A DNA stretch of 64,000 nt from the NCBI GenBank assembly GCA_003635255.1, contig PYJC01000065.1:1-64000 (forward strand), read 5' to 3'. This DNA comes from Candidatus Poribacteria bacterium (GTDB lineage Bacteria > Poribacteria > WGA-4E > WGA-3G). The position numbers and the translations under genes were made by a program. The notes under the pieces were generated by a model that worked only from the letters and a program-made list of their open reading frames with translations, was not told the DNA's origin and did not search any database. This document shows positions 1 through 64,000 of the stretch, piece by piece (position 1 is the first letter of the stretch; each line of letters starts with the position of its first letter).

Positions 1-441
1 TATTCTTCCAACCCAGATGACCGCGTCGAGGCGATGGATAATCTCTGTCCTTGCCACGTTCGGAAACGGATTGACGCAGTCTGGGTGGCACTCTACAAAG
101 GCATGGTCGATCCAAACCTACGTGTCCGAAAAGCCGCATGGCATACACTCGATGACGGCGGAAATCCGAACGATCCGAGACTCCAACCGCTCCTCGAAAA
201 AATCGCTAAGGAGGAAACCGATCCCAAGTTACGCCAACGCGCACTTGACCTCATCGCTGCTACCCGAAAAGTTGAGGAGCAGAAAGAAGCACTGTTGGGA
301 CAGAAAGCACACACCTTCTCTGGACGCTGCGATTGGTGCGGTGCCTCAAACGTTCCTGTCAGCCATGATTACGAAACAGAGTTTGAGACGAACGGCACCA
401 AACGTTTCGCCTTGGTCTGTGGGGCGTGTGAAGCTGCGTAG
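1..441 (+). CDS. HEAT-repeat-like protein with C-terminal Cys-rich (zinc-ribbon-like) segment, 5' truncated by window edge
   Basis: Frame is open from base 2 (YSSNPDDRVEAMDNLCPCH...); HEAT-like helices; CDWCGA...CGACEA cysteine pairs. Confidence 0.65.
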   Translation, partial: YSSNPDDRVEAMDNLCPCHVRKRIDAVWVALYKGMVDPNLRVRKAAWHTLDDGGNPNDPRLQPLLEKIAKEETDPKLRQRALDLIAATRKVEEQKEALLGQKAHTFSGRCDWCGASNVPVSHDYETEFETNGTKRFALVCGACEAA

Positions 442-463
442 TGTATCTATATCAGGGACTTTT

Positions 464-970
464 ATGGCGACCCAAAACCAATTATTTGATGGACACACTG
501 ATTTCGTTGCGACCCGCGGCGTTAAAGAATATCGAGAGACAATTCCGGTCTGGGTAAACGCGGACGATGTCGTATTAGAAATCGGCTGCGAGTGGGGAAC
601 GACGACAACCCTGATCGCACCGCACTGTAAAAAAGTTGTTGGCACGGACATCAGTCCCAAATGTATTGAACGTGCAAGGCAAAGACACCCGGAACTCAAT
701 TTTGAGGTGCTTGACGGTTTTGATGTTAAAGCAGCACTTGATCTCGGTGAACCGTTCAGCAAAATTTACATCGATATGTCTGGCATGTCAGGTTATAACT
801 CTCTGCTTGACACAATCGCGCTGCTGACATCCTACGCCACAGTCCTCCGTCCACAGGCGATTATCGTTAAAAGTCGTTCACTAAAACGTTTTGCCGGACG
901 CTGTCACGCGTGGCAGCCCCTGCACAAAGAATCTGAAACGCTTCCGAAACCCTCTTTAACCGATAACTGA
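464..970 (+). CDS. class I SAM-dependent methyltransferase-like protein
   Basis: ATG at 464 inside ORF 17..970; motif VVLEIGCEWGTTTTLIAPHCKKVVGTDIS typical of the SAM-binding loop. Confidence 0.75.
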   Translation: MATQNQLFDGHTDFVATRGVKEYRETIPVWVNADDVVLEIGCEWGTTTTLIAPHCKKVVGTDISPKCIERARQRHPELNFEVLDGFDVKAALDLGEPFSKIYIDMSGMSGYNSLLDTIALLTSYATVLRPQAIIVKSRSLKRFAGRCHAWQPLHKESETLPKPSLTDN

Positions 971-1129
971 TAATTCTCACTGCGAGGCAAACCGACAACT
1001 ACTAAAAAAATTAAAGAAGAATTGGTTTGGATGCAACAAATAGATAGAATCCCGTTTTATTTATCACTATTAAAAAAAATGAAGGGAAATCAAATTGAAT
1101 GCAACAAACCAGACAACATTCTGACAAAG

Positions 1130-1336
1130 CCAACTACCCAAGTCTAAAGACTTGGGCTTGTGCGAAGCGTATACCGAGCGTTCACTCCACGAGTTAAACA
1201 GTTTTCTACAGTAAAATATCGCGGTATCTGTGCGTGGTAGCACATTCAACGTTTCGGATACTCCCCTCGTCTGATTCACTTTGGATATTGCGATCTGGAA
1301 GGGGCAACACATAACCCGTAAGGGAGATTACAAACT
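1130..1336 (+). ncRNA. candidate omegaRNA / left end of IsrB-like IS605-family element
   Basis: ~200-nt conserved-looking noncoding segment directly upstream of the IsrB-like ORF, opening with hairpin CCCAAGTC-TAAA-GACTTGGG; position matches IscB/IsrB omegaRNA organisation. Confidence 0.5.
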
Positions 1337-2368
1337 ATGTTTGTTTCAGTAAAGAGTAAGTCGGGCAAGAAGCTAATGCCGACACACCCTAACAAAGCAG
1401 GTATGCTTATTAAAAAAGGCTTAGCGACACCTTATTGGTCTAATGGTATCTTCTGTATTCGGCTTAACTATGTTACAGAAGACGAATACACGCAAGATAT
1501 AGTTGTCGGTGTAGACCCTGGCAGTAAGAAAGAGGGTTTTACTGTCAAATCAGAGTCTCATACCTACTTGAATATCCAAGCCGACGCACACAATAAAGTG
1601 GGTAAGAAAGTAGCCAAACGTAGTGAGTTGCGTAGAAGTAGGCGTTCTCGCAAATGTCCGAATCGCAGGAACAGAAAGAACCGTAATGCGGGGAAAGAAA
1701 AGATACCTGCTGGCACGCGGGCAAGGTGGGATTGGAAACTACGAATACTTAGTTGGCTGTCGAAGTTGTATCCAGTCACGCATGTCTGTGTAGAAGATAT
1801 TAAGGCACCGACGATAGAACGTGCGAGGAAATGGAATACGTCTTTTAGTCCGCTTGAAGTCGGTAAGAAATGGTTTTACGATGAGATTAGAAAACGTTGG
1901 TCATTGCTAACACTTCAAGGCTATCAGACGAAAGAGATACGAGATAGATTAGGTCTCAAGAAGTCTTCTAAGAAACTATTAGAATCTTTTGATGCTCACT
2001 GTGTAGATAGTTGGTGTCTTGCATATCACGCTGTTGGCGGGGAAAGTATACCTGATTACACGGATATTTTCTGTATATCACCTATAAAGATAAAACGCAG
2101 AGAGTTACACAGACAGAAGGAATCAAAGGGACGCATACGTTCACGACAAGGTGGCACTGTCTTAGGTAATGGACTTATTAAAAACACTTTGATAAAGCAC
2201 GTTAGATACGGTATCACACGCCTCGCTGGTGTCAATGCAAAAGGCTTGTTTTCAGTATACAACTTAGAAGGAAACAAACGTATTACAACAGGGGCAAAAC
2301 GTTCTGATTTCAGAGTGTTGACACGCCTTAACTTTAACTATAGGAGCGGGTATTCCTCCCAAGCCTAA
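1337..2368 (+). CDS. IsrB-like (HNH-less IscB relative) RNA-guided nuclease candidate, RRXRR/RuvC protein
   Basis: N-terminal PLMP-like motif KKLMPTHPNKAGMLIKKGLA; RuvC-I VVGVDPGSKKEGF; Arg-rich bridge KRSELRRSRRSRKCPNRRNRKNRN; RuvC-II VCVEDIK; RuvC-III DAHCVDSWCLA; no HNH between RuvC-II and III. Confidence 0.8.
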   Translation: MFVSVKSKSGKKLMPTHPNKAGMLIKKGLATPYWSNGIFCIRLNYVTEDEYTQDIVVGVDPGSKKEGFTVKSESHTYLNIQADAHNKVGKKVAKRSELRRSRRSRKCPNRRNRKNRNAGKEKIPAGTRARWDWKLRILSWLSKLYPVTHVCVEDIKAPTIERARKWNTSFSPLEVGKKWFYDEIRKRWSLLTLQGYQTKEIRDRLGLKKSSKKLLESFDAHCVDSWCLAYHAVGGESIPDYTDIFCISPIKIKRRELHRQKESKGRIRSRQGGTVLGNGLIKNTLIKHVRYGITRLAGVNAKGLFSVYNLEGNKRITTGAKRSDFRVLTRLNFNYRSGYSSQA

Positions 2369-2378
2369 AGGCGTTGGG
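2358..2378 (+). repeat. right-end hairpin of IsrB-like element
   Basis: CCCAAGCCTAAAGGCGTTGGG, matching the left-end hairpin form. Confidence 0.55.
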
Positions 2379-2408
2379 CTTCCTACCCGAAGATTAGGTG
2401 AGTTGGAT

Positions 2409-2966
2409 ATGATTCCTGACGATGTGTACGTACACCAGACAGTAGAGGGCGATGCCGAGGCATTCAACGAACTCGTCAATCGGCATCATTCAAAAATTTA
2501 TGGGCTGGCATACAGGATGCTCGGTAATTCCGAGGATGCCGCTGATGCGACACAAGAAACATTTTTAGAGGCATACAAGTCCGTTAAAACGTTCCAATTT
2601 CAGTCGCAATTCGGAACATGGCTATATCGTATTGGCATCAACACATGCCAGCAATATATTCGTAAGTTGCAATCGAATGAGCGCAAGCTTACCGCTTACA
2701 CCAAAGAGGCAGAAATCCAAGGGCGTCCCGTTGAGAACGACTCGCCCGAGCGTGGCGTGATTAAAACTGAGCAGAACGAGATGGTTCAAAATGCTATTGA
2801 TCAGTTACCACCAAAGCAACGCGAGGTCGTCACGCTGTACTACATGCAACACCTCAAGTATCGGGAAATCGCGGAGATCTTGGCGTGTTCGGAAGGCACA
2901 GTCGCCTCACGCTTGAATCAGGCACTGAAGAATCTCAAGCGGAAGTTGAGCAAATATTATCTCTAA
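2409..2966 (+). CDS. ECF RNA polymerase sigma factor (sigma-70 family, RpoE-like)
   Basis: Region 2 (FNELVNRHHSKIYGLAYRMLGNSEDAADATQETFLEAYKS) and region 4 (LPPKQREVVTLYYMQHLKYREIAEILACSEGTVASRLNQALKNLKRKL). Confidence 0.93.
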   Translation: MIPDDVYVHQTVEGDAEAFNELVNRHHSKIYGLAYRMLGNSEDAADATQETFLEAYKSVKTFQFQSQFGTWLYRIGINTCQQYIRKLQSNERKLTAYTKEAEIQGRPVENDSPERGVIKTEQNEMVQNAIDQLPPKQREVVTLYYMQHLKYREIAEILACSEGTVASRLNQALKNLKRKLSKYYL

Positions 2967-2982
2967 GAAGGAGGTGTCTCTA

Positions 2983-3702
2983 ATGAATTGCGAACAAACT
3001 CTTAACAATCTACCTCACTCGGTAATAGAAGAAAATACAGAAGCGACGGAGCGGGGTTCTGAAGGCGCATCGCGGCGTGCTGTTTTGGAACATCTCCGAA
3101 CCTGTCCTGAGTGTCAGCGGGAGTATGAAGCATTATGGCACACTGCAAGTGTACTGGAGAGCACAGACGAACCGACCCCGCCGCCAGAATTGGTAGGGAA
3201 CATTCAGCAACGCGTCCGAACACTCCATCAACGTCAGCAGTTGGCGTTCTTTGCGAATCCATTGGCGTGGTGTCTCGAACGATTGAGATTGAATCTCTCG
3301 CCCAAGGTTGTTAACGCCACCACACTGCTCTTCTTTCTCATCGCTTCTGGTTTTATCATGAAGTTCGCGTTCTTTACGAACCCACCGGAACCAGAATCCG
3401 GCTTGATGGCAATGAAAAAGACGATGCTTCATAACATCAAAATTTCTACGTCTCCGTGGGCGGTGATTAAAGACACCGAGACAGAAACGGAGGACAGGCG
3501 CATGTCACAGCAGTCGGTAATTGCTGTCGAAGGTGAGCATAATCATTTCTTTAACCCAACCCGCACTTCATCGAAAGTATGGCACACGGATACTGTAGAT
3601 GCCAACGGACAGACAGGTGAAACAAGCGTTGCGAATTACCTGCAAGACACGATGAGCGAGAAGTTAACCGTATTTTGGAATCACATTAAAACGGAATTGT
3701 AG
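2983..3702 (+). CDS. anti-sigma factor with zinc-finger (zf-HC2-like) N-terminus and one TM helix
   Basis: Directly downstream of the ECF sigma gene; MNCEQTLNNL...LEHLRTCPECQREYEAL; TM segment VVNATTLLFFLIASGFIMKFAFF; alternative GTG start at 2974. Confidence 0.8.
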   Translation: MNCEQTLNNLPHSVIEENTEATERGSEGASRRAVLEHLRTCPECQREYEALWHTASVLESTDEPTPPPELVGNIQQRVRTLHQRQQLAFFANPLAWCLERLRLNLSPKVVNATTLLFFLIASGFIMKFAFFTNPPEPESGLMAMKKTMLHNIKISTSPWAVIKDTETETEDRRMSQQSVIAVEGEHNHFFNPTRTSSKVWHTDTVDANGQTGETSVANYLQDTMSEKLTVFWNHIKTEL

Positions 3703-3730
3703 CGCATACTTCATAAATGCAAATATGTTG

Positions 3731-3754
3731 GGCGAGGTCTCCCTGCCTCGCCCT
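3731..3754 (+). terminator. intrinsic-terminator-like hairpin
   Basis: GGGCGAGGtctccctgCCTCGCCC shortly after the anti-sigma ORF. Confidence 0.5.
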
Positions 3755-3920
3755 TCATTATTTAAATACGGCTATCCTTTCCGCCGCTGCCGAAGTTGGA
3801 AACCTTGCCTACCAACTACTGATAACTGACTGCTGACAACTTCTAAAAAAAATTGACACATAACCGTCTTTTGTGTATAATACTCTAAAATCTGGCATAC
3901 CGGTAAAGTGACACAAGAGA

Positions 3921-4952
3921 ATGGCTGCATCACAAAAAACATCTTACCAAAAACCGCTTCTGGAAATTTCTGGATTAAAAACAGTTTTCCCTACAGACGA
4001 CGGCATCGTAAACGCCGTGAACGATGTCAGTTTCTCTATTGCACGTGGACAGACCGTAGGCGTTGTCGGCGAAAGCGGTTGCGGGAAAAGTATCACCGGA
4101 CTCTCGCTCCTCCAACTCGTGCCATCACCGGGTAGAATTGAAGCCGGTGAGATTCTGTTCTATCGCAATGGCGATGCTGACCCTTTGGACATCACACAAG
4201 TGCCGCCGAAAAGCGAGTTGATACGCCAGATCCGAGGCAACGAAATCGCCATCATTTTCCAAGAACCGATGACTTCGCTCAATCCAGTTTATACCGTTGG
4301 AGACCAGATCGCCGAAGCGGTTGCCCTACACGAACAACTCGAGAAAAAAGCTGCGCGCGAACGTGCGATTGAGATGCTCGCACGTGTCGGTATCCCCGCA
4401 CCAATGCAACGCGTTGATGAGTACCCACATCAACTCTCCGGCGGTATGCGCCAACGCGTCATGATCGCAATGGCACTCTGCTGCTCACCCGCACTACTTA
4501 TCGCAGACGAACCCACAACCGCACTTGATGTGACAATCCAAGCACAGGTCCTCGGTCTCATGCAGGAACTCCAAGTGGAAATGGGGATGGCAATTATGCT
4601 TATCACGCATGACCTCGGTGTTATCGCTGATCTCGCGGATGAAGTCGTTGTCATGTACGCAGGACGCGTTGTTGAAAGAGGGAGTGTTGATGACATCTTC
4701 TATAGTCCACTGCATCCGTACACACAGGGATTGCTCAAATCTATTCCTGTTCTCGGTAGGACAGGGCAGAAGACTTTACCCTCTATACCGGGAACAGTGC
4801 CGCATCCGTTGGCACTGCCGGCTGGATGTTCATTTCAACCCCGCTGTCCTGAACGGATGCCAGAATGTGAACAGATGCCCGAACTTGAGATGATCAATGG
4901 GAATGAGGACAATAGCAGACACGCTGTGCGATGCTGGCTCCACACAGACTGA
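3921..4952 (+). CDS. dppD: peptide ABC transporter ATP-binding protein (DppD/OppD family)
   Basis: Walker A GESGCGKS, signature [15 protein letters not shown], Walker [14 protein letters not shown]-terminal oligopeptide transporter tail. Confidence 0.93.
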
Positions 4953-5078
4953 GAAATGTATAAGTCATGAAGTTCCAAATATGCAATAGACTCAGCAGAA
5001 ACCGGTTTTCGACAGGGGCCCCCACCCGTTACTGGGAAGGGGCGGAGAAAACCGAGCGGGAACCGAATATTTAAAAAA

Positions 5079-6080
5079 ATGGAAAAATTGCTTCAGGTGA
5101 ACGACCTCCGAAAATACTTCCCTATACAGAAAGGGATCCTCCAACGCACCGTCGGCTATGTCAAAGCCGTGGACGGGATTAGTTTTGACGTGAACCGAGG
5201 CGAAACACTGGGTCTCGTCGGTGAGAGCGGTTGTGGAAAGACAACTGCCGGACGCTGTCTCCTCCGGTTAATACCACCGACAAGCGGGAGTTTCATTTTC
5301 GGCGAGGAACAGGTAGATCTGGCGAAATTGACGCACCGCGAGATGCAACCTTTTCGGAGACGCATACAAATGATCTTCCAAGACCCACACGCATCACTCA
5401 ATCCACGAATGACAGTAGCGGATATCGTCGGGGAACCGATGCGGGTCAATCGCACCGAAAAAGGGGCAGCACTTCAAGACCGGATTGTGGAATTGCTGGA
5501 ATCTGTCGGTTTAAGATCACAGGACATGCGCCGCTACCCACACGCCTTTAGCGGTGGACAGCGCCAACGTATCGGCATTGCGCGCGCATTAGCACTCCAA
5601 CCCGAACTCATCGTCGCAGATGAACCCGTCTCGGCATTAGATGTCTCCGTACAAGCACAAATTCTCAACTTGTTGGCAGAACTCCGCGAAGAGTTCAATC
5701 TCTCTTATATCTTTATCGCACACGATCTGAGCGTTGTTGAACACATCAGCGACCGCGTCGCAGTCATGTACCTCGGCAAAATTGTCGAGATTAGCGATGC
5801 TGAAACGCTTTATCAATCACCAAAGCACCCCTATACAGAAGCATTAATATCCGCCGTTCCACTCCCCGATCCGAATGCACAGCGCAAACGTGAGCATATT
5901 CGACTAGAAGGCGATGTACCTGACCCTTCGCAACCACCGACAGGATGCTATTTTCACCCAAGATGCCGTTACGCAACCGATGTATGCAAACAAGAGACCC
6001 CGGAACTTCGAGAGGTTACACAAGGCGTTCAGGTGGCTTGTCACCACAGTGATACGTTGGAGTTACAGGGAGTTGAGTAA
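5079..6080 (+). CDS. dppF: peptide ABC transporter ATP-binding protein (DppF/OppF family)
   Basis: [37 protein letters not shown]-terminal Cys-containing tail. Confidence 0.93.
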
Positions 6081-7039
6081 TGTCAAAACAAAAAATGTCT
6101 CCAGGTGAACTCTCAGCATGTAGGAAACGGCTGGAACAGGTATGGAAGAACCGAGTAATGGATGAAGGTTTGCTCCATCAGGCATGGCATACCGCGCATG
6201 AGGTGGCGATGCTGCTTTATGACCAGTTCAACGCAAGTCAAGTCTTCGTCTTCGGATCACTTACAGAACCGATGTGGTTCACAAAGGGATCGGATATTGA
6301 TATCGCTGTGTCAGGACTCTCCAACGATACCTACGATAAAGCGTACGGAAAGGTTATATATTTTGATGCTCCGTTCAAAATAGACTTCATCAATTTTGAT
6401 AGGTTGAAGGGGTTTTTCCGAGAACGTGTAAAACACCAAGCGATCCTTATTGAACGAGGTGTGCAACCGCCCAATGGTGTGACAGATGCGTGGCAGACGC
6501 TTTATAAACACCTTCAACGACAAGTTTTCCCGACAGAGGACGGAGACATTTACGAAATGAACCGAAAAAGACTCACACAGCGCATCAACGATGAACTTGA
6601 TAAAATAGACGGAATACTTGAAAGAATCCAAAAAGGGTTGGAAAAAATTGAGATAGTTCCCATTGATGTTAAGGAATTCATCGAAAATACAATCGCAACA
6701 GATCTCGCCGATGTCTATAGGGGTATAGAGAACATTTTTCTACGAATTGCACGTGAAGTAGATAGGCACGTGCCGACTGGGAGTAGATGGCATAAAAATC
6801 TACTCACCCAAATGACAGAAAAACGACCAGAACGTCCACCGGTGATTTCTGAAAATACATCTCTTCAATTGGAAGATCTTTTGGAATTCCGTCACAAGGT
6901 CAACAATATCTACGGCAGAGAACTGAAATATGAAAAGACCATACCGCATGCAAAATCAATTGATGAACTCTTTGCCAAGGTATCTCAAGTCCTAAATACC
7001 TTCACTGATTCCCTTGAAAAGCGTGAAGAGGACGCTTAA
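6080..7039 (+). CDS. fused nucleotidyltransferase (MNT) - HEPN-like domain protein
   Basis: FVFGSLTEPMWFTKGSDIDIAV (GSx..DxD NTase signature); C-terminal helical region with EFRHKVNNIYGREL resembling the HepT-like HEPN motif. Confidence 0.65.
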   Translation: MSKQKMSPGELSACRKRLEQVWKNRVMDEGLLHQAWHTAHEVAMLLYDQFNASQVFVFGSLTEPMWFTKGSDIDIAVSGLSNDTYDKAYGKVIYFDAPFKIDFINFDRLKGFFRERVKHQAILIERGVQPPNGVTDAWQTLYKHLQRQVFPTEDGDIYEMNRKRLTQRINDELDKIDGILERIQKGLEKIEIVPIDVKEFIENTIATDLADVYRGIENIFLRIAREVDRHVPTGSRWHKNLLTQMTEKRPERPPVISENTSLQLEDLLEFRHKVNNIYGRELKYEKTIPHAKSIDELFAKVSQVLNTFTDSLEKREEDA

Positions 7040-7040
7040 A

Positions 7041-8981
7041 ATGCGAAACCCAACAAAAACATCTCAGATTACAATTTGGTATCTCATTTTGCTGACTTTC
7101 ATTGTCGGATGTTCGCGGAATCCATTGGAGGATACCTCCAATTTCTCCAGTGGGATTGAGGCGAAAGAGGCACCGATGTGGGCAAAACAGGTCACCGAGG
7201 GCAAACTCCCGCCGCTTTCGGAACGGCTTCCAGAAAACCCGCTTGTCGCCAAAACGGATTTCGATGGGTATGAAGAGCCTGGTCCCTATGGTGGGACGTG
7301 GCACCGGTTTCACACGCATCCAGATTTAGGGACATGGAAGATGACGGCAGGCTATGCCCCTCTCATCCGATGGAAGTTTGATGCCTCTGGTTTGGAACCG
7401 GGTTTAGCAGAATCTTGGGAATTTAATGAGGACGGCAGTATGCTGACGTTGCATCTCCGTAAGGGGGTCAAGTGGTCGGATGGACATCCTTATACTTCTG
7501 CCTCGTTCGCTTACTATTATCAACTCTGTCTTGATGAGCGGCACAAGTACGGCGCACCTGTCTGGTGTAAGGTCAACGGTATCCCGATGGAAGTCGAAAC
7601 CCCTGATGAATATACAATTGTGATGAAATTCGCGGGTCCCAACTGGCTCGTACCGCTTTGGTTGGCGACAGGCTTTTGGTGGTGCAATCAATACAATATC
7701 CCAGCGCACTACATGCAGCAGTTCCACCCTGATAGCAACCCCAAATATACCGATTTTATTCAATTCGAGAAGGAAAATATCCCACACCAAAACCCAGAAC
7801 GTCCGACATTGTGGCCCTGGCGCGTGATAAAATACGAAAAGGGAGGCTTCCGTGTCGAACTCGAACGCAATCCATATTATTATGTCGTTGATACGCTCGG
7901 CAGGCAACTCCCCTATATTGACAGAGTCAAAACGAGTTTGGTCCCTGAACCCCAAGTTCGCGTGCTTAAGATTCTTGCAGGTGAGATTGATTGCCAATAC
8001 CGCGGAATGGAGCTCCGTGATCTGGCACTCTATTTGAAAGGACAGAAGAAGGGGGACTATCAGGTACGACGCTGGAAAAGCACGGCTGGCGCGCAACCCG
8101 CGATCCTGATTAACTGGACCGCGCCCGATCCGGTGTTAAGGCAAATTATCCGGGACCAACGGTTCCGAAAGGCACTCGCTTATGGCATCGATCGCGTAAA
8201 ATGTAACGAGATCGCATGGCGCGGTCTGCTGGAACCACAGGCAGCGACTGTCAGCCAAGAGGGGTGGCACTTCGCCGATGAAGATGGACAGACCCTCTTT
8301 GAAGAGTGGAAACGCGCCGATGCTGACTTCGATATCGAGGCAGGGAACCGTCTCCTTGATGAGATGGGACTCACAGAACGGGATAAGGACGGCTATAGAT
8401 TGCGTCCCGATGGTGAACGGATTGAGATGCTCATGGATGTGCCGAGTTCTAATCTCAACAGCCAAGAGAATGACATCGGCTTAATTATCCAAGAGGGGTG
8501 GGAACAACTCGGTTTGAAAACCCTGCTCTATACGCCCCCCGGTGCTGAATTGAGCCTTCGCCGCACACTTGGCAAATTCACAATCAGTATGCACGGTGAA
8601 GCGGAGATGGATCTCTTTACTTATCCCGATTGGGTATTCCCTACTCTTCCCAAGTACTGGCATCCCAAAGTAGGGAAATGGTATGAAACCGGTGGTGAAA
8701 AGGGTGAACCCGCTACCGGACCGCTGCAAAAGCTTCTTGACTTATACGATGCGATTAAGCGTGAACCCGATGAGAAACAGCGGCATCAATATGTTCGGGA
8801 TGCCGTTAGAATTCATATTGACGAGGGACCGTTTCACCTCGGTTCCGCAGCACGTTCACCGTCGCTCTTGGTCGTTGCGAACCATTTCCACAATGTCCCA
8901 AACGACGGCATTTTAGGTCCGTGGGCAATTGTAACACCCGCAACCCATTATCCCGAACAGTGTTGGATATCTAAACAATAG
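7041..8981 (+). CDS. peptide ABC transporter substrate-binding lipoprotein (SBP family 5)
   Basis: N-terminal lipobox-like LLTFIVGCSRN; LAESWEFNEDGSMLTLHLRKGVKWSDGHPYTS is diagnostic of SBP_bac_5. Confidence 0.92.
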   Translation: MRNPTKTSQITIWYLILLTFIVGCSRNPLEDTSNFSSGIEAKEAPMWAKQVTEGKLPPLSERLPENPLVAKTDFDGYEEPGPYGGTWHRFHTHPDLGTWKMTAGYAPLIRWKFDASGLEPGLAESWEFNEDGSMLTLHLRKGVKWSDGHPYTSASFAYYYQLCLDERHKYGAPVWCKVNGIPMEVETPDEYTIVMKFAGPNWLVPLWLATGFWWCNQYNIPAHYMQQFHPDSNPKYTDFIQFEKENIPHQNPERPTLWPWRVIKYEKGGFRVELERNPYYYVVDTLGRQLPYIDRVKTSLVPEPQVRVLKILAGEIDCQYRGMELRDLALYLKGQKKGDYQVRRWKSTAGAQPAILINWTAPDPVLRQIIRDQRFRKALAYGIDRVKCNEIAWRGLLEPQAATVSQEGWHFADEDGQTLFEEWKRADADFDIEAGNRLLDEMGLTERDKDGYRLRPDGERIEMLMDVPSSNLNSQENDIGLIIQEGWEQLGLKTLLYTPPGAELSLRRTLGKFTISMHGEAEMDLFTYPDWVFPTLPKYWHPKVGKWYETGGEKGEPATGPLQKLLDLYDAIKREPDEKQRHQYVRDAVRIHIDEGPFHLGSAARSPSLLVVANHFHNVPNDGILGPWAIVTPATHYPEQCWISKQ

Positions 8982-9139
8982 TTATTGGTCGTTGGTTATA
9001 AGTTATCAGTTAAGAGATTTCCTGTAACAGTTCATCCTTCCCTGGAATATTCAAAGTTTGGGAAAATTGTTACAAAAGAGCCTCTTTAACCGACAACTGA
9101 CAACTGATAACTGATAACTAATAAAAAGGAGATACACCC

Positions 9140-10126
9140 ATAATTACCTATATCATTCGCCGATGTTTCATCGCTGTTCCGACACTTCTGGCGATTTCTA
9201 TTATCTCTTTTATTATCATCCAACTGCCGCAAGGCGATTACCTCGACCGCGAAATCCAACGGTTAGAGGAGGAGTTCGGCGATAGCAGTTCGCTTGCCCA
9301 AGTCGAAGAATTGCGCGAACGCTACGGATTGAATGATCCCTTATGGAAACGTTACTTCATCTGGATAAGTGGTTTTGTTCGCGGTAACTTCGGCGAGTCT
9401 TTTGAGTATAAGCGCGAAGTTGATGAACTGATATGGGATCGGATCGCCTTTACGCTTATTATCTCTGTCGGGTCGCTCATCTTCACCTATATTGTCGCTA
9501 TTCCTCTCGGGATTTATTCCGCTACGCATCAATATAAATGGTCGGATCATTTCCTCACCTTCCTCAGTTTTGTCGGCATGTCAATACCGGCGTTTCTCTT
9601 AGCACTCTCATTGATGGTATTTGCTTTTGACATCTTTGGTGTTCCCTTATTTGGGCTATTCTCGGCTTACTATGAAGGCGCACCGTGGACATGGGGCAAA
9701 CTCGGTGATCTGTTCAAACATCTCTGGATTCCAGTAATTGTCGTCGGTATTAACGGGACCGCGAGTTTGATGCGTATCATGCGCGGTAACCTGCTTGATG
9801 TGTTAGGGCAGCCGTTCGTTCAGACTGCACGGGCAAAGGGGCTTAAAGAAATCGTTGTCGTCGGGAAACATGCCGTGCGGATTGCGATTAATCCACTCAT
9901 CAGTATTTTAGGGATGAGTCTGCCCGGTATCCTCTCCGGTTCAGCGATCGTCTCAATTGTCTTGGGGTTGCCGACAGTCGGACCAATTCTCTTACGCAGC
10001 CTCCTGAACGAAGACATTTACCTCGCTGGCACACTGATTATGATGCTGAGCCTCCTTTTGGTTATCGGTAATTTGCTTGCAGATATTGCATTGGCATGGG
10101 TAGATCCAAGGATTCGCTATGAATAA
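9140..10126 (+). CDS. dppB: peptide ABC transporter permease (DppB/OppB family), probable non-AUG start
   Basis: In-frame upstream extension ITYIIRRCFIAVPTLLAISIISFIIIQLPQGD matches the DppB N-terminus; no ATG/GTG/TTG before 9311; AAAAGGAG just upstream of ATA(9140)/ATT(9143). Confidence 0.8.
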   Translation: MITYIIRRCFIAVPTLLAISIISFIIIQLPQGDYLDREIQRLEEEFGDSSSLAQVEELRERYGLNDPLWKRYFIWISGFVRGNFGESFEYKREVDELIWDRIAFTLIISVGSLIFTYIVAIPLGIYSATHQYKWSDHFLTFLSFVGMSIPAFLLALSLMVFAFDIFGVPLFGLFSAYYEGAPWTWGKLGDLFKHLWIPVIVVGINGTASLMRIMRGNLLDVLGQPFVQTARAKGLKEIVVVGKHAVRIAINPLISILGMSLPGILSGSAIVSIVLGLPTVGPILLRSLLNEDIYLAGTLIMMLSLLLVIGNLLADIALAWVDPRIRYE

Positions 10127-10268
10127 TTTTTTATTTTTTATATTACCTTGCGGTTGAATGAAGTGGATTTGGCACTTAGCGTGGTATTGTGTAATCCGCT
10201 CTCCACTCCATTACGAGCTACGTTTTTGGTTCTTTTCATTGGGGTAGAAACCTAATAGTTAAAAAAAT

Positions 10269-11363
10269 ATGGAAGTTACAATCGAGACAGCAGAAGAGAT
10301 TGAGAATACAGGCGACCCTTGGACAGATGGCGGGCAACTGAGTTACCGTCAACTGATATGGCGGCGGTTCCGCAAGAACCGAATGGGGGTCATTGCGGGT
10401 GCCCTTTTGCTGCTTTTTTATATCCTCGCCATCGGTGCAGACTTCTTCGCGCCCTATCACTACAACGAAATTAACATGCGACTGCGGCACGTCCCCCCGC
10501 AACGCCTCCATTTCTCAGTCGAAAATGGATTCTATGTTCACGGATTAAAATCTGTCCGCAACCCAGAGAGCCTTGAGTTGGAGTTCACCAAAGACTTAGT
10601 GCAGCGACATCCCGTTGAGTTTTTCTTCAAGGATGCGGCGGGTAGGAGACATCTCTTCAGTTCCGCCGGTCCCATGTTCCTATTAGGCACTGATCGGATG
10701 GGACGCGATCTACTTTCACGAATCATGTACGGGGCACGCGTCTCGATGACACTCGGTTTGGTCGGTGTCTTTTTGAGCATCGTGCTCGGCTCTATTCTCG
10801 GCACCATATCTGGATATTGGGGCGGATGGGTAGACAACCTGATCCAACGTATCATTGAGGTCCTTTCAGCATTCCCTGACATCCCACTCTGGATGGCACT
10901 CGGTGCCGCACTTCCGCCGGGTTGGTCGAGCATCCAAATCTACTTTGGCATCACCATTATTTTGTCGATTATCCGTTGGGGTGGTTTGGCACGACAGGTG
11001 CGTGGAAAGGTCTTGGCGTATCGAGAAAGCGATTTCGTTATGGCAGCACGTGCCGCAGGCGCAGGACATTGGCATATCATCACAAAGCACTTGCTACCCG
11101 GATGTTATAGCCATATCATCGTTATCGCAACACTCGCGATTCCCGGTATGATTTTGGGGGAGACAGCACTGAGTTTCTTAGGCTTGGGGATCCGGCCGCC
11201 GATGACGAGTTGGGGTGTGCTATTAGAAGAGGCACAGCGCGTCACCGTTCTGCTCCACTACCCCTGGCTCATTTTCCCAGCCGTGCCGGTACTCGTCGTT
11301 GTCATCGCCTTTAACTTCTTAGGAGATGCCCTCCGCGATGCCGCAGATCCATATTCAGATTAA
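10269..11363 (+). CDS. dppC: peptide ABC transporter permease (DppC/OppC family)
   Basis: FLLGTDRMGRDLLSRIMYGARVSMTLGLVG; BPD_transp motif MAARAAGAGHWHIITKHLLPG. Confidence 0.92.
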   Translation: MEVTIETAEEIENTGDPWTDGGQLSYRQLIWRRFRKNRMGVIAGALLLLFYILAIGADFFAPYHYNEINMRLRHVPPQRLHFSVENGFYVHGLKSVRNPESLELEFTKDLVQRHPVEFFFKDAAGRRHLFSSAGPMFLLGTDRMGRDLLSRIMYGARVSMTLGLVGVFLSIVLGSILGTISGYWGGWVDNLIQRIIEVLSAFPDIPLWMALGAALPPGWSSIQIYFGITIILSIIRWGGLARQVRGKVLAYRESDFVMAARAAGAGHWHIITKHLLPGCYSHIIVIATLAIPGMILGETALSFLGLGIRPPMTSWGVLLEEAQRVTVLLHYPWLIFPAVPVLVVVIAFNFLGDALRDAADPYSD

Positions 11364-11606
11364 TTAATTGCTCATGGACTGCTGCGTCCGTTTGCTTCGC
11401 ATTGTTCCGCAAGCTTCTATAGGCTTGCGCAGAATGCAGGTTTCCTGATAAGTCTCGACTGGTTTACCTACTTGGACCCCGTATGGGATCCATCTGTTTG
11501 AGATAGCCTCAAAACCCGTAGCCCGTAATGTAATGGAGGGCGGATATACGCAAAGGCACTTCATTTATCCAACTAACCTGACCGAACCGCAAGGAAAAAT
11601 TAAAAA

Positions 11607-12434
11607 ATGCCAACAAAAACAGACCTTGGATTTTTTGCAACAGACGTTTCGTTCACAGACAAATCCGCAATCGTAACTGGCTCCAGCCGCGGCATCGGGC
11701 GCGCAATCGCCATTGAATTGGCGCGCCAAGGTGCTGACGTGCTTATCAATTACAACCAAAACCGAGATGCCGCCAAAGCCGTGCAGCAAGAAGTAGAAGC
11801 ACTCGGCAGAAAAGCCGTTATCATTCAAGCCGACATCAGCGACCTTGATTCACACGAGAGACTGCTTGACACCGCACACGATGCCTTCGGGAAAGTGGAC
11901 ATCCTCATCAACAACGCTGGTATCACGCGTATTGCTGATATTCTTGAGGAGACACCCGAACAGTTCGACCTGATTGTCAACACCAACCTCAAGGCGACTC
12001 ACTTCCTTACACAACGCGTCGCAAACTACATGGTCGCAAACGAGGTCCGAGGATGCATCATCTATACACTCTCGATTTCCGATACGGTGGCATCTGACAA
12101 CCGGACAGCCTACTGTATCTCAAAAGCGGGATTGGAGATGAGCATGCGCGCCTTCGCCGGACGTTTAGCACAGTACGGCATTAAAGTCAACGGCATCGCT
12201 GCAGGTGTGATTAATACAGATCTCTCGCGTGTCCGTATTCCAGACTATGAAGAAGCAGCAGAGAAAGGTTACATCTTTATGGTTCGCGCGGGCGCCCCTG
12301 AAGATGTCGCACATGCCACCATTTCTGCGATGAAGCTTTACGATACAGGGGTCGTTATTCCCGCTGCCGGTGGCGTGATGACGCCACTGTTGAATCTCAG
12401 ATCTATGGCGGAGTTAAATATGAATAAATCTTAG
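11607..12434 (+). CDS. short-chain dehydrogenase/reductase (SDR)
   Basis: TGSSRGIGRAIA, NNAG, YCISKAG. Confidence 0.92.
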   Translation: MPTKTDLGFFATDVSFTDKSAIVTGSSRGIGRAIAIELARQGADVLINYNQNRDAAKAVQQEVEALGRKAVIIQADISDLDSHERLLDTAHDAFGKVDILINNAGITRIADILEETPEQFDLIVNTNLKATHFLTQRVANYMVANEVRGCIIYTLSISDTVASDNRTAYCISKAGLEMSMRAFAGRLAQYGIKVNGIAAGVINTDLSRVRIPDYEEAAEKGYIFMVRAGAPEDVAHATISAMKLYDTGVVIPAAGGVMTPLLNLRSMAELNMNKS

Positions 12435-12551
12435 AGGGGTTGTTAGAACGTCCGTTATTCTGTCTTTAAATTCCAGGGATTTTTGTGGTACAATGGTTAG
12501 TAGGAGCGTTGAGAGTATAGAAGCAGAAAAATATTTTTTAAGGAGATAACT

Positions 12552-12917
12552 ATGTCAGAAAATATTAGAATCTCCATGTTTGAAGTTGTGGGCAGCCCTT
12601 TTTGCGTTGCTTCCGATGATGGGGAGAAGGTTCATAAGCACCTTGACGCTGCGCTGAGGGCGAATCAAGCGGTTGTCCTATCGTTTCATAATGTTACGGC
12701 ACTAACAACACCTTTCCTCACCGCCGCGATCGGGGAATTATATGGAACGTTCAGCGAAGAAAAAATTCGGTCTCTATTGAAAGTGGAAGATATAGCACCA
12801 GACGACCTTGCCTTTCTCGAACGCGTCGTTCGCAATGTCAAATTATATTTTAAAGACCCCCAAAGATTCAATCAAATATTTCAAGAGGTCTTAGGGGATG
12901 ACGACGATGAGGTATAA
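12552..12917 (+). CDS. STAS-like DUF4325-type protein
   Basis: STAS-like fold pattern (VVLSFHNVTALTTPFLTAAIGELYG); paired with overlapping PIN gene. Confidence 0.6.
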   Translation: MSENIRISMFEVVGSPFCVASDDGEKVHKHLDAALRANQAVVLSFHNVTALTTPFLTAAIGELYGTFSEEKIRSLLKVEDIAPDDLAFLERVVRNVKLYFKDPQRFNQIFQEVLGDDDDEV

Positions 12918-13440
12918 AACAGGCGAGATCCGTCACTATAACTTCACCGCACAAGACAAACTGTTTTTGGATGCTAATATCTGGTTATATCTATATGGTC
13001 CGCCGAAACCGAGATCTTATTGGAGGCCTATCTACACAAGCGTCTTTAGCCGTATGGTGAGAGCAAAAAGCCGAATTTATATTGATGTGCTTGTTGTTTC
13101 AGAATTTATCAATGCTTATGCCAGAATGCAACAGAAAATTGTTGCCCCGCATATTAACACCTTTAAAAATTTTCGCAGCAGTCCATATTTTAAACCAGTT
13201 GCCGAAGATATTGCCGAAGATGTTGAGTCAGTTCTGAGCCATTGTTCAAAGACAGAAAGCGGCTTCACAGCGTTGCCAATGGATGACCTAATCGCTGATT
13301 ATATCAGTGGTAATTTCGACTTCAACGATCAGGTCATAACTGAGATATGTAAAAACAACGGATTCACCTTAATAACAAACGACAGCGATTTCAAAACTCA
13401 GGATATCCCTATCCTTACTGCGAATTCTAATCTGCTTTAG
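12898..13440 (+). CDS. PIN-domain protein (VapC-like ribonuclease candidate)
   Basis: LFLDANIWLY, VSEFINAY, LITNDSDF acidic motifs; overlaps the upstream STAS-like ORF by 20 bp. Confidence 0.8.
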   Translation: MTTMRYKTGEIRHYNFTAQDKLFLDANIWLYLYGPPKPRSYWRPIYTSVFSRMVRAKSRIYIDVLVVSEFINAYARMQQKIVAPHINTFKNFRSSPYFKPVAEDIAEDVESVLSHCSKTESGFTALPMDDLIADYISGNFDFNDQVITEICKNNGFTLITNDSDFKTQDIPILTANSNLL

Positions 13441-13520
13441 TTGGATACAGAATAACAAAGGACAATCTCAATTGTTCCGCCAACTGTAACGCAATTTCCC
13501 TTAACATCACATCAAACCCA

Positions 13521-14441
13521 TTACATAATCCCAATATCCCGTAATATTGACTTTTTGATTTTGCAGACCATCGTATACGCTGGATCGAAGACGTTACCCA
13601 TGTCATACTCTACAGTTTGCCCTAACAAGATGTGTGCCGCAGATTTCTCCAAACCGAGTTCACCCAACCACCGAAGAAGTTCGGTCGTTGCGTGTTGCAC
13701 TGCCTGATCTAACGGACGTGCGTTGCCCGCTGTTAGGATATAATCACTATTTTCGGCACGGGGCCAGTTGATGCTCTTGCCTTTCAGCACTTCAACCGTA
13801 AATTGCACATCGAAAGAGATTTCGATACCGGTCCCAACAATCTCACCGTCGCCTTGCACAGCGTGTCCATCACCGAGATAAAACAGCGCACCGGGAACAA
13901 AGACAGGAAAGTAGACGGTGACACCCTCTTTAAAACCGCGATAGTCCATATTACCGCCATGTGTAGAAGAAGTCGCTGTCGAGATTGCCTGTCCGCGCGG
14001 TGGTGCAACACCGAAACACCCGACCATCGGCTCAAGTGGCAACGTGAGTTTACCCAACTGCGTCTCTGGTGTCACCAACGTCGCCGTCCACTGCTCCACA
14101 TCCACATGCCACTCTGCGAGACCACCTTCCGGCATCTCAGACGCTACATAGTGCGGATCCAGCACGTTCGGCGCAACGACCATAGCTGTCCGCCCAATAG
14201 AACGATTCGGAAGGATCCGGTCAAAATGAACGGATAGCGTATCCCCTGGTTCCGCCGATTCAATATAAAAAGGACCCGTCTGTGGGTTGCCTCTTTCGGT
14301 TACTTGCGTATCGTTGGCATCGTAGCCTGCATTATCCACAGTGGTTGTAAAAACGGTATCGCCGCTCTCAATGTGTAGCACCGGTTCATGCGTGCCAATT
14401 GCTGTGTAATAGACCGTCGGTTCAAAGTGATGTGTCGCCAT
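13521..14441 (-). CDS. acetamidase/formamidase family protein
   Basis: GNPQTGPFYIESAEPGDTLSVHFDRI, CFGVAPPRGQAISTATSSTHGGNMDYRGF. Confidence 0.9.
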   Translation of the reverse strand: MATHHFEPTVYYTAIGTHEPVLHIESGDTVFTTTVDNAGYDANDTQVTERGNPQTGPFYIESAEPGDTLSVHFDRILPNRSIGRTAMVVAPNVLDPHYVASEMPEGGLAEWHVDVEQWTATLVTPETQLGKLTLPLEPMVGCFGVAPPRGQAISTATSSTHGGNMDYRGFKEGVTVYFPVFVPGALFYLGDGHAVQGDGEIVGTGIEISFDVQFTVEVLKGKSINWPRAENSDYILTAGNARPLDQAVQHATTELLRWLGELGLEKSAAHILLGQTVEYDMGNVFDPAYTMVCKIKKSILRDIGIM

Positions 14442-14624
14442 TTCTGAAGTTCCTCTCTTGCTTTTTAAGGTGACTGGGGCAGTTTTGTGAACAATATATC
14501 ACGTTTGGAAGGTCGCGTCAAGATATAGGCATTTGGTTTTAGGATCCAAAAAACATTTGACATGCCTAAACCGCTGTGTTAAACTCTTAAAAAATTTAAA
14601 AAATCCAAACGAAAAGGGTCCATC

Positions 14625-16052
14625 ATGAAACAAATCTTTGAACGCACAAATAGTGTGGTTTTGGCAGTTTTTGCCATTTTTATCTTTCTCGCGAACGCCA
14701 ATGCCCAACACGACTGGACAGAACAGGTTGCCGCCTATAAACCGATGGTGGTGAATGTCGAAACCTCCTCAGAGGTTGTCTTTGAAACGGAAGTGAAAGG
14801 CACAAATTTTGCCACCGGTTTTGTTGTTGATGCAGAACGTGGTATTATCGCTACAAACCGCCATGTCACCGGCAGCAGCCCCTCCTACGTCAAAATCAAC
14901 TTTCATGACGGTAGTTTTACGGAAGCACGGATTCTTTACTACGATCCAACACACGATTTCGGGTTTTACCAGATTGATCCTGCTGAAGTCGATTTTGAAC
15001 TCCAAGCCGTTGAACTCGGCGAATGGGAGGCACTCGCGCTTGGGGATGAACTCCTGCTCATCGGGAATAACGAGAAAGAGGAATATACGATCAAATTTGG
15101 AAGGATTACGAACCTGAATGTTAACAAGGGGGATCGGCATTCGAGTTACATCCACACCACGTTTGACCGGACAGGCGGCTCCAGCGGAAGTCCCGTCTGG
15201 AATACCGCAGGACAAGTGATCGCGATTCACGCACGCGGCACAGATACTTCCAGTTTTGAACTGCCAATTGATTATCTCTACGATGCACTTGAATTGATTC
15301 GGAACAGTGTCCCCATCCAACGCGGAGAGATCGGTGTGGACCTCGAACTCGTCTCTATCGGTGAAGCCATCAAACACTTCAACTTCCCCGCTGAGTTGCG
15401 AAAAGAGATCGGTCCTTCGAAAGCCGGGACACCAAAGGTCATCCAAATCGAATCCATTGTACCCAGAACTACCGGTGAAGCCGACCTTCGCGCATCCGAT
15501 ATTATCTATCGCATCAATAACGAGATCATCAAAGATGACCTCTATACCTTCGATGCTGTCCTGAATCAGAACGTTGGGAAAAGCGTCAATTTGGACATCT
15601 ATCGGAACGGAGAAAATCTAAGTATTGATATCCCTGTGGAAGACTTGGAGGCAAAGAAGGTGACTCGCTTCGTCAGATTTGGTGGGGCAATTTTACACGA
15701 TATTACACCACAACTCCGCCGTATCCTCTTCCTTGAAGCCGACGGGGTCTATTTACCCCACGCAGAGAGGGGGAGTAGTTTCTCGCGGGTCGGGGTCCAA
15801 GAACGGAACGGCAACTCTAAAATTGTAATCCTCGATATAAACGGAAAACAGATCCGCAATCTCGATGATTTCATTGAGGCGTGCAAATCAATTACAGATG
15901 GGCAGCACACCTACGTTGTTGTCCGAGATTTCAATCTGTTCGACAGTTCACCAACACCGAAGAGTTTAACGGTCAACCTCAAATTTGGTCCACTACAACA
16001 GTTTGAATGGAATCAAGCGGAATTGGACTGGAAAGAGGTAGGTGGTGAATAG
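14625..16052 (+). CDS. secreted trypsin-like serine protease with PDZ domains (HtrA/DegP-like)
   Basis: Signal peptide; TNRHVT (His), RTGGSSGSPVW (Ser); downstream PDZ-like segments. Confidence 0.85.
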   Translation: MKQIFERTNSVVLAVFAIFIFLANANAQHDWTEQVAAYKPMVVNVETSSEVVFETEVKGTNFATGFVVDAERGIIATNRHVTGSSPSYVKINFHDGSFTEARILYYDPTHDFGFYQIDPAEVDFELQAVELGEWEALALGDELLLIGNNEKEEYTIKFGRITNLNVNKGDRHSSYIHTTFDRTGGSSGSPVWNTAGQVIAIHARGTDTSSFELPIDYLYDALELIRNSVPIQRGEIGVDLELVSIGEAIKHFNFPAELRKEIGPSKAGTPKVIQIESIVPRTTGEADLRASDIIYRINNEIIKDDLYTFDAVLNQNVGKSVNLDIYRNGENLSIDIPVEDLEAKKVTRFVRFGGAILHDITPQLRRILFLEADGVYLPHAERGSSFSRVGVQERNGNSKIVILDINGKQIRNLDDFIEACKSITDGQHTYVVVRDFNLFDSSPTPKSLTVNLKFGPLQQFEWNQAELDWKEVGGE

Positions 16053-16102
16053 CAGTCAGCAATCATCAGTCGGTTATTAGTTAACAGAGACGTTTGTTAA
16101 AT

Positions 16103-16190
16103 AGGACTTACGCAGCCCCCTTGCAGGCGGGGTTTAAAACCCCGCCTGCAGTGTGGAATACGTAACTATCATAGAAAATGCGTAAGTCCT
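16103..16190. mobile_element. 88-bp MITE-like element with 12-bp TIRs, 7-bp flanking direct repeats and internal palindrome
   Basis: AGGACTTACGCA (16103-16114) / TGCGTAAGTCCT (16179-16190); GTTAAAT at 16096-16102 and 16191-16197; internal GCAGGCGGGGTTT-A-AAACCCCGCCTGC (16123-16149). Confidence 0.8.
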
Positions 16191-16245
16191 GTTAAATCCA
16201 AATCTCTTTTAACTGATAACTGATAACCGATAACTGACGACTATT

Positions 16246-17052
16246 CTACTGAAAACTGAGGGCTAACGCAATGAAGTCGGATGCGGAAGGTTTCTCAAAA
16301 ATGTGGGCGTAGTTGATCTGTATGCTTTTCCAAGCAAACCCTATCCCGGCTGTAAATGCCCCGTTTGAAAAGCCGAATCGGATAGGGGCAATAGGGAAGC
16401 GATCCCACTCAGCACCGATGTACAACTCTGGGATTTTACCTTCGGTAGAGAGGGCGACATCCGCTGAAAATTGATACCCAGCGTAGCGATAGGCAGCACC
16501 GAGCGTGAGCCATTGAAGACCGTAACCGTCAAGATTCTGCGCGAGGCACCCGAATTTGAGATTCGGACGCGGTTTAAAAAGCAAACCGATGTCGTAGTTG
16601 GTCTGATACCCGAAAAATTGATAGACATCCGAGGGGTGTCTTCGCTTAAACTTAAGACTTAATCCCGCTGCGAGATACGGACCGAATTGGCGGGCGATGC
16701 CGTAGTAGTTGAAATCGGGAACACCACTGTCAACACCGATAGCGATTTTGTTGCCCCAGAAGAGGCTGTAACCGCGGTAACTATAGCCGACACCTTTCGG
16801 GTCGAACCGATAATCGTCTCGGTTGTAGAACTTATTGACACCGAAAAGCTTCACACCTTGCCACTGGATGAGTCCGGCAGGATTCCAGAAACCGGCAGCA
16901 GCATCATCAGCGACAGCGGTGAAGGCATTGCCTATCCCTAACGCACGCGCACCGACATAGAGCGGTCGCGCCGATTCAAATGGGAATTCTGTCTGCGCGT
17001 ATACGGGTGTTATCAGCCACAGAAGACATAGGACAATGTAGGTAATTTTCAT
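16246..17052 (-). CDS. outer-membrane beta-barrel-like protein (PorV/PorQ-like)
   Basis: Signal peptide MKITYIVLCLLWLITPVYA; ARALGIGNAFTAVADDAAAGFWNPAGL motif. Confidence 0.7.
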   Translation of the reverse strand: MKITYIVLCLLWLITPVYAQTEFPFESARPLYVGARALGIGNAFTAVADDAAAGFWNPAGLIQWQGVKLFGVNKFYNRDDYRFDPKGVGYSYRGYSLFWGNKIAIGVDSGVPDFNYYGIARQFGPYLAAGLSLKFKRRHPSDVYQFFGYQTNYDIGLLFKPRPNLKFGCLAQNLDGYGLQWLTLGAAYRYAGYQFSADVALSTEGKIPELYIGAEWDRFPIAPIRFGFSNGAFTAGIGFAWKSIQINYAHIFEKPSASDFIALALSFQ

Positions 17053-17160
17053 TACGGGTAATTTAGCATGAAATACCCAATATAGCAAGGGAATGGTTGT
17101 CAGTAATCAGTTTGCCTCACAATGAGAGAAAATCGTACTGATAACTGACAACTAATAAAC

Positions 17161-17862
17161 ATGCAAAACACGCCATCTGGCACGCTTTACCTCGTTAGTA
17201 CACCGATCGGGAATTTAGAGGACATCACCCTGCGCGCACTCCGTACCCTTAAAGCAGTAGACCTCATCGCCGCTGAAGATACACGTCAGACACGCCGCCT
17301 GCTAACGCACTACAATATTCAGACACCCCTAACAAGCTACTTTGAAGGAAACCAGCAAGTGAAGACGGACAAACTCATTGAACGCATGAAAACAGGTGAA
17401 ACAATTGCGCTCGTTTCAGATGCTGGCACGCCTATTATTTCAGACCCGGGGTATCCACTGCTGCGTGGATGCATCGACGCGGAGATCCCTATCGTTCCAA
17501 TTCCCGGAGCATCAGCAGTTATCACAGCGGCATCTGTCTCAGGATTACCCCTGCATAATTTTATTTTTGAAGGGTTCCTCTCTCCAAAATCCGGAAAAAG
17601 AAAGCGTCAATTAAGTGTACTCACTGACGAAGAGAGAACGTTAATCTTTTTTGAATCCCCGCACAGGCTCAACCGTTTCCTTGAAAATGTCCTTGAAGTG
17701 ATGGGTGAACGCGACATCGTCGTTACGCGTGAGTTGACAAAAAAATTTGAAGAGATATTCCGGGGGAATGTCACTGAAGCACTGGAGAGATTCCAGAATG
17801 CTGAGCCACGCGGGGAATTTACGATCCTTATTGCTGGAAGAAGGAGAAAAGATGACAGTTGA
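17161..17862 (+). CDS. rsmI: 16S rRNA (cytidine1402-2'-O)-methyltransferase
   Basis: GTLYLVSTPIGNLEDITLRALRTLKAVDLIAAEDTRQTRRLL...ALVSDAGTPIISDPGYPLLR. Confidence 0.95.
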   Translation: MQNTPSGTLYLVSTPIGNLEDITLRALRTLKAVDLIAAEDTRQTRRLLTHYNIQTPLTSYFEGNQQVKTDKLIERMKTGETIALVSDAGTPIISDPGYPLLRGCIDAEIPIVPIPGASAVITAASVSGLPLHNFIFEGFLSPKSGKRKRQLSVLTDEERTLIFFESPHRLNRFLENVLEVMGERDIVVTRELTKKFEEIFRGNVTEALERFQNAEPRGEFTILIAGRRRKDDS

Positions 17863-18784
17863 TGGAATCAGGCAAATCGCCGTTATTGGCGCAGGGCTGA
17901 TGGGACACGGCATCGCACAAGAGTTCGCATGCACAGGCTACCGCGTCCTTATGCACGATGTTACCGACGAACACCTTGAAACCGCACGTATCCAGATTGA
18001 GAAAAACCTCAATATACTCGCCGAAAACACCGTTATTGAACAAAAGAGTATTGCGCCAACGCTGCAGCGCATTCAAACCGCTACTGAACTATCGGCAGTC
18101 GCCGAGAACGCTGATTTTGTCGTCGAAGCCGTCACCGAGAATTTGGCATTAAAACAACAGATATTTGAGGAATTAGATGCGATCTGTCCACCGCACACAA
18201 TTTTAGCAAGCAATACAACCGCATTGATGCCAAGCCAGATCGGTGTAAATGCGAAACGCAAGGATCAGATACTCAACACCCACTATTTTAATCCGCCTTA
18301 CCTGATTCCGTTGGTCGAACTCATTCGCAGCCCTGATACCTCCGATGAAACGGTCGCTGTGACTTTTGACCTCTTAACGGCAATCGGAAAAACGCCTGCG
18401 ATTATTGAAAAAGAGGCACTCGGTTTCGTCGGACCGAGATTACAAGCCGCCCTTATTCGGGAGGCATTCGCAATCGTAGAACAGGGCATTGCCAGTGCTG
18501 AAACCGTTGATCTCGTCGTGCGGAACAGTTTCGGACGCAGACTCAGCGTCGCCGGTCCCTTTGAGGTCTTTGAACTCGCAGGGTGGGACCTCGTGCTTGC
18601 CGCCTTTGAAGAACTCTATAAAGACCTTAACAGTTCCGAGGACATCAATCCACTCCTCCGACAAATGGTTGAAGCTGGCAAACTCGGTGTGAAATCTCAG
18701 GAAGGCTTCTACAGTTGGACAGATGACAAGATACAGGCACTTCGAGACCGGATGAATCGCGCATTGATACGGCAAGCAAAGTAG
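17852..18784 (+). CDS. 3-hydroxyacyl-CoA dehydrogenase family protein
   Basis: IAVIGAGLMGHGIAQEFACTGYRV; HYFNPPYLIPLVE; start ATG 17852 overlapping the end of rsmI. Confidence 0.9.
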   Translation: MTVDGIRQIAVIGAGLMGHGIAQEFACTGYRVLMHDVTDEHLETARIQIEKNLNILAENTVIEQKSIAPTLQRIQTATELSAVAENADFVVEAVTENLALKQQIFEELDAICPPHTILASNTTALMPSQIGVNAKRKDQILNTHYFNPPYLIPLVELIRSPDTSDETVAVTFDLLTAIGKTPAIIEKEALGFVGPRLQAALIREAFAIVEQGIASAETVDLVVRNSFGRRLSVAGPFEVFELAGWDLVLAAFEELYKDLNSSEDINPLLRQMVEAGKLGVKSQEGFYSWTDDKIQALRDRMNRALIRQAK

Positions 18785-18812
18785 TAGGCAGACTCCGTTC
18801 TGCCGTCCACAC

Positions 18813-19517
18813 ATGCAAAGTAAGATATTAGACAAACTCCGCTCGGTTTCCGTCCACAAAAAGCGTTTTTTTCTCTTTTTGCCTGTAGTTCTGGTTGGGC
18901 TGATTGTTCTCGGAGTCTATCATAGACAGATTTGGGAATATCTCCTTGAACTCACTGCTGCTTTTCAGAGTATTGAAACGGCACGTGCGTACATCGCCGG
19001 TTATGGCGCGCTCGCACCTGTTATATCAGCGATTCTCATGATCTTTCAGAGCGTAATCGCACCGCTGCCGGCGTTCCTGATTACCTTTGCAAATGGATTA
19101 CTATTTGGCGTTTGGTGGGGCGCGGCATTATCCTGGAGCAGCGCGATGCTCGGGGCTGCACTTTGTTTTTTTATCGCCCGTCTCCTCGGCCGACCGGTCA
19201 TCGTTAGGTTGTTAAATGAATCCGCTGTCAACACGTCTGACCGGTTTTTTCAACGATACGGCAAACATGCAGTGCTCATCGCCCGTTTAATTCCTGTTAT
19301 CTCTTTTGATGCTATCAGTTATGGGGCGGGCCTCACCGACATGCGGTTTTTAGGATTTGCTATCGCCACCGGAATCGGGCAACTGCCAGCGACGCTACTG
19401 TATTCCTACCTCGGTGATCGCGTGACACGGAGTATCAAAGCACTGTTTTGGGGATTCGGACTCGTTATATCGGTTTCGATTATAATCGGACTTGTAAAAC
19501 AGCGAGAAAAGGCATAG
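18813..19517 (+). CDS. TVP38/TMEM64 (DedA/SNARE-associated-like) membrane protein
   Basis: LPAFLITFANGLLFGVWWGAALSWSSAMLGAALCFFIARLLGR. Confidence 0.88.
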   Translation: MQSKILDKLRSVSVHKKRFFLFLPVVLVGLIVLGVYHRQIWEYLLELTAAFQSIETARAYIAGYGALAPVISAILMIFQSVIAPLPAFLITFANGLLFGVWWGAALSWSSAMLGAALCFFIARLLGRPVIVRLLNESAVNTSDRFFQRYGKHAVLIARLIPVISFDAISYGAGLTDMRFLGFAIATGIGQLPATLLYSYLGDRVTRSIKALFWGFGLVISVSIIIGLVKQREKA

Positions 19518-19550
19518 GCACAGTCCGCGTGCCATACACAAAAAACTATT

Positions 19551-20330
19551 ATGACTATGAAACTATACCTCATTGCTTCCCTCAGTTTTGCGATGATCGC
19601 ATTTGCTTGTCGATCAACAGAACCACAAAGCTTCAAACAGAAACAGCAGAGATACCCTCGCGTCCGGGCGGCCTTTGCGGAAAAAGACAGCCAACTCCGC
19701 AGCCTGTTCGCAGATCACGGTATCCCCTATCCACCACAGAAACTCTTTATCCAAGTTTTCAAACAGGAGAAAATCTTGGAAGTCTGGGCGTTTTCAACAT
19801 CTGATGCCGTTTTCAAGCTTGTGAAACGCTACGCTATCTGCCGCACATCAGGAAATTTGGGACCCAAAAGACGCGAAGGCGACTTGCAAATTCCAGAAGG
19901 TTTTTATCACATTGATAGATTTAACCCGAAAAGCAACTTTTATCTATCGCTTGGCATTAATTATCCGAACCAAGCGGATAAGATTTTGGGCAAAAAAGGT
20001 GAACTCGGGGGTGATATATTTATACACGGCGGATGTGTCACGATCGGCTGTGTTCCAATCACTGATGAATGTATTAAGGAAGTCTATTGGTTGGCGGTGC
20101 AGGCGAAATCAAACGGACACTCAAAAATCCCTGTGCATATTTTTCCAACAAAATTGGACGATCGTACAATGACGCGCTTAAAAAATACTTTTCCAAATAA
20201 CGACACCCTGATAAACTTTTGGAAAAATCTGAAAATCGGATATAATTGGTTTGAACAGTCCCAGAAATTGCCAATGATCTCAATAAATCGGGACGGCACA
20301 TATCAGTTCTCGGATTCTTCAGAAGAATAA
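19551..20330 (+). CDS. L,D-transpeptidase family lipoprotein (YkuD/YafK-like)
   Basis: Lipobox IAFAC; DIFIHGGCVTIGCVPITDE catalytic HGG..S/T.GC.. motif. Confidence 0.85.
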   Translation: MTMKLYLIASLSFAMIAFACRSTEPQSFKQKQQRYPRVRAAFAEKDSQLRSLFADHGIPYPPQKLFIQVFKQEKILEVWAFSTSDAVFKLVKRYAICRTSGNLGPKRREGDLQIPEGFYHIDRFNPKSNFYLSLGINYPNQADKILGKKGELGGDIFIHGGCVTIGCVPITDECIKEVYWLAVQAKSNGHSKIPVHIFPTKLDDRTMTRLKNTFPNNDTLINFWKNLKIGYNWFEQSQKLPMISINRDGTYQFSDSSEE

Positions 20331-20343
20331 GAGGAGATTCAAA

Positions 20344-21321
20344 ATGGTTCGTATAGGTGTAGTCGGAGTGGGTGGCATGGGAAACGGCCATTGCAACGCG
20401 CTCCCTAACGTTGAAAATTGTGAATTTGTAGGCGTGGCGGATCTTCGCTTGGAAGCGGCGGAAGCCGTTGCTGAGCGACTTCAGATTCGCGCCTTCCAAG
20501 ACTATCAGGAATTATTTGCTGTTGTGGACGCTGTCGTCGTCGCGACACCCCCTGTTGCACATACACAGGTCGTCATTGATGCAGCGGAGGCGGGCGTGCA
20601 TGCCTTCTGTGAAAAACCGCTCTCCTTGACACTCGCTGACGCAGATGCGATGATTGAAGCATCGGATAAGGCGGGCACGCATCTGATGGTCGGACAAGTC
20701 CTGCGCTTCTATCCTGTCCATGAGCTCGGTAGACAAATGGTGGACAACGGCGACATCGGAGACATTACCTACATTGAAACCGATTATACGGGGCCCTATA
20801 ATGCCCCGCGCGGCCGACCCGAAAGCTGGTACGGCACTGTCGGTGGACTCTTGGAAAACGGCATCCACAAATCTGACCTGATTAACTGGTTCGGTGGCAC
20901 TGCACTGACGGTCGCTGCTGAGGTCGGAAGTTTCTCCGGACACGACGATTGGGAAGATTACACCGTCTCACTCATCCGATACGATTCAGGGGCGGTCGGT
21001 ATTTTACGGTGGGGCGGTTTCCTCGGCGCACGCGGCACCAACGATACGATTATTGACGGTTCCGAAGGATCACTCCGTCTGAATATGTCAGCCGATCTCG
21101 CCTATCTCAAAAAGCGCGGCGGCGACTGGGAAGAAATCGTTCCAAATCGCGAGGGACCGCACGGCGTCGTCGGTGAATTAACCCATTTTGTTGATTGTGT
21201 CCGAGAGAACAGAACCCCGATGATTGACGGTAGAGGTGGAAAACACGCCGTAGAAGTCGTTTTGGCAACCTACCAATCGGCGAAAGAGAAAACCAAGGTC
21301 ACATTACCGATGGAGGAATAG
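20344..21321 (+). CDS. Gfo/Idh/MocA family oxidoreductase
   Basis: RIGVVGVGGMGNGHCNAL; HAFCEKPLSLTLADADAM. Confidence 0.92.
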   Translation: MVRIGVVGVGGMGNGHCNALPNVENCEFVGVADLRLEAAEAVAERLQIRAFQDYQELFAVVDAVVVATPPVAHTQVVIDAAEAGVHAFCEKPLSLTLADADAMIEASDKAGTHLMVGQVLRFYPVHELGRQMVDNGDIGDITYIETDYTGPYNAPRGRPESWYGTVGGLLENGIHKSDLINWFGGTALTVAAEVGSFSGHDDWEDYTVSLIRYDSGAVGILRWGGFLGARGTNDTIIDGSEGSLRLNMSADLAYLKKRGGDWEEIVPNREGPHGVVGELTHFVDCVRENRTPMIDGRGGKHAVEVVLATYQSAKEKTKVTLPMEE

Positions 21322-21420
21322 AAGGGCGCGGCTGGAAGGCTGGAAGGCTGGAAGAATGGGAAAGAGCCCAACTTTCCAACCTTTGAGCCTTCTAACCTTC
21401 CAATCTTCCAACCTTTAAAG
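21320..21420. repeat. degenerate TGGAAGG-type heptamer/inverted repeat tract
   Basis: ctggaaggctggaaggctggaag...ccaactttccaacctttgagccttctaaccttccaatcttccaacc. Confidence 0.6.
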
Positions 21421-21423
21421 CCT

Positions 21424-22293
21424 ATGCTCTTCCTTGTTCTCAACATCATCCTGCTCTCAGGCTTTGGGCTTTTCCTCAAGCATGCCAAAAACAACCAGCA
21501 ACGCCTAAACCCTATCGGCTTTGTCAACTACCTCACTGCGTTCTTTATCAGTATCTGGGTACTCTCTCAGGAATCAGACTTTGAATTCTCAAAATTGACC
21601 TTCGCGTTAGGCATATCAAACGGCGTGACGTATGCGCTCGGATTTGAGTTGTTCACTATCGGTATCCAACTCAGTGGGATTGTTGTCACGGCAGCACTCG
21701 TCAGACTGTCGATTGTGATACCAATTCTGGTGGCGATGATATTCTGGCAAGAGATCCCGAACCTATGGCAGACCATCGGACTTATCTTGACTTTCGCTGC
21801 GATTCCACTCCTCAGCCAGCGGGAAAAAGAACCGACTTATGCATTCACTCCTGACAAGCCGGAAGTGCCTCAAGGTTTAGGATTCGCTGTTGCTATTACG
21901 ATTCTGCTGGTCACCGGCATCTCACGCCTCACCATGAAAGCCTTCAACGAAATGTGTCCTATTGACGAGAAATCGCTCTATATGAGCCTGCTTTTCGGTG
22001 TCGCCACAGTTATCTATTTCGGTATATGTCTCTATCAAAAAATATGGCCGAATTGGTGGGAAGTTTTCTATGGTGTGCTGATAGGCGTCTGTAATGTCGG
22101 TGGCAGTTGGGCACTCCTCATCGCATTGGATCAAGTCAGTGCGTTAATCGCTTTTCCGATGTCAAGTTCCGGTGGCGTGCTGTTCACGATGTTCGTTGGC
22201 ATGGTGTTCCTCCATGAACGGCTGAGCCGAACCTCTCTCATCGGTGCCTTGGTTGCAACCATTGCATTAATCTTTGTCAATTTGAAGCCATGA
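21424..22293 (+). CDS. EamA/DMT-family transporter-like membrane protein
   Basis: ~10 hydrophobic helices; IALDQVSALIAFPMSSSGGVLFTMFVGMVFLHERLSRTSLIGALVATIALIFVN. Confidence 0.75.
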   Translation: MLFLVLNIILLSGFGLFLKHAKNNQQRLNPIGFVNYLTAFFISIWVLSQESDFEFSKLTFALGISNGVTYALGFELFTIGIQLSGIVVTAALVRLSIVIPILVAMIFWQEIPNLWQTIGLILTFAAIPLLSQREKEPTYAFTPDKPEVPQGLGFAVAITILLVTGISRLTMKAFNEMCPIDEKSLYMSLLFGVATVIYFGICLYQKIWPNWWEVFYGVLIGVCNVGGSWALLIALDQVSALIAFPMSSSGGVLFTMFVGMVFLHERLSRTSLIGALVATIALIFVNLKP

Positions 22294-22347
22294 TTTGCTA
22301 TGAGCATTTAGTTTTCCAATAAAAGCGAACGCCGAATTGCAGCAACC

Positions 22348-22586
22348 TTCTGTAGGAGCGAGCTGTGCTCGCGATCTTCTGTAGGAGCGAGCTGTGCTCG
22401 CGATCTTCTGTAGGAGCGAGCTGTGCTCGCGATCTTCTGTAGGAGCGAGCTGTGCTCGCGATCTTCTGTAGGAGCGGGTGTTTTTGCTTGGGTATTTCTG
22501 CGTATTTTTTCTCGCTCGCGATCTTCTGTAGGAGCGAGCTGTGCTCGCGATCTTCTGTAGGAGCGAGCTGTGCTCGCGATCTTCTG
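22348..22586. repeat. 29-bp REP-like hairpin tandem array (6 intact copies plus 1 interrupted copy)
   Basis: ttctgtaggagcgagctgtgctcgcgatc repeated at 29-bp spacing (unit starts 22351, 22380, 22409, 22438, then 22527, 22556); each contains GCGAGC-tgt-GCTCGC. Confidence 0.92.
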
Positions 22587-22690
22587 AGCAAAAGCCTAAA
22601 ACTAAATAGCCCTACCCTAAAGCAAAGACAAATTTGACTTTAGCCGTAAAATATGGTATCATTTATGAAAAATCGGGATTCAGAAAAATA

Positions 22691-23173
22691 ATGCGGGAAA
22701 GCGTAGAACTTGTCATTCGAAGCATCCACCTGATAGCGTCAATCGTCTGGTTCGGAGGCGTACTCTTTTCTACCTTCATCGCAATGCCAATCCTGCGGCA
22801 AAATTTGCCACCGCAAGACCTGTTAGCAGTCCACAACCGTTTTCGCACTTGGATACGATTGATGATTCATATTCTCCTGACAACGGGCGCGATGGTGTTC
22901 TTTATCGTTGCATGGAATAACGGATTTTTTGCACAGCAGAGTGGTAGCGATTTCAAAACCTATGTGTTAACTTTCGTCGCAAAACTTGCAGCGTTTGGAC
23001 TCATGGCACTCTTTTGGGGACTATATAGTTCGCTCTATCGGCGACACCTTGAGATTACGCCACCCGACAGCGAAGCACATCACAGCCAGAGTCCTTATAT
23101 CAATATCTGGAGAGGCTTGACGCTGATTGCAGGTTTAATCGTTTTCGCGCTTGCATTGTTAGTAAAAAACTGA
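22691..23173 (+). CDS. CopD-like/DUF4149-like four-TM membrane protein
   Basis: LVIRSIHLIASIVWFGGVLFSTFIAMPIL; four hydrophobic helices. Confidence 0.7.
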   Translation: MRESVELVIRSIHLIASIVWFGGVLFSTFIAMPILRQNLPPQDLLAVHNRFRTWIRLMIHILLTTGAMVFFIVAWNNGFFAQQSGSDFKTYVLTFVAKLAAFGLMALFWGLYSSLYRRHLEITPPDSEAHHSQSPYINIWRGLTLIAGLIVFALALLVKN

Positions 23174-23204
23174 TTTCAAAACACTATATCTCTTCGCTAT
23201 TAAA

Positions 23205-24572
23205 ATGACAGATACAAAAGTTCAGGCAGTCTCATGGAATATCACCCGATTGTGTAACCTGAAATGTACGCACTGCTATCTCCCCGCAGGATTCGTAGAC
23301 ACAAATGAGTTAGAGAGCGGAAACTTTCAATTATCTGATATTCAAAATTCTACGGAATACTCGCGGGACGCGGAATTAAGCCAATCCCAATGTTTTCGTG
23401 TCATTGATGAGATCGCCGAAATCAATCCACACATCCTCCTCATTCTCACTGGTGGTGAACCGTTATTACGTCCAGATATCTTGGAGATATCGAAATATGC
23501 CTCCGATACCGGATTTCTTGTTGTCATGGGCACAAACGGTGTACTGCTCAACGATGCGGTGGTTGAGCAGATGCAACAGCACGGTGTCACCGGTGCTGGT
23601 GTGAGTCTCGACGCTATCCGACCGACAGACCACGACAAGTTTCGGGGGATGGAGGGCGCATGGAAGGCGACAATGAACGGTGTTGAAGCACTCAAGCGCG
23701 CACAAATGGACTTCCTCGTTCAAACCTCGGTAACGCAGTGGAATTACGACGAAATTCCAAAAATTGTAGAGTTCGCATATCAACTCGGTGCCAAAGTCTT
23801 AAACCTCTATTTTCTCGTCCGAACCGGTAGAGGTAAGACGGTGATGGACCTCACGCCTACGCAATATGAGAAAATGCTTGAGACGATGTTCGAGTTGCAA
23901 GCAGCCTATACCGGGAAGATGCTCATCGCTGCGAAATGCGCCCCACACTACAAGCGCGTTATCTATGGGCAACAATCCGACTCCGCCTTCCTCCAAGGCT
24001 ATCCCAGTGGCACATGTCCGTGTGGTATCTACTACTGTCGCATCACGCCTGAGGGTGAATTAACCCCGTGTCCCTATCTGCCTGTTAGCGTTGGAAACCT
24101 CAAGGATGAGAGTTTCGTTAAACTCTGGAATGAATCAAAAACTTTTCAGGATTTAAGAAACCGAAACCTACTTGAAGGGAAGTGCGGCGCATGTGAATTC
24201 AAGGAGGTATGTGGCGGTTGTCGGGCACGTGCTTATGCGACAACTGGCAACTACCTCGCTGAGGATGCATCATGCGATTATCAACCAGGGACACAACCTG
24301 TTGCTGAAATGGAAGGGCAACACGCTACACCACCTGTTCAGATTGAAAAAAGGATTGCTTTTGCAACGGAAACCGATTACGATTTGCAATGGACGGCAGC
24401 AGCAGAAAAACGGTTGAAACGAGTCCCATCATTTGCACGCGGTATGGTCGTCAAAAGCGTTGAAAAATACGCACGCGAACACGGCTACCGGGAGGTCACC
24501 CCTGAATTGATGCAAGCCGTCAAAAAACGATTCGATGAAACCGGCATCCCATCTTTCAGACCAAAACGCTAA
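23205..24572 (+). CDS. radical SAM/SPASM protein with C-terminal PCP_red-like domain
   Basis: CNLKCTHCY; LTGGEPLLR; SPASM CGACEFKEVCGGCRARAY; C-terminal W(T)AAAEKRLKRVPSFARGMVVKSVEKYAREHGYREVT. Confidence 0.88.
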   Translation: MTDTKVQAVSWNITRLCNLKCTHCYLPAGFVDTNELESGNFQLSDIQNSTEYSRDAELSQSQCFRVIDEIAEINPHILLILTGGEPLLRPDILEISKYASDTGFLVVMGTNGVLLNDAVVEQMQQHGVTGAGVSLDAIRPTDHDKFRGMEGAWKATMNGVEALKRAQMDFLVQTSVTQWNYDEIPKIVEFAYQLGAKVLNLYFLVRTGRGKTVMDLTPTQYEKMLETMFELQAAYTGKMLIAAKCAPHYKRVIYGQQSDSAFLQGYPSGTCPCGIYYCRITPEGELTPCPYLPVSVGNLKDESFVKLWNESKTFQDLRNRNLLEGKCGACEFKEVCGGCRARAYATTGNYLAEDASCDYQPGTQPVAEMEGQHATPPVQIEKRIAFATETDYDLQWTAAAEKRLKRVPSFARGMVVKSVEKYAREHGYREVTPELMQAVKKRFDETGIPSFRPKR

Positions 24573-24630
24573 TGCAAAATAATAGGCACACGCCGCTGTG
24601 CCGTAACAATGACCACAATAGGAAATTTGT

Positions 24631-25356
24631 ATGCTAACCCCGGAACAGATAACATTTTTTCAGGAGCATGGATACCTGATTCTTAAAAACCTCATTGATT
24701 CGGAGGTAATTGACGCATGGCGGGAGCAGGTCTGGAAGCATTTTGGTTCCAGTTTTGAAACACCGGAGACGTGGCCCAACGATTATGAAATTCCGGGATT
24801 CAGTTTCTCACCGGTTTTTGGACACCTGCCTGCGATGCAAGAAATTAGCGAACAACTCGGTGGTGGACAATTTTTTACGGGGGGCGGCGGTTCACCGATC
24901 ATCAAATGGCCCAATCCCGAAGAAGCGTGGGAAATGCCCAAGGACGGACACATCGACGCGTATGGTGCCGTTGCTGGCTGGAGTCCTTTTATGTTCGGGG
25001 CAACAACTTATCTCTATGATGCTAAACCCAAGGGCGGTGCTTTCATCTTTTGGCCCCGAAGTCATCAATCAACGCACAAGTATTTCCTCCAATATCCTGA
25101 GCAGATTGATGGCAGTTTCTACGATATCGAAGATTGGGGATGGCATGTGCTTTCAGATTTATCGCCAGAAGGACCCCGTGAGTTTATTGGTGCCGCGGGT
25201 GATGTTGTCCTCTGGCACGCCTTTCTCTGCCACACCGGATCGGAAAATGTGAGGGATGTCCCCCGTTTCGGTCTCTTTGCACGCTATGCCCATGAAAAAC
25301 GGGACGAGATTAAATATGAAATTCCAGACGACCTCTGGAAATATTGGGCAATTTAG
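24631..25356 (+). CDS. phytanoyl-CoA dioxygenase (PhyH) family protein, copy A
   Basis: LTPEQITFFQEHGYLILKNLI; HIDAYG; WHAFLCHTGSENVRDVPRFGLFARY. Confidence 0.88.
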   Translation: MLTPEQITFFQEHGYLILKNLIDSEVIDAWREQVWKHFGSSFETPETWPNDYEIPGFSFSPVFGHLPAMQEISEQLGGGQFFTGGGGSPIIKWPNPEEAWEMPKDGHIDAYGAVAGWSPFMFGATTYLYDAKPKGGAFIFWPRSHQSTHKYFLQYPEQIDGSFYDIEDWGWHVLSDLSPEGPREFIGAAGDVVLWHAFLCHTGSENVRDVPRFGLFARYAHEKRDEIKYEIPDDLWKYWAI

Positions 25357-25392
25357 GAAATGGTTATCAGCCATCAACTTGAGGGAACCCAG

Positions 25393-26112
25393 ATGCTTAC
25401 AGCAGATCAAATTGCATTTTTTCAAGAACACGGATACCTTATCCTTGAAAATTTTGTTGATTCGGAGATAATTGATGAATGGCGGGAACAGGTCTGGAAA
25501 CATTTCGATTCCAACCTAAATACGCCAGAGACATGGCCCAACGACTATGTGGTCCAAAACTTCAGTTTTTCGCCACTATTCGGGCAGCTGCCTGCAATGC
25601 AGGAGATTACCAAGCAACTTGGGGGTGGACAATTTACCGGTGGAGGGGGTTCACCACTCGTCAAATGGCCCAATCCTGAAGAGGAATGGTCAATGCCCGG
25701 TAGCGGACACATTGATGCATACGGCCCCGGCGGTTGGAGTCCCTTTATGCTCGGCGCGACAACCTATCTCTACGATGTTGAACCCGGCGGTGGTGCCTTC
25801 GTCTTTTGGCCCCAAAGCCACCAGTCGACGCATAAATACTTCCTTCAATATCCTGAGCAGATTGATGGCAGTTTCTATGACATTGAGGATTGGGGATGGC
25901 ATGTGCTTTCGGATTTATCGCCAGAAGGACCCCGCGAATTTATAGGGGCCGCCGGCGACGTTGTGCTATGGCACGCATTTCTCTGCCATACCGGGTCGGC
26001 GAATATCAGAGACATTCCCCGTTTTGGGATCTTTGCGCGCTACTCCCATCAAAAGCGGGAAGAGATTAAATATGAAATTCCAGAGAACCTCTGGAAATAT
26101 TGGGCAGTTTAA
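25393..26112 (+). CDS. phytanoyl-CoA dioxygenase (PhyH) family protein, copy B (tandem paralogue)
   Basis: Near-colinear with copy A at protein and DNA level. Confidence 0.88.
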   Translation: MLTADQIAFFQEHGYLILENFVDSEIIDEWREQVWKHFDSNLNTPETWPNDYVVQNFSFSPLFGQLPAMQEITKQLGGGQFTGGGGSPLVKWPNPEEEWSMPGSGHIDAYGPGGWSPFMLGATTYLYDVEPGGGAFVFWPQSHQSTHKYFLQYPEQIDGSFYDIEDWGWHVLSDLSPEGPREFIGAAGDVVLWHAFLCHTGSANIRDIPRFGIFARYSHQKREEIKYEIPENLWKYWAV

Positions 26113-26122
26113 GGAGGGAAAT

Positions 26123-26536
26123 GTGAAAGAACAAACAAATGCACAAGAACGGCTTACAGATGTAGAAGAACGCTTGACGCGTGTCGAAAACCTACTCGTT
26201 AGCATCAACGAGAAGTTGGACCAGCGTTCCAATGTCGGTGAGGTAGACACAGAGAAGGCGGAAGCGTTCAAGGAGTGGGTGACCGATTACGTCTCAATGC
26301 GGTTACAACAACTCGTACCAGAGACATGCGATCATCCCGATGAAGCCCTATTTCAGGACGGTCCCTACCTCGATAACACCACAGTGCCTTGCACAGAGGA
26401 AGTTGAACATCGGGTTAAACGGATACCGATCCCTTTTGTCCGAGAGATGGTCGTCCAACGTGTCGCTGAAAACGCACGGGAGGCTGGCGTTGAACGCGTA
26501 GATATTGACTTTTTCGAGAAAGCCGCTACATTTTGA
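26123..26536 (+). CDS. small coiled-coil protein with C-terminal PCP_red-like domain
   Basis: GTG start 26123 after AAGGAGGG; VKRIPIPFVREMVVQRVAENAREAGVERVDIDFFEKA. Confidence 0.7.
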   Translation: MKEQTNAQERLTDVEERLTRVENLLVSINEKLDQRSNVGEVDTEKAEAFKEWVTDYVSMRLQQLVPETCDHPDEALFQDGPYLDNTTVPCTEEVEHRVKRIPIPFVREMVVQRVAENAREAGVERVDIDFFEKAATF

Positions 26537-26750
26537 CAATGCAAAGCCACAGAGGAGTTCCCTCTGCCTAATTTTGATTGGAAGGACTTCTTAAAGGCAC
26601 CGCTGTAATGGTTGTCAGTTATCAGTACGTTTTTCTACGAAAAACCTTTCAGTTAACAGTTAAAGAGGTTTTCTGTGGAACCTTCACAGAGAACGGAACT
26701 GTTCCAAGCCCCTTCTTAACCTAATAACTTATAACTTATAACCACTCACT

Positions 26751-27146
26751 ATGGACTGGGTTTTCAACACCTTCTCAGAATATCTTGAAAATGACTTCAA
26801 AAAACGGATCGGGAACTCGAATCCCACCGTTTCCGACCTGTGGGAAGCCTTTCAGGTACTCTTTCCTGCGACTTCAGCCCAACTCCTCGTGCAGGAGCCA
26901 GTAGGCAATACAGTGCGGTTTAAAGCACTCGCATTCTATCATGCGGACGAAATGGGTCCATTGATCGAAGCACCATTGGAATATCTCAAACAGAATTTCG
27001 GGGGCGGCAAATTCAAAATCAACTTCTATCACGGTATGCAATTCATCGCCACCATTAACTTCAAGCCAGAGGGACCTGAAATCTGGCGAGAACTACCAGA
27101 ACTCGAAGGAAATCCTACGATTGACGAAACTGTAACGACTGACTGA
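26751..27146 (+). CDS. conserved hypothetical protein
   Basis: Well-formed 131-aa ORF in colinear gene context; no family recognised. Confidence 0.6.
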   Translation: MDWVFNTFSEYLENDFKKRIGNSNPTVSDLWEAFQVLFPATSAQLLVQEPVGNTVRFKALAFYHADEMGPLIEAPLEYLKQNFGGGKFKINFYHGMQFIATINFKPEGPEIWRELPELEGNPTIDETVTTD

Positions 27147-27221
27147 AATAGGTGAATGACTTACACGCTAAACATGGTGTAAAAAGGAGTAGGCACACGG
27201 TATGTGCCCTAATCAAAGACA

Positions 27222-27662
27222 ATGGATGTGAATCAACAACAGGAATTTGGGGAATGCCCCTCGTGTACAAAGACGAACCTCCGACGGTTGGATGGAAATT
27301 CATGGTTCTGCTTGGATTGTGACTGGGATAACCTCACGATTATTCCGAAAGGCAACGACGAACTCCTCACCTCACTCCGACATGGTGATGTCCATTCACG
27401 GCGGATCGCCGCCCAAGCGTTGATTAATATCGGTGATGCTGACCGACACCTCGCCACCATGATGGATACAAACGCACTGCTCGAAGCGTTAGACGATGAG
27501 GATGCCGATGTGCGTTACTTCGTCGCAGTTGCCCTCGGTAAACTCGAAGCCAGCCTCAGTCTCGGTAAATTGAAGCAGCTTGCCCGAGACGATACCTCCG
27601 CGCTTGTACGGGAAGGTGCTAAAACAGCTGTTGAACAGATAGAATCACGCCACTCAGCTTAA
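27222..27662 (+). CDS. zinc-ribbon plus HEAT-repeat protein
   Basis: CPSC...CLDC; HSRRIAAQALINIGDA...DADVRYFVAVALGKL. Confidence 0.75.
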   Translation: MDVNQQQEFGECPSCTKTNLRRLDGNSWFCLDCDWDNLTIIPKGNDELLTSLRHGDVHSRRIAAQALINIGDADRHLATMMDTNALLEALDDEDADVRYFVAVALGKLEASLSLGKLKQLARDDTSALVREGAKTAVEQIESRHSA

Positions 27663-27711
27663 GGCGAAGCCCAACCAACAGGCAGGTTGGTATTTGGATA
27701 TAAGGAAATTT

Positions 27712-28132
27712 GACATACTCCCCCCGCTGAAGCAGGGGGATTCTTAGAAACCTCCTGTGCGGGGCAGATCGTGCTATCAACAACCTCTGCTTGCATAGCA
27801 AGTCTTACGAAGCCTCCTGCAACAGTTAATGCCCTAACTGCGACACCGAAGTGTCCTTACGAAAAGTTTGAGTCGTTCATTTCAAATGGGATGTGCTTTT
27901 AAGCAATCTTTCCCTACTAACGACTGACGAGCATATTTTAGATATTTTTTGAGTCGTGTGAGGCTTTTACGTGATTGTCTCAAATATCAAGCAATATACC
28001 AATGCATCAATCACAACCAATGCCGAACACTATCTATTTAGACGATTTAGAGAGAAAAAAGTTTAATCTAAAACGACTAAAAACATAGGCGGTGTCTACA
28101 TCCCCCGAATGAATTCAGGGGTTTTGACACCG
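27712..28132. mobile_element. ORF-less IS200/IS605-like remnant (PATE/MITE-like), possibly carrying a degenerate omegaRNA
   Basis: Left hairpin CTCCCCCCGCTGAAGCAGGGGGATTCTTAG; right nested hairpin CGGTGTCtacatCCCCcgaatgaattcaGGGGttttGACACCG; no coding ORF between. Confidence 0.5.
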
Positions 28133-28241
28133 AAAATCGATAAAAAACGGAAGCCCAAGCAACGCGCCGGGAAACCGGATATACGGATAGGATCTTTCTA
28201 CACGCAACTTGCCTAATCGAACCGCAAGGAAATATAAAAGA

Positions 28242-29306
28242 ATGGAAAAAATTCGACTCGGTTATATCGGCTGTGGATTCATGGCACAGAAGGTCCACAT
28301 CCCGAATTTCATGAGCATTCCGGACTGTGAACTCATCGGTCTCGCGGAAATGCGTTCCGAACTCGGAAAAACAGTCCAGACCCGTTTCGGGATCCCCCAA
28401 CTCTACAGCGACCACAGTGAACTCGCACAAAACACCGATATTGAAGCGGTCGCCGTATCCGCTGACTTCGCCTTACAAGGTGAAATCGCCAAAGACCTCC
28501 TTTTGGCAGGTAAACACGTCTTCATGGAGAAACCGATGGCTGTCTCCACAGAACAGGCTGAGGCGATCGTGGCGGCATCGCAGGTGTCTGGCAAAAAGTT
28601 GATGGTCGGCTACATGAAACGCTACGATGCTGGCAACGAGATCGTCAAAGCGAAGGTGGCACAGTTCCGAGAGACCGGCGAACTCGGACGCTTGACGTAT
28701 GCCAGAAATCACGGCTTCGGCGGGGATTGGGTTTGCAATCTTGATACCCACATGGACGGCACTAATGAACCAAAACCGAGTGCGCCTGTCAAAACCCCAG
28801 AATGGATACCTGAACAGTACCGAGGCTCCTATCTCGGATACCTCCAGCAGTATACGCACAATATCAATCTGATGCGCTGGTTCCTTGATGCGGGTAACAA
28901 AGTCACCGTCAAAGCCGTCGATTTAGATGCGAACGGATACTCCGGTGTCGTCATCTTTGATATGGACGGCATCCGTGTGACACTGGAAACAGGACACGTT
29001 TCACACTATCGTTGGGACGAACATAGCCAAGTCTATTTTGAGAACGGTTGGGTTCACACCTGGGCACCGCCGTTACTTTTGAAAAACACGCCTGCCGAAG
29101 TTGAAATCTATCGCGCTGGCGAAGAACAGGAAATCACGCGTCCGATTCCGAGACCGAGTTGGACCTGGGCATATCACAGAGAGGCAGAATACTTCGTTGC
29201 GAACATCCGAAACGATGAACCCTTCCGCTCTTCAGCCGAGGATACGCTCACAGATGTCAGACTTTTTGAGGATATCTACCGAATCTTCATTGAACAGCAG
29301 AAATAG
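28242..29306 (+). CDS. Gfo/Idh/MocA family oxidoreductase
   Basis: IRLGYIGCGFMAQKVHIPNF; HVFMEKPMAVSTEQAEA. Confidence 0.92.
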   Translation: MEKIRLGYIGCGFMAQKVHIPNFMSIPDCELIGLAEMRSELGKTVQTRFGIPQLYSDHSELAQNTDIEAVAVSADFALQGEIAKDLLLAGKHVFMEKPMAVSTEQAEAIVAASQVSGKKLMVGYMKRYDAGNEIVKAKVAQFRETGELGRLTYARNHGFGGDWVCNLDTHMDGTNEPKPSAPVKTPEWIPEQYRGSYLGYLQQYTHNINLMRWFLDAGNKVTVKAVDLDANGYSGVVIFDMDGIRVTLETGHVSHYRWDEHSQVYFENGWVHTWAPPLLLKNTPAEVEIYRAGEEQEITRPIPRPSWTWAYHREAEYFVANIRNDEPFRSSAEDTLTDVRLFEDIYRIFIEQQK

Positions 29307-29309
29307 TTG

Positions 29310-31577
29310 TCAGTTATCAGATTCCTTGCGCATTAAAATTTCCGTGTTGTTGATGTCTATCGCGAGTTCATAGTTTTCTTGCAAATATGCCGCAATCAAC
29401 GGATGCCGTTCCTCGACACGGATACCGTCAACAGCATCGAACCAACCCCCTGTTTTAAAGATTACCAAACGCGTTTGGTCTCGTTCAAGAACCTCTATAA
29501 CCTCTTGCTGCATTGCAGGGGTTGATGCGTACGAGACCTGATGGAATCGAGAGACACCGAGTCGATTCGCAAAGAAATAGTAAGCACCCTGACTCGTAAA
29601 ATCAAAAATCTTTTCGTTCTCTGCAGTGTTTTCTTTAATATAAGCGACAACTTTTTGAATCTGTTCAACTTGATTATCTGGAATATCTACTGCACCTGCG
29701 CGCACTAACTCCTGCGATACAGTGTTTTGCTTGAACGGATTCTGACGCAACCGCTCCCATTTCTGGTTGAACCCGACCAACGGATGATGCCGCTCCCCAA
29801 CATACCAACAGAATATGACTATCGGAATTAGCACCCACGCTGCCTTCAATAGTGCGTACCAAGGTCTCTCACGCCTTAAAAATAATAAACCGACCCGAAA
29901 CATTCTGATAATACCACCCTCCAGTGGAAATAAACAGAGCAGCCATAGGAAAGTCGCACCATAAATCAGATGTCCACCGTCTGAACGACCCAACGCCGTC
30001 CGAAAGAAAGCAATCCCACCGAGGAGTAAGAGCAGGAGTTTCATCGTGTTGGCTGAATGCGTGCCAGATAGCCCCCGGTATGTCAGGTAAGCCGCGATAA
30101 TCAAAAAGATGCAAATCGGTAAATACCACCGAAACCCTTCACTGAAGATAAAGGCGTGCCATCCTTCCGACGACAATAGCGTTAGTGTTTTTGATAAAGA
30201 TGGAAAAGCGAGTCCCCACGTTGCGAGTTGATAGCGACACTGGATATAAGAATTCCAGATCGCATCGTCCAAAGCACCGTGGGACAGGAAGTAGATGCCT
30301 ACCGAGAGAAAACCTACCAGCACCCCACAACCATAACTGATTAAGGGTGGCAGATATTCTCTCCTATTTTTTTCCGGCTGGCTTTGCTGGCTTCCGCGCG
30401 CTGTTCCGAAGCCCCTTTGTAACACATATATAACCAAGAACAATCCGATGGCACCCAACGTATAAAGTCCAACTTCAGTGCTATACCAGAATGCCAAACT
30501 CGTGAAGAGACCAGCGAAGAGTAATTTCCATACAAATGTAGGGATCTTGTTCGTGCGAGTCTCTTGGAAGTGCGTAACGGAATTCGCTACGAAGGCGAAA
30601 CTAATTAAACCGAAACTGTGCCGTGGGGATACCCAGAACTCTGTTCCAGAAGCAATAAGGACACATAAGAAAGCAGCCAAGAACCTGCTTCGGAATACTT
30701 GTAAACCGAGCACGTAAAGCGCAACATAGCCGAGTGGACCCAATAGGTCCTCCATTAAACGTACACCGAATAAAGTCGGTTCAAAGAGTTGGCTGCCAAA
30801 CCACGCCAAGTAAGCGTTTTGAAAGAGTCCGTGCTGGATATAGATATCCCGGAATGGCACCCCGCCGCGTAGCATTTCATTGAGAGGCGCGAGCCGCTCG
30901 CCTTCGTGGAATAGATCTATGTTACCGTGAATACTCCCCGAGTAGGTAAGGAGATAGATGAAAATCGGAAGGATAATGTATTCAAGTCCACCGCGCCAAA
31001 TCTTTGTGGTTCTATAGCTCACAGGGGTAGAAGCATCACTCTTTTCGATGGCGGGAGTATCATCGGAAGTCCCTGAATTCCACAGCGTAGGGAAGTACCG
31101 CTGGTAGAGCAGTCCCAATTTGAGCAGAACAGATAAACCGATCGGTAGTAGTAAGCCTATCAGGATGCTCTGACCGATGTGGTAGACCTGTAACCAACAG
31201 AGCCATAATGGTATGGATGCCAAGGCGTTCGCTTTAAGCACGCGTGCTATCGGTTGTTCGGTGAACTTAGCACACCAGCGCGAGTAGACCCACCATCCCA
31301 GCCAATATAGACATATCGTTATTGGAATACCGAGCAATGCCAATAGATAATAAAAGTATTCCTGTTGTTTCGGGTAGGCGTTAACGCTCAGCCAGCCGAC
31401 GACACCGGCGTTTGAGTGGTATTCAAAGGTAATGTATTTTTGGAGGGTTATCCCTAAAGCAACTGCCAGCGAAGCAGCAGAAAAAGTAAGAAGCCCAACG
31501 TAGGGTTTGAGTGCAGGGGCTTTGACAACGCGCATGTCCGGCATAAATTGCTGAAGGTAGACTTGCCAGCGTTGCAT
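29310..31577 (-). CDS. large polytopic membrane protein (glycosyltransferase/GtrA-PMT-like architecture)
   Basis: 755 aa, ~12 hydrophobic helices, lumenal DLFHEGERLAPLNEMLRGGVPFRDIYIQHG segment, soluble C-terminus. Confidence 0.65.
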   Translation of the reverse strand: MQRWQVYLQQFMPDMRVVKAPALKPYVGLLTFSAASLAVALGITLQKYITFEYHSNAGVVGWLSVNAYPKQQEYFYYLLALLGIPITICLYWLGWWVYSRWCAKFTEQPIARVLKANALASIPLWLCWLQVYHIGQSILIGLLLPIGLSVLLKLGLLYQRYFPTLWNSGTSDDTPAIEKSDASTPVSYRTTKIWRGGLEYIILPIFIYLLTYSGSIHGNIDLFHEGERLAPLNEMLRGGVPFRDIYIQHGLFQNAYLAWFGSQLFEPTLFGVRLMEDLLGPLGYVALYVLGLQVFRSRFLAAFLCVLIASGTEFWVSPRHSFGLISFAFVANSVTHFQETRTNKIPTFVWKLLFAGLFTSLAFWYSTEVGLYTLGAIGLFLVIYVLQRGFGTARGSQQSQPEKNRREYLPPLISYGCGVLVGFLSVGIYFLSHGALDDAIWNSYIQCRYQLATWGLAFPSLSKTLTLLSSEGWHAFIFSEGFRWYLPICIFLIIAAYLTYRGLSGTHSANTMKLLLLLLGGIAFFRTALGRSDGGHLIYGATFLWLLCLFPLEGGIIRMFRVGLLFLRRERPWYALLKAAWVLIPIVIFCWYVGERHHPLVGFNQKWERLRQNPFKQNTVSQELVRAGAVDIPDNQVEQIQKVVAYIKENTAENEKIFDFTSQGAYYFFANRLGVSRFHQVSYASTPAMQQEVIEVLERDQTRLVIFKTGGWFDAVDGIRVEERHPLIAAYLQENYELAIDINNTEILMRKESDN

Positions 31578-31624
31578 GGTTCTTGCCTCAATGGATTTTG
31601 CGATCGGGAGATCACATCTATCGT

Positions 31625-32089
31625 TTAGGTTTTCCCAAGCCGACCCTCAACCTCGATGAAATCTTTCGCCGTATCGTCCCACGCGAAAGCCTTTACCGCG
31701 CGTATCTCAGTACCGTAAACAGAGATAACCACATAGGTAGTACCCGGATAAGCCGGTTCATCCCATACCGTCGCGTCTGCTTTGTCTTTTTCTGAGAAAT
31801 ATGCTTCGTGGTTCGGGTGTGAATGGTAGAACGCCTTAATCTGCCATTGCTGTGTATCGGCTTCTTTGTGGACAGCGATTAAGTCATCAGGGTGAATAAC
31901 GTAAGCGGTACGCGCATCGCGCGGGTATGTGTCTGGATCTTCCTGATGGAGTTCGTTCTGTATATTCCGGCATTTCCGGACAAATTCTTGTGTGTCAGTA
32001 CCTAAAATAACACCACAACATTCATCAGGAAATTCCAATTTCGCATGGTCACAAATCTGGCTGAGGGTTCCTGGTTGCAAAGTTAACAT
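31625..32089 (-). CDS. mec: JAMM/MPN+ (Mec/JAB-like) metallopeptidase
   Basis: PDECCGVILG; FYHSHPNHEAYFSEKDKADA (JAMM HxHP...SxxD). Confidence 0.88.
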   Translation of the reverse strand: MLTLQPGTLSQICDHAKLEFPDECCGVILGTDTQEFVRKCRNIQNELHQEDPDTYPRDARTAYVIHPDDLIAVHKEADTQQWQIKAFYHSHPNHEAYFSEKDKADATVWDEPAYPGTTYVVISVYGTEIRAVKAFAWDDTAKDFIEVEGRLGKT

Positions 32090-32218
32090 TGAATGGGGAT
32101 TAGCAATTAGCAGTCAGCAGTCAGCAATCAGCAAGAAAATACTAATGTTCTGTCCACACTTCCTGTAGGAGCGAGCTGTGCTCGCGATCCGTGCTGTGCG
32201 TATCTTCTTGTAGAAGCG

Positions 32219-32267
32219 AGTGTTTTTACTTACAAGAAACCCTCAAGCAAAAACGGTGTTTCTTGTC
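32219..32267 (-). repeat. copy of the GTGTTTTTGCTKGGGTGTTTC mini-repeat inside a REP-like hairpin
   Basis: Reverse complement nearly matches 34774-34822. Confidence 0.75.
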
Positions 32268-32351
32268 GCTCGCGACTCTATACGCATCAACTTTGACATG
32301 ACAAAGTACTAATAATTTCTCTGACGGCTGATAGCCGACAGCCAATAGCCA

Positions 32352-32639
32352 TTAAGACATGGCACTTCCACCAGCAATCGCCGGAATAATAGAGATTTCA
32401 GCACCATCTGCGACAGCGGTTGCTGTTCCGTCAAGGAAGCGGATGTCTTCATCGTTAAGATAGATATTCACAAACCGGCGGATATTTCCGCCTTCATCAC
32501 AAAGACGTTCTTTCATCCCCGGATAGTTCGCTTCAAGATTCTCAATAACGCCTTCAATATCGGCACCTTCTGTCTCAACTTCCGCCAGGTTTTGCGTCAA
32601 ACGTCTCAGCGGTGTTGGAATACGGACTATTACAGCCAT
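32352..32639 (-). CDS. cysO: ubiquitin-like sulfur carrier protein (MoaD/ThiS family, CysO-like) with C-terminal extension after GG
   Basis: MAVIVRIPTPLRRLT...DEDIRFLDGTATAVADGAEISIIPAIAGGSAMS. Confidence 0.85.
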   Translation of the reverse strand: MAVIVRIPTPLRRLTQNLAEVETEGADIEGVIENLEANYPGMKERLCDEGGNIRRFVNIYLNDEDIRFLDGTATAVADGAEISIIPAIAGGSAMS

Positions 32640-32760
32640 AGAATATATTTCTCCTTTTTGGATAGCAGTCGGCTTTCGGCTTTCAGTCGTCAGTAATAAG
32701 AGATTTTTGATTAATAGAAAACCCTCTTGCTGACGGCTGATGGCTGATTGCTGACAGCCA

Positions 32761-33537
32761 TTAAATCGAATAATGTAATCCACACTCTTTAGCGTTTTCT
32801 TCTGTGTCAGCGTTTTCTGATGCAGCGGGCGCATTCTGCCAACGCCACCGTCCCGCACGGTTCAGTTCTCCCGGTTTTATGGGTGTTGTGCAAATGACGC
32901 ACCCGATGGATTCATAATAATGTCCTTGCGCATCCGCTTCAAGCAACGGATTCACAGGAATTTCGTTTTCACGGACAAACTCCCACACTTCATCGGCAGT
33001 CCACTGGAGCAGCGGACTCACCTTCAGCACAGGGTGTGTCGCCGACGAGATGATTTCTGCCTTTCGGAGCTGTTTTCTGGATTCGGACTGATCACGACGT
33101 AAACCGGTTATCCAGACATCTAAGCTTTCCAAAAGCCGTTGCATCGGACGGACTTTTCGGATGTTACAACAGTATTCCTGTTTCGCTTTACTATCGAAAA
33201 ACAGGTATTCACCGTGTTGGGCAACCATTTCCTGAACTTCTTGCGGGTCAGGTTGAAGCTGTTCGATTTCGATACCATAACGCGATGCTACCCGATTAAG
33301 AAAATCGTAGGTCTCTGGGAAAAGTCGCAGCGTATCAAGCGTGCAAACCCGGAACGGCAATCCATTTTCAGCCGCCAAGTGAATCAGAACCATACCCGAA
33401 AGTTGCCCGCTTGTGACAATTGCAGCGCGTTCTTTGAACCGTTTAAAGAGAGAGAAGAGAATTCCTTGGGGACTCTCCGTCAATAAGACCTCTTGGCAGA
33501 GAGTCTGATCTATTGGATAGTTCAATTTTTTAATCAT
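32761..33537 (-). CDS. cysH: assimilatory APS/PAPS reductase
   Basis: CTLDTLRLFPETY; YCCNIRKVRP and CVICTTP cysteine pairs; ECGLHYS C-terminus. Confidence 0.9.
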   Translation of the reverse strand: MIKKLNYPIDQTLCQEVLLTESPQGILFSLFKRFKERAAIVTSGQLSGMVLIHLAAENGLPFRVCTLDTLRLFPETYDFLNRVASRYGIEIEQLQPDPQEVQEMVAQHGEYLFFDSKAKQEYCCNIRKVRPMQRLLESLDVWITGLRRDQSESRKQLRKAEIISSATHPVLKVSPLLQWTADEVWEFVRENEIPVNPLLEADAQGHYYESIGCVICTTPIKPGELNRAGRWRWQNAPAASENADTEENAKECGLHYSI

Positions 33538-33554
33538 GTTCCTTCGTTAAAAAC

Positions 33555-34505
33555 TTACGGAAGATTATCCATGATATCCGATTCGATTTCAAAATAACGA
33601 CTCAAACTAAAATAGCGTTCTCCGGTGTCTGGCAGAATCGTAACAACCGTTTTATCCGGTCCCTGCGCCTTTGCAACCTGTAATGCGGCATAAACATTCG
33701 CACCGGACGACATTCCGACTAACAATCCTTCGGTTCTTGAAATTGTCTTCATCATTTCATAAGCCTCTTTTTCAGAGACTGTAATAACCTCGTCGATAAC
33801 ATCTACATTGAGCACTTCGGGAATCATCCCCGCGCCAAGTCCATCAATCCGAGTAGGACCCGGTTTACCGCCAGAAAGCACCGCTGAAACGCTCGGTTCC
33901 ACAGCAACCACTTTCACATTCGAGCATTCTGTCTTTAAAACTTCTCCAACACCTGTCAGCGTCCCGCCTGTACCGACCCCTATAACGCAAAAATCAATAT
34001 CAGTACCGATTGCCTTGAGAATTTCGACTGCTGTCGTACGGCGGTGAATTTCGGGGTTTGCGGGGTTCGTGAACTGGTTCGGCATATAGTGCCGTGGATT
34101 CTGTCTGACAATCGCTTCTGCCTCCCAGATCGCACTCGCCATGCCACCGTGTTCCGGCGTTAGCACAATTTTCGCACCGAAAGCGGAGAGGAGTTCATAT
34201 TTCTCGCTGCTTACGTTTTCTGGCATCGTCAAAGTAACAAGATACCCTCTTGAGATCCCGACAATAGACAACCCCAAACCCGTATTACCAGCCGTCGGTT
34301 CAACGATAGTATCCCCTTTTCTAAGGATACCCCGTTCCTCAGCATCAACGACCATTGCATAGCTAATCCGATCCTTGATACTGCCGCCGGGATTGTAAGC
34401 CTCCAATTTAGCGAAGATCCTCGCATCGTCCTTACCGGGCAGCGCATTCAAGCGAATCGTCGGTGTATTCCCGATGAGGTCAGTCAGGTTTTTAGCGATT
34501 TTCAT
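33555..34505 (-). CDS. cysM: cysteine synthase (CysK/CysM family)
   Basis: NTPTIRLNAL, KLEAYNPGGSIKDRI, EPTAGNTGLGLS, GTGGTLTGVGEVL. Confidence 0.93.
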   Translation of the reverse strand: MKIAKNLTDLIGNTPTIRLNALPGKDDARIFAKLEAYNPGGSIKDRISYAMVVDAEERGILRKGDTIVEPTAGNTGLGLSIVGISRGYLVTLTMPENVSSEKYELLSAFGAKIVLTPEHGGMASAIWEAEAIVRQNPRHYMPNQFTNPANPEIHRRTTAVEILKAIGTDIDFCVIGVGTGGTLTGVGEVLKTECSNVKVVAVEPSVSAVLSGGKPGPTRIDGLGAGMIPEVLNVDVIDEVITVSEKEAYEMMKTISRTEGLLVGMSSGANVYAALQVAKAQGPDKTVVTILPDTGERYFSLSRYFEIESDIMDNLP

Positions 34506-34708
34506 TTTTCATCCAAATAACCACGCACGATACCGCTTCCGCAACCCTATTTTAGGTATAACCGCTTCAAAAAAATCACTTTAAAGTATACCATATACAC
34601 CGCAAAAAGTCAAATTTTCCAGATGAGGGGTGTGTAAATATTTTGGCATCTGCTCCTATAGAAGCAGTCTGAGACATAACTCAGTCACAGGGTACCACTA
34701 CAGAAATA

Positions 34709-34984
34709 CCATAGGTGTCAATTTTAGAAAAAATAACCGTTGTAGTCCCAGGCCCGGTAGGTTCGGTTTCCTAGAAGAAACACCGTTTTTGCTTGGGTGT
34801 TTCTTGTAAGCAAAAACACCGAACCGGATTTTACACCTTAAAGACTTCAAAATCTCTTGAATCCCGTAGGGATGGTATCTCTGTAGAAATGGGGAGTTAA
34901 AGAAAGATAAAGCCCCGTAGGGGCGGCATTTGTAGAGATGTTCCCACAAAATACCGTGAAATATCCCTAAATTGACACCTATGG
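34709..34984. mobile_element. ~276-bp MITE-like element with 16-bp perfect TIRs
   Basis: CCATAGGTGTCAATTT (34709-34724) / AAATTGACACCTATGG (34969-34984); flanking 21-bp direct repeats GGGTACCACTACAGAAATACC at 34690-34710 and 34983-35003. Confidence 0.8.
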
Positions 34985-35220
34985 GTACCACTACAGAAAT
35001 ACCTACACGACTATAACAGACCATACGCTTGGCGTGAGAAGGTCCCCTATCTGTCAATAAATCTCTTTGCTCCAGCGGAGCAACATGTCTATAGAAGAAG
35101 ACGGGCACTTCTCCCGCACTCCAGCGGAGTGCTATGTAAACAAACCTATCCTATCCAAAAAATGAATCCTGTGACAAAAACTTTACACACCCCATTACGA
35201 TAAGACGTAGAACTATCCAC

Positions 35221-37011
35221 CTAACACCCTTGCAATAGAGCCACTATTACCCCGATAGCCGCGAAGATGACAATTTGTAAGAGGCAACCGGTATCGCTTC
35301 TTCTCCGTTGCTGTTCAAATACCCGTCTCCGTTGAATATTCATTGCAGCTAATGTCGTTATATCCTGACTAAGTTGATTATTGACTTCATCCATCCCATG
35401 CACCCCTTGAAACACTCCAATTAGCGCGTTTGTGATCTGTGTGGCGAAATCAAGTTCTTGATGTTCGTTCCAAAGATGAAGGGCTATGTTTCTCACAATA
35501 ATTGCCACAGCATTATTTGTATCGATTGGTTGTGTAGTATCCCATGACTTGACAGATTGTATAAGCCGATTGACCATCGGAGTTAAAGTATAATCCGGAT
35601 GTCTCGCGTCAGCAGCTGTCTTAAGTTGTTCAACTTGTGTGTTGATGTTTTCAAAACTTCTCATTCCAACCAATGTTGTTTTGTCTTCAGTAAGTCGTGT
35701 TACTACTTCGACACCTACACTGCTTGCGTTAAATACGTCAATCAACGCGTTTGTGATCTGTATGGCGAAATCAAGTTCTTGATGCTCGTTACAGAGATGA
35801 AGGGCTACCTCTCTAACAGTAAATGCCACGCCGCTATTTGCATCGACAGATTGTGTAGTATCCCATGATCTGACAGATTGTATAAGCTGATTGACCATTG
35901 GTGATAAAGTGTAATCCGATTGTCTCGCGTCAGAAGCCTCCCTGAGCCTTTCAGCTTGGGTGTTGATATTTTCAAATTCTTCTATGATTTCCACAAGACG
36001 CGCTTGTTCTTCTAATTCCCTTAAATCCTCTAAATCGTCGCTGATCTGTTCGACAATTTCTGGCACTTCAGAGAATACGTCCCTGAGTGTATTTAAGATT
36101 CTTCTGGAGAAATCAGGTCTACGGTATTCGCCGAACAGATTAGCAGCCAACTGTCTAAAACGCCGTGCCATTTCAGAACTGGCATCGTGCCTTTGACCTG
36201 TGTTTTGTCTGCTTAACTGAATCGGTTGTACAAGCGTGTCCCACTCTTGTAGAGATTCCAGGAGTTGATCTACAATCTGGGATAGTGTCGTATCTGGATG
36301 TTGGGCATCTGCCATTGCTCTGAGTTGCGCGTCTTGTGCCTCAATTATTCTCTCGTGTTGTTCCAGAGAATCTTGCACGCTGCCTTCATACGCAGGAATT
36401 AAATCTCTAATCAGCGTAGGGCACTGATACCTACCGTTGCTTGTTGTTGTTTCAAGTAGTGATGTCATAACGCGCGCCCGCGCGTTAACCGACAGGTTTT
36501 CCAAAACAGAAGTAACGGTTTGGGAGTAATAGCGTTTCTGGTTCCGAATTGCGTCATCAACAGTTGACATATCTGTAATTTCGGGTAAACCAGATGCTCT
36601 ACGATCCCCGTTGAGTACGGCACACACTGTTTCTGAATTGATAGATTCAGACGTTTGTGCAATTGTGAGTATCCATTCCACGATATCAGATGACGAAAGT
36701 CCAGGGTGTCTTGATAATTTGGTGGCACGCAAATTCGCACTCACGATAGGTGCCATTGTAATGCTGGGGAGCTCTTCATTTGGTGATTCCAAGTATCTGA
36801 ATAGGAGACCATAGAAGGACGGGTCAACCCCTGGCAGCCACGCCACTTCTGCAGAGGTCCGCCTACGCGGGTTGGTTAGTATAGCTCGCGCCTCCATACA
36901 CTCGTCGGCATCCGATAACAGACTCCGCTCGTCTGCAAGTTCCATTATGCTGTGCCGGTTATCTCGCGTCGTAGCACCCAAAATATGAAAAGGGTTTTTG
37001 AAAAGGTCCAC
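35221..37011 (-). CDS. J-domain-like (HPD-less) N-terminus plus three ~107-aa repeats and a C-terminal TM anchor
   Basis: NPFHILGATTRDNRHSIMELADERSLLSDADECMEARAILTNPRRRTSAEVAWLPG; repeats of DARxxDYTLxPMVNxLIQSVxSWDT; terminal CLLQIVIFAAIGVIVALLQGC. Confidence 0.75.
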   Translation of the reverse strand: MDLFKNPFHILGATTRDNRHSIMELADERSLLSDADECMEARAILTNPRRRTSAEVAWLPGVDPSFYGLLFRYLESPNEELPSITMAPIVSANLRATKLSRHPGLSSSDIVEWILTIAQTSESINSETVCAVLNGDRRASGLPEITDMSTVDDAIRNQKRYYSQTVTSVLENLSVNARARVMTSLLETTTSNGRYQCPTLIRDLIPAYEGSVQDSLEQHERIIEAQDAQLRAMADAQHPDTTLSQIVDQLLESLQEWDTLVQPIQLSRQNTGQRHDASSEMARRFRQLAANLFGEYRRPDFSRRILNTLRDVFSEVPEIVEQISDDLEDLRELEEQARLVEIIEEFENINTQAERLREASDARQSDYTLSPMVNQLIQSVRSWDTTQSVDANSGVAFTVREVALHLCNEHQELDFAIQITNALIDVFNASSVGVEVVTRLTEDKTTLVGMRSFENINTQVEQLKTAADARHPDYTLTPMVNRLIQSVKSWDTTQPIDTNNAVAIIVRNIALHLWNEHQELDFATQITNALIGVFQGVHGMDEVNNQLSQDITTLAAMNIQRRRVFEQQRRRSDTGCLLQIVIFAAIGVIVALLQGC

Positions 37012-37051
37012 ATCTTCTCCAGATTATCAAGCGTTAGCAAAACCTATAGCA

Positions 37052-38257
37052 TCAGAAGATCTGTTGTTCACGCTGTTCGGCGATTCTATTCAATGCTTCA
37101 AGGTCAGCAGTGATACGTTCAGCAATTGCCGGAATTCCAGCGAATACATCTTTTAACATATTCAGGATTTCTTGAGAAAGATCAAGTTCGTCATATTCAT
37201 TAAAAAGATATATAGCCAATAGTCTGACACGGTCTGCTGCATCGTGACTTGCATTATGACGTAATCCTTGTCTGTTCTTGCTGAGTTGAATTGGTTGTAC
37301 CATCACATACCAATCCTCAATAGTCTGAAGAAGTTCATCCACTATCGAATGGAAAATGGGGTCCGAAGTTTCTTCATCCGCTGCAATTCGGATTTTCTTG
37401 TCTAATGCTTCAATATTTTTTTCTTCGATTTCGAGAAAAGCCGCTGCGCTGTCACCATAGGCACCAACACTATCCTCAACCAGAATTGGCCAACGGTTTG
37501 TATCACTATCCGTTGCAGATTCAACGACTGTCATTACGACTTTAGCGCGTGCTTTAGCGGAATGTATGTTATCCAAAGCAAACTTGATAACTTGTTGATA
37601 GTAACGTCTGCAATTCTGGATTTCCGATGTTATATCTGAAAGTTCCGTTATTGCCGGAAAACCTGAGGCTTCGCGTTCAACGTTGAGTATCGCTTGCACT
37701 TCCGATGGATTAATATTCTCAAATGTTTGCACAATCGCGAGTATCCAATCGGTAACAACGTCAGGTCTGTAGTCAGGTAAACGCAACATACGCGCAGCGA
37801 TCAAATTTGCACGTGCGATAGGCGTAAGTTTCCGGATGCCGAGAAATTCGCTGACTACCGTGAAATCTCCTTTTGAAAATTTTAATGTCTCCAAAACTTC
37901 GTCCGCAATAGTGGATTTTTTGGCGTAAGGCACACGGACAAGAACCTCAGTAAGCGAATCAACGGGTGCGGTGGATGTCGTGTTATCAGAAGCGAGGCAA
38001 TTCCCTACGGATGATTCTAAAAGCAGTAATATATCGTAAACGCGTTTGGGGTTAACACCGGGCAGCCATGCCACTTCAGCAGAGACCCGCTTGCGTGGCA
38101 TAGCGAGTTCTGCCCGTGCCGCCATACATTTATCAACATCTGATAACAGGCTCTGTTTTTCTGCTAATTCTATTATTCTCTGCCGGCTGTCTTGCTGCGT
38201 GGCGTTTAAGATATAAAAAGGATTTCGTAGAAGATCCATACTGACATAGTTTTCCAT
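37052..38257 (-). CDS. J-domain-like (HPD-less) N-terminus protein, paralogue of the 35221-37011 product
   Basis: MDLLRNPFYILNATQQDSRQRIIELAEKQSLLSDVDKCMAARAELAMPRKRVSAEVAWLPG; start chosen at MENYVS (38257), ORF extends to 38287. Confidence 0.75.
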   Translation of the reverse strand: MENYVSMDLLRNPFYILNATQQDSRQRIIELAEKQSLLSDVDKCMAARAELAMPRKRVSAEVAWLPGVNPKRVYDILLLLESSVGNCLASDNTTSTAPVDSLTEVLVRVPYAKKSTIADEVLETLKFSKGDFTVVSEFLGIRKLTPIARANLIAARMLRLPDYRPDVVTDWILAIVQTFENINPSEVQAILNVEREASGFPAITELSDITSEIQNCRRYYQQVIKFALDNIHSAKARAKVVMTVVESATDSDTNRWPILVEDSVGAYGDSAAAFLEIEEKNIEALDKKIRIAADEETSDPIFHSIVDELLQTIEDWYVMVQPIQLSKNRQGLRHNASHDAADRVRLLAIYLFNEYDELDLSQEILNMLKDVFAGIPAIAERITADLEALNRIAEQREQQIF

Positions 38258-38276
38258 TATCCGCTTTTTTCTGAAA

Positions 38277-40823
38277 TTACCCTGCAAGAATATTGGTAAT
38301 CATACTTTGCATTGCGTCATGATCTGCAGCCCCACCAGTCCGAGGGATTGACATTATCTGAGCGACAACGCCGCGAAGCTGGTCAACAGCCTCACTTCTT
38401 ATTGTCGCTTCTCTTCTACCGGCTAATATTTCTTGAATCTCTGGATGTTCCATGAGTTGTGTTCCGATATGGACGAGTTCTTCAAAACGGTCTGAATCGT
38501 CAAATCGTTCCGCATCAAGATTAGCCATGTATTTGAACTCTTCAATAACGAACCAGTCTTGCCTCCAGAGAATTTCAAAATTTCTGCCTCTCAGTTCATC
38601 CAGATGATCTGCAAAATCGTTGTCGTTATTGTCAATGGAACGTTGTGCTGTTTCTGCAAGATTGTCAAACGCAGTTTCCTCTGCTGGACGGGCATGCTGC
38701 CGAATATAGTTATCGAAAAAACCAACGGCCTTATTAAGGTCACTCTGCCGAATTTGCCTGCGGTTTCCAGGATCTTCCTCGATCTGTTTGAGAAGTCTAT
38801 CTGCCTCTGAATTAGCTTGATTTGCCTCTAGGACCTTTTCCATATCAGGCTCATCAGGATCAAGCATAGTGGATAACTCAACTTTCCTTCTCGCTTGCTC
38901 CAGTCTGGGATCGTCATCAATAAATTCTTCTATGTGCTCAATACGTTTCTGTATATGGAGACCCTTTTCAATGACTTGAGACGCAGCGGGCGTGAAACCT
39001 TCTTCAAAATAGTAGACATCATCGAATACCATGACGGTGCCTGCAACGTCCACTTCAACTGAAAATTTTATGTTTCCCCCAAGGGTTTTCTCATAAAAGC
39101 ATTTTAGGTCTGTGTTAATAGGAATTGATGATCCTTCAGGAAGATCTGTTCCTTCTATTTGTAGCAACCCGACATCGCTTTGGTTACCCATGGCATCTTT
39201 TTGCCTCAGTTTAAAATTAAGGGAGTTACCTGAACCGGCTTCAAGTAATTCCCCTGCTCTAACTGTTGTGTCTCCGTTTTTCGGGAGTAGATCGCTTTCT
39301 GTAACTAGATATTCAAGCTCAGGTTCTCCCCCAATTCTTCCCAAAACTTCCAAAGCGATTGAGAGTTCTGATGGTACTCTACCGGGACTAACATCCACTT
39401 TTGTAATGACGATTTCGTCCTCTTGTATCAAGTTTCCTGTAGCATCGTAAACAGAGGCTTTAAACGTATTGTTTCCGGGTTTTGTTAGGTTGACGGTAAC
39501 AACTTCACCGTGTGTAAGTGTAAGGCTGCCTGAATCCGATCCATCGTCCAGACCAACGATCTGAAATTTATAGTCAACTGGGGGCTGCCCTTCCACTCGG
39601 ACAGCAATTTTAGAAGTATCATCGGGAGTTCGGTCAATGGCATTGAAAATGATGATATCGGCCGCTTGTCGTTCCTGATCTTCCTGATCTTCTTGACCTT
39701 GTTCATCTTCCCAGCGAATAGACCCTGCAAAAATACTTGCTCCTTCAGCGACTGCGGTCATCGGGTCCACATCCGATATGTCCCCCTGAATGCCTAGTTC
39801 TGAGGAAACTTTGTCGCGCAGCGGTTTGTAATGTGTAGGTCCTCCCACCCACACAACGCATTCCACATCGTTAGGCGTATATCCGGTTTTTGAAAGTGTC
39901 TCTCTTGCCGCGTGTATCGTTTCATTGACGCGGTCTGCTATCAGATCGTTGTAAAAATCACGTTGCAAAGGAATATCCAAATAAATCTCGTCTCCATTAA
40001 GATCGTTCATACGGATTTCATCTTCGTACAGATTTATCGCCGATTCATTCTTTGCGGAAAGTTCTATCTTTGCCCGTTCGGTTGCCCAAGTAGCAAGCCT
40101 CAGCAACTTTTTGAATTGTGGATTGTTAGCGAGGTCATCGGGCAGGTCAAAATTGTCATAGAGCCAAGGTCGTACCAGGTTGTCAACGAGTGCTCTATCA
40201 AAATCCCGTCCACCACATAGTTCAATTCCACCGTTGGCAAGAAGATCTACCCGTTTTCTAATGCTTTCGGCAATCGTTATATCCAGTGTGCCACCCCCCA
40301 GGTCGTATATTAGAAAGATACCGTCAGTCTGGTGGGTTTTCATGAAACTCAGAACAGCGGCAATGGGTTCCTGCACGAGCTCGACACTACCGATGCCTGC
40401 CATTTCCGCAGCTTTCAGGGTCGCGTTTTTTTTCATCTGGTCGAACGCTGCGGGCACCGTAATCACGGTTCCTATATCAGGTGAATTTCTAATTTCCTCA
40501 GGGAGGTAGCCAAACAACGTCTTCAATATCTCTGCTGAGCATTCCTCTGGCGTTAGGGTGCGATTGACAGCAGACAACTCAATCGGCATGCCTGTTCCCA
40601 TAAAACGTTTGAATAGCGTTGCACAACTATCTGGACTGCGCGGGACTGCATTATAGGCTGTCTGACCAATCAATTGGCGCTCATTTCTGTCAAAATAGAT
40701 CGCAGACGGGGTTACGTCATTCTGTTCTGGACTCTTCCAAACTCGAGTTTGGAGTGTTTCTTTATCGTAGGTGCAGATGGCACTATTTGTTGTGCCTAAG
40801 TCTATACCGATATAATTCTCCAT
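38277..40823 (-). CDS. divergent Hsp70 (DnaK-like) chaperone with inserted Ig-like segment and extended C-terminus
   Basis: YIGIDLGTTNSAICTYD; FLIYDLGGGTLDITI; VVWVGGPTHYKPLRDKV; 848 aa with non-canonical post-NBD region. Confidence 0.9.
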   Translation of the reverse strand: MENYIGIDLGTTNSAICTYDKETLQTRVWKSPEQNDVTPSAIYFDRNERQLIGQTAYNAVPRSPDSCATLFKRFMGTGMPIELSAVNRTLTPEECSAEILKTLFGYLPEEIRNSPDIGTVITVPAAFDQMKKNATLKAAEMAGIGSVELVQEPIAAVLSFMKTHQTDGIFLIYDLGGGTLDITIAESIRKRVDLLANGGIELCGGRDFDRALVDNLVRPWLYDNFDLPDDLANNPQFKKLLRLATWATERAKIELSAKNESAINLYEDEIRMNDLNGDEIYLDIPLQRDFYNDLIADRVNETIHAARETLSKTGYTPNDVECVVWVGGPTHYKPLRDKVSSELGIQGDISDVDPMTAVAEGASIFAGSIRWEDEQGQEDQEDQERQAADIIIFNAIDRTPDDTSKIAVRVEGQPPVDYKFQIVGLDDGSDSGSLTLTHGEVVTVNLTKPGNNTFKASVYDATGNLIQEDEIVITKVDVSPGRVPSELSIALEVLGRIGGEPELEYLVTESDLLPKNGDTTVRAGELLEAGSGNSLNFKLRQKDAMGNQSDVGLLQIEGTDLPEGSSIPINTDLKCFYEKTLGGNIKFSVEVDVAGTVMVFDDVYYFEEGFTPAASQVIEKGLHIQKRIEHIEEFIDDDPRLEQARRKVELSTMLDPDEPDMEKVLEANQANSEADRLLKQIEEDPGNRRQIRQSDLNKAVGFFDNYIRQHARPAEETAFDNLAETAQRSIDNNDNDFADHLDELRGRNFEILWRQDWFVIEEFKYMANLDAERFDDSDRFEELVHIGTQLMEHPEIQEILAGRREATIRSEAVDQLRGVVAQIMSIPRTGGAADHDAMQSMITNILAG

Positions 40824-41656
40824 TATTCTACTCTCCTTAAAGTAACTGTTCCTGTTTTTGCTAAAACCGTTCCTTCCATGATAATTGGTTCCAGCATCTT
40901 ATCAACGACCAAATGATCCTCTGGTTCAAAATCCTCAATGTTAAGTGGCGTTGCAGCCATACCCGGATCATAGGGATAACCTTCAACATTCACAAGCCGT
41001 AGACCCGTCCTTTCAAGAGATTCCTCCGCCTTTTGGATGAACTGTTCTAATTGACGGATAGATCGTTGTGTCCGATTGGTGTTGAGTCGGGTAATCGCAC
41101 GTTCATAGTTTTTGGCGAAACGCCAAGATTCAATGGCTAAGTTAATAATAGCGTCTTTATGCGCCTCCACATTCCTTTCAGCCGTACGTTTTTCAGCAGC
41201 TTCTTTCACTCTGGTGATCCGATCAAGCATAGGTGGGTAATATTTCATACCAATGCACAAAGCCAATGGAAAGGGCATTCTATATAGATCCGTTTTCGTC
41301 TCTGGGAAGCCTACCAATAAGGCACAAACACAAAATTCAGTCGTAAAAAACATTGCCCATCCTGTCCAAGCGCGTACACGTCTCTGGGTATCAATAGATG
41401 GGACCGTCATTCGCGTTATAACATAGATGAGGGCTAAGGTGACTATCGTCCCAAGGCAGATTTGGGTAAAGATGTGAACGGAATTTCGTACTTCGGGCAA
41501 AATCTGGATAAATATTTGTGTCAGGAGTAAAAAGAACATGACCCAGAAGTAGATAGAGTCAGATTTTTCGGCATATCCTGTTTTCTTCACATAGTTTACA
41601 CAGACGACCATCATAGACGCTATGCAGGCGTAAACAAATATCTCTATTATTACCAT
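40823..41656 (-). CDS. membrane protein with C-terminal GrpE-like domain
   Basis: N-terminal TM helices; coiled coil; C-terminus GLRLVNVEGYPYDPGMAATPLNIEDFEPEDHLVVDKMLEPIIMEGTVLAKTGTVTLRRVE resembles the GrpE beta-domain. Confidence 0.65.
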   Translation of the reverse strand: MVIIEIFVYACIASMMVVCVNYVKKTGYAEKSDSIYFWVMFFLLLTQIFIQILPEVRNSVHIFTQICLGTIVTLALIYVITRMTVPSIDTQRRVRAWTGWAMFFTTEFCVCALLVGFPETKTDLYRMPFPLALCIGMKYYPPMLDRITRVKEAAEKRTAERNVEAHKDAIINLAIESWRFAKNYERAITRLNTNRTQRSIRQLEQFIQKAEESLERTGLRLVNVEGYPYDPGMAATPLNIEDFEPEDHLVVDKMLEPIIMEGTVLAKTGTVTLRRVE

Positions 41657-41713
41657 TTTTTCACGGTTTTCCTATAATAACCTCAAGTCCCACCTAAGCA
41701 AAAAAATTAGAAA

Positions 41714-42049
41714 TCAATAAATCCATATCAGATAAATTGTTATAGTAAAGTTCATAATTATTTCAACACGCCGTAGGGACCATAGGGACGATGAATGTGG
41801 GGTACTATCGCGGAGTGTAACATATTTTCGGATTCTGCTATAAACCAGTGGATCGTCTATACCAGTGGTGGCATCAGACTTAACATTTACGCTGAACCTT
41901 AATCCTTCTCCTTTATGGAAATAGTTCTGCATACATGGATATTCCGAGTTCACAGGCAATTTAAACGTTGCGACATGACCGTGTTTAAGCAAGAACAGCA
42001 ACGTCGTTCGCTTCTTACCTTTTGTGACGGATATTGTAAATGCTGCCAC
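41714..42049 (-). CDS. hypothetical protein in the Hsp70-like operon (uncertain)
   Basis: 111-aa ORF just downstream of the VWA-like gene; C-terminal part overlaps repeat-like DNA. Confidence 0.35.
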   Translation of the reverse strand: MAAFTISVTKGKKRTTLLFLLKHGHVATFKLPVNSEYPCMQNYFHKGEGLRFSVNVKSDATTGIDDPLVYSRIRKYVTLRDSTPHSSSLWSLRRVEIIMNFTITIYLIWIY

Positions 42050-42064
42050 CAGGCAAGGCGTTAA

Positions 42065-42922
42065 CTATTCTGACTGAATGAAGTTTTCAATCATATTTTT
42101 CAAACCTCCTGGATCCAATTGTTCAAAAAATTCAGTGTCCTTAATGCCCATAGTATTTAACCATGTCTCCCAATATGCTTGGATAATGTCAAAATCTTGG
42201 AAATATTTTACTCCATTTGCTTCGCGTAGTTGGATTTCAAGCATCAAGAACTTTATATTGAAATCACTGAAGTGTCCGACTGGACGTAACCCCTCACTTC
42301 CGTTTTTTATTTTTTTTACTGCTTCCGGATCACCACGCAATGCTCCAACCCTCATATCTGTTCCTTTGGGACGGCTAACATCAAAATTGAGGTAGCCATC
42401 AGAAAGACAGATTATCAAATTCTGATGGTTTTTTGAAAAGGAAGACTCCGCTTTAGATCTAAACCAATCCCAAATATCTGAACCAGTTTGCGGGTGTTGC
42501 TGTACATGGTCATATAACTCCGAAATAGCATCAATTAACTCCTTTTTCTTTTGTTGGAATGCAGGATTTTCGCTACGTTTTCTTGGTGCCTCAATTGTCA
42601 GTCTATTTATGATTTCATTCGGCGGATCCGATACTCTGGGCTGCTCTGGAACTGCGAAAGCAAGTCTATGTGGCGTTTCAATTGTGCCACCTCTCATGAT
42701 GGTGGGCTCAACAAGTTTGTAAAACTGATCAACAATCTCCTTTAGAATGTCAATATCTCTTTCTCTTTGGTCGGAATGTTTTTCTTCACAAACACGATCC
42801 GACGTATCAATAATAACTATGATATTTACGGGAGCATCTGATGCCTTACTATCCGAATGGCTCACATTTAGGAAAATAAGAAATAGGATATACATTACTA
42901 CACTGATATTAATTTTTTTCAT
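42065..42922 (-). CDS. secreted VWA-like protein
   Basis: Signal peptide MKKINISVVMYILFLIFLNVSHSDSKA; NIIVIIDTSDRVCEE and LIICLSDGYLNF resemble VWA beta-strand/MIDAS regions. Confidence 0.6.
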   Translation of the reverse strand: MKKINISVVMYILFLIFLNVSHSDSKASDAPVNIIVIIDTSDRVCEEKHSDQRERDIDILKEIVDQFYKLVEPTIMRGGTIETPHRLAFAVPEQPRVSDPPNEIINRLTIEAPRKRSENPAFQQKKKELIDAISELYDHVQQHPQTGSDIWDWFRSKAESSFSKNHQNLIICLSDGYLNFDVSRPKGTDMRVGALRGDPEAVKKIKNGSEGLRPVGHFSDFNIKFLMLEIQLREANGVKYFQDFDIIQAYWETWLNTMGIKDTEFFEQLDPGGLKNMIENFIQSE

Positions 42923-42932
42923 ATAAAAACCT

Positions 42933-44465
42933 CTAAACTGTTTTAAGGGTTGTTTTGAAATTCTCAAGTGTCTGCTTGGCAAGTTCTTGGATCTCAATGA
43001 TTTGGCTTGAGACTTCCTGCGGTTGAAGGTCGGTTCTACATTGTGCTACATACCGACACCATCCCGTCACGAATTCATTAGCCTGTGCTTCCATCTTCTT
43101 TATGTCAATAACCCTTTCACGTTGCCCCTTTAAGTGCGTACCAATCTCAGATTCACAACGATCAATTTCCATTTGAAGACTGTCAACCTGCTCGTTGAGC
43201 AATTGAATTTCGGCTTGGATACTTTGGATTTCAGTATCTAAGCCAGCAATTTGACTTTCAATCGGATGCCTATATGTTTTGATAAGCGAATCTGAATAGG
43301 CTTGCTTATCTTCATAAATCCGACTTAAACCTTCTTCTAAATTTTGGATTTCAGTGTTCAAAGCAGATAGCTCAACCAGCTTATCCTTTTTCTCTGCTCT
43401 AATCTGTATTTCCATCTGCGTAGATTGATCGGTTTGTGGGCGAGGGTTTTCCCATAATCCTAATATCCAATGTAAACCTAATCCTAACAGGACTGAAGGA
43501 CCAAAACCTAAGAAAAGAAAAAGTAAGAATAGCAGTCTAAAACTATCTTGACTCTGCCCGTTTGTAGATGCGGCTTTCTGTGCCTCAACTATGTTATGGG
43601 CAATTCTCCATCCAATTGTCGCTTCGATCAACAAAGTTGCTGCCAAAAAAACACTGAAATATATCCATCTTGTCCATTTTTCAGATTCCAGACTGAGATG
43701 CGTTACGATTGCGAGTACTATGAAAATAAAGGGAAACATAAGAATCAACCAATTCCGCGGATTATCGTCGCTGAATTGCAATGATCTATCTAACGCTTTG
43801 TAATCAATTAAAGCAGTTAAATCCATATCATCACTCGATTTAACGGTCTTTTCACCTGCAGACACATAGAAAAGATAGAGATAGCCAAATAGCCCAATAA
43901 CCGCAGCTGTGGCAAAAATCGTGAAAATCAATTTAGGGAGCCCCGTAAATAATTTAGAAAACCAGTGTCGTAATTTAGAGAACCAGTCTTTTGAGGATTG
44001 ATGGATCGTACCTTCAGTGTTTAAGGCATCTAATTCAACCCGGGTTGGCGATTCTAACTCAATTTCGACCTTAGCTATTTCTGCTTTCTTGGATTCCATA
44101 TCTGAAATCTTCTCTTCAATTTTCTCGTTTAGTTCCACCATACGTGAACCTTCCGATGTCTCCAAGATTTCTACTGGGGAGTCCAATTCTACTTTCAGTT
44201 CGGCTAATTTTATATTCTTTGTTTCAAGTTCCTTAGTTGCCTCTTTAATAGCATTTTGCCGTTGGGCCTTCTGTTCCTCAAGTTCGGTTTTATCCTCAAC
44301 TAAACCCTTCATTTCTGCTTGATAATAATCGTCGTTAAATGCGATTTCAAGATTCTCATCACGGACAATAACATTAAGATGTTCTTGTAGTGCTTCTGTC
44401 ATTCCTCTACCTGCAGCCGCGCAAGCAAAACCACTGTCCGCACTATAATAAGGTTTACCGTTCAA
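42933..44465 (-). CDS. coiled-coil / four-TM / coiled-coil membrane protein
   Basis: Long heptad stretches flanking hydrophobic helices; TTG start overlapping the upstream TGA (TTGA). Confidence 0.75.
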   Translation of the reverse strand: MNGKPYYSADSGFACAAAGRGMTEALQEHLNVIVRDENLEIAFNDDYYQAEMKGLVEDKTELEEQKAQRQNAIKEATKELETKNIKLAELKVELDSPVEILETSEGSRMVELNEKIEEKISDMESKKAEIAKVEIELESPTRVELDALNTEGTIHQSSKDWFSKLRHWFSKLFTGLPKLIFTIFATAAVIGLFGYLYLFYVSAGEKTVKSSDDMDLTALIDYKALDRSLQFSDDNPRNWLILMFPFIFIVLAIVTHLSLESEKWTRWIYFSVFLAATLLIEATIGWRIAHNIVEAQKAASTNGQSQDSFRLLFLLFLFLGFGPSVLLGLGLHWILGLWENPRPQTDQSTQMEIQIRAEKKDKLVELSALNTEIQNLEEGLSRIYEDKQAYSDSLIKTYRHPIESQIAGLDTEIQSIQAEIQLLNEQVDSLQMEIDRCESEIGTHLKGQRERVIDIKKMEAQANEFVTGWCRYVAQCRTDLQPQEVSSQIIEIQELAKQTLENFKTTLKTV

Positions 44466-44890
44466 AGATGTTCCCCCTCTTTAGGTGCTGGCGATCTTCT
44501 GTTGGAAAGTTTACTGAAACGTGTCAAAAATTGTGATGTCCATTTTCTCCAAGGACTGTCAGAACTAACACAATTGGCATGTGATGGTTGACGTTTATGA
44601 ACCTCTTTTAATTTTTGTATTGCTTCTGATGGTTCTGGGAATATGAAAAACTCACGATCTTTGTTAAAACGCAACTCGTTGAGTTCTTGATGTATCAAGG
44701 TTTCAAGTTCCTTTGGGTTGTCACAGAATTCCTCGTGAGCAACATCAAAACGCGTTGGCACCCCAGTTATAGCCCTACCGTTTCTGTCTCTATAAAGTTC
44801 CTCTGCTCGTTCTTCAGCTGTTCTTTCTGTATAGCCGATTTTTACTAAGTTTGGCATACCTTTGTTCGTCAAGATATAAACACTTCCCAT
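44462..44890 (-). CDS. GIY-YIG (T5orf172/MUG113-like) domain protein
   Basis: GSVYILTNKGMPNLVKIGYTERTAEERAEELY. Confidence 0.85.
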   Translation of the reverse strand: MGSVYILTNKGMPNLVKIGYTERTAEERAEELYRDRNGRAITGVPTRFDVAHEEFCDNPKELETLIHQELNELRFNKDREFFIFPEPSEAIQKLKEVHKRQPSHANCVSSDSPWRKWTSQFLTRFSKLSNRRSPAPKEGEHL

Positions 44891-45128
44891 AAAGTTCCTT
44901 TCATAAATGTAAGGGGATTTAACATCTCCGAGTTGTCGGAGGGTTCCATACCGCCGCGCCTACCTAATCTGCAAATCCGGTCTAAATTCTCAAAAGCCGT
45001 ATACATATTTGGACGATGGGTTGTTAAAAACCGACTGGACGGGATTTAGGTATTTTCCAACCTTGCGAAAGATGATGCACAACCTAACAGGTTATGCTAC
45101 ACCGTTTACATTAGCAGTACGGTTTCTG

Positions 45129-45989
45129 TTATCGGTTTTCGAGTTGTCGACGGAGTTGTTCTAATTCACGTTCTAATGCCTGCCGCCGCTCCGTCTCTTC
45201 TACAGCCCGTGCCTCCGCTTCCGCGCGAAGATCCCGTTCTGCTTCCACACGGAGCTCTGCTTCTTCCGTCCGGAGTTCCGCTGCTTCCACACGCTTTTTT
45301 GCTGCAGCGTGAAGGTTACGCTCCTCTATAGCAGTCGTGATCGGGGTGCCATCGGGCAAATACGGACGTAACAACCGGACATGGCTATGGTGTTGATCCG
45401 CCCACCGGAACGACAGGTTTAATGACTCGCTGAATAAGGCACCGCGTGGATCGGGCGGTATTTCAACAATGGCACCTGAAGGCTCCCGCCGCCACCCGCG
45501 AAACTCTGCGGGTTTCTCCATCTCAGGCTGATGGAGGAAGTACTCTTGTACCCCCATATCCTGCAGGTAGATATGGACCTTTTCTTCTCGATCCTCATCG
45601 GCTGTTGAATCCGATAGGAACTCAAAAACAATCGTTGGTGTTGCACCTTCTGCCCAAGTATAGAAACTCCTACGGAGTGGAAATTTCGCTGCACCTAAAA
45701 CGACATAAATATCAGGGGCGACGCTTTTCGTGACATCGCCCTCGCGGTAATAGATGAAGTTGTCAACGCCGACATAGATGTGTGGTTGCATTGCGAAATA
45801 ACTGGAGAATTGTTCGTACAAGCTGCTGGTCTGTTCGCCGTGGAATCCGGTTGCGGGCATAGGTTCCTCATCTTCGTATGGGTAGCCTGGTATGTAAACG
45901 GTGGGTTTTCCAGTCGCTTTTGGAAAGGTCGGCATATATTTGTGCTGTTTGCGTTCAAAGTCGGTAAGAGGTTTCATGCTTCTCTCCAT
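45129..45989 (-). CDS. Uma2-family (DUF820) endonuclease-like protein with C-terminal coiled coil
   Basis: VAPDIYVVLG; PTIVFEFLSDSTADEDREEKVHIYLQDMGVQEYFL; (A)EAELRVEAERDLRAEAEARA tail. Confidence 0.85.
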   Translation of the reverse strand: MERSMKPLTDFERKQHKYMPTFPKATGKPTVYIPGYPYEDEEPMPATGFHGEQTSSLYEQFSSYFAMQPHIYVGVDNFIYYREGDVTKSVAPDIYVVLGAAKFPLRRSFYTWAEGATPTIVFEFLSDSTADEDREEKVHIYLQDMGVQEYFLHQPEMEKPAEFRGWRREPSGAIVEIPPDPRGALFSESLNLSFRWADQHHSHVRLLRPYLPDGTPITTAIEERNLHAAAKKRVEAAELRTEEAELRVEAERDLRAEAEARAVEETERRQALERELEQLRRQLENR

Positions 45990-46062
45990 ATCTGCGTGTT
46001 TTTCCTTTAATTTTAGCAGGAATGTGCGTTGTTAGCAATTTGAATCGCGGCTTGTGCAGCTT

Positions 46063-46869
46063 TCACTCCTGATTCTCACGCCATTTTGCGAAATCTGCCT
46101 CGATTTCCTCCGACCATTTGCGATCTATTTCACCCGGCGTGTAGACCCCTTCACGCAGCCGTTGATGCCCGAACCGATCGCGGAGAGCGACCTCTTCGCC
46201 TTGCTCAACGACCTGCTGTGCAAAATGCGGTGGAATAAAAATAACACCGCCGCGCCTGCCTAAAACGACATCACCGGGTAGAACTGTCGCCTCCGCAATC
46301 CGGATGGGGATATTGATACCCGTCAACGTGACGTTCGCAATCCCAGTCGGATCCACACCGCGCACGAATGTGGCGAAATCAGGCAACTCGTAGATGCCAT
46401 CCAAATCGCGGATGCCACCGTCAATGACCATGCCAGTTCCCGTTTTCGCATAGATAGAATTGCCGAGGTTATCGCCAGCAAAAGTGCCGTCTTTCACCTT
46501 GCCAAAGAGATCCACAACGATAACATCGTCACGGACGAGCGTATCAATCACCCACGAGTTTTGACCCCCGACGCGTCCCTCTTTTTCACCCTGTGCAGAG
46601 AGAGCATCGTTGAAATCGGGACGAATCGGCACGAAAGCACATGTTACCGCTCTGCCGACGAGAATCCGATCCGGATGGAGGTTCATCCAATCGCCAGCGA
46701 ATTGGAACTGATAGCCGTTACCATGCAGAACCCCCCACGCCTGCTCAATGCTGATCGCCTTCATCCGCTGAATGATATCGTCGGGGACGCGGGGTCGTCC
46801 ATCAGGAAACCGATCACCTTCCCATAGATGTGTCATCGCGAGGATGCTCTCTTTATTGATGAGTTGCAC
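46063..46869 (-). CDS. RraA-family protein
   Basis: GDNLGNSIYAKTGTGMVIDGGIRDLDGI; GDVVLGRRGGVIFIPPHFAQQVVE. Confidence 0.9.
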   Translation of the reverse strand: MQLINKESILAMTHLWEGDRFPDGRPRVPDDIIQRMKAISIEQAWGVLHGNGYQFQFAGDWMNLHPDRILVGRAVTCAFVPIRPDFNDALSAQGEKEGRVGGQNSWVIDTLVRDDVIVVDLFGKVKDGTFAGDNLGNSIYAKTGTGMVIDGGIRDLDGIYELPDFATFVRGVDPTGIANVTLTGINIPIRIAEATVLPGDVVLGRRGGVIFIPPHFAQQVVEQGEEVALRDRFGHQRLREGVYTPGEIDRKWSEEIEADFAKWRENQE

Positions 46870-46875
46870 TTTGTG

Positions 46876-47223
46876 TTACGCTCCTGTACTTACTTCTGAC
46901 AATAGAGTGGTGGGCAAATGGGATATGCTTCGGTATTTGCCTTCTCTATAATTCTTAATAGCTTTCTCGGCAAGGTGATCCAGCCGTCCGGCTTTCACGT
47001 CTTCCTCAAATTTCTTCTCCCAAGCTTCTTCTTCGGCGACGAGTGCTTCATGAAGTTTTTTTTCGAGGGTTTTCAGGAGTATGGCTTCTGTAGGTGCCTC
47101 ACATTTGACTTTTGGAACGTCTGGTATCTGTCCAAGCCAGTTCGCACCGTTTCTTTGGATATGAGCGGTATAGGTCTCCTCAAAAACCTTGTCATGAATG
47201 TCAACAGTCTTTATTTGTTCCAT
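46876..47223 (-). CDS. HicB-like small protein, solitary
   Basis: YTAHIQRNGANWLGQIPDVPKVKCEAPTEAILLKTLEKKLHEALV resembles a HicB-like N-terminus. Confidence 0.5.
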   Translation of the reverse strand: MEQIKTVDIHDKVFEETYTAHIQRNGANWLGQIPDVPKVKCEAPTEAILLKTLEKKLHEALVAEEEAWEKKFEEDVKAGRLDHLAEKAIKNYREGKYRSISHLPTTLLSEVSTGA

Positions 47224-47383
47224 GAGTTTTCTCCGTAATCATAGAAGGATAATTTCCAAACAAGGGGCATCCATAATCCCGTCAATCCTTGAATCCTGTG
47301 AATCCCGGTTCAGACAATGACGCACTACATTACCGAATTAAATGCTTAATCTTCATGCAGCGCGCCTATGGTAGACGGAATAC

Positions 47384-48238
47384 TTACAGCCCCGCGTTTT
47401 CCCAGACCTGATCGAGTGATTCCGCAGTCGCTTTTGCCGCATCGGCGGGTTCCATGCCGTTCACCTCTTGGCTAAAGGGCTCCGGTGTCACAGGTCCCTC
47501 GTAACCAATTTCTGTCAGAATCTGCATCAATTCGGTGAGCGGAATTACACCGGTCTCAGCCGGGAGGCATCTGATGTTATCAATCTGATCATCCGGGTCA
47601 ATGCCAGCCGGAGCATCGTTGATATGGACGTAAACGACATCCGATGCAGAGAGTTTGCGCACATCGTCAACCGTGGAGCGACAGGTGTACCAGTGCCACG
47701 TATCAAAGAGTAGTCCAACGTTCCCCGTACCGACAGCGGCAGCAAGTCCTAACATTGCGTCCATCGAATAGGCGAAGAGGTATTTGGAACCTTTACGGCT
47801 CGTTGCGGGTCCAATGAACTCCAGTCCGATGGAGTGTCCATGGTCTTTGAGAATCTCGGCAACACCACGCAACCGTTTAACAGAAAAGTCCCAGTTCTCC
47901 TGATACGTCATATCGTTTGAGGCGGGACCGACAACGGTAGTCGTCCGGTAGCAACCGAGTTCCGCTGCGAGTGCCGCACGTTCCGGCAACTGCGCTAAAC
48001 CGGCATCATAGTCGGCATCGGGACCGCGCCAGTTAACACCGAACCCCCATCCACCCATAGCAATCCCTGCTTCCGACCAGAGGTCTTTGACGTATTGCAC
48101 GGAGTGTTCTTGTGCAATTTGATTGGCTTCGTCGATGTTCAGATCAAGACCTTCAAAACCAGCGTTCTTTGCGAGGTCTAAGCCTTCTCTCATATCTGCC
48201 CGGATGCCAATTGCACCGGTACTCAGGTTCTTAAACAT
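47384..48238 (-). CDS. sugar phosphate isomerase/epimerase (xylose isomerase-like TIM barrel)
   Basis: GLEFIGPATSRKG...NVGLLFDTWHWYTCRST...VVYVHINDAPAG; GPVTPEPFS. Confidence 0.88.
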   Translation of the reverse strand: MFKNLSTGAIGIRADMREGLDLAKNAGFEGLDLNIDEANQIAQEHSVQYVKDLWSEAGIAMGGWGFGVNWRGPDADYDAGLAQLPERAALAAELGCYRTTTVVGPASNDMTYQENWDFSVKRLRGVAEILKDHGHSIGLEFIGPATSRKGSKYLFAYSMDAMLGLAAAVGTGNVGLLFDTWHWYTCRSTVDDVRKLSASDVVYVHINDAPAGIDPDDQIDNIRCLPAETGVIPLTELMQILTEIGYEGPVTPEPFSQEVNGMEPADAAKATAESLDQVWENAGL

Positions 48239-48266
48239 TGTTTCTCCTTCTTTACTTATAGCAGAA

Positions 48267-48295
48267 GTGTTTTTGCTTGGGTGTTTCCCCATAGG
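48267..48295 (+). repeat. copy of the GTGTTTTTGCTKGGGTGTTTC mini-repeat
   Basis: GTGTTTTTGCTTGGGTGTTTCCCCATAGG. Confidence 0.75.
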
Positions 48296-48349
48296 AAGAA
48301 AAGATTAGAAGGTTGGAAGATTGGAGGTATCCTTCCATCCCAACGCCTT

Positions 48350-49066
48350 CTATCCTTCCATCCTCAATTTTTCGCCACGCAAAACTTTCGCAGCGACAGC
48401 CCACGGATAATCCTCGTCCTCTGCTTTTGCGTCGCGGTACGTCGGAATCCAGATCCAGCGTTCTTCGCCAGAACGGTTCGGATGGCTCGAATGGAGCGTC
48501 AAATCGTGGAAAAAGACGGCACCACCCGCTTCGATCTCCGCAGTGACAGCAAGGTTTTCGTCAACTGCCCCCGGACGGAGCCGATTTCCGAAGCCGTGTC
48601 CGTCACTCGCATCGCCATCGTGGACAATCGCGGATTTGTGGGAACCCGGAAATAGTTTGAGACACCCATTTTCAACAGTCGCATCGTCAAGTGCCACCCA
48701 GATTGAGATTTTGTGCGCACCGTACCAATAGGACCAATCTTGGTGCCAAGGACTCGCAAACGTCGTCGACGCACTCTTAAAAACCACCTTATCGCTCAAA
48801 AACTCAATATCTGGTGCGAGGATGCCTTCTAAGATGTCAAGTAACCGCGCGTCCCCCACTGCGGTTTGAAAAACCGGACTCCGCGCAGCTAAACCCACAT
48901 ATACCCCGTGTCCAGCGGCTGCACCTGTCTCCACTTTAACGGCTTCCAGAATGTCAACGCACTCTGACTTAAGCCGTTGGACTTCGCTTCGCGTAAATAG
49001 ATTTCGGGCAACAGCGAAACCGTCTTTTTTAAACTCGTTGCGGAGCGTTGTCATATCAAATGTCAT
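48350..49066 (-). CDS. phytanoyl-CoA dioxygenase (PhyH) family protein
   Basis: EFKKDGFAVARNLFTRSEVQRL; PWHQDWSYW; LTLHSSHPNRSGEERWIWIPTY. Confidence 0.9.
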   Translation of the reverse strand: MTFDMTTLRNEFKKDGFAVARNLFTRSEVQRLKSECVDILEAVKVETGAAAGHGVYVGLAARSPVFQTAVGDARLLDILEGILAPDIEFLSDKVVFKSASTTFASPWHQDWSYWYGAHKISIWVALDDATVENGCLKLFPGSHKSAIVHDGDASDGHGFGNRLRPGAVDENLAVTAEIEAGGAVFFHDLTLHSSHPNRSGEERWIWIPTYRDAKAEDEDYPWAVAAKVLRGEKLRMEG

Positions 49067-49071
49067 CTTTT

Positions 49072-50145
49072 TTATGCCTCTACAGCTGCATCAATCTCGA
49101 CTTCGCGCCCTGTCTCACCACTTGTGAGCAGCCCTTCCATCATCTGCTGGACAATCAACCCGTGACGAAGCGGTGCCTTGCAGGTTACGTCATCTAAGAT
49201 GCATTCAATGAAGTGATCAGCGATAGCGTCCCACGACTTTCCATACTTACTCTTTGGAAGCTTCGCGTCTATGTCCTCAAATTCACCTTTTTTGTCGGTT
49301 CGGTAGAGTCGCAAAGGTTTCAGCGTCGCCCCCGCCTCTGTACCGAACAACTCGATCTGAAATTCGTCGGGTTGGTGCGATGCCCAGAAACTTTCCACCT
49401 GTAAGCCGACACCCCCTTCAAAGGTAATAAACCCACCAGCGTAATCATCAGAATCGTATTTCTCGTAGATCTCTTTAGGGGCTTTCGTCCCCCTCCAGTA
49501 GCCGAGTCCTCGAGGTCCGAACTTCGCCCCAGCAGCACCGAGTACCGCAATTGGCTTTGGTAATCCGAGAATCCACCATGCCGAGTCAAGCACATGGACA
49601 CCCATATCCCGAAATGCGCCGCCACCTTTCTGGATGAAACCGAGATTCCATGCCGGGATACCACTCCTACGCACACTCCGTGCCCGCGCGTAATAGAGTT
49701 CTCCAAAATAATTATCGCGTGCGAGATTGCCGAGATATTGGGTGTCATTCCCAAAGCGCGTAGAGAGCGACATCATATTGACGACACCCGCTGCTTCCGC
49801 TGCTGTGACCAATTTTTGTGCCGCTGCCTCAGAATCAGCAAGCGGTTTCGTTACCATGACATGCTTACCGTTCCGCACCGCTTCTAACGCGATCGGGACG
49901 TGCCACTGATTCGGCGTGCCGACGAAGACTGCATCAATATCATCGGCTTTGCACATCTCTTTGTAATCTGTGTAGAATTTAACCTTCCCAGGTAAATCTT
50001 TAGCGAAGGCTTTCATCCGATCTTCGAGTAGATCGCAGAGTGCGACGACATTGCCTCTCGGATTTTCGGCGAGTGCCGTGCCGTTGGGTCTGCCGATACC
50101 CATACCGACGACAGCGATGCGGACAGTTTTCTTTGCTGATGCCAT
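49072..50145 (-). CDS. Gfo/Idh/MocA family oxidoreductase
   Basis: VRIAVVGMGIGRPNG; HVMVTKPLADSEAAAQKL. Confidence 0.92.
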   Translation of the reverse strand: MASAKKTVRIAVVGMGIGRPNGTALAENPRGNVVALCDLLEDRMKAFAKDLPGKVKFYTDYKEMCKADDIDAVFVGTPNQWHVPIALEAVRNGKHVMVTKPLADSEAAAQKLVTAAEAAGVVNMMSLSTRFGNDTQYLGNLARDNYFGELYYARARSVRRSGIPAWNLGFIQKGGGAFRDMGVHVLDSAWWILGLPKPIAVLGAAGAKFGPRGLGYWRGTKAPKEIYEKYDSDDYAGGFITFEGGVGLQVESFWASHQPDEFQIELFGTEAGATLKPLRLYRTDKKGEFEDIDAKLPKSKYGKSWDAIADHFIECILDDVTCKAPLRHGLIVQQMMEGLLTSGETGREVEIDAAVEA

Positions 50146-50176
50146 ATAATCTATCTCCAAATTTTGTAACGTGATA

Positions 50177-50740
50177 TTACTGGGGGTTCCCTTGGTGATC
50201 CAAAGCAGGGTTAACCTCGTTTTTGACCGGCTTAATCGTCCGAAGGTATGCCCAAATTGCTTTCAAGTCTTCATCGTTCATTTGCGCATAGTGTTTTACT
50301 GGCATAGGCGGCAAAATCTTCCGATTGCTTTCCACACCTTGGTGCCGTCCCGTACGCATCGCTTTGATGAACATCTCTTCCGTCCATTCACCCAATCCAG
50401 TCTCTTTATCGGGAGTCAAATTTGAGGCGAAACTGGTTCCAAACGCACCAGAAAAGGCTGATAATTGTGGGGCAGTTACGATGAAAATGCCCTCTCGGAT
50501 CATACGGAAATTATAACGTGGGGTAGGTTGTCCTGCAGGGTGTCCAGCGAGGTACATATTCATGTCGTAGTCGGCACCCACACGCGGCGTGTGACAATAT
50601 CCGCACGCAGCAACCGCGTCTACGAGGTATTTGCCACGCTGAACCATATCACTTTGACTCTCGACAGAACGGATGTTCAGCGCAATAATAGCACCCGCAA
50701 CAAGCACCACAACACAAAAGATTAAGAGATTTCGATACAT
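50177..50740 (-). CDS. membrane-anchored c-type cytochrome
   Basis: N-terminal TM; RGKYLVDAVAACGYCHTPR (CxxCH); MPVKHYAQMNDEDLKAIWAYLRTIKPV. Confidence 0.9.
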   Translation of the reverse strand: MYRNLLIFCVVVLVAGAIIALNIRSVESQSDMVQRGKYLVDAVAACGYCHTPRVGADYDMNMYLAGHPAGQPTPRYNFRMIREGIFIVTAPQLSAFSGAFGTSFASNLTPDKETGLGEWTEEMFIKAMRTGRHQGVESNRKILPPMPVKHYAQMNDEDLKAIWAYLRTIKPVKNEVNPALDHQGNPQ

Positions 50741-50822
50741 TCAATAAGTTCTCCTTAGATTCAAAGTTCCGACTCAATTTAGCACATCGTGCAAATAGAT
50801 GCAATAGAAATTACGCGAAAAA

Positions 50823-50845
50823 GGCGCGGTTTCAAACCGCGCCTG
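50823..50845. terminator. hairpin downstream of the TonB receptor gene
   Basis: AGGCGCGGTTTCAAACCGCGCCT. Confidence 0.55.
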
Positions 50846-50878
50846 CGTTGTAATTTTTTAAGTGAGATAACAACTATC

Positions 50879-53671
50879 CTAAAAGCGATAGGATAATTTC
50901 GCGTAGTAAAGTCCGCCGTTGAACCCGAAAGGTGCGGACCTTCTCGAATACGTGAACACACCGGGGGAGTCAACAATGACCTGTCCCCTGCTATCCGTTA
51001 AAGTGCCACCGCGCGACTGACCAATCTCATTCAGATCAGGTACTTGATCAAACAGATTGTTTGCACCAATGGTCAGCGAAAGCCCTTCGTTCAACTGATA
51101 ATTGCTTTGGATGTCGGTGAGCCATTTTCCGCCATAGGTTTGTCGTGCCGGATCGTCACCACTCCCTTCTTGAACGGTGTAGCTGCCGAAGTAGCGCAAA
51201 GCACCGCCGATAGTGAGATCACCGATCATGTAATCCGCGCTGATGTTAACGCGAGTGTTCGGCTGCCACTCCTCAATCATGGAACGTTCCTGTGACGGGA
51301 AGAGGGTATCCTCACGTCCGAGAAGGACTTCCGGGGCATCCACATCACCAATAACTTCAGTGTCCGCCCACGTCAATGCAGCTCTCAAATTAAGCAAAGA
51401 TTCATTGTCGAAAGCATAGAGGTAACCTGCAGCAACATCAACGCCTTGTGTGCGTGTCTGTGCAACGTTTGTGAACACCTGCGCGCTACTCGCACCTGCG
51501 GCGGCTAATTCGGTTATGTCATCAGCACTGAAACTACCACTCAGGACGATCCGATCATCGATTTGAATCAGAAAGCCGTCGATGCTAAGCCACATTTTCT
51601 CAAGCGGTTTCAACACAAAACCACCGGAAACATTGAATGCGGTTTCCTCTTTCAGTTCAGGAATTCCGAGTGCCCGTGCAGCATCGCTGTCATTGCGGAA
51701 GGTGCCGACTTCAAGGGCTATCAGTTCTTCTGTGTTTCCGTCCTTATCAAGATCGTCGGCATCTACTTTGAATTGTGTGCTGATGTTGTTGAAGTAGAGC
51801 TGCTGCAACGAAGGTGCACGGAAGCCTGTACTACCCGCAGCACGTACCGCAACCTGTTTCGTCAGGTCGTAGCGCGCCGTCGCTTTGCCTGTAACAGTGG
51901 CACCGAAGTCGCTATACTGCTCACCACGCACCGCTGCACCGACGAGGAGTCCCGTTCCAGGTTGTCCACTCAGATAAGATTCAAAGTCTGCGTAACCAGC
52001 GATGTTGGTTCGGCTTTCGTCCACTTCGTTGTCGGGTCGGAAGCCGGGGAAGACTTGGATACCACCAGAGGCACCATCTACGCCGAGTCCGGCGTTAATC
52101 CATGAGAGCGGTTCACCCGCATGGATGCCGTAACCTTCCCTACGGAATTCAATACCACCTGCAAGGTTGATAAGCGACGATTGATAGTCCAATGGATACG
52201 TGACATCTAAGTTGAACGCCGTTTGCGAAAGTTCAAAACCACCAGCATCTGCCGACGTTGGACTGCTCGGACCATAAGACGCATTCAGCGAATTTGAAAT
52301 GAGGAAGTCAAATGTATTCAATCCGTGATTGATACTGACATCAATATTCAGGTCGGTTGCTTCATGCGTCCATGCTAAACCTAAAGCAAGAGAGGTATCT
52401 CCAATGTCGGTGTTAATTTCTGGTAGGAATCCGTCTGGATAAATTTCGGGGACGGTTCGTGACGCTTGGTTGGCTCTACGATAGAAACCTGCACTGTTAT
52501 TTTGGCGCGTGGAGTGACCCCCAAAAGAGTAGAGCTCTAAGCCCGCCGCTAACGGAAGTCCGAAATTGTAAAATCCGACTTTTTGGGACGAATCGGCATC
52601 CCCAATTCGGAAATTCTGCCGTTCAAAGGTATATTCGCGCGGGTCAAACCAGACCGGTTTTTCTGTCACAGTGCCATCATCGTTTTCGATTTCAGGAATA
52701 TGGTCTGACGGTCTACCTTGATCTACATCCACCCAATCATATTGTTGCGTACCGGTAAGTCCCGCGCGGTTCGTGCGGTATCTGTCGCGCCATTCAGCAG
52801 TGAGATTCAGGAAACCGGATTCGCCGACTTTCATACCGTAATTAGCGTTCCCGTTCCATGTATCCCCATCGCCTTCGTAGGTCTGTCCCCAGTAGATGTC
52901 AGCATTGCCTGTATCAACATCGTCTTTGAGCACGATGTTGATCACACCGGCAATAGCGTCGGAGCCGTATTGCGCTGCTGCACCATCGCGTAGCACTTCA
53001 ATCCGCTCAATCGCCGCCGACGGAATCGCATTGAAGTCTGTTCCGGCAGTGCCGCGACCCACCGATGTGTTAACGTGCAGCAATGCGCTCTTGTGGCGAC
53101 GCTTGCCGTTGACCAGCACAAGCGTTTGGTCGGGTCCCAAGCCACGCAGCGTTGCGGGCCGTAGCGCATCTGTACCATCACTAATCGTCGAACTTGAGAA
53201 ATTAAAGGAAGGGACTAACATCTGAAGGACACGCCCCGTCTCAGATTGACCCGTAAGACTCAGCTGTTCTCTGTTAACCACTTCTATCGGCACCGGTGCC
53301 TGTAGTGCTCTTCTGCCTATACTACGGGTACCCACCACGACAACCGCTTCAACGGTTTGGATCGGAGCAAGTACTACCGTCACTTCGGTCTGTCCAGCAG
53401 TTGTATTAAGCCGTTTACTCGAAAATCCGATGGCTATTACGGTCAGGGCCTGCGTCCCTGTCACGTCGCTAAACATAGCGTTTCCAGATTCGTCTGTCGT
53501 CTCTTCTTGGGTTCCAATTTGTACTTTTGCTTCTGGAATGGGATTTCCATTCTGATCTTGAACGACTACCTTAAGTGCTTCAGCACTGGCAGCCATCGGC
53601 ATGACTAATGCAACGCCTAATAAAATCGTTACAACGCACCAGAAGTACCACTTATTACCTAAAATTGACAT
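50879..53671 (-). CDS. TonB-dependent receptor with N-terminal carboxypeptidase-regulatory-like domain
   Basis: Signal peptide; KVVVQDQNGNPIPEAKVQIGTQEETTDESGNAMF; plug IERIEVLRDGAAAQYGSDAIAGVINIVLK; C-terminal YYAKLSYRF. Confidence 0.93.
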   Translation of the reverse strand: MSILGNKWYFWCVVTILLGVALVMPMAASAEALKVVVQDQNGNPIPEAKVQIGTQEETTDESGNAMFSDVTGTQALTVIAIGFSSKRLNTTAGQTEVTVVLAPIQTVEAVVVVGTRSIGRRALQAPVPIEVVNREQLSLTGQSETGRVLQMLVPSFNFSSSTISDGTDALRPATLRGLGPDQTLVLVNGKRRHKSALLHVNTSVGRGTAGTDFNAIPSAAIERIEVLRDGAAAQYGSDAIAGVINIVLKDDVDTGNADIYWGQTYEGDGDTWNGNANYGMKVGESGFLNLTAEWRDRYRTNRAGLTGTQQYDWVDVDQGRPSDHIPEIENDDGTVTEKPVWFDPREYTFERQNFRIGDADSSQKVGFYNFGLPLAAGLELYSFGGHSTRQNNSAGFYRRANQASRTVPEIYPDGFLPEINTDIGDTSLALGLAWTHEATDLNIDVSINHGLNTFDFLISNSLNASYGPSSPTSADAGGFELSQTAFNLDVTYPLDYQSSLINLAGGIEFRREGYGIHAGEPLSWINAGLGVDGASGGIQVFPGFRPDNEVDESRTNIAGYADFESYLSGQPGTGLLVGAAVRGEQYSDFGATVTGKATARYDLTKQVAVRAAGSTGFRAPSLQQLYFNNISTQFKVDADDLDKDGNTEELIALEVGTFRNDSDAARALGIPELKEETAFNVSGGFVLKPLEKMWLSIDGFLIQIDDRIVLSGSFSADDITELAAAGASSAQVFTNVAQTRTQGVDVAAGYLYAFDNESLLNLRAALTWADTEVIGDVDAPEVLLGREDTLFPSQERSMIEEWQPNTRVNISADYMIGDLTIGGALRYFGSYTVQEGSGDDPARQTYGGKWLTDIQSNYQLNEGLSLTIGANNLFDQVPDLNEIGQSRGGTLTDSRGQVIVDSPGVFTYSRRSAPFGFNGGLYYAKLSYRF

Positions 53672-53863
53672 TTGACTGATTTATCCTCCTTAAAAATTGT
53701 ACTAGAAAAAAGATCGCATCATGTGACTTCCATGAATTCAAACACTATTTGTAATTATTCTGGCCGCAATGATTTACGACACATCCCCAATTATAGTAAA
53801 GTCCATAATTGTTGAAATACATCAAATCAAAGGGAGTCCGATCTCATTCCCCCTGATAAGGGC

Positions 53864-53893
53864 GTGTTTTTGCTGGGGTGTTTCCCCTAGGGG
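53864..53893 (+). repeat. copy of the GTGTTTTTGCTKGGGTGTTTC mini-repeat
   Basis: GTGTTTTTGCTGGGGTGTTTCCCCTAGGGG inside CCCCCTGATAAGG...AGGGGG. Confidence 0.75.
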
Positions 53894-54183
53894 GGGTAGC
53901 TTCGTAAAAGTGTTCACTTATTTTCGATTTTACTACACTGTTTAATTATGTATTATTTTTTTCCTAAAATGCAAATTAAAGTTGGAGAATAACACAGGGA
54001 ATCACTTTTTTTAACAATAAACTCTGTTTTATGCTAAAATGGGTGGAAGTTGTCCTTATGGTGCTGGCGGATAGAATTTTTGTATAGGGTTCAATTTTCG
54101 TATCCTTGAGTGCATTAAAAACCCATTTTTGGCAGGATTTTCACTCGTTATTGCGGAGAGAAACGGGAGAAAAATGCTCGGTG

Positions 54184-55779
54184 ATGAACTACCCATTGAC
54201 GCTCGCGCAGATTATAGAACACGCACACCGTATACACGGGGATAAGCAGGTTACGACACTGCTGCCTGACGGAACGCTACATCGTTATAACTATACCGCA
54301 TTATACAAGCGTGTGAAGCGATTAGCAAACGCTGTCACTAAATTGGGTATTCAGTGCGGTGACAGAGTCGCAACTTATGCTGCCAACACCTATCAACATT
54401 TAGAACTCTACTACGCGATTCCGTGCATCGGTGCTGTACTCCATCCACTCAATGTTCGCCTCTCCCCTGTACAGTTGGCACAAATTATCCATGAGGCAGA
54501 GGACAAACTGATCTTTGTTGATAGCACTTTTGCAGCGCAATTTAAGGCGTTACAAAGTAAAGTTGAATGTAATGAAGTTATCAACTTTGAACCGATGTCC
54601 GCTGATGCTAATACACTTTATGAGCAACTCATCTCTGAGGCTGCACCCGCATATACATGGGACATCCGAGATGAAAACTGGGCGATGGGACTCTGTTATA
54701 CCAGCGGAACGCAAGGTGAACCACGAGGGGTCCTCTACACGCATCGCTCCGTATTTCTCCACACGCTGGCGGTGAATCAAACTGATGTCTTCGGATTGAC
54801 GGAAGCAGATGTCGTCCTACCGCTCGTGCCGATGTTCCATGCCATGGCGTGGGGATTGCCTTACGCAAGTATGTTTGCCGGTGCAGATATAGTGCTATCC
54901 GCTGCCAAACCGGCGTGTATTGCTACCCTCATTGCTGAAACAGGGGTCACCGTCGCTGCAGGCGTACCGACAGTCTGGGCAGATGCCTATCCCGAATTAC
55001 GCGACAGAAAACAGGATATTTCCACGTTGAGGCGATTAATAGTCGGCGGAGAAGCGATGCCGTTGTCCCTCATTGAAGCCTACGAAAAGGAACTTGGCGT
55101 TGAGGTCTGCCACGCTTGGGGAATGACAGAAATGTCGCCAACTGGAACCTTCTCGAAGCTGCGCACTGCTCACCAAAGTTTATCGGATGCTGAGAAGTGG
55201 CAAATTAAAGCAAAACAGGGGAGACCTATACCGGGTGTCGAACTCCGTCTCGCAGCTGAAACATCTAACGGCTTCACGGAACTTCCTTGGGATGGCAAAA
55301 CAATTGGGGAACTACAGGTGCGAAGTCCTTGGACAGCCAATAGCTACTATAAAGTTGAACCCACCCCGGAACACTTCACAACCGACAAATGGTTACGCAC
55401 GGGGGATATCGCTACGATTGACGCGAACGGCTACATGCAAATTGTTGATCGAGCGAAGGCGATCATCCGAAGCGGGGGAGAGTCTATTTCAAGTGTCGCT
55501 TTAGAGACAGCACTGCTGAAACACCCCGATGTCTGTGAGGCAGTGGTTGTCGGTATACCTGACGAGAAATGGGGGGAACGACCGGTCGCGGTCGTTGTAC
55601 TCGCAGAACAAGCAGACGAAAACATCTCGGATATCCTCAAGCAGCAGCTCACATCTGAATTCTCTAAGTTCTGGATCCCAGATAAATTTGTCTTTGTTGA
55701 TGAAATCCCGAAAACAAGCGTTGGTAAATCCGATAAACGCGCGATTCTTCAGATGTTCGCACCAACGCTAAACGGGTAG
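54184..55779 (+). CDS. AMP-binding acyl-CoA synthetase/ligase
   Basis: YTSGTQGEPRGVLYTH; WGMTEMSPTGT; WLRTGDIATIDANGYMQIVDRAKAIIRSGGE. Confidence 0.92.
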   Translation: MNYPLTLAQIIEHAHRIHGDKQVTTLLPDGTLHRYNYTALYKRVKRLANAVTKLGIQCGDRVATYAANTYQHLELYYAIPCIGAVLHPLNVRLSPVQLAQIIHEAEDKLIFVDSTFAAQFKALQSKVECNEVINFEPMSADANTLYEQLISEAAPAYTWDIRDENWAMGLCYTSGTQGEPRGVLYTHRSVFLHTLAVNQTDVFGLTEADVVLPLVPMFHAMAWGLPYASMFAGADIVLSAAKPACIATLIAETGVTVAAGVPTVWADAYPELRDRKQDISTLRRLIVGGEAMPLSLIEAYEKELGVEVCHAWGMTEMSPTGTFSKLRTAHQSLSDAEKWQIKAKQGRPIPGVELRLAAETSNGFTELPWDGKTIGELQVRSPWTANSYYKVEPTPEHFTTDKWLRTGDIATIDANGYMQIVDRAKAIIRSGGESISSVALETALLKHPDVCEAVVVGIPDEKWGERPVAVVVLAEQADENISDILKQQLTSEFSKFWIPDKFVFVDEIPKTSVGKSDKRAILQMFAPTLNG

Positions 55780-55820
55780 CCTGAGGCCTCTACACCTCAC
55801 ACCCTAAAGGAGGAATTTTC

Positions 55821-56858
55821 ATGAAAATGAAAGCCGCTATCTATACAGGAATTGAACAAATTGCCATTCGTGAAGTTGAGCGTAACGAACCGCCACAGGG
55901 CTTTGTACTCGTCGACACCAAGCAAACAGGCATCTGTGGTAGCGACCTCCATAGTTATTTCGGGCACTGGGGACAATCGCATGAACACGCCGCAGGTCAT
56001 GAAACATGTGGCGTGGTCGTAGCACTCGGCGATGGTGTGACAGCCTTTGAGGTCGGGGACAAGGTCGCCGTGGAATGTTTTTCCCACTGTGGCACCTGCA
56101 AATATTGTGAGACAGGACAGTATAATCTCTGCTTCAATAGAGCCTGGATTTCTCCAAACATGCACGGCGGATTCGCTGAATACACCGCCACACACCATTC
56201 AGGTCTCTTTAAATTACCGAAACAGATGACCTTTGAACAAGGCGCACTCGTTGAACCACTCGCTGTTTCACACCGCGCCATCGCGCGTTCGGGGGCTAAT
56301 TCTCGGGACACAGTCGCTATTATCGGTGGCGGCACCATCGGACAATTCGCCTTGGCAGACGCGGTCGCCGCAGGTGTTAAAGAGACCTTGATTACTGTTA
56401 AATATGAACAGCAGGCGGAGTTGGCAAAGGCACTCGGCGCAGATCATATCGTCAACATCAGCGATACTGATGTTCAGGAATACGTCAAGGATGTCACAAA
56501 CGGTATCGGTTTTGACGCAGTCATCGAAACGGTGGGCGGAGCAGAGAACTTCAACACCGCAACAACTATCGTTCGGAAACAGGGGGCTGTCGTTCTGGTC
56601 GCGGGGTATTACAAACCCCTTGAGGTGAATCTTTCTACCATCGTCTGGTCAGAGGCATCCATTACAGGGTCCAACTGTTACGGCTATAGTGGAATGGAGA
56701 CAGACTTTGAAGCCGCGATTGAATTGATAGATTCTGGTAAGGTTGATGCCACAAAATTGGTGACGCATTACTATCCGCTTGAGGAAATCAGCGAGGCCTT
56801 CCGGGTATCTGCCGATAAAACCTCCGGCGCAATTAAGGTACACGTCTGTCAGGACTAA
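55821..56858 (+). CDS. zinc-dependent alcohol dehydrogenase (MDR family)
   Basis: GICGSDLHSYFG; GHETCGVVVALGDGVTAFEVGDKVAVE; CGTCKYCETGQYNLC. Confidence 0.93.
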   Translation: MKMKAAIYTGIEQIAIREVERNEPPQGFVLVDTKQTGICGSDLHSYFGHWGQSHEHAAGHETCGVVVALGDGVTAFEVGDKVAVECFSHCGTCKYCETGQYNLCFNRAWISPNMHGGFAEYTATHHSGLFKLPKQMTFEQGALVEPLAVSHRAIARSGANSRDTVAIIGGGTIGQFALADAVAAGVKETLITVKYEQQAELAKALGADHIVNISDTDVQEYVKDVTNGIGFDAVIETVGGAENFNTATTIVRKQGAVVLVAGYYKPLEVNLSTIVWSEASITGSNCYGYSGMETDFEAAIELIDSGKVDATKLVTHYYPLEEISEAFRVSADKTSGAIKVHVCQD

Positions 56859-56948
56859 CCTCTCCGTTGGTGAGGTTTGATGAAGATCAATTTATTAATT
56901 CGGTAATTCCGTATTCTGCACGAGGCGGGTGTCCCCCTGCAGGCGAGG

Positions 56949-56975
56949 GTGTTTTTGCTGGGGTGTTTCCCCTAG
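56949..56975 (+). repeat. copy of the GTGTTTTTGCTKGGGTGTTTC mini-repeat
   Basis: GTGTTTTTGCTGGGGTGTTTCCCCTAG flanked by GGCGAGG / CCTCGCC. Confidence 0.75.
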
Positions 56976-57024
56976 TATCCTCGCCTAATTACCGATTTAT
57001 TTTCTTAAACTTCATCAACCTCAC

Positions 57025-57288
57025 CATCACTGTCAATTTAAGAAAAACAACCGTCGTGGACCCAGGCCCCGTAGGTTCGGTTTCCTAGAAGAAACACCCC
57101 AGCAAAAACACCGAACCGAGTTTTACACAGATCCCTTGAAGACTTCAAAAACCTCTTCAGTCGCGTAGCGACGGCATCTGTGTAGAAAAGTTGGACATCC
57201 TGGACCCAAGCCCCGTAGGGGCGGCATCTACAAACATGATCCTGTGAAATGCTGTGGAATATCCCTAAATTGACCCTATGGGTTATAA
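57025..57288. repeat. second, more degenerate copy of the 34709-34984 element
   Basis: Colinear blocks: actgtcaatttaagaaaaacaaccgtcg; ccaggccccgtaggttcggtttcctagaagaaacacc; gccccgtaggggcggcat; ggaatatccctaaattgaccctatggg. Confidence 0.75.
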
Positions 57289-57477
57289 ATAATTCTGCAC
57301 AAACTACAGGTTTAATTTGACTTCTAAGTGGAAATAAGATATAATCCGTCATATTAAGGTGGAATATTAACCATTGGTAAATATATAGTTGGCTTGATAT
57401 CGACCCAACGTGATTAAATGGGTTATTTTGCTTACGGAGCAACTTAGGTTACAGATTAGAATAGAAGGATTCATACC

Positions 57478-58203
57478 ATGCAAAACGGAAATCACACATT
57501 GGGCACGAAAGAGAGAGAACAGTTTTGGAAGCAGGGCTATCTCGGTCCTTACACACTCTGTAGTCCTGAAGATATGCTCAACATGCAACCCGAAATTGAG
57601 AAAGTGCTTGAGACCGATGCACCTGATCACAAAAATAGGGTGCATAACCGCCACCTTGATTCTTCGTTGATTCACAATCTTGCTACGCACCCTGCTATCG
57701 TCAAACGGATGGCATCTCTTTACGGACCAGATCTCATACTCTGGCGGACAAACTTTTTCGTCAAGGAACCCGGAGCAAAGGAGATTCCGTGGCACCAAGA
57801 TTTCAACTATTGGCCCCTTGAACCACCCATTATTATTTCAGCATGGATTGCTGTTGATTCGGCGACTTTGGAAAATAGCTGCCTCCAGATCGTTCCCGGT
57901 TCACACCGCAAAGTGATACCGCACGTGAAAGCGACATCCGATATGGCGTTCAACCAAATGGGCGACCTCGGATTCGTTGATACGAGCAATGTCGTCAACT
58001 TGGAGATGCAACCCGGAGAATTCGTCCTCTTTAATGAGCGAACCTTACATCACTCGGAGGCGAATCGCTCTGACAAACGACGGATCGGATTGGCTGTTCG
58101 CGTTATCCTGCCTATTGTTAAAGTTTTCGATTGGGACGCACCTCAACACGAACTCATTGTCATTCATGGTGAAGATCCCGTTCAATTCAATAAGAGAGGT
58201 TAA
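57478..58203 (+). CDS. phytanoyl-CoA dioxygenase (PhyH) family protein
   Basis: PWHQDFNYWPL; CLQIVPGSHRKV; LFNERTLHHSEANRSDKRRIGLAVR. Confidence 0.9.
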   Translation: MQNGNHTLGTKEREQFWKQGYLGPYTLCSPEDMLNMQPEIEKVLETDAPDHKNRVHNRHLDSSLIHNLATHPAIVKRMASLYGPDLILWRTNFFVKEPGAKEIPWHQDFNYWPLEPPIIISAWIAVDSATLENSCLQIVPGSHRKVIPHVKATSDMAFNQMGDLGFVDTSNVVNLEMQPGEFVLFNERTLHHSEANRSDKRRIGLAVRVILPIVKVFDWDAPQHELIVIHGEDPVQFNKRG

Positions 58204-58225
58204 TTATTAACAAGGAGTACTATTA

Positions 58226-59233
58226 ATGAATCATCAAATTACCCTCGCTTCTCGGCCCACAGGGTATCCGAAAGAATCAGATTTCAATTTGGTCGAAGTC
58301 CCGATTCCGAAACCGGAAGACGGTCAAGTATTGGTGAAAACTATCTACCTCTCCGTTGATCCGTACATGCGAGGACGGATTAATGCAGCAAAATCTTATG
58401 CCGCTAACGTCGAAATCGATGAAGTGATGGTCGGCGGTGTTATTGCGCAGGTTATTGAATCGAGACACCCGAATTTTGGGATCGGTGACATCGTCAACGC
58501 GAATATCGGTTGGCAGGAATATGGTGCCACCCCTGGCGATGGTTTGCGGAAAATTGATCCAACAATCGCACCGATTTCAACAGGCGCAGGGATTCTCGGT
58601 ATGCCGGGGTTGACAGCCTATTTCGGGCTCCTCGAAGTTGGACAACTTCAAGAATTGGAAACCGTATTTGTCTCCGGTGCCGCTGGTGCCGTCGGCTCCG
58701 TCGTCGGGCAAATTGCCAAAATTAAAGGGTGCCGTGTTGTTGGCTCTGCTGGAACCGATGAAAAAATTGACTATATCGTTGATGAACTCGGATTTGATGC
58801 CGCTTTTAATTATAAAAGTGTTACCGATTATCATACGGAACTCCAGAAACTTCTGCCCGATGGTATTGATGTCTATTTTGACAACGTCGGTGGACAGATC
58901 ACGGATGCCGTTTTCACGAATCTAAGAATCAAGGGACGGGTCGTTATCTGCGGGCAAATTTCTCAGTATAATCTCGAAAAGCCAGAGACAGGACCGCGGT
59001 TCCTTTGGCACATGATTACCAAACGCGCCAGAATCGAAGGCTTCCTCGTCTCTGAGTACGCCGACCAGCACGCAAAGGCACTCGTTGAGATGGCAGAATG
59101 GCTGCAACAGGGGAAATTGAAGTATCATGAGACAATCGAAGAAGGTGGAATCGAAAACGCGCCCGCAGCGTTCATTAGTATGCTAAAAGGCGGCAACATA
59201 GGAAAACAACTCGTCAAGATTGCTGAATTATAA
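58226..59233 (+). CDS. NADP-dependent MDR oxidoreductase (zinc-independent, prostaglandin reductase-like)
   Basis: SVDPYMRGRINAAKSYA; GILGMPGLTAYFGLLEVG; VFVSGAAGAVGSVVGQIAKIKGCRVVGSAGTDEK. Confidence 0.92.
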   Translation: MNHQITLASRPTGYPKESDFNLVEVPIPKPEDGQVLVKTIYLSVDPYMRGRINAAKSYAANVEIDEVMVGGVIAQVIESRHPNFGIGDIVNANIGWQEYGATPGDGLRKIDPTIAPISTGAGILGMPGLTAYFGLLEVGQLQELETVFVSGAAGAVGSVVGQIAKIKGCRVVGSAGTDEKIDYIVDELGFDAAFNYKSVTDYHTELQKLLPDGIDVYFDNVGGQITDAVFTNLRIKGRVVICGQISQYNLEKPETGPRFLWHMITKRARIEGFLVSEYADQHAKALVEMAEWLQQGKLKYHETIEEGGIENAPAAFISMLKGGNIGKQLVKIAEL

Positions 59234-59334
59234 CGTGAGTTTGATAAATACTTAGAACAGAAGCGTTTCGTCTTAAAGTCCCCCTGATAAGGCGGATTTA
59301 GGGGGTTAAATCCTAAAAACTGCCTCGCCTACAT

Positions 59335-59521
59335 CTTCTCAGTTGGGCAGAAGGTATGATTGTCTTCTCCCATCGTGGGACAACCTACATGATGCATCGG
59401 AAGCTCGACGTTTAGTCCTGTTGCGGGATAGTCTCCCTATTTCGCCGCGCTGGATTGGTGATTCATTACCGAGGCAACCGTTAAATAAAGTGACTGTGAC
59501 GTGGGGGAGTCTCAAACGTGA
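59335..59521 (+). pseudogene. internally deleted remnant of a paralogue of the 61202-62245 beta-propeller gene
   Basis: Matches the 5' part (gttgggcagaagg-atgat-gtct...cgtgggacaacctacatgat) then jumps to the 3' part (cgacgtttagt...gtgacgtgggggagtctcaaacgt). Confidence 0.85.
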
Positions 59522-59526
59522 TAGCA

Positions 59527-60990
59527 CCCAAACCTAAAGGGTTGGGCTTCGGTTTCGTAGACAGTGCGGTTTTCTCATAGAGTAGACCGTCTTAATCCGT
59601 CTCCACCAGCGGGTATTTCCCTTATGTTGTTTTAGAACACAAGGCATATCGTCAAGTGACGGCTATCCCTGCCCGCAAAATATTTAGCGCAGCGTTTATG
59701 TCTCTATCATGGTGGGAACCACATTCGGGACATATCCACTCTCTATCGTCCAATGTGAGATTTTCGTTATGAAAACCACAATCGCTACAAGGTTTCGTTG
59801 TAGCTGTCCATCGTCCGATTTGTTGGAACTCACGTTTATGCTTTTGACACTTATATTTCAATATCTCAACAAACTTGTAGAAGGCAAGGTCAGATACCTT
59901 ACGACCCCAAAGCCGTTTCATGCCGTCAAGGTTCAATGTCTCAAGGAAAATCGTATCAAACTTCTTACAAAGTTCAGAGGCGAGTTGCCAATGAAAGTCT
60001 TTACGTTGATTGCTGATCTTCCGATAAAGACGTGCGATTTGTCGCACACAATGCCACCACCCGTTAGAACCTTTTTGCTTACGACTCAATGCTTTGTTGA
60101 GAGATCGAAGTTTCTTCAAGTTAGTTTTCAGGGGTTGTGGGTGTTGTATCTTTTCACCCGTGCTCAGTGTCAAATAAGCGTCTTTCATTCCAAAGTCTGC
60201 CCCAACGCTTTTACCTGTTGTTGGCAGAGGTCTAAAATCTTTGTAGGATGTCGTTATACAGACCCAATATCGCCCACAGGTGGCACGCTTTATCGTAACT
60301 TCGGTGATAGTTCCGTGCCACTGCCGGTGCTTGTGAAAAGTATATGCGACTTTATCAAACTGCCATTTACGGGTCTGCGGATTCCACTTGCGAAAAGTCA
60401 ATGTCATACGATTATTATACAAAGACCACCCAGCAGAACTCGGATGCGTAATAGACTTAAACTTACGTCTCGGCTTAATATGCGGTCTACCGCCAAGTTT
60501 CTTAAAAAAACGGTCATACGCTTTATGAATACGCTTGAGTTCCTGTTGCGTTGCTTGGCTTGGCAATGCGTTCCAATGCGGGTGTGTCGTCTCTTTCAAA
60601 TGTTTCAGGTGATCACACATGCCCTCATAGTTTACATAAGGAAGCCCGTCTTTATGCCTTTGACGTTGCCACTCGTGAAAATACACATGCACTTGCCACA
60701 TATCATCAAGCAAGTTGCCAATGCGGATACTATTAGACTGATCATAAAGCGGATATTTATACGTTTTCATGGACTATCAAGTATCAAGTCTTTAACCCCT
60801 ATACAGTGGGTAGGTAGACACGCAACCAAGCAGTTACGCTGTATATGTCTACCAACTTAATACAGTAAGTATACTACAATTTTCGGTCAATGTCGAATCT
60901 TTTTTCAACTATAGACCCCCGGTCTAATTCACTGAGGCGGTTCTGTATCCCAAAGCTAAAGCATTCGGCTTTAGAACCGAAATTTAGGTA
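59527..60990 (-). mobile_element. TnpB-only IS605-family element
   Basis: End hairpins CCCAAACCTAAAGGGTTGGG (59527-) and CCCAAAGCTAAAGCATTCGGCTTTAG (~60949-60974) flank an intact tnpB; no tnpA present. Confidence 0.65.
59652..60770 (-). CDS. tnpB: TnpB-family RNA-guided nuclease (IS605 OrfB)
   Basis: RuvC motifs SVGADFGMKDAYL, IFLETLNLDG, HDRDINAALNILRAG; zinc finger CSDCGFHNEN...CPECGSH. Confidence 0.93.
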   Translation of the reverse strand: MKTYKYPLYDQSNSIRIGNLLDDMWQVHVYFHEWQRQRHKDGLPYVNYEGMCDHLKHLKETTHPHWNALPSQATQQELKRIHKAYDRFFKKLGGRPHIKPRRKFKSITHPSSAGWSLYNNRMTLTFRKWNPQTRKWQFDKVAYTFHKHRQWHGTITEVTIKRATCGRYWVCITTSYKDFRPLPTTGKSVGADFGMKDAYLTLSTGEKIQHPQPLKTNLKKLRSLNKALSRKQKGSNGWWHCVRQIARLYRKISNQRKDFHWQLASELCKKFDTIFLETLNLDGMKRLWGRKVSDLAFYKFVEILKYKCQKHKREFQQIGRWTATTKPCSDCGFHNENLTLDDREWICPECGSHHDRDINAALNILRAGIAVT

Positions 60991-61201
60991 AATCCGAGTG
61001 CATAAGAAATAATGCACCTTTTTCGCACTGATTACACGTCACTAACTATTAAGTAAAACAGAGACTGATTAATTTATTTTTCCGTTCCTATTGCCACAGG
61101 AATTGCAGATACAAATAATGTATAGAAAGATGTTTGGTAATTAATCAACGCACCTTAACCTTGGCTGTTAGTGCAGCTATTTTTCAAATGAGGGCTTCCT
61201 A

Positions 61202-62245
61202 ATGAACACACATCGCTTGATTGTTCTGTTTTCGGTGATAATTCTTCTATTGGGCATTTGCCCGAATCTGCTCTGTTGGGCAGAAGGGATGATCGTCTAC
61301 GCCTATCGTGGGACGACCTATATGATACATCCGAATGATACCGTACCTACACCTACGCGGATTACCGAAGAAGGTATTTCCACGCCTTCGCCGGATGGAC
61401 GCTTTTTGGCAGCTGTAGACCGCGACCCTGATCGCCGTAATCTTCTCCATATCCGAGACCTCCACACCGGTAAGAAAATCCGTTCCATCATATTGCAAGT
61501 CCATTCTTATGTGGATATTTCTTGGTCTCCAGATGGACGTTGGATTGTCTATGCCGGCAGTCCACAAAGGATAAGAGGCGGACGCGATCTGGACACCGAA
61601 ATTTTTCTAATTTCGCCGGATGGACAACGGAAACGGAAGTTACCGCACCCCATTGGCGAAAGACCTATAGGTTTCGTTTGGGCACCAGATGCGCAATCCG
61701 TGTTCTACAATCTCGCTTCAACGGACAGGCTTCAGGAAATCTGGGAGTCGAATGTCAATGGGCAGGAGAAACCCAAAAAACATTTGCCATTCCCTGAACG
61801 GGCGGGTTTCTTAAGCCGTTACCCGTTCTATGCATTCTCTCCGGACGGTAAAAAAATTGCCTACACACCGCTTCATGAAGGCGTATTTGTTGCGGATATT
61901 GAAGGGAGAAACCACCGAAAAGTAGTCGAGCACATTCATGAAGGCATATTTGTTGTGAAGGCTGACGGAATAAACCTCTTAGAAGAAATAGCCAATCGCG
62001 GCTTGCGGCAGTTCTTTCAAGTGGATTGGTCCCCGAATGGAAAATATCTTGTGTTCTCTGTTGATATAGGTTTTGGTAATTATGGGCTCTACATCTATTC
62101 GTTTGCGTCCCAGAAAGTTCGACGTTTAGTACTTTTGGAGGATAACCTCCCTATTTTGCCGCGCTGGGTTGGGGATTCATTACCAGTGCAACCGCATAAT
62201 AAGATGGCTGTGACGTGGGGGAGTCTCAAACGTACAAAGAACTAA
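61202..62245 (+). CDS. TolB/WD40-like beta-propeller protein, secreted
   Basis: Signal peptide; SWSPDGRWIVYAGSP, AFSPDGKKIAYTP, DWSPNGKYLVFS. Confidence 0.85.
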   Translation: MNTHRLIVLFSVIILLLGICPNLLCWAEGMIVYAYRGTTYMIHPNDTVPTPTRITEEGISTPSPDGRFLAAVDRDPDRRNLLHIRDLHTGKKIRSIILQVHSYVDISWSPDGRWIVYAGSPQRIRGGRDLDTEIFLISPDGQRKRKLPHPIGERPIGFVWAPDAQSVFYNLASTDRLQEIWESNVNGQEKPKKHLPFPERAGFLSRYPFYAFSPDGKKIAYTPLHEGVFVADIEGRNHRKVVEHIHEGIFVVKADGINLLEEIANRGLRQFFQVDWSPNGKYLVFSVDIGFGNYGLYIYSFASQKVRRLVLLEDNLPILPRWVGDSLPVQPHNKMAVTWGSLKRTKN

Positions 62246-62286
62246 TCTGAACTCACCACTCACACGTCCACAATCTAAATTCACTT

Positions 62287-63231
62287 CTAATACCCCTTTT
62301 CTTTATCTATTACGCTGAGAAGCGGTTTACCCACGAGCAGGCGTTCTAAATTATCACAGAAAAGCCCAACCGACCGATCCAAGCGAATTGGTGAACCCCC
62401 AGCGACGTGCGGCGTAACGATAACATTCGGCAGATCCCATAACGGACTGTCGTCAGGCAGCGGCTCTTCTGGTGTGACATCCAACCCCGCACCGCCGATA
62501 CTGCCTGACGTAAGTGCCCGAAGCAGTGCCGGCCCGTCTATAATCTTGCCGCGCGTGACGTTGATAAGCAACGCATGCGATTTCATCCGCTTAAACGCTA
62601 CATCGTCAAACATCCCGTGCGTCTCCGGTGTCAACGGCGCACAGATAGCGACAACATCCGATTCTGAAAGCAGGTCATGGAACCGATCCATCTGCCAGAC
62701 CTCATGTACGAATGACGGGGCTTCAACCGCTTCGGGATCAACAGCGATAATCCGCATATCAAACCCTTGTGCCCGACGCGCAACGTCAATCCCCGTGCCG
62801 CCAAGTCCGACAATGCCAAGCGTACGTTCGCTCAATTCCCACGTCGCGTGACGGATTGACATCCGATTGTCCCATGTCCGTTCACGTACCGAGCGACCGA
62901 GACCCCGCAGTAGCCCGAGGAGTAAAGCCCACGTCTGGTCTGCCAAATGTGGTCCCACGAAACCTTTCGCACTCGTCAGGATAACATCGCTCTTGGCAAA
63001 TTCAGGAAACAGTAAACCATCAACACCGGCTGAAAGGACTTGTACCCATTTCAGCTGCTTCGCATTTTCAAAAAGCGAGCGATTAAACCCACCGAACACA
63101 ATATCGGTGTCCACAATTTCACGCAGTGCCTCTTCTGAATTTTGTGGTTTCACAAGCGAAAGTTCGTCAGAAACCGATTCGATCTGCTGTTCCTGTTCCG
63201 ATGTAATATCGGTATTAATCAAAATTTTCAA
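62287..63231 (-). CDS. D-2-hydroxyacid dehydrogenase family protein
   Basis: TLGIVGLGGTGIDVARRAQGFDMRIIAVD; HALLINVTRGKIIDGPALLRAL; probable TTG start at 63231 after GGAGATG. Confidence 0.9.
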   Translation of the reverse strand: MKILINTDITSEQEQQIESVSDELSLVKPQNSEEALREIVDTDIVFGGFNRSLFENAKQLKWVQVLSAGVDGLLFPEFAKSDVILTSAKGFVGPHLADQTWALLLGLLRGLGRSVRERTWDNRMSIRHATWELSERTLGIVGLGGTGIDVARRAQGFDMRIIAVDPEAVEAPSFVHEVWQMDRFHDLLSESDVVAICAPLTPETHGMFDDVAFKRMKSHALLINVTRGKIIDGPALLRALTSGSIGGAGLDVTPEEPLPDDSPLWDLPNVIVTPHVAGGSPIRLDRSVGLFCDNLERLLVGKPLLSVIDKEKGY

Positions 63232-63323
63232 CTTGACATCTCCTCTGTATAGTGGTATTCTATATACGAAATAAGCGAAATTCCTACTAAAAAACACATT
63301 TCTCAGAAAAGGAGAATTCTACT

Positions 63324-63830
63324 GTGATTGATTCATCTTCTATGCGTCCGCGTAACCGCTGTACACATATTATCTCTATTCCTATTTTGGCAATTAGCAT
63401 ACTTCTTGCCGCAATCTTCATCGCGAGTTGTGGCGACGAGGGCGACACCACTGAAGACACCACCGGTATGACGGATGTCCTTCAGCCTACGACACCCCCT
63501 CCTGAAACGCCACCGCCTCCGGCAGAAGAACCTGTTGTTGAAGAACCCAAAATCTCTTTTAAAGACGATATTCAGCCCATCCTCGCTGAGCGATGTGCTC
63601 TGGCAGGATGTCACGCCGCACCCGGTGCCGCAGGGCTCGACCTTACCAAATATGATACCTTCAAGAAGGGTGGAAACACTGGTCCCGCGTTCGCCGCTGG
63701 CGATGGCAACGGTAGCCTTGTCGTCAAACGTATTGATGGGGGCGGTATGCCTCCCGGTGGACCGCCGTTGGACGGCGACCAAATCCAACTCTTCGTTGAC
63801 TGGATTGATGAAGGTGCCGAAAATAACTAA
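63324..63830 (+). CDS. cytochrome c-like lipoprotein with CX4CH haem motif
   Basis: IASCGDE lipobox; FKDDIQPILAERCALAGCHAAPGAAGLDLTKYDTFKKGG; GTG start or ATG 63342. Confidence 0.75.
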   Translation: MIDSSSMRPRNRCTHIISIPILAISILLAAIFIASCGDEGDTTEDTTGMTDVLQPTTPPPETPPPPAEEPVVEEPKISFKDDIQPILAERCALAGCHAAPGAAGLDLTKYDTFKKGGNTGPAFAAGDGNGSLVVKRIDGGGMPPGGPPLDGDQIQLFVDWIDEGAENN

Positions 63831-63908
63831 ATTTAACGATAGCATACCATTCTTGTCCTTCTGTGTCAAGTTGAAAAGATTGTCAATCCTTGGCACTATC
63901 CATCTAAA

Positions 63909-63931
63909 AGGCGCGTCTATTACGCGCCTTA
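63909..63931 (+). terminator. intrinsic-terminator-like hairpin
   Basis: AAGGCGCGTctattACGCGCCTT. Confidence 0.55.
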
Positions 63932-64000
63932 TACCTCTATCTTTCTAAAATCTCCTCAAAACCGTCTGTTTTCTTCAATACCATCAAAATTGTCTAAACT

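Follow-up and report, generated by a model that had tools for sequence, protein, structure and literature searches.

The window, a stretch of 64,000 nucleotides of a Candidatus Poribacteria bacterium, contains between rraA (46063-46869) and cysK (33555-34505) a variable hotspot (34506-46062), here 11,557 bp long, which holds a Uma2-family gene (45129-45989) and a series of closely spaced open reading frames between 44890 and 35221, all on the minus strand. Positions, common strand and dense packing of these frames are as given in a preliminary description, which had regarded them as one operon of seven to eight genes. This treatment was dropped, as the frames fall into two modules that are found independently of each other elsewhere; comparison of loci indicates that the supposed operon is two neighbouring modules, the adjacency of which is apparently coincidence. 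By the same comparison, the Hsp70 module consists of the minus-strand genes from 41656 to 35221, encoding a GrpE-like protein, an Hsp70 and two helical paralogues. A small frame (41714-42049, minus strand), previously counted as an operon member, lies inside the 408-bp inter-module gap and has no homologue in any of the loci compared, wherefore it is probably no gene and merely part of the gap between the modules. A scan of the inter-module region for promoters and terminators gave no signal above chance.

The separate second module starts with a GIY-YIG (T5orf172) protein (44462-44890, minus strand), the identity of which is confirmed by Pfam (E=9.7e-16) and which matches PDC-S57 of PADLOC (1e-22). 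It is followed on the same strand by a coiled-coil protein (42933-44465), assigned by transmembrane scan and gene neighbourhood, for which the four transmembrane segments described before are recovered by hydropathy, and by a secreted or membrane-anchored protein (42065-42919). The latter had been called a secreted VWA-like protein, of which the secreted part stands with one N-terminal signal-type segment in the hydropathy profile; the VWA part does not, as a DxSxx-like motif is present with neither a Pfam match nor HMM support for VWA. The three genes occur in identical order at three further loci (L119, L120 and L121), and in other Poribacteria the trio is found without any Hsp70. The family of the 42065-42919 protein is present in 17 of 59 Poribacteria-related genomes, and each of the ten loci retrieved for it, that of the window among them, has the coiled-coil gene alongside. 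That the whole region from 44890 to 35221 forms one functional system, in which the Hsp70 would have the GIY-YIG and VWA-like proteins as its effectors, is suggested by the shared strand, the tight spacing and the adjacency in the window; however, all other examined loci of the Hsp70, the closest included, lack the GIY-YIG, coiled-coil and VWA-like genes, and in genomes holding both modules the two sit on different contigs. The proposed partnership of these three proteins with the Hsp70 is thus highly improbable and, judged by this independent distribution, largely refuted.

The first gene of the conserved core (40823-41656, minus strand) encodes a protein of 277 aa with four N-terminal transmembrane segments (residues 2-20, 32-50, 62-80 and 99-117 by hydropathy) and a C-terminal GrpE-like domain. 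The membrane part of its earlier description stands; the GrpE part holds as a remote match, which remains below the curated cut-offs of both Pfam (E=9e-4; 19.4 bits, cut-off 25.8) and NCBIfam (2.8e-6; 27 bits, cut-off 194). In a search of 1002 open reading frames with the GrpE HMM, 18 of the 21 frames at E<1 belong to the GrpE-like family, among the members of which GrpE is the sole recurring Pfam family (17/45), and the C-terminal domain shares 44-47% identity with stand-alone proteins of 114-130 aa encoded upstream of Hsp70 on four plasmids. Alignment of the family to GrpE with hhalign was marginal (E=0.019), in the natural register, and since the column-shuffled decoys were unreliable, with two anomalous high scores, the homology is rested on the HMM ranking, which points to a remote homologue of GrpE above background. 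Querying PDB profiles with the GrpE-like alignment, which is small, returned nothing useful.

The adjoining gene (38277-40823, minus strand) encodes a divergent Hsp70 of 848 aa, with an ATPase domain (1-367), a flexible linker, two beta domains and a helical C-terminus. Its earlier designation holds for the ATPase domain, for which membership of the Hsp70 superfamily is well supported by Pfam HSP70 PF00012 (E=1.1e-51, residues 5-367 only) and by a Foldseek match to DnaK (1.7e-28); beyond residue 370 there is no Pfam or PDB sequence match. The AF2 model of the C-terminal part, two beta domains followed by helices, has a pTM of 0.47, so that its fold and the interdomain arrangement are predicted with low confidence. 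A pattern for the LLLDV-type linker matched neither the module Hsp70s nor the reference DnaK used as control. Over the full length, three relatives encoded on plasmids are 47-51% identical to it, and one from Sinorhizobium 34%. The residues of the ATP site (phosphate loops and the equivalents of K70, E171 and T199) are invariant in 31 of 31 Hsp70s. The set of J-protein-docking residues is lost: arginine at the R167 equivalent is found in 0/31 (alanine in 30, glutamate in the window), the Y145 equivalent is alanine in 30/31 and the D148 equivalent glutamine in 31/31. As supposed before, this is a non-housekeeping, membrane-associated Hsp70, the genome encoding housekeeping DnaK on contig C52 and GrpE and DnaJ on contig C147; likewise, all 20 proteobacterial carriers of the module have one true GrpE besides.

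Two paralogous helical partners complete the module, both on the minus strand. Partner 1 (37052-38257; 401 aa from ATG), a member of the NPF-IL...AEVAWLPG family, is all-helical in an AF2 model with a pLDDT of 88, and partner 2 (35221-37011; 596 aa) has internal repeats and a C-terminal transmembrane tail (residues 575-593 by hydropathy). The N-termini had been thought to resemble J-domains, a homology that fails in all tests except helix order. None of 40 partner sequences contains an HPD motif, and in the model helices 25-38 and 41-52 are joined by a two-residue turn. PF00226 does not match the family, hhalign against the J-domain gives a probability of 0.1%, and a J-domain HMM run over the 1002 frames did not rank the family; Foldseek with the whole-chain model found nothing at E<0.001. 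Together with the missing docking arginine, these residue comparisons indicate that the canonical J/Hsp70 contact is lost on both sides. Coupling of the partner to the Hsp70 is nevertheless confirmed by a natural fusion of the Hsp70 nucleotide-binding domain (NBD) with the partner in a single frame of 794 aa in a relative; an Hsp70 reduced to its NBD, first suspected in genomes G002 and G011, turned out to be such a fusion.

Relatives of the module occur in beta- and gammaproteobacteria, Nitrospira, Planctomycetes, a sponge Synechococcus, Fretibacterium and one E. coli, with the gene order GrpE-like, Hsp70, (AAA, tagged membrane protein), helical partner. The Hsp70 adjoins the GrpE-like gene in 64 of 68 related loci, and the partner gene is found in 40 of the 41 loci whose sequence extends 9 kb or more past the start of the Hsp70, which, with the fusion, bears out the anticipated conserved neighbourhood of the Hsp70 and the NPF(H/Y)IL...AEVAWLPG family. 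Among Poribacteria-related genomes the distribution is patchy (partner gene in 9/59). Most relatives include a Cdc48/FtsH-type AAA, absent from the window version. The E. coli version, from strain HeN100, comprises five genes (NZ_CP044443.1, about 4115537-4122320). A phage origin was considered and rejected, the Hsp70 C-terminus being unmatched among 50,697 phage records; three IMG/VR contigs turned up.

In three of 17 genomes nothing occupies the rraA|cysK site, which there measures 142-185 bp; in others it holds 1.8-14.2 kb of differing cargo, such as ZorA/ZorB-like and tubulin-like sets, Tiamat TmtA-like genes and, in genome G016, a GmrSD/HEC-06-like gene adjoining cysK. The GC content of the inserted genes is 0.38-0.45 vs 0.49-0.54 in the flanking genes. 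In some relatives the module is cargo of Tn7-like elements, in Polaromonas it lies between ZorA/EH genes and BREX-2 (a Zorya/BREX context), and in E. coli it adjoins rdrB (RADAR) and dptF in a tRNA-Phe island. Islands with the module also carry stress and metabolic genes. Enrichment near defence genes, a check proposed at the outset, is pronounced when counted by PADLOC models matched by neighbours at 1e-15 (120 vs 5 in the matched control) and smaller by separate proteins (at least 11/135 vs at most 4/126), because a single protein matches many models. In PADLOC-DB 2.0 itself, the Hsp70, GrpE-like protein and full-length partner of the proteobacterial versions have no match, nor do the Hsp70 and GrpE-like protein of the window, where partner 1 matches HEC-01B only, and weakly (0.0097). 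Nuclease, toxin or NADase effectors were not found within the triad of Hsp70, GrpE-like protein and partner.

The preliminary description had left undecided whether the system serves defence, stress or surface assembly; the genomic context favours defence. We consider it probable, by a modest measure, that the module is a mobile, self-contained Hsp70 set, exchanged laterally via defence hotspots, which acts as an ATP-driven inner-membrane switch against phages or other invaders. ATP-bound Hsp70 would use its non-canonical C-terminal region to capture a target, upon which the helical partner, substituting for a J-protein and docking on a different surface of the ATPase domain, would link target recognition to ATP hydrolysis; the membrane-bound GrpE-like domain, as putative exchange factor, would reset the Hsp70. 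Such a switch would sit on the inner membrane, on its cytoplasmic side, where it might sense infection and provide a protective output.

Alternatively, specialised chaperones which protect or disaggregate envelope proteins might constitute a mobile proteostasis module, in a role akin to transmissible stress-tolerance loci. Hsp70, GrpE-like protein and, in most relatives, the AAA do look like an unfoldase/disaggregase set, the window version is anchored in the membrane, and most proteobacterial versions encode periplasmic, peptidoglycan-binding (PG_binding_1) proteins with a common cytoplasmic N-terminal tag. We nevertheless regard this role as unlikely, as the identifiable co-occupants of the hotspot are defence or conflict genes and not stress genes, neither sHsp, ClpK nor another heat-resistance family is prominent among the 135 neighbours (best 25 of 101 families) and the J/Hsp70 interface that general chaperones have is gone. 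Still less probable is a dedicated assembly or surveillance chaperone for island-borne envelope structures, the clients of which would be the tagged membrane proteins; although the GFAGLSSLVSDVD-type tag is found, in 44 loci, at the N-terminus of different membrane proteins encoded at one and the same locus, recognisable surface-structure genes do not recur in the neighbourhoods (best 25 of 101 families), and neither the window nor the rest of the poribacterial regions contain a tagged protein, so the core functions without it.

A fixed mobile gene set, partly membrane-anchored and at a site otherwise filled by anti-virus systems, makes the switch against invaders a candidate for an undescribed defence system. 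Literature on the exact gene set yielded analogues only, and a survey of Tn7-like cargo and one of E. coli defence islands leave chaperone genes unmentioned. Whether the module represents a phylum-crossing immune system in which the Hsp70 is the infection-triggered switch, a new helical family with a new docking surface replaces the J-protein, and the proteobacterial output acts at the envelope via the Cdc48-like AAA and tagged membrane proteins is a possibility we place slightly below even chances; if true, an Hsp70 could be driven by something besides a J-domain. The module is widely spread, has a fixed order, a fusion and a rewired interface with its co-chaperone, and occurs naturally in one E. 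coli, so that a direct test in K-12 is feasible; Poribacteria offer, in the rraA|cysK hotspot, a place to find more candidate systems.

Hsp70-containing conflict operons have already been predicted, and the question is which of the Hsp70s act as immune switches, and by what mechanism. GAP1-N2 GTPase-centred conflict systems comprise operons with HSP70, GrpE and DnaJ-FNIII (Kaur et al., 2020; PMC7159879) and thus share with the module an Hsp70, GrpE and a co-chaperone-like protein, with a predicted role in biological conflict. The module differs in its strict gene order, which in proteobacteria includes an AAA and a tagged membrane protein, in a partner devoid of J-domain and FNIII and in a core without GTPase, neither a GAP1-N2 nor a McrB-type GTPase domain being found in the eight window frames. 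In CoCoNuT type III-A and NxD McrBC relatives, an Hsp70-like NBD/SBD has likewise been drawn into a predicted defence system (PMC11090510); these are distinguished by the McrB-type GTPase and by CnuD, which is predicted to be very poor at ATP hydrolysis (PMC11090510), in contrast to the invariant ATP-site residues of the module Hsp70. The proteobacterial AAA matches IetA models of the anti-phage ATPase system IetAS (2.2e-27), but through a generic AAA domain, with no subtilisin partner seen and no AAA in the window version. With housekeeping DnaK-DnaJ-GrpE the module shares a full ATP-site Hsp70 domain and an adjoining GrpE-like gene, from which it departs as a separate copy that has lost J-domain and docking residues and has membrane anchors, a divergent C-terminus and a patchy horizontal spread.

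The eight minus-strand ORFs located between rraA and cysK, all confirmed at the coordinates first assigned to them, had been described as a single operon of seven to eight genes, but are better read as two modules with independent distribution. By tblastn, the genes for the GIY-YIG protein (44462-44890), the coiled-coil/4-TM protein (42933-44465) and the VWA-like protein (42065-42919) and the small ORF (41714-42049) were found beside no other copy of the window's Hsp70 (38277-40823) in loci L006-L076 fetched from relatives, including L011, a Poribacteria contig sharing the rraA flank. Neighbour conservation with this Hsp70 thus applies to the GrpE-like gene (40823-41656) and the partner genes (partner 1, 37052-38257; partner 2, 35221-37011), which are kept across loci, and not to those four. 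Among 59 Poribacteria-related genomes, 17 carry the VWA-like gene and nine the Hsp70 partner gene; four have both, on separate contigs in all but the window. The coiled-coil gene adjoins the VWA-like gene in 10/10 fetched loci (window counted); the two are grouped with GIY-YIG, without Hsp70, in L119, L120 and L121, and the VWA-like gene has a longer coiled-coil protein beside it in L122, L123, L124 and L125. The small ORF, without relatives, lies in the 408-bp gap separating the two modules.

Pfam recognized the GIY-YIG protein (T5orf172, E=9.7e-16) and the ATPase domain of the Hsp70 (E=1.1e-51, residues 5-367), but returned no convincing family for the VWA-like protein, leaving that designation without HMM backing, nor for the coiled-coil protein and both paralogues. 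Hydropathy agrees with the TM segments proposed for the GrpE-like and coiled-coil proteins, four in each, and indicates a single N-terminal TM segment in the VWA-like protein; the second paralogue ends in a TM tail at its C-terminus. The GrpE-like C-terminus of 40823-41656 is matched by NCBIfam GrpE (2.8e-6), while Pfam GrpE stays sub-threshold (E=9e-4), and the family does not reach the curated cut-offs for GrpE. Because it fills 18 of the 21 hits at E<1 of an HMM built from 26 true GrpEs and run over 1002 ORFs, its sequences support remote homology to GrpE.

As the preliminary description had proposed, this is not the housekeeping locus: the window's genome encodes DnaK on contig C52 and GrpE and DnaJ on C147, and one true GrpE was found elsewhere in 20/20 carriers tested (proteobacterial and other). 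The same genome has two more accessory Hsp70 loci, on C87 (L132) together with a GrpE (4.1e-8) and a J-like protein that lacks HPD, and on C130 (L131), where Hsp70 adjoins a formylglycine-enzyme-domain protein.

The distribution of the Hsp70 module marks it as both conserved and mobile. On plasmids of Aeromonas, Shewanella, Polaromonas, Vibrio and Sinorhizobium, tblastn located the partner gene with an Hsp70 gene close by every time; identity to the window copies is 44-47% for the GrpE-like domain and 34-51% for Hsp70, and the plasmid partners share 22-35% with window partner 1, to which its own paralogue in the window is 45% identical. Scanning 85,462 species genomes yielded 63 loci, chiefly from beta- and gammaproteobacteria, with others from Poribacteria, Nitrospira, Planctomycetes, sponge Synechococcus, deltaproteobacteria and Fretibacterium. 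Hsp70 is present in 64/68 usable loci and, in the 41 with at least 9 kb beyond the Hsp70 start, the partner in 40, a Cdc48/FtsH-type AAA in 37 and a protein with a GFAGLSSLVSDVD-type N-terminal tag in 35. Since the window and Fretibacterium versions lack AAA and tagged protein, the minimal core is GrpE-like protein, Hsp70 and partner. In 44 proteobacterial and cyanobacterial loci, the short K-GFAGLSSLVSDVD tag heads proteins that share a locus but are otherwise dissimilar (PG-binding, T2SSM-like, SH3 and ankyrin-like types; for example L007:10186-11631 and L007:14854-15903), and it resembles a shared label by which the Hsp70/AAA machine would recognize them.

The ATP site is intact by sequence, the residues checked being invariant across 31 Hsp70s save conservative L/I and F/L changes, and ATP hydrolysis is therefore expected. 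The co-chaperone interface is altered, as the DnaK residues which hold the J-domain are lost (R167 position A in 30/31 and E in the window; Y145 to A; D148 to Q). Past the ATPase domain, sequence methods gave no alignment to DnaK, whereas Foldseek aligns the chain; the C-terminus is modelled as two beta domains plus helices, the domains being weakly placed (pTM 0.47). The J-domain-like N-termini ascribed to the partners did not stand up: HPD is absent from 40/40 sequences, matching the loss of J-domain-holding residues in Hsp70, and profile comparison with real J-domains was not significant, so that the partner is not classed as a J-protein. Its confident, all-helical model (pLDDT 88, pTM 0.84), in which two residues link helices 25-38 and 41-52, matched nothing in the PDB at E<0.001; F14, R57 and E61 are strictly conserved and WLPG at 64-67 nearly invariant. 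A single uninterrupted 794-aa frame joins Hsp70 ATPase domain and partner 1 in one genome (G002), the same fusion adjoins a full Hsp70 in another (G006) and lies at a contig edge in a third (G011), which suggests that the partner may perform a J-protein's job despite its non-J sequence.

The genomic context of the module points to defence. It is cargo adjoining TnsD/TnsE of Tn7-like elements, is flanked by ZorA/EH-signature genes and BREX-2 on the Polaromonas plasmid and, in the single carrier among 5426 E. coli, sits in a tRNA-Phe island, where its neighbours are the RADAR gene rdrB, a remnant of dptF and a toxin-antitoxin pair. Enrichment near defence genes, which the preliminary description had named as a check, stands in part: 120 PADLOC models were matched at 1e-15 for 135 mostly proteobacterial neighbours versus 5 for 126 control ORFs from 18 carrier genomes, but the cautious per-protein count is just at least 11 versus at most 4, which makes this one test only suggestive. 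The Hsp70 module is probably a laterally moved switch serving anti-phage or similar conflict functions; the chief alternative is a role in stress or proteostasis. Its linkage, the fusion, the intact ATP site, the altered co-chaperone interface, the membrane segments and the hotspot location are sequence findings, and from there we infer a catalytic cycle, complex formation, a trigger and a protective output; in the window version, the GrpE-like and second partner proteins would anchor this switch in the membrane.

The rraA-cysK interval is a hotspot, measuring 142-185 bp in 3 of the 17 genomes (16 relatives plus the window) in which a single piece carries both flanks, 1.8-14.2 kb in the others and 11,557 bp in the window. 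Further occupants are coiled-coil/VWA-like modules, sets with ZorA-like (4.6e-13), ZorB-like (2.9e-15) and tubulin-like proteins, and a Tiamat TmtA-like protein with HNH (3.2e-63); adjoining cysK, on pieces not reaching the rraA side, are a tubulin plus zinc-ribbon Hsp70 set and a GmrSD/HEC-06-like gene. In five relatives (L165, L170, L173, L175, L167) the occupant is a 13-14 kb set of ZorA-like, ZorB-like and Tubulin_2-like proteins, a long protein weakly matching FtsA/MreB, and further TM and secreted proteins, which resembles a Zorya-related system that includes cytoskeletal components; PADLOC and Pfam cover L165, whose gene-size pattern the other four share. Sacsin-domain-type proteins adjoin the coiled-coil/VWA-like module in L115:5033-8734, which is the HMM-scanned TmtA match with C-terminal HNH, and L116:2770-6522. 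L169:316-15833 and L172 carry Tubulin_2 (9.7e-44), zinc-ribbon Hsp70 (1.3e-28) and several TM/secreted proteins (HMMs run on L169), resembling the conflict systems with tubulin and HSP70 in Kaur et al. Between Hsp70 module and cysK, Phd/YefM-type antitoxin lookalikes (L107:6879-7381, L108:12432-12725) were judged by eye from sequence, as was a short PIN-like ORF in L107.

Elsewhere the window encodes an IscB/IsrB-like RRXRR-domain protein (1337-2368, plus strand; Pfam 1e-29) and an IS605-type TnpB/OrfB (59652-60770, minus strand; Pfam 6.3e-22, Cas12f1-like TNB 4.8e-22). A degenerate interspersed repeat (34708-34986 and 57023-57283; 72% identity over 287 columns), with shorter copies at 32220, 48267, 53864 and 56948, yields spurious 'CRPYGA' ORFs.

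The literature searched held no description of the Hsp70 gene set, although newer or non-open papers may have one. The core proteins are all absent from PADLOC-DB 2.0, where IetA is matched only by the AAA of the proteobacterial version, via its AAA domain. The closest published ideas are the GAP1-N2 GTPase systems, among whose components are HSP70, GrpE and a DnaJ-FNIII protein (PMC7159879), and the CoCoNuTs, some of which bear Hsp70 (PMC11090510); the Hsp70 module differs from both in lacking their defining GTPases.
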